Source of the DNA: Gemmatimonadota bacterium
GTDB taxonomy: Bacteria > 4572-55 > J002
Direction of reading: 5' to 3'
Assembly (NCBI GenBank): GCA_003697105.1
Contig: RFFQ01000079.1
Coordinates: 1 to 12,727, forward strand
DNA: 12,727 bases
This document shows positions 1 through 12,727 of this stretch, piece after piece (the first letter of the stretch is position 1; the number at the start of each line of letters is the position of its first letter). Position numbers and translations under genes: made by a program. Under the pieces are notes generated by a model, which was not told the DNA's origin, made no database searches, and saw only the letters and a list, made by a program, of their open reading frames with translations.

Positions 1-446
1 CCTCGCCGGTCTTGAGGAATGAGTTCCAACCAGCGTTCTTCTTCCGGCAGGTCTTCTGGTAATTGCGTATTGAAATGCTTCTTTAATTTCCAACTGATCA
101 GGCTGGCTTGTTCTGTGGTAAATTTCGCTCGATATAATTCGGTATCGATAATGACGGTCTGGACGGGTGCTGGGGGCGCCGTCTCCAGTGTATCGGCAGA
201 GACCGCGGCAATCGCCGGATTTGGTGTTTCTACTGTCGTTATGCTATCCGGGGGGCGGTTAGAGGCGGTGCTTCGCTCCGAATCCGGGTGTTCCGGGCGG
301 CTGAAGCCGCCGGTGGTGTCGGTATCTACTCTCAACGAATCCGAAGCGGATTCTGGGGGAATGTAAGCGGGTTTCCAAATAAACTCGTTACTGAACCAAA
401 TAACAATAAAAATCAGGATAAATGCCGTAATGGCGCGCTTTTCCAT
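1..446 (-). CDS. yidC: Membrane protein insertase YidC/OxaI family, N-terminal part
   Basis: YidC inserts and folds inner-membrane proteins, alone or with the Sec translocon. Only the first 148 codons are in the window; the gene continues past the left edge. The ATG at 446 begins MEKRAITAFILIFIVIW, a typical YidC first transmembrane helix (about residues 5-22). A low-complexity linker rich in Ser, Pro, Thr and Asp follows (about 28-96). Then comes the start of the periplasmic beta domain with TELYRAKFTTEQASLISWK (about 102-120), which matches the family pattern of a 'T.LY.A.FST.GG.I.SWKLK' strand. A GAGGT ribosome binding site lies about 13 bases upstream. The gene follows yidD by 33 bases in the conserved rpmH-rnpA-yidD-yidC order, which independently supports the call. 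The conserved C-terminal insertase domain cannot be seen. Confidence 0.93.
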   Translation of the reverse strand, partial: MEKRAITAFILIFIVIWFSNEFIWKPAYIPPESASDSLRVDTDTTGGFSRPEHPDSERSTASNRPPDSITTVETPNPAIAAVSADTLETAPPAPVQTVIIDTELYRAKFTTEQASLISWKLKKHFNTQLPEDLPEEERWLELIPQDRR

Positions 447-479
447 TAAAATTTTGACCTCATCAAAAGTGAAAAGAGT

Positions 480-746
480 TTACTCTGGGCAGTCGGGGGG
501 TGGCTGGCGCCGGAACCACCTGAATTGCTCCGGAACGGGGTCATATCCGCCGGGAAACAGAGGGTTGCAACGAAACAGCCGCCACACCGCCAAAAAAGTA
601 CCTTTGAAAAATCCATGACGCTCTACGGCAGTGAGCGCATACTGAGAACAGGTGGGAGAAAAGCGGCACGACGGTGGAAATAACGGTGATACTACGCGTT
701 GGTAAAATCGAATCAGAAGAATCGAAAGCCGGGCTAAAATAGACAT
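480..746 (-). CDS. yidD: Membrane protein insertion efficiency factor YidD
   Basis: A small (88-residue) YidD/DUF37 protein, thought to assist YidC-dependent membrane insertion at the inner face of the membrane. The family core is plain: an amphipathic N-terminus with [16 protein letters not shown], then [16 protein letters not shown], and a [19 protein letters not shown] segment running into DPVP. The conserved cysteines (SC.F.PTCS and RCNP) are all present. I chose the ATG at 746 over an in-frame TTG at 764, because 746 gives the usual family N-terminus (MSILARL...) and a GGAGGT ribosome binding site ends 3 bases upstream of it. It sits between rnpA (33 bases away) and yidC and is surely co-transcribed with them. 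Confidence 0.95.
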
Positions 747-779
747 AACACCTCCGTTCCGCAAGGGCGGTAACGGAAG

Positions 780-1169
780 TTAAATGGATGAATCCGCAGA
801 ATCCTTTGCATACCCGGTTGCGGATTGTAAATGGTTAATACAATCTAAAAATTCAGTTTGGATTTGTTGCCACGAAGCACTGGTAATGGTTTTTCGTGCG
901 ACTAATACGATTTCTGTTCCTAAAGGAATGTCGTGTTGGTGTAACCGGTAGATTTCTCTCAAACGTCGTTTAGCATAATTCCGAGCAACCGCCTTGCCCA
1001 CCTTACGGCTGGCGACGATGCCTACTTTTCTCTCCTGATGTGCTGTGGTTCTCAATACAAAGGCAACAAAAAAACGGTAATGATATGCGCTTCCGTCGCG
1101 ATAAACGCGATCAAACTGCCACGGCTTGGTGAGCCGTTGGCGCTTGCTGAACCGTAAGGATATCATCAC
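780..1169 (-). CDS. rnpA: Ribonuclease P protein component
   Basis: This is the basic protein subunit of RNase P, which binds the catalytic RNA and the 5' leader of precursor tRNAs. Its 129 residues are normal for the family. The N-terminus carries the usual LRFSKRQRLTKPWQFDRVYRDG pattern (aromatic residues of the 5'-leader groove). The signature helix reads GIVASRKVGKAVARNYAKRRLREIYR (broken here only by description), so the classical 'RNR' motif is R-N-Y in this protein, with the following KRRLRE intact. Two adjacent ATG codons (1169 and 1166) could start translation; neither has a strong ribosome binding site, so translation is probably coupled to rpmH, whose stop is 13 bases upstream. Gene order fixes the identity. 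Confidence 0.96.
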   Translation of the reverse strand: MMISLRFSKRQRLTKPWQFDRVYRDGSAYHYRFFVAFVLRTTAHQERKVGIVASRKVGKAVARNYAKRRLREIYRLHQHDIPLGTEIVLVARKTITSASWQQIQTEFLDCINHLQSATGYAKDSADSSI

Positions 1170-1182
1170 CGATTTTCAATAG

Positions 1183-1353
1183 TTAGCGTTTGCGACGGGT
1201 GTCGCGGGTATATTCATCAGAAACCGACAATTTGTGCCGTCCTTTCGCACGGCGGCGTTGCAGTACCTTACGTCCATTTTTGGTACTCATCCGCTCCCGA
1301 AAGCCGTGTTTATTACGACGCCTCCGATTACTCGGTTGGTATGTGCGCTTCAT
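1183..1353 (-). CDS. rpmH: 50S ribosomal protein L34
   Basis: A 56-residue, very basic protein that matches L34 almost residue for residue at the start: [18 protein letters not shown], followed by [20 protein letters not shown] and RHKLS. L34 is usually 44-52 residues long; this one has a modest basic tail ([14 protein letters not shown]). A strong AAGGAGG ribosome binding site lies 4 bases before the ATG at 1353. It is the first gene of the rpmH-rnpA-yidD-yidC operon and reads from the promoter at 1452-1480 through a leader of about 90 bases. In many bacteria dnaA is the divergent neighbour on the other side of this gene; here it is not. Confidence 0.97.
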
Positions 1354-1408
1354 TAAAACCTCCTTCTTAATGTGGATTCTCTAATGTCATTAAGGGATAT
1401 TTGGGTGC

Positions 1409-1436
1409 GCTCTGATGTTTCATCCAAAATCAGAGC
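1409..1436 (-). promoter_or_regulatory. Leader stem-loop of the rpmH operon
   Basis: A perfect 8-bp inverted repeat (GCTCTGAT ... ATCAGAGC) with a 12-base loop lies in the 5' leader of rpmH, starting about 10 bases after the predicted transcription start. No T-run follows, so it is unlikely to be an intrinsic terminator of the upstream STAS gene. A 5'-end protective hairpin or a control element for L34 or RnpA synthesis is possible. The function is inference; the repeat itself is exact. Confidence 0.5.
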
Positions 1437-1451
1437 CGCCAAAGTCCCGCA

Positions 1452-1480
1452 ATTCTAAAAAGCGAGGTGCTAAAAGTCAA
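1452..1480 (-). promoter_or_regulatory. Sigma-70-type promoter of rpmH-rnpA-yidD-yidC
   Basis: On the minus strand the -35 box TTGACT (1475-1480) is followed by a 17-base spacer and the -10 box TAGAAT (1452-1457). Each box differs from consensus at one position, and the spacing is optimal. The start should fall near 1445, giving a leader of about 90 bases before the rpmH ATG. This is one of the best promoters in the window, as expected for a ribosomal protein operon. Confidence 0.8.
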
Positions 1481-1515
1481 GTGTTTTTTCCATACGTCGT
1501 ACGCCACCATGCCCC

Positions 1516-3654
1516 TCAAGATTTGGTGTTTCCGGTGCTTTGAGACTTCCTTTTTTGTTTTAAGTCGATACCGATCTTCTTTAATGCCACTTCCAGACCC
1601 GCTTGCAAATTGCTACGGGTGGTGATGTGCTGTAAATCGACTCCAATATGGACAAGCGTTTGAGCGATTTGGGGGCTGATGCCGACCAAAATGCAATCTG
1701 CGCCTAACAGCCGGGTGGCTTGCACCGTTTTCGTCAAATGGTTTGCTACTTCGGTATCGACAATCGGTACTCCGGTAATATCAATAATGGCGGTGTGTGC
1801 CTCCAATTGGGTAATGGCATTGAGGATATTTTCCATCAGTTGATCTGCTCGCCGGCTATCGACCGTCCCGATCACCGGCACGGTTAGAATCCCTTCGTAA
1901 AGTTGGATCACCGGTGTGGAAAGTTCCATAATGATTTCCTGTTGCTCCATCTGGCGTTTTCGCGCGGCGGTGAGTTCCTGCTGTTGTTGTTCTACTTTGC
2001 GTCGGGCTTCTTCCAACTCCGCTTGTCCTGCCTGAAGTTCTTTTTGACTCTTTTCAATAATGCCCTGTGCCCGGTGCAAGGTTTTCATCACCCGTTCCAT
2101 CTGTTCCAGATTTTCTGTGGAGAGTTCTTGATAGCGTTGGGTAAAATAGCGGTAATATTCATTCCGCTGGTCCGTATCCTCGATGGTTAAATCGATTTGT
2201 TCCAGTTCTTCCGCATATTTATTCCAAAGTTTTTTCATTAATTGGGCGGCGGCGTCAAAATGGTAGAGAATCTCCTCGTAATCGCCATCCATTTCATCAA
2301 TGATGGTACCCAACAGATGGTGGACTTCAATGGCGCCCCCCCAATGGTCGCGCTCTTGGTAGAGGTCTAAGGCACGCTTGAGTTCTGTTACCGCCCGTTG
2401 GTACTTTTTCTGTTTGTGGTAAACTTTGCCTAAACCAACGTAAGCTGACGGTGTTGCCACAATTTCACCGGCAAAGTCGAGTGCCTTCCGGAAACACTTT
2501 TCCGCATGTTCTACGTTGCCCAATTCCAGTTCGATATTACCCAGCATATTCCAATTTTCCACCAAAATATGCGGTTGGTGGATTTTTTCCAATTCCGGTA
2601 GGTATTGCAGGAGCAGTTTTTTCGCTTCGTCATAGCGTTTTTGATTGTAATGATGCCCGGCAATCCGCACTTGCGAGACAATCGCTAACTCCTTAAAATT
2701 AATCTCCATGGATAGATCATATGCCCGTTGGTCATAGTACATCGCCTTGTCGTAATTTTTAAGGGTTGAATAGACACTGCTAAACATATGGGTGATAAGG
2801 GCCTTGTATCGCCGCGCCTCATCCCCACGCCCTTTGATGGTCTCCTCGGCGTTACGGAGCATCAACAAGGCTTCATGATACTTTTCCTGTGAATGGACGG
2901 CACTACTTAAGCTGTAATATGCGTTCGCTAGGGCTTTCCACCATTCTGGAGTCTCTTTTACCGCTTCGGGAACATCCTTCAGATACGCCACAACCTTCCG
3001 AAATAGCTCCTCTGAAGAATCATGTTGCCCCAAATGCGAGTAAATATGCCCTTTTGCCACCAACGCATTGACATAATCCATGTGTAATTGATTTTTCAAA
3101 GCGAAGGTTTCGGCGGCGTTGTACCAATCCATTGCTTGGTTGTTGTCTTTTAGGGCACGGTACAAATTTCCAAATTTGTGTATAAACTGAACTTCTTTTT
3201 TCGGGAATTCGCCATCTTTGGCAATGGAATAACCCGCTTTTAACCATTGCTCTGCCTGATCGAATTTATAGCGATCATAGGAAATTTGCGCTAATGCCAG
3301 ATAAAAATCCAGCATGGCGACGGTATCACCGTATTTTTCTGCCAGACCCAAGCCCTCTTCCAATAAGGTGAACGCCTGATCACTTTTTGGTTCGTGTTCT
3401 CCAGACCAGATACCCGCCAAGCGGATAAATTTCAGTTGCTGGGTTGTATCGTCCTGTTCCTGAGCCGAGCGGATACCCCACTCGATCAGTATCTTGCGGC
3501 ATTTTGGCTCCCGGCGAATCCCGGAGTTAATATATTTGTACAACTCGTCGAGCTGATCCGTCGCAATCGGCAGAATTGACGCCTCGACGGATTCCCGTTG
3601 GTCCGAATCTTCCACGACAACTTGTGCCGCTTTTTTGATGTCATCTAATGTCAT
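1516..3654 (-). CDS. TPR / coiled-coil / RsbR-type STAS regulator
   Basis: A 712-residue cytosolic protein. Residues about 75-480 are all helical and contain many TPR-like units (for example LGNIELELGNVEHAEKCFRK at 371-390 and AVTELKRALDLYQ near 421-433). A strongly charged coiled coil follows (about 510-575, rich in Glu, Gln, Arg, Lys). The C-terminal STAS domain (about 578-695) is of the RsbR/stressosome type: STPVIQLYEGILTVPVIGT, SRRADQLMENIL, DITGVPIVDTEVANHL, and LVGISPQIAQTLVHIGVDL. Threonines 627, 634 and 666 lie in the segments where RsbR proteins are phosphorylated by RsbT-like kinases. In classical RsbR the sensor is a small globin-like N-domain; here it is replaced by a large TPR array, which suggests protein-protein sensing. 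No RsbS, RsbT or RsbX is adjacent. The ATG at 3654 has an AAAGGA ribosome binding site. The domain reading is firm; the signal and output are unknown. Confidence 0.88.
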   Translation of the reverse strand: MTLDDIKKAAQVVVEDSDQRESVEASILPIATDQLDELYKYINSGIRREPKCRKILIEWGIRSAQEQDDTTQQLKFIRLAGIWSGEHEPKSDQAFTLLEEGLGLAEKYGDTVAMLDFYLALAQISYDRYKFDQAEQWLKAGYSIAKDGEFPKKEVQFIHKFGNLYRALKDNNQAMDWYNAAETFALKNQLHMDYVNALVAKGHIYSHLGQHDSSEELFRKVVAYLKDVPEAVKETPEWWKALANAYYSLSSAVHSQEKYHEALLMLRNAEETIKGRGDEARRYKALITHMFSSVYSTLKNYDKAMYYDQRAYDLSMEINFKELAIVSQVRIAGHHYNQKRYDEAKKLLLQYLPELEKIHQPHILVENWNMLGNIELELGNVEHAEKCFRKALDFAGEIVATPSAYVGLGKVYHKQKKYQRAVTELKRALDLYQERDHWGGAIEVHHLLGTIIDEMDGDYEEILYHFDAAAQLMKKLWNKYAEELEQIDLTIEDTDQRNEYYRYFTQRYQELSTENLEQMERVMKTLHRAQGIIEKSQKELQAGQAELEEARRKVEQQQQELTAARKRQMEQQEIIMELSTPVIQLYEGILTVPVIGTVDSRRADQLMENILNAITQLEAHTAIIDITGVPIVDTEVANHLTKTVQATRLLGADCILVGISPQIAQTLVHIGVDLQHITTRSNLQAGLEVALKKIGIDLKQKRKSQSTGNTKS

Positions 3655-3687
3655 AAGTCCTTTCCCCTAAAATCAAAATGAATTATG

Positions 3688-3702
3688 AATCGATTATCGA
3701 TT
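3688..3702. promoter_or_regulatory. Perfect odd palindrome, possible operator
   Basis: AATCGAT-T-ATCGATT is a perfect 7+1+7 palindrome 33 bases upstream of the start codon of the STAS regulator, downstream of its candidate promoter. The size and symmetry fit the binding site of a dimeric DNA-binding protein. No regulator gene in the window points to an identity. Confidence 0.35.
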
Positions 3703-3720
3703 ATTGCGAGTATGGCTATT

Positions 3721-3843
3721 CCACATTGAACAGGTCAGGCGTAAGTAACTGATAAAACGGAAGTTAATTTTTTAGTTTGAAGCTCAATAACATTCATAAA
3801 CAACTGGCAAATAACAACTTAATTTTTGATCTATTCAATGTGG
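3721..3843. repeat. 13-bp inverted repeat framing the leader of the STAS regulator
   Basis: The left arm is CCACATTGAACAG (3721-3733) and the right arm CTATTCAATGTGG (3831-3843). Read as minus-strand RNA the arms pair over 13 positions, with one G-U pair. The predicted start of the transcript from 3848-3876 falls within or just beside the right arm, so the first bases of the mRNA could close a loop of about 100 AT-rich bases. It could instead be a pair of protein-binding sites or a 123-bp MITE-like relic. I see no target-site duplication at its ends. Confidence 0.5.
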
Positions 3844-3847
3844 GTTT

Positions 3848-3876
3848 ATTATAACGGAAGACGCCTAAATTCGCAA
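3848..3876 (-). promoter_or_regulatory. Candidate promoter of the TPR-STAS gene
   Basis: On the minus strand TTGCGA (3871-3876), a 17-base spacer, and a perfect TATAAT (3848-3853). The -35 box matches consensus at four of six positions. Transcription would start near 3841 and leave a leader of about 185 bases. The TTATTGCGA that overlaps the -35 box recurs in inverted orientation at 3701-3709. Confidence 0.55.
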
Positions 3877-3909
3877 TAACCTTTTTAGTGTGGATGAGTT
3901 ACCCATTTA

Positions 3910-5355
3910 TTAAAATGTTTCAAAGGCGAGCCATAAAATATCGTCATGCAGACGATCAATCACACTGGTGCGGACGGGATAATGGTTTGTGATGAGGCTG
4001 AATGCAATGGTGTGACCACGTTGGGTTGTCAAATAGCCACTATGACTGCGCGTTCCAGAAAGCGAACCGGATTTTCCTCGAATTTTATTTGCCAACCGGT
4101 GAAATCGGGAATCCAAGCTACCATCCACTCCAGCAATGGAGAGGCTATTTTCAAACACTTCAAAGTGTGGTGTGTCCCGCATTCGCACCAAAAAATCGGT
4201 CATTTCTGCGGTAGTGATCAGTGTCGCTGAAGATAATCCCGAGCCATCTTTTAGTACCAGTCGTTCGGGGTCAAACCCCATCTGTTCGGCAAATGTTTGG
4301 ATCCACTTCAGCCCGTTTTCCGTTGTGCCCGGAGTGCCGTATTGATATGCCGCGGCGGTTTTGAGCAACATCTCCGTAAAAAAATTATGGCTATGCTTGT
4401 TGACCGGTTCAATCAGACGGGATAACGGTTCGGAGGTATGCCGTGCCAAATGTTGAAAGCCGATTTTTGTCCAGTTCCGTTGAACGCGATCCCGGCGAAT
4501 TCCGCCCTCAATTGAAATCCCTTTTTGCGCCAAAAAGCGCCAAAAACTATCCAGAAAAAAATAGGTTGGCTTGTGAACCGAGAGCGATTCAGTCTCCCGG
4601 TAGCCTTGCGGCAATTTGCTCCGTAATAAAATCGTATTTGTTCCCAACAGCCGCCGGTAGGATTCCACGTAGCGCGTGCCGGGCGCCTGTACCTGTTGCT
4701 CATTGATAAACTGCACATAATCCGTGTTGAACGGGAACCATGAGATCGATGGGGCACTCCCCACTGGGGTATTGGCTTCCACCACCAAATCGACACAATT
4801 TTCGTTAAAGGAGAGCGCACTTAATTCCACGGCATAATAAAAGGAGAGATCATCCCATTCCCAACCGTGCGGATACGGTTCATCATCGAAAAAAGCGTCA
4901 TTACCAACCAGATCACCGGTGATGGTACGGATGCCCGCCGCCGCCAACTGCCGGTAAAACTGCTCAAAAACAAACCATCGATCCGCCCGGTAGAAGCGTC
5001 CGCTGATGGAGGGGTCTCCGCTGCCAACGATGTAAATATCCCCCTCCCACACGCCATCGATTAACTGGCCATCACCCCAGATGTCCGTCTGATAACGGAA
5101 ATCAGGACCGAGTGCTTGCAATATCGCCGCACTGGTAATCAGTTTTAAGTTGGATGCCGGTGTAACCCGAGTCCGGCTATTGACTCGCGCTAGCTCCACT
5201 CCGGCGGTATCCCGAAAGGAGACCGACCACAAGGCATCTGCCGCGGTGGAACGTTGTATCAGGGCTTCAATTTGTGCTTGAACATCAGCAGGTTGGGCTT
5301 GGCTGCGGGCTGTCCATATCCCCCAGATGACCAGTAGGATTGTGCACCATCTCAT
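3910..5355 (-). CDS. dacB: D-alanyl-D-alanine carboxypeptidase/endopeptidase (PBP4, peptidase S13)
   Basis: A periplasmic peptidoglycan hydrolase of the PBP4 family, which trims terminal D-Ala and cuts peptide cross-links. The 481 residues are the usual family size. An N-terminal Sec signal peptide (about 1-20, cleavage probably after ARSQA) is followed by the three active-site motifs of serine penicillin-binding proteins: SNLK (Ser68 nucleophile, Lys71), SHN (322-324) and KSG (428-430). The long insertion between the first two motifs, characteristic of S13, is present (about 85-300). The ATG at 5355 overlaps the stop of the desulfurase gene (ATGA), and AAAGGAA lies upstream, so translation is coupled. 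Why a cell-wall enzyme ends an operon of sulfur-like genes is unclear; it may simply be a conserved neighbour. The family assignment is secure. Confidence 0.94.
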   Translation of the reverse strand: MRWCTILLVIWGIWTARSQAQPADVQAQIEALIQRSTAADALWSVSFRDTAGVELARVNSRTRVTPASNLKLITSAAILQALGPDFRYQTDIWGDGQLIDGVWEGDIYIVGSGDPSISGRFYRADRWFVFEQFYRQLAAAGIRTITGDLVGNDAFFDDEPYPHGWEWDDLSFYYAVELSALSFNENCVDLVVEANTPVGSAPSISWFPFNTDYVQFINEQQVQAPGTRYVESYRRLLGTNTILLRSKLPQGYRETESLSVHKPTYFFLDSFWRFLAQKGISIEGGIRRDRVQRNWTKIGFQHLARHTSEPLSRLIEPVNKHSHNFFTEMLLKTAAAYQYGTPGTTENGLKWIQTFAEQMGFDPERLVLKDGSGLSSATLITTAEMTDFLVRMRDTPHFEVFENSLSIAGVDGSLDSRFHRLANKIRGKSGSLSGTRSHSGYLTTQRGHTIAFSLITNHYPVRTSVIDRLHDDILWLAFETF

Positions 5356-6809
5356 TCTGAATTCCTTTCCAAAGGCGCTGTCTCTTTAATTTGGGTTAGA
5401 ATAGAGGGCAGGTAACGTAATAAATAATCCAGATCGGCTTTCGTGGTTTTCAATCCCATACTAAAGCGAACGGTTCCGTAGGACGCCGTATCTGCGCGAA
5501 TTGCCTTGAGAACGTGCGAGGTCTCAATCTTGCCAGAACTGCATGCCGAACCGGCAGAGACCGAGATACCAATCTCATTCAGGCTGAGCAACAGCGCGGC
5601 GGTATCCACCTGTGGAAATCCGATGCTCATGTTATGGGGCACCCGGTGCGTGGCAGACCCATTCAATATAATATTTGGCTCGATTTGCTTCAATTGAGTT
5701 AAAAAATAGTGATGCAATTCGGATAAGCGGTGGTGTTCGGTCTCCATTTCGGCTAAGGCGAGCCGGACTGCCGCCGCAAATCCTAAAATGTGCCCGACAT
5801 TCTCCGTACCGGCACGCAAGCCAAGTTCCTGTTCGCCTCCGTGGATCAGGGGTGCGAGTGTGATGCGATGATCCACAAATAAACCCCCGATGCCTTTGGG
5901 TGCATATATTTTATGCCCGGAGACCGACATCAGAGAGACCCCCCACGTTTTGGGATGCAGTGGGATTTTGCCCAGACCTTGAACCGCATCCACAAATAAG
6001 GGTACGTTGTGCTGGCGACAGACCTCGCTGATTCCCCGGATCGGATTGATCGTACCAATCTCATTGTTGACCATCATCACGGCAACGAGTCGCGTATCGG
6101 TACGCATGTGGTTTGCCACGGTTTCTGGCGACACCCGGCCTTCGGGATCAACCTCCAGATAGGTCACATCAAAACCGAGGGTTTCCAAAAATTCCATGGT
6201 TCGCAAAACGGAGGAATGTTCCACTTGGGTTGTAATGAGATGTCCCTTTTCTGCCCAATGCTGAAACGCAATACCTTTGATTGCTGTGTTGTTTGCCTCC
6301 GAACCACTGCCTGTAAAGATAAACTCTTCCGGTTCAACTCCTAAACCTTGCGCAATTTGTGATCGAGCTGAATTGATCAAATCAAACGCCTTTTTCCCTT
6401 GCCGGGTACTGCTACTTGGATTGGCGAAGCCTAAATTTCCGCGATAGTAGTCAACCAACACCTGCGCGACTTCTGGGCGGATGTACGTGGTGGCGTTGTG
6501 ATCCAGATACACCTCCCGATAATCATCCACAGTGATATTCGCAATGGGTTTACAGGGGGAATCTGCGGTCTGAATAGGAATGCCCACCCACGTATAAACC
6601 GAATTCAATCCATTCGGAAAAAGACGGTTGATCTCCGTTTTGGTGGTGCCCAGAGCCTTTTTGAGGGTATAATAGAGCGGTCCCACCCGGTGCTGGTTGT
6701 AATAATGGTAAGCAAAGGTCAAAATTTCCTCGTGACGAGGGGTGAGGGGCGTGTGTGTGGCGCGAGCCATGCGGTTGATCATCACTTTCACGTAATTATC
6801 CAGTTTCAT
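5352..6809 (-). CDS. DsrC/TusE-like domain fused to NifS/IscS-type cysteine desulfurase
   Basis: 485 residues in two parts. Residues about 1-88 resemble the DsrC/TusE sulfur-carrier family: LTPRHEEILTFAYHYYNQHRVGP, a short helix, RLFPNGLNSVYTWVGIP, then a cysteine (C86) eight residues on, near where the family has its C-terminal active cysteine. The second DsrC cysteine (eleven residues earlier) is absent, as in TusE. Residues about 99-475 are a complete PLP-dependent cysteine desulfurase: YLDHNATT, GSGSEANN, H198 in the EHSS motif, D274 in VDAVQ, PLP lysine K300 in SGHK, and the catalytic cysteine C423 in GSACSSG. The enzyme should move cysteine sulfur onto C423 and possibly on to C86 of the same chain. 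I start it at ATG 6809, which overlaps the DUF169 stop (ATGA); the open frame further upstream lies inside DUF169 and is not DsrC-like. Desulfurase identity is near certain; the DsrC-like call is good but rests on pattern recognition. Confidence 0.88.
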   Translation of the reverse strand: MKLDNYVKVMINRMARATHTPLTPRHEEILTFAYHYYNQHRVGPLYYTLKKALGTTKTEINRLFPNGLNSVYTWVGIPIQTADSPCKPIANITVDDYREVYLDHNATTYIRPEVAQVLVDYYRGNLGFANPSSSTRQGKKAFDLINSARSQIAQGLGVEPEEFIFTGSGSEANNTAIKGIAFQHWAEKGHLITTQVEHSSVLRTMEFLETLGFDVTYLEVDPEGRVSPETVANHMRTDTRLVAVMMVNNEIGTINPIRGISEVCRQHNVPLFVDAVQGLGKIPLHPKTWGVSLMSVSGHKIYAPKGIGGLFVDHRITLAPLIHGGEQELGLRAGTENVGHILGFAAAVRLALAEMETEHHRLSELHHYFLTQLKQIEPNIILNGSATHRVPHNMSIGFPQVDTAALLLSLNEIGISVSAGSACSSGKIETSHVLKAIRADTASYGTVRFSMGLKTTKADLDYLLRYLPSILTQIKETAPLERNSE

Positions 6810-7684
6810 GCCGCATCCATATTTGCGCCGGGGTACAAATGAAAGGGATAACCGGTTCGGGAGGCTTCCATCCCGCACACAATCTCCTCAAAACGGGAAA
6901 ATGGAATGCCCATGCCCAATCGATTCGGGTCATATTGGGCAATTAGCCGGGCTCCGATGCAATAGGATGAAAAATTGATCTCTTGGGTCAAATAGGGGCG
7001 GACAATCAGATCGGAATTCACCACGCGGACGGGTCCCATGCTGGCATTTACCCGTTTGCCTGTCAAGAACTGGTATGCTTGTATAATGCGGGTCAATTCC
7101 ACCGGACGAACATCAAGCGTGATGACATCTGGAATGAGGTCGATTTCATCAAATGTATGGGCATAAAAAAAGACACCCTTCATTATTGCCGGCTGGATCG
7201 CGCTCATCTCTTGAATGGCGTGGCGGGCAATCTCCGGTGTTTGAAATCTACCGGAATCCTCCTTACCAAACAGGGCAAAATCGGGGCGACCTGCCGCCCG
7301 GCAGGCATAAACGATGCCCTCTGTGAAATCATGCGGAGTAGGTGGTTGAAAGCGATCGCCTAAATCAGATTGTTTTTTCATCAGATCGGTATAGACCCGC
7401 GAGCCACTCAGCGGTTGCCGCTCATGTTGGTCAACGAGACCGAACGTAATCGCTGCCGCCACACAACCGATATTATCCCGGGTGAGCAAGACGGCATCTC
7501 CCAGTGCTGCCTGTTTGTTTGCTTGACAACTGGTGAGAGTGATGTTGTCGGGTTTGTAATCCAGCACGGCGGCGGGAATTGGGTCATTGTGCCGGAAAAA
7601 TTTTACGGCGGTCAGGGGGATGTTCAAACCGGCGACCCCCATCGCGTCGATCATCCGTTGGTATAACTGGTGAAGTGTCGTCAT
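6806..7684 (-). CDS. DUF169 family protein
   Basis: A 292-residue soluble protein of the DUF169 (COG2043) family, whose function is not established. Recognisable parts are the pair TSCQANKQA (C53) and GCVAAAITFGL (C74), a GIVYACRAAG segment (C128), NFSSYCIGARLIAQYDPNRLG (C242), and a C-terminal FEEIVCGMEA (C270). These repeated cysteine-containing motifs are the family hallmark and could bind metal or carry sulfur. I start it at ATG 7684, six bases after AAGGTG, rather than at the GTG at 7693. The stop shares bases with the next start (ATGA), tying it to the DsrC-desulfurase fusion. No signal peptide or membrane segment is visible. Confidence 0.83.
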   Translation of the reverse strand: MTTLHQLYQRMIDAMGVAGLNIPLTAVKFFRHNDPIPAAVLDYKPDNITLTSCQANKQAALGDAVLLTRDNIGCVAAAITFGLVDQHERQPLSGSRVYTDLMKKQSDLGDRFQPPTPHDFTEGIVYACRAAGRPDFALFGKEDSGRFQTPEIARHAIQEMSAIQPAIMKGVFFYAHTFDEIDLIPDVITLDVRPVELTRIIQAYQFLTGKRVNASMGPVRVVNSDLIVRPYLTQEINFSSYCIGARLIAQYDPNRLGMGIPFSRFEEIVCGMEASRTGYPFHLYPGANMDAA

Positions 7685-7708
7685 TGAGCGCACCTTCTAG
7701 ATAACAGA

Positions 7709-7738
7709 CCCCGAGACGGGGTTTAGACCGTTTCGGGG
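7709..7738. promoter_or_regulatory. GC-rich stem-loop between the binding-protein and DUF169 genes
   Basis: CCCCGAGACGG and CCGTTTCGGGG pair over 11 positions with one imperfect pair and an 8-base loop. A shorter, competing hairpin (ACCCCG-AGA-CGGGGT, 7708-7722) shares the same left arm. The 70-base gap lies inside the candidate operon. There is no T-run in the direction of transcription, so it looks like an mRNA processing or stability element, or a partial block that lowers expression downstream, rather than a full terminator. Confidence 0.5.
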
Positions 7739-7754
7739 GTTCTGGATTTACAAC

Positions 7755-8690
7755 TTATTTTGCTCCTGCCGCCGCTGCAAATGTGATGTTGACAAATTTT
7801 TCCAGATCGATTTTACCGGACATTCCCGTGTTGGCGGGCACCTTTTCGGTGAGGTAGGTCTGAATCCGGTCTAAATCTTCTAACACCGGAAACAGTTCCC
7901 GGGTGGTGACCCGATCGGGGGGAGTCGTCAAGACGGTACGGACGACGTCTTCCTTTTGGTTTAGGAAATTTGCCCCAATTTTGGTGGTTTCATCCACATG
8001 ATCATGTACAAAATCACCGGATTTTACCAAACTTTCCGTGAGTTCGTGCAACAAATTCGGGTAACGATGGATGACCTCATCCCGTGCCACTACCACGCAA
8101 CATGGATGGTTGGGCCAAATATCTTTGGAAAGGGCAAATTCCTCACCCCAGCCTTCTAAAACCACCTGTGTACCGTACGGCTCGGCGACAATATAACCCC
8201 CAATCTCACCGGCTTCGTCATATTTAATGGCTTGCGGAATTTGGGATGGCGCAACGACTTCAAACGTGACATCTTTACCCACACCGGTGGTCAATCCTTT
8301 TTCTTTGAGGAGTTGGTCAAAAAGCATGTAATGGATGGATAGATTGTAGGGGATCAAGACGGTTTTGCCTTTAAAATCCTCTAATTTTCGGATGTTGGCG
8401 CGCTTATTTGTCACGATAATACTGCCGGATTTATGCGCTAACAAGATCAGTTGTGCTTTTACTCCCGCATGAAACAGATCCATGGCGTATGGTGCGAGCA
8501 TAAAGGCAATATCAATGTCTCCTTTCATCAAGGAACTGCCCACATCATACCAGCCCACCATCGGGATAGTTTCAATGTCGCCATATTGAAATTCTTCTGT
8601 GTGCGTTCGCAGTTTATTTTCAGTTACCCCTAAAATCAGGTGATCGGTAATCTGCAAATGCCCGATCTTCAACGTCGGTTTCGTGCCCAT
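7755..8690 (-). CDS. NMT1/NrtA/SsuA-type binding-protein-fold protein without signal peptide
   Basis: 311 residues with the look of type II periplasmic binding proteins of the nitrate/sulfonate/THI5 group: KIGHLQITDHLILG at the start, GDIDIAFMLAPYAMDLFHAG (57-76), SGSIIVTNKRANIRKLEDFKGKT (88-110), GGYIVAEPYGTQ (164-175), NHPCCVVVARDEVI (194-207). The open frame upstream of ATG 8690 holds no alternative start codon and no hydrophobic stretch, so no signal peptide can be added; the protein should stay in the cytosol. A GAGAGGG ribosome binding site supports the start. No ABC permease or ATPase gene is nearby. It may be a cytosolic ligand sensor or an enzyme on this fold (THI5 and MqnA are precedents) rather than a transporter subunit. 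Its position just before DUF169 and the desulfurase fusion hints at a sulfur- or amine-containing ligand, which is inference. Confidence 0.78.
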   Translation of the reverse strand: MGTKPTLKIGHLQITDHLILGVTENKLRTHTEEFQYGDIETIPMVGWYDVGSSLMKGDIDIAFMLAPYAMDLFHAGVKAQLILLAHKSGSIIVTNKRANIRKLEDFKGKTVLIPYNLSIHYMLFDQLLKEKGLTTGVGKDVTFEVVAPSQIPQAIKYDEAGEIGGYIVAEPYGTQVVLEGWGEEFALSKDIWPNHPCCVVVARDEVIHRYPNLLHELTESLVKSGDFVHDHVDETTKIGANFLNQKEDVVRTVLTTPPDRVTTRELFPVLEDLDRIQTYLTEKVPANTGMSGKIDLEKFVNITFAAAAGAK

Positions 8691-8771
8691 GATTGCCCTC
8701 TCTCTGCAATGTGATGAATAATTTGGCTCGTCTGGTATTTTTACGGGAGTAAACCCCGGATAAACCCATGA

Positions 8772-9146
8772 TTATTGGCGGATCAACCAATCGAGTGCTT
8801 CTTGTTCCGTCTCAAATGCGTATAATTTCCGCCGAATTGTCATCTGAATCGTGTTAATAAAAATGCGGCTTAGTGGCGAGGCGCCTACAATCGCAGATGC
8901 TTTAACATACGGAGTATTATCGCGGGTATATTGGATCGCAATCTCTGTGGCTTCTTTGGTCAATTTGAATTTGGTGAGATTGGTCAATACCCGTACCGAT
9001 TTAGGGGGTTGTTCCCGAATAATCAAGCTGGCTTTCCGTAACTGCTTGACATAATAATCAAAATCCAATTCAACGTAAGCGCTCAGGTCTAAATACAAGA
9101 TATGGTAACCCTGATACACGCGCCAGTACACCCGTTCTTCTATCAT
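8772..9146 (-). CDS. STAS/SEC14-like small protein
   Basis: A 124-residue soluble protein that alternates strands and helices: YWRVYQGYHILYLDLS (7-22), a helix with YYVKQLRKASLIIREQP (31-47), the strand SVRVLTNLT (50-58), a helix to about 73, YVKASAIVGASPLSRIFINTI (80-100) and RKLYAFETEQEALDWL (106-121). This layout, with a central 'VG.....R......' turn and a terminal 'F.T.EEAL.WL' helix, is that of the STAS/SEC14 (SpoIIAA-like) family seen in many environmental bacteria. The function is unknown; members often lie near signalling genes. AAAGGAGT stands 4 bases before the ATG, and a near-perfect promoter ends about 30 bases upstream. It is the first gene of the leftward operon; an 81-base gap follows it. 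Confidence 0.68.
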   Translation of the reverse strand: MIEERVYWRVYQGYHILYLDLSAYVELDFDYYVKQLRKASLIIREQPPKSVRVLTNLTKFKLTKEATEIAIQYTRDNTPYVKASAIVGASPLSRIFINTIQMTIRRKLYAFETEQEALDWLIRQ

Positions 9147-9177
9147 GTTGACTCCTTTGATTACGATAAGATACTCT

Positions 9178-9207
9178 ATTATACTAAATTTAGGGTTGGA
9201 TCGTCAA
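9178..9207 (-). promoter_or_regulatory. Sigma-70-type promoter of the leftward five-gene operon
   Basis: On the minus strand TTGACG (9202-9207), an 18-base spacer and a perfect TATAAT (9178-9183). Transcription should start near 9171, giving a short leader of about 25 bases before the ATG at 9146. It would serve the STAS/SEC14-like gene and probably the genes through dacB, since no equally good promoter appears in the later gaps. Confidence 0.8.
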
Positions 9208-9217
9208 GGGAGTTGCA

Positions 9218-9241
9218 CCATTTGGGAATGCCCCCCAATGG
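9218..9241. promoter_or_regulatory. Inverted repeat between divergent promoters, possible operator
   Basis: CCATTTGGG (9218-9226) and CCCCAATGG (9233-9241) form an inverted repeat, 8 of 9 positions matching, around a 6-base centre. It lies upstream of the leftward promoter's -35 box and upstream of the candidate rightward -35 box at 9258, so a bound dimer could affect both directions. No cognate regulator can be named. Confidence 0.4.
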
Positions 9242-9257
9242 CTCGGCAATTTAGGAC

Positions 9258-9287
9258 TTGACGGGCATGTCCCGGTTGTTGTATTGT
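9258..9287 (+). promoter_or_regulatory. Candidate promoter of the coiled-coil protein gene
   Basis: TTGACG (9258-9263), an 18-base spacer, and TATTGT (9282-9287), a four-of-six -10 box. Tandem TATAAT motifs at 9291-9302 lack a fitting -35 partner but may contribute. Either start gives a leader of about 200 bases before the ATG at 9500. Confidence 0.4.
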
Positions 9288-9341
9288 TCTTATAATTATA
9301 ATCCTCCTTTTATTTTTTTATAATGGAATAATGATGACACC

Positions 9342-9387
9342 GTCGGGGTAGCCAAATTTAGCGCAATCTAGCCCGAGTTTCCCCGAC
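9342..9387 (+). promoter_or_regulatory. Stem-loop in the long leader of the coiled-coil protein gene
   Basis: GTCGGGG (9342-9348) and CCCCGAC (9381-9387) form a perfect 7-bp stem around a 32-base loop. The leader from about 9290 to 9499 holds no open frame of note. GGGGT of the left arm can also pair with ACCCC at 9492-9496, between the ribosome binding site and the start codon, so two alternative folds are conceivable. I do not recognise a known riboswitch. Confidence 0.4.
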
Positions 9388-9499
9388 TCTCTGGGACAAA
9401 CTAACATGAGGAAAACGTGGGTCAACCGCAAATAATATAGACATAAAAGCATTCCCCAAAGATCCAATTAAAGAACAAAACATAAGGAGGGACCCCATC

Positions 9500-9946
9500 A
9501 TGATGCGACCAAAATCCAATAAGAAAAAACGGAGCTCGATCTATGACAGTATGAAACACAAACAGATCGAACAGGAAAAAGAGGCAAAAAAAAGTATTGG
9601 CACGACACAAGAAATAGAAGCCGAACTCAAAAAAATGGAAAAAATGGTCTTGGACCTGAATGAAGCTTACCAGAATTTTTTTAGTGGTAAAGGGCGGGAA
9701 CCCAAAGTGATGCGGCGGGAACTGGAAAATTTAATCCGAAAATACCAACGCGGAAGCCTCCCTCGGGCGGCATTAAAGTTTCGGTTTGAAAATATTCAAT
9801 CCAAAATGGCATTATACCGCCCCCGCTGGGAGGAAAAACTGCGTGAAATGCGGTTTAATGACATTACCTTCACGACAACAGAAGCAACCCAAGTGGAACG
9901 TGAAGCGATCAACAAAATTTTCGACCTCAGCGATTTTGACGGCTAA
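9500..9946 (+). CDS. Coiled-coil protein resembling the MXAN_5187 C-terminal family
   Basis: A 148-residue soluble protein. The first 12 residues are basic (MMRPKSNKKKRSS), and about 18-55 form a charged coiled coil. The core, about 50-118, reads LDLNEAYQNFFSGKGREPKV, RRELENLIRKYQRG, ALKFRFENIQSKMALY and RPRWEEKLREM. This matches my recollection of a domain found in Myxococcota (MXAN_5187 C-terminal type: 'YFsG.e...P...R..l..lIr....t.l.n.alrFrfn.l..ry..y...W.r.lR'). The role of that family is not known to me; it is often met beside signalling proteins. The last 25 residues are acidic. AAGGAGG ends 9 bases before the ATG at 9500; a second ATG follows at 9503. Its 3' end overlaps the convergent lipoprotein gene by 20 bases. 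Confidence 0.72.
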   Translation: MMRPKSNKKKRSSIYDSMKHKQIEQEKEAKKSIGTTQEIEAELKKMEKMVLDLNEAYQNFFSGKGREPKVMRRELENLIRKYQRGSLPRAALKFRFENIQSKMALYRPRWEEKLREMRFNDITFTTTEATQVEREAINKIFDLSDFDG

Positions 9947-10409
9947 ACCGGACGGGTGCGGCGTCTATTTTCGGCACAACTACAATGTGGTACGGTTGGG
10001 TCAATGCCATGGTGACCATACCTCCCTCGCTGGGGGTTTTTTCATGGATATTCACATATAACGTATCGTTTCGCTGCTTGATCTGTGTAATCTCAATGCC
10101 ATATCCACCGGTACGTTGTTCACCTTGAAAAACCGCAATGACTGACTGTGTTGTAAAATCAACCACCGGTGTTTCCGGTAGCGGTTCCCGGATGGAATTG
10201 AGGGCGCGCCACAGATTCTCCCATTCCGTTTCATCCTGAATCACAAGCTCTTTTTTTTCTTTAATACCGCTGTAACTGCCGCTAAATTCCTCAATAACAT
10301 CGATCTGCTTGAAATCGGATCCGTCCAAGTTCACCCCTTGTTGGCGTTTACAGCCCATCATCCCGGCCACAAGACATAAAAACACCATTACACTACCCCG
10401 AAGTGTCAT
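9927..10409 (-). CDS. PrcB-domain lipoprotein
   Basis: 160 residues. An N-terminal signal sequence MTLRGSVMVFLCLVAGMMGC places a lipidation cysteine at C20 (the -3 position is Met, a loose but acceptable lipobox), followed by a polar spacer. Residues about 55-150 form a PrcB-type C-terminal domain: DETEWENLWRAL, VDFTTQSVIAVFQGEQRTGGYGIEI, then TQPYHIVVVPK. The domain takes its name from the protease-complex protein PrcB of Treponema denticola, which partners the protease PrtP; many homologues are free-standing lipoproteins of unknown role. No protease gene is adjacent. I chose ATG 10409, which has AAAGGAGT 4 bases before it; the open frame extends further upstream but without a ribosome binding site or signal-like sequence. 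Confidence 0.83.
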   Translation of the reverse strand: MTLRGSVMVFLCLVAGMMGCKRQQGVNLDGSDFKQIDVIEEFSGSYSGIKEKKELVIQDETEWENLWRALNSIREPLPETPVVDFTTQSVIAVFQGEQRTGGYGIEITQIKQRNDTLYVNIHEKTPSEGGMVTMALTQPYHIVVVPKIDAAPVRFSRQNR

Positions 10410-10766
10410 AACAACTCCTTTCATTTTTTCTTGATAACTCGATAACTTATACTGATTTCCTATTTTGACAAGGGAGCCTATCAAGATGGGGGTATGTTTT
10501 CGTGGAATCGAAGCACTAGCAAGGCACTGACCTACTGTTACCCCTAACTCTTGCGTATCCATCTCCTTAGCATATCCCAATGGGCAACTCCCGAGATTCA
10601 TTCTTTCGAATTCCGGGAACCATATTAACGGGTTTTTTACAAATCAGCAAGATAAATTCGTTTGGAGCAAAAAGAAGGTGACGGCATACTAACGGGAAAT
10701 AGCTCCCAAATGTTAGGCGGCCTGTACCAGTCAGCTGTTCAGGCATACCCTTATCTGCAATTTCGC
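10410..10766. other. Intergenic region without a convincing gene
   Basis: Nearly 360 bases between the lipoprotein gene and the promoter at 10767. Open frames on both strands are short and read as unstructured, low-similarity peptides with no usable ribosome binding site. An imperfect 11-bp hairpin lies at 10589-10618 (TCCCGAGATTC / GAATTCCGGGA, one mismatch and one G-T pair), followed 12 bases later by a run of six T (10631-10636), too distant for a standard terminator. A tandem GATAACT repeat sits at 10433-10448. Confidence 0.6.
10433..10448. repeat. Tandem 8-base repeat GATAACTC-GATAACTT
   Basis: Two head-to-tail copies of GATAACT with an 8-base period lie 24-39 bases upstream of the PrcB-lipoprotein start codon. 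They could be a direct-repeat operator or part of a promoter. No good -35/-10 pair for the lipoprotein gene could be assigned nearby. Confidence 0.3.
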
Positions 10767-10794
10767 TTGACAAATCCCGCAAATGTGCTAGAAT
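10767..10794 (+). promoter_or_regulatory. Sigma-70-type promoter of the membrane-protein / PATAN pair
   Basis: Perfect TTGACA (10767-10772), a 16-base spacer and TAGAAT (10789-10794). Transcription should start near 10801 and give a leader of about 45 bases before the ATG at 10847. Confidence 0.78.
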
Positions 10795-10846
10795 CTTACG
10801 CAACTCGGAACAGCGTTCATCACTTGAATTGGTAAAGGAGAAGCCT

Positions 10847-11656
10847 ATGCGTCAGGTAATGCTGGCTATTTTATCCATTACACTGTTTTTGCTGATATTC
10901 ATCTTGTTGGTAGCCTTTCGTCCTTTTGAAGAGCAGGGGATGAAAATAGTGATTAGCCTGTTGGTGATTGGTACGTCGGGAGTCGCCGCCGGTGTGGTGT
11001 TCAACACCAGCACGGCGTTGGAGGGGGAAGACCGCATCCCGTGGCTACTAATTGGGCTAGGCATGATGGCGCTCTTTTTTGGAGACATCGTTCACACCAT
11101 CTATGATGTGGTGATCCAGCGGGACGCGGAGGGCTTTTTTGCTAAACTGATTTATGAAATCTTCTATTTCGCAATGTACCCCTTCTTCATCTGGGCCATT
11201 GTTACCCAATGGCGGAACTTCGGATTATCCCGCGGAAAGTGGCTGATCGCACCTTCGATTTTTGCGGTAGTGACTTTGCTCATCTTTCTGTTTTGGTTGA
11301 TTATTCCCGTGCTGAGCTATGATGCCAGTGCTTTTACCAAAATGGTGGATCGGGTATTGGCGGTGGTCTATTTGGTCTTGGATGTGGTGGTGATTGCCGG
11401 AGCGGCATATCTCATTTTTGCCTTGTGGGGTGGGGCAATTTCCATTGCGTGGGTGCTGATTGCTGCCGGCATTCTGGTGACCGGCTTTGCCGACGGACTA
11501 TATTACCATACGGAATTATATGTGACCAATGTGTACCCGCACACCATCACTACCGGCATGGAAAATCTCGCGGATGTAGGCTATGTGCTCACCAGTTTGC
11601 TGATTTTGCTCGGGGCATATACGAACCGCCTTATTTTTGAAGGGGAACTTGCCTGA
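10847..11656 (+). CDS. Eight-helix membrane protein resembling a stand-alone MASE-type sensor domain
   Basis: 269 residues, almost all membrane-embedded. Helices are predicted by eye at about 4-24, 32-52, 66-88, 99-119, 132-156, 168-192, 197-220 and 239-259. The pattern IPWLLIGLGMMALFFGDIVHTIYD (64-87), later LIYEIFYFAMYPFF (101-114) and GFADGLYYHTELY ... DVGYVLTSLLILLGAY (213-258) is like the N-terminal membrane sensor regions of many histidine kinases and diguanylate cyclases ('W...alGll...lgD..w', 'aD..y...' and 'D..W..gYlLlalaa'). Here the protein ends right after the last helix, so the output module is missing or separate. I start it at ATG 10847, with GGAG 6 bases upstream. Its stop TGA shares a base with the next ATG (TGATG), so it is coupled to the PATAN gene, a likely partner. 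The sensor reading is inference. Confidence 0.72.
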   Translation: MRQVMLAILSITLFLLIFILLVAFRPFEEQGMKIVISLLVIGTSGVAAGVVFNTSTALEGEDRIPWLLIGLGMMALFFGDIVHTIYDVVIQRDAEGFFAKLIYEIFYFAMYPFFIWAIVTQWRNFGLSRGKWLIAPSIFAVVTLLIFLFWLIIPVLSYDASAFTKMVDRVLAVVYLVLDVVVIAGAAYLIFALWGGAISIAWVLIAAGILVTGFADGLYYHTELYVTNVYPHTITTGMENLADVGYVLTSLLILLGAYTNRLIFEGELA

Positions 11657-12561
11657 TGTCATTACACGGTAGCTTGGATGATTTTCATTTGATTGAAGTC
11701 CTTCAGTTTTTGGTCTCGGCGCAAAAAACCGGCATTTTAGCGGTAGATTTAGCCGGAGAAAAGAAGCCGGGCGAAATTGCTTTTTGTGCGGGGTCGATAG
11801 TTCAGGCAAAATATCAAAAACAGGACGCCGAAACTGCATTTTATGCGATCATTGCGAAGGCAGAGGGTAATTTTCAGTTTAATGAGAAAAGCACAATCAA
11901 ACAGAAGGGGATAACAACCCCAACGGTTGAATTACTTGCCAACAGCTCGCGCCAAAGTGACCCCAAAGATACTGCGGAAACGGGTGTCGCACTGGATGCC
12001 GTCATTCATCTGGCATCTAATCCACCAGAAGAATCTGCCGCAATTGAACTTACGCCGGAAGAATGGCGGGTGCTGATGCAGATTGATGGGCAGCATACCT
12101 TGCGACAAATCGCAGAAGCCGCCAGAATGACTCCCGCTCAGGTCTCTGGAATTTTACACACCTTAACCGGTATCGGTTTGGTCGAAAAAGCCCCTCATTC
12201 CGGTAAAAAACTGAGACGCGTAGCCGCGCTGTTATGCGAACGGTTGCTGGATCAATATCGCCGGCTACGCGGTCCTAAAATCGCCGCTCAACTGGAAATG
12301 GACTTTAATGCGTGGTTAGCCCAAACGGGGCTTTCTCTCCAGTTTGTGGAAGGCGAATTGCGCGATCCGGAGACCTCCGGAGACCTCGATGAGATCGCCA
12401 CGCGATACCGCCGGGTGTTGGAGGCATTGGTGACGATCATCCAAGAAAAAATCGGTCAAAAACACGTGGATCGCGTCTGGCAAAATACCCTCAAAAATAC
12501 CTCCGAATTAGAACTCAACTTGATCGAAGAATTCCGGTTTGATAAAGTATTTTCGCACTAA
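11656..12561 (+). CDS. PATAN (DUF4388) domain protein
   Basis: 301 residues, soluble. Residues about 1-95 are a PATAN/DUF4388 domain: MSLHGSLDDFHLIEVLQFL, the SAQKTGILAVDL turn, GEIAFCAGSIVQAKY and AFYAIIAKAEGNFQF. Known PATAN proteins take part in two-component and gliding or phototaxis signalling and bind response-regulator partners. A variable linker (about 96-130) leads to a winged-helix-like unit (about 131-180: LTPEEWRVLMQIDGQHTLRQIAEA followed by an AQVSGILHTLTGIGLVEK helix and wing). The last 115 residues are helical and charged and I do not recognise them. Start overlaps the stop of the membrane protein by one base, so both are made together and probably act together. Confidence 0.86.
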   Translation: MSLHGSLDDFHLIEVLQFLVSAQKTGILAVDLAGEKKPGEIAFCAGSIVQAKYQKQDAETAFYAIIAKAEGNFQFNEKSTIKQKGITTPTVELLANSSRQSDPKDTAETGVALDAVIHLASNPPEESAAIELTPEEWRVLMQIDGQHTLRQIAEAARMTPAQVSGILHTLTGIGLVEKAPHSGKKLRRVAALLCERLLDQYRRLRGPKIAAQLEMDFNAWLAQTGLSLQFVEGELRDPETSGDLDEIATRYRRVLEALVTIIQEKIGQKHVDRVWQNTLKNTSELELNLIEEFRFDKVFSH

Positions 12562-12639
12562 ATCCTAAGTACACGTCAAAAGTGTAATAACTCTTTTGAA
12601 TTCAATGGGTTTCAGATGTATATAGGCCATGATTGATTG
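12562..12639. other. Short gap between the PATAN gene and the transposase end
   Basis: Contains an AT-rich hairpin, TCAAAAG (12576-12582) with CTTTTGA (12593-12599) around a 10-base loop, and no T-run. If the flanking transposase belongs to an insertion sequence, one end of the element should lie here, but without the other end its terminal repeat cannot be defined. Confidence 0.4.
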
Positions 12640-12727
12640 TCATTCATCAAGCCCGTATCGAAACAAACTGATTTCAGGTTTACCGTGTTTTTTGATTTTA
12701 ATGGGCTTCCGTTTCTGTTTCCATTCG
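12640..12727 (-). pseudogene. 3' end of a probable IS4-type transposase (cut by the window edge)
   Basis: On the minus strand an open frame enters from the right edge and ends at a TGA at 12640. Its 28 visible residues include KQKRKPIKIKKHGKPEISLF and RYGLDE, which resembles the C-terminus of IS4-family transposases (a basic stretch, then 'HG.P..SiFRYGLD'). Whether the gene is intact or a relic cannot be judged here, so the pseudogene label only marks a fragment. It starts 78 bases after the PATAN gene and faces it. Confidence 0.55.

Follow-up and report, generated by a model that had tools for sequence, protein, structure and literature searches.

A DsrC/TusE-type domain fused to a cysteine desulfurase

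The window analyzed here, a 12,727-nucleotide stretch of DNA from a Gemmatimonadota bacterium, contains a gene coding for a DsrC/TusE-type sulfur carrier domain joined to a class I cysteine desulfurase. The fusion also occurs in 14 further genomes, and a gene for a DUF169 protein lies directly upstream of it in 15/15 genomes. This recurrence, together with the constant DUF169 partner, points to a dedicated, undescribed sulfur-delivery route. Judging from the sequences, the fusion protein is probably a specialized second desulfurase that would pass persulfide sulfur from its catalytic cysteine, C423, to its own C86 arm and on to an acceptor in the DUF169 pathway.

In the ORF listing of the window, the fusion gene starts with an ATG at 6809 and ends with a stop codon at 5352-5354. 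From N to C terminus, its product consists of a truncated DsrC/TusE domain (aa 3-88), a linker of variable sequence, and an entire desulfurase; its structure was predicted with a mean pLDDT of 86 and a pTM of 0.77. The first-pass annotation of this DNA had described the same ORF with RLFPNG and G-I-P motifs, C86, K300, and C423. All of these were confirmed, the motifs being RLFPNG at aa 62-67 and G76-I77-P78. The features of the gene are as follows.

5352..6809, minus strand: fusion gene, DsrC/TusE-type domain plus class I cysteine desulfurase, 485 aa plus stop
6546..6809, minus strand: DsrC/TusE-type domain, aa 1-88 (Pfam DsrC, PDB phmmer, hhalign)
6513..6572, minus strand: variable linker, aa 80-99, flanking the invariant C86-K87 (column entropy)
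6552..6554, minus strand: codon of C86, counterpart of the penultimate (persulfide) cysteine of DsrC (alignment)
5376..6518, minus strand: NifS/IscS-type desulfurase domain, aa 98-478 (NifS profile; Foldseek/VIA)
5910..5912, minus strand: K300, the PLP lysine in an SGHK motif, invariant (alignment)
5541..5543, minus strand: C423, the catalytic cysteine in an SAGSACS motif, invariant, in the low-pLDDT loop 421-425 (alignment and model)

The N-terminal domain is of the DsrC/TusE family

The Pfam DsrC profile (PF04358) matched the window protein with an E value of 4.5e-5 and 24.3 bits in hmmscan, just under the cut-off of 24.9, and the same domain reached 27.4 bits, above the cut-off, in the genome scan. 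As the score of the window protein is borderline, its identity was cross-checked with homologues, the PDB, hhalign, and a reciprocal HMM. The fused domain scored above the Pfam cut-off in 12/12 homologous genomes, and a phmmer search of PDB sequences returned five matches, all of them DsrC chains. Profile-profile comparison, a check proposed in the first-pass annotation, matched the fused domain to free DsrC with 98.6-98.7% probability and an E value of about 1e-15 for a single pair. Conversely, when an HMM was built from the fused domains alone, its top-scoring matches among non-fusion proteins were DsrC proteins with the C terminus ..AGLPKPTGCV. The assignment to DsrC/TusE, originally read from a few motifs, is thus borne out by profiles in both directions and by the PDB sequence search. 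Winged-helix LexA-type proteins of the window genome reached 18.7 and 15.9 bits with the DsrC profile; a chance winged-helix match was ruled out because these scores are lower and the reciprocal search prefers DsrC.

The core LT..H..I..F...YY....P......L......LFP.G......G.P is common to the fused domain and DsrC/TusE, and a single cysteine of the fused domain aligns with the penultimate one that carries persulfide in DsrC. It differs in lacking the N-terminal ~30 residues, starting at DsrC alignment column 33-35, and in being covalently joined to a desulfurase. Its cysteine lies three residues further out, at an internal position that is not near a free C terminus, and the second DsrC cysteine, CysB, is replaced by Y72.

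Other DsrC proteins were encountered in the searches. The window genome encodes a free DsrC (locus L001, G000:C24, 1498-3297) with a single C-terminal cysteine in GLGKPKGCV; it adjoins a DsrE-like protein and a sulfide:quinone oxidoreductase-like flavoprotein, the latter judged by eye. Tandem DsrC-DsrC proteins of 260-283 aa were found at L032/L043 (G008:C3:19552-20292) and L038/L041 (G008:C45:121201-121938). Both halves match the profile up to position 101/107, and each match therefore ends before the cysteine arm.

The C-terminal domain is a complete class I desulfurase

The C-terminal four fifths of the protein matched Pfam Aminotran_5 with an E value of 1.4e-71. The NCBIfam NifS profile scored 403.8 bits over 378/379 positions, short of the NifS equivalog (TIGR03402) cut-off of 530.75. 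Foldseek and VIA matched the predicted model to IscS, NFS1, and NifS chains (VIA Z 44-50, 1.7-2.5 A), and K300, H198, D274, Q277, and C423 were invariant in all homologues. The protein therefore has the full-length fold and catalytic residues of IscS/NifS class I enzymes, including the PLP lysine and the loop cysteine; it departs from them by its extra N-terminal carrier domain and its score below the equivalog cut-off. The earlier reading, in which the carrier domain is joined to a class I desulfurase of full length, was upheld. Both domains are genuine and appear sufficiently intact to function.

One or more further NifS/IscS-type enzymes were present in 14/15 fusion genomes at the threshold used, the exception being a Spirochaetales MAG. 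The desulfurase of the fusion is thus an extra enzyme rather than the housekeeping one. Another large desulfurase fusion was seen in a Magnetocorallium MAG, where a NifS-type domain lies within a 1136-residue open frame (L124, G011:C53:85551-86681).

An invariant cysteine in a variable linker

Conservation of C86 in fused homologues, which the first-pass annotation had set as a test of its own reading, was complete: C86 and K87 were invariant in 15/15 fusion sequences, from eight phyla. Over these 15 sequences the mean column entropy was 1.81 bits for aa 80-85 and 1.57 bits for aa 88-99, compared with 0.99-1.03 bits for the two domains and zero for C86 and K87. An invariant C86-K87 amid a linker more variable than the domains argues that the C86 thiol needs a job. 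C86 is the sole cysteine of the N-terminal domain in 13/15 sequences and aligns with the penultimate cysteine of DsrC (CysA) via a 3-residue insertion. The position of CysB, 11 residues before CysA, is occupied by Y72, invariant in the 13 aligned sequences. This bears out the single-cysteine form noted earlier. With Y72 in place of CysB, an internal disulfide or trisulfide cycle is impossible on the fused domain, so that the trisulfide chemistry of two-cysteine DsrC is disfavored, as the first-pass annotation had proposed. In free DsrC, the cysteine equivalent to C86 is the only one that binds sulfur, and CysB occurs together with DsrAB (PMC3397948). When DsrC is incubated in vitro with cysteine and the IscS of E. 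coli, this penultimate position alone becomes persulfurated, a precedent in trans for the proposed transfer (PMC3397948). The cysteine pattern supports a thiol relay via C86 rather than trisulfide chemistry.

The predicted structure had a pLDDT of <50 in the segment aa 78-85 and low confidence in 421-425 as well. Both C86 and C423 lie in or next to these segments, which are presumably mobile, although a low pLDDT denotes uncertainty rather than proven motion.

The DsrC domain might instead serve as a docking or targeting module for DUF169 or another partner, with C423 giving sulfur straight to the acceptor and C86 gating or protecting the active site, or anchoring by a disulfide, rather than relaying sulfur. 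Such an arrangement would fit class I desulfurases such as IscS, in which the long loop bearing the catalytic cysteine can itself serve more than one acceptor; complexes of IscS with TusA (3lvj) and with IscU (3lvl) are among the structural matches. The DsrC core residues are, moreover, conserved as strongly as C86, and the displacement of C86 by three residues from the canonical DsrC position, to an internal rather than C-terminal site, counts against the relay. We nevertheless consider pure docking unlikely, since it leaves the strict invariance of C86-K87 within a variable linker unaccounted for and the DsrC counterpart of C86 is the sulfur-binding cysteine (PMC3397948).

Occurrence of the fusion in eight phyla

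The first-pass annotation had suggested checking whether this arrangement of domains recurs elsewhere, and it was found in 14 other genomes, belonging to seven named phyla, with the window genome representing an eighth. Since 14 independent genomes share the architecture, an assembly or frameshift artefact as the origin of the fusion was ruled out. When each species was represented by a single genome, the scan yielded 12 fusion genes, carried by Acidobacteria, several Desulfobacterales, Spirochaetales, Nitrospinia, Anaerolineae, "Ca. Anammoxibacter" (Planctomycetota), and "Ca. Magnetocorallium" (Nitrospirota); phylum samples added one more carrier in Desulfobacterota and one more in Planctomycetota. 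The fusion is rare, with 2/297, 1/301, 1/245, 1/297, and 2/343 genomes in five phylum samples (sizes 245-343), each count including the starting genome of its sample. The phylum of the window genome was sampled by two genomes, the other of which has no fusion.

Identity in the fused domain is 48-66%, which together with the scattered occurrence suggests horizontal spread. Most carrier genomes are MAGs, and single binning errors are therefore possible. In a tree of desulfurases all 15 fusion sequences fell on one side of a branch with a bootstrap of 38/100 (40% of bootstrap trees), a weakly supported grouping compatible with a single origin. As for spread by phages or plasmids, the viral scan revealed no relative of the fused domain, and among the plasmid scan matches listed, only the desulfurase part matched.

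Genes for dissimilatory sulfite reduction were also considered. dsrA was found above the cut-off in 7/15 fusion genomes and had no match over the cut-off in the window genome. A general role in dissimilatory sulfite reduction was rejected, as 8/15 genomes have no dsrA over the cut-off. The fusion is distinguished from DsrC proper, the two-cysteine protein linked to DsrAB, by the absence of both CysB and the constant company of DsrAB.

Strict pairing with a DUF169 gene

6806..7693, minus strand: DUF169 (PF02596) protein, start GTG at 7693, invariant C56, C77, and C245

The product of this gene scored 106.7 bits with the DUF169 profile in a Pfam scan (cut-off 27), and in the window its stop codon overlaps the start of the fusion gene by 4 bases (ATGA). 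Pairwise distances of the DUF169 and fusion proteins were correlated (r=0.885, permutation p 0.0001), with a contribution of shared ancestry. The two proteins co-diverge, and part of the correlation may be plain shared inheritance.

Three cysteines, C56, C77, and C245, are invariant in the DUF169 proteins of the fusion units. The same DUF169 type occurs in five genomes of the Desulfobacterota sample, two of which have the fusion; it is present without the fusion, and with the three cysteines kept, in G028, G049, and G175. Because these three genomes have the DUF169 type alone, the idea that DUF169 requires the fusion was rejected, and the retention of the cysteines there argues that they are not specific acceptors of sulfur from it. 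As the fusion was always found with this DUF169 type and the converse is untrue, the desulfurase has the look of an accessory that provides sulfur to a process involving DUF169.

The structure of the DUF169 protein was predicted with a mean pLDDT of 84. Searched against the PDB, this model gave no Foldseek match at E<=0.001, and the best VIA match had a Z of 3.6 (1pxt, 159 aligned, rmsd 6.8); neither search thus produced a clear structural match. At L149, a more distant DUF169 protein is encoded near a TauE-type exporter and a sigma-54 regulator. In Desulfovibrio G20, where DUF169 and TauE genes are adjacent, mutants in them have increased fitness on nitrate (PMC4001038). Elsewhere, two different DUF169 proteins are encoded on either side of a TPR-like-repeat ORF, with no desulfurase fusion (L159, 5027-5833 and 7196-8146).

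Proposed mechanism and relation to known systems

In the relay that we favor, the desulfurase domain, whose catalytic motifs are intact, would take sulfur from L-cysteine via K300-bound PLP and form a persulfide on C423 of the mobile loop. The sulfur would then move to the DsrC/TusE arm of the same or the partner subunit, where C86 is the only cysteine, and the strict gene pairing suggests that the loaded DsrC-type domain would dock on an acceptor belonging to the DUF169 pathway. The likeliest acceptor would be the DUF169 protein encoded alongside, or else its client molecule. The whole would amount to a single chain combining the roles of IscS and TusE, with no TusA or TusBCD, and would lie outside DsrAB sulfite chemistry. 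More tentatively, the fusion and DUF169 might form a horizontally spread, dedicated system in which the self-loading DsrC-desulfurase gives persulfide sulfur to DUF169 for an undescribed modification or thiolated metabolite.

The first enzyme and the last carrier type of the E. coli IscS-TusA-TusBCD-TusE-MnmA relay correspond to the two halves of the fusion. It is plausible that the fusion would skip the Tus relay, whose intermediates are absent from the chain and unrecognized in its neighborhood. The fusion might even be a self-contained TusE-type donor for tRNA 2-thiouridine synthesis by MnmA, with TusA and TusBCD omitted: its single-cysteine form is TusE-like, and in E. coli the last carrier of the relay, which contacts MnmA, is the DsrC homologue TusE (PMC3397948). 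This role is very improbable. In the loci examined, where the majority of neighboring ORFs were assessed by visual inspection, no mnmA or tus gene was recognized beside the fusion, and the constant partner is DUF169. Furthermore, the unit is rare and scattered, with 1-2 genomes per phylum sample of 245-343, whereas the tRNA modification is near-universal. The target is thus probably not tRNA.

Desulfurase-acceptor fusions are a kind already known. A natural desulfurase-rhodanese fusion, CD-rhodanese of Pseudorhodoferax, likewise unites the enzyme with its acceptor in a single polypeptide and was shown to be bifunctional (PMC8931425), which makes it a precedent in cis. Its acceptor is rhodanese rather than DsrC/TusE, and it is not known to have a DUF169 partner. 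The Pfam scan detected no member of the rhodanese family. In the open-access literature searched, we found no description of a DsrC/TusE-desulfurase fusion, which may be described elsewhere.

Desulfurases and persulfide carriers normally dock only briefly, which makes their contact difficult to investigate, and a natural single chain allows direct measurement of transfer to a DsrC/TusE cysteine. The strict pairing also provides a concrete functional lead for DUF169, namely a persulfide or sulfur donor made beside it. If this reading is right, sulfur taken from cysteine would have a destination not previously named in organisms that include sulfate reducers, anammox planctomycetes, and Nitrospinota.

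An NMT1/SsuA-type neighbor and signaling genes

7755..8690, minus strand: cytoplasmic-looking, leaderless NMT1/SsuA-type binding protein, whose orthologues adjoin the same DUF169 type

The NMT1/SsuA-type protein is a probable third member of the unit in the window genome. A DUF169 gene adjoins one for an NMT1-type protein in the window, L016, and L160, and in the latter two the NMT1 domain is fused to REC and CheW. The window protein is 40-42% identical to the NMT1 core of these REC-NMT1-CheW proteins (L016, 3208-5118; L160, 5036-6985) and has an HPCCVV motif in common with them. It is possibly a cytoplasmic ligand sensor.

The NMT1-type domain, DUF169, and the desulfurase might then form a sulfur-sensing, regulatory unit that sets a persulfide signal for chemotaxis or two-component signaling. 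The REC and CheW fusions of the NMT1 orthologues beside this DUF169 type agree with such a role, as do a hybrid histidine kinase downstream in L007, with homologues in L010, L012, and L014, and an MCP upstream in L008. However, these signaling neighbors are inconstant and NMT1 was present in two of the fusion loci examined, making a regulatory function of this kind rather improbable. Delivery of sulfur to the DUF169 pathway remains our preferred reading.

The window also encodes a SpoIIAA/STAS-like protein (8772-9146) and a PrcB-like protein (9927-10601) of the dentilisin-complex subunit family.
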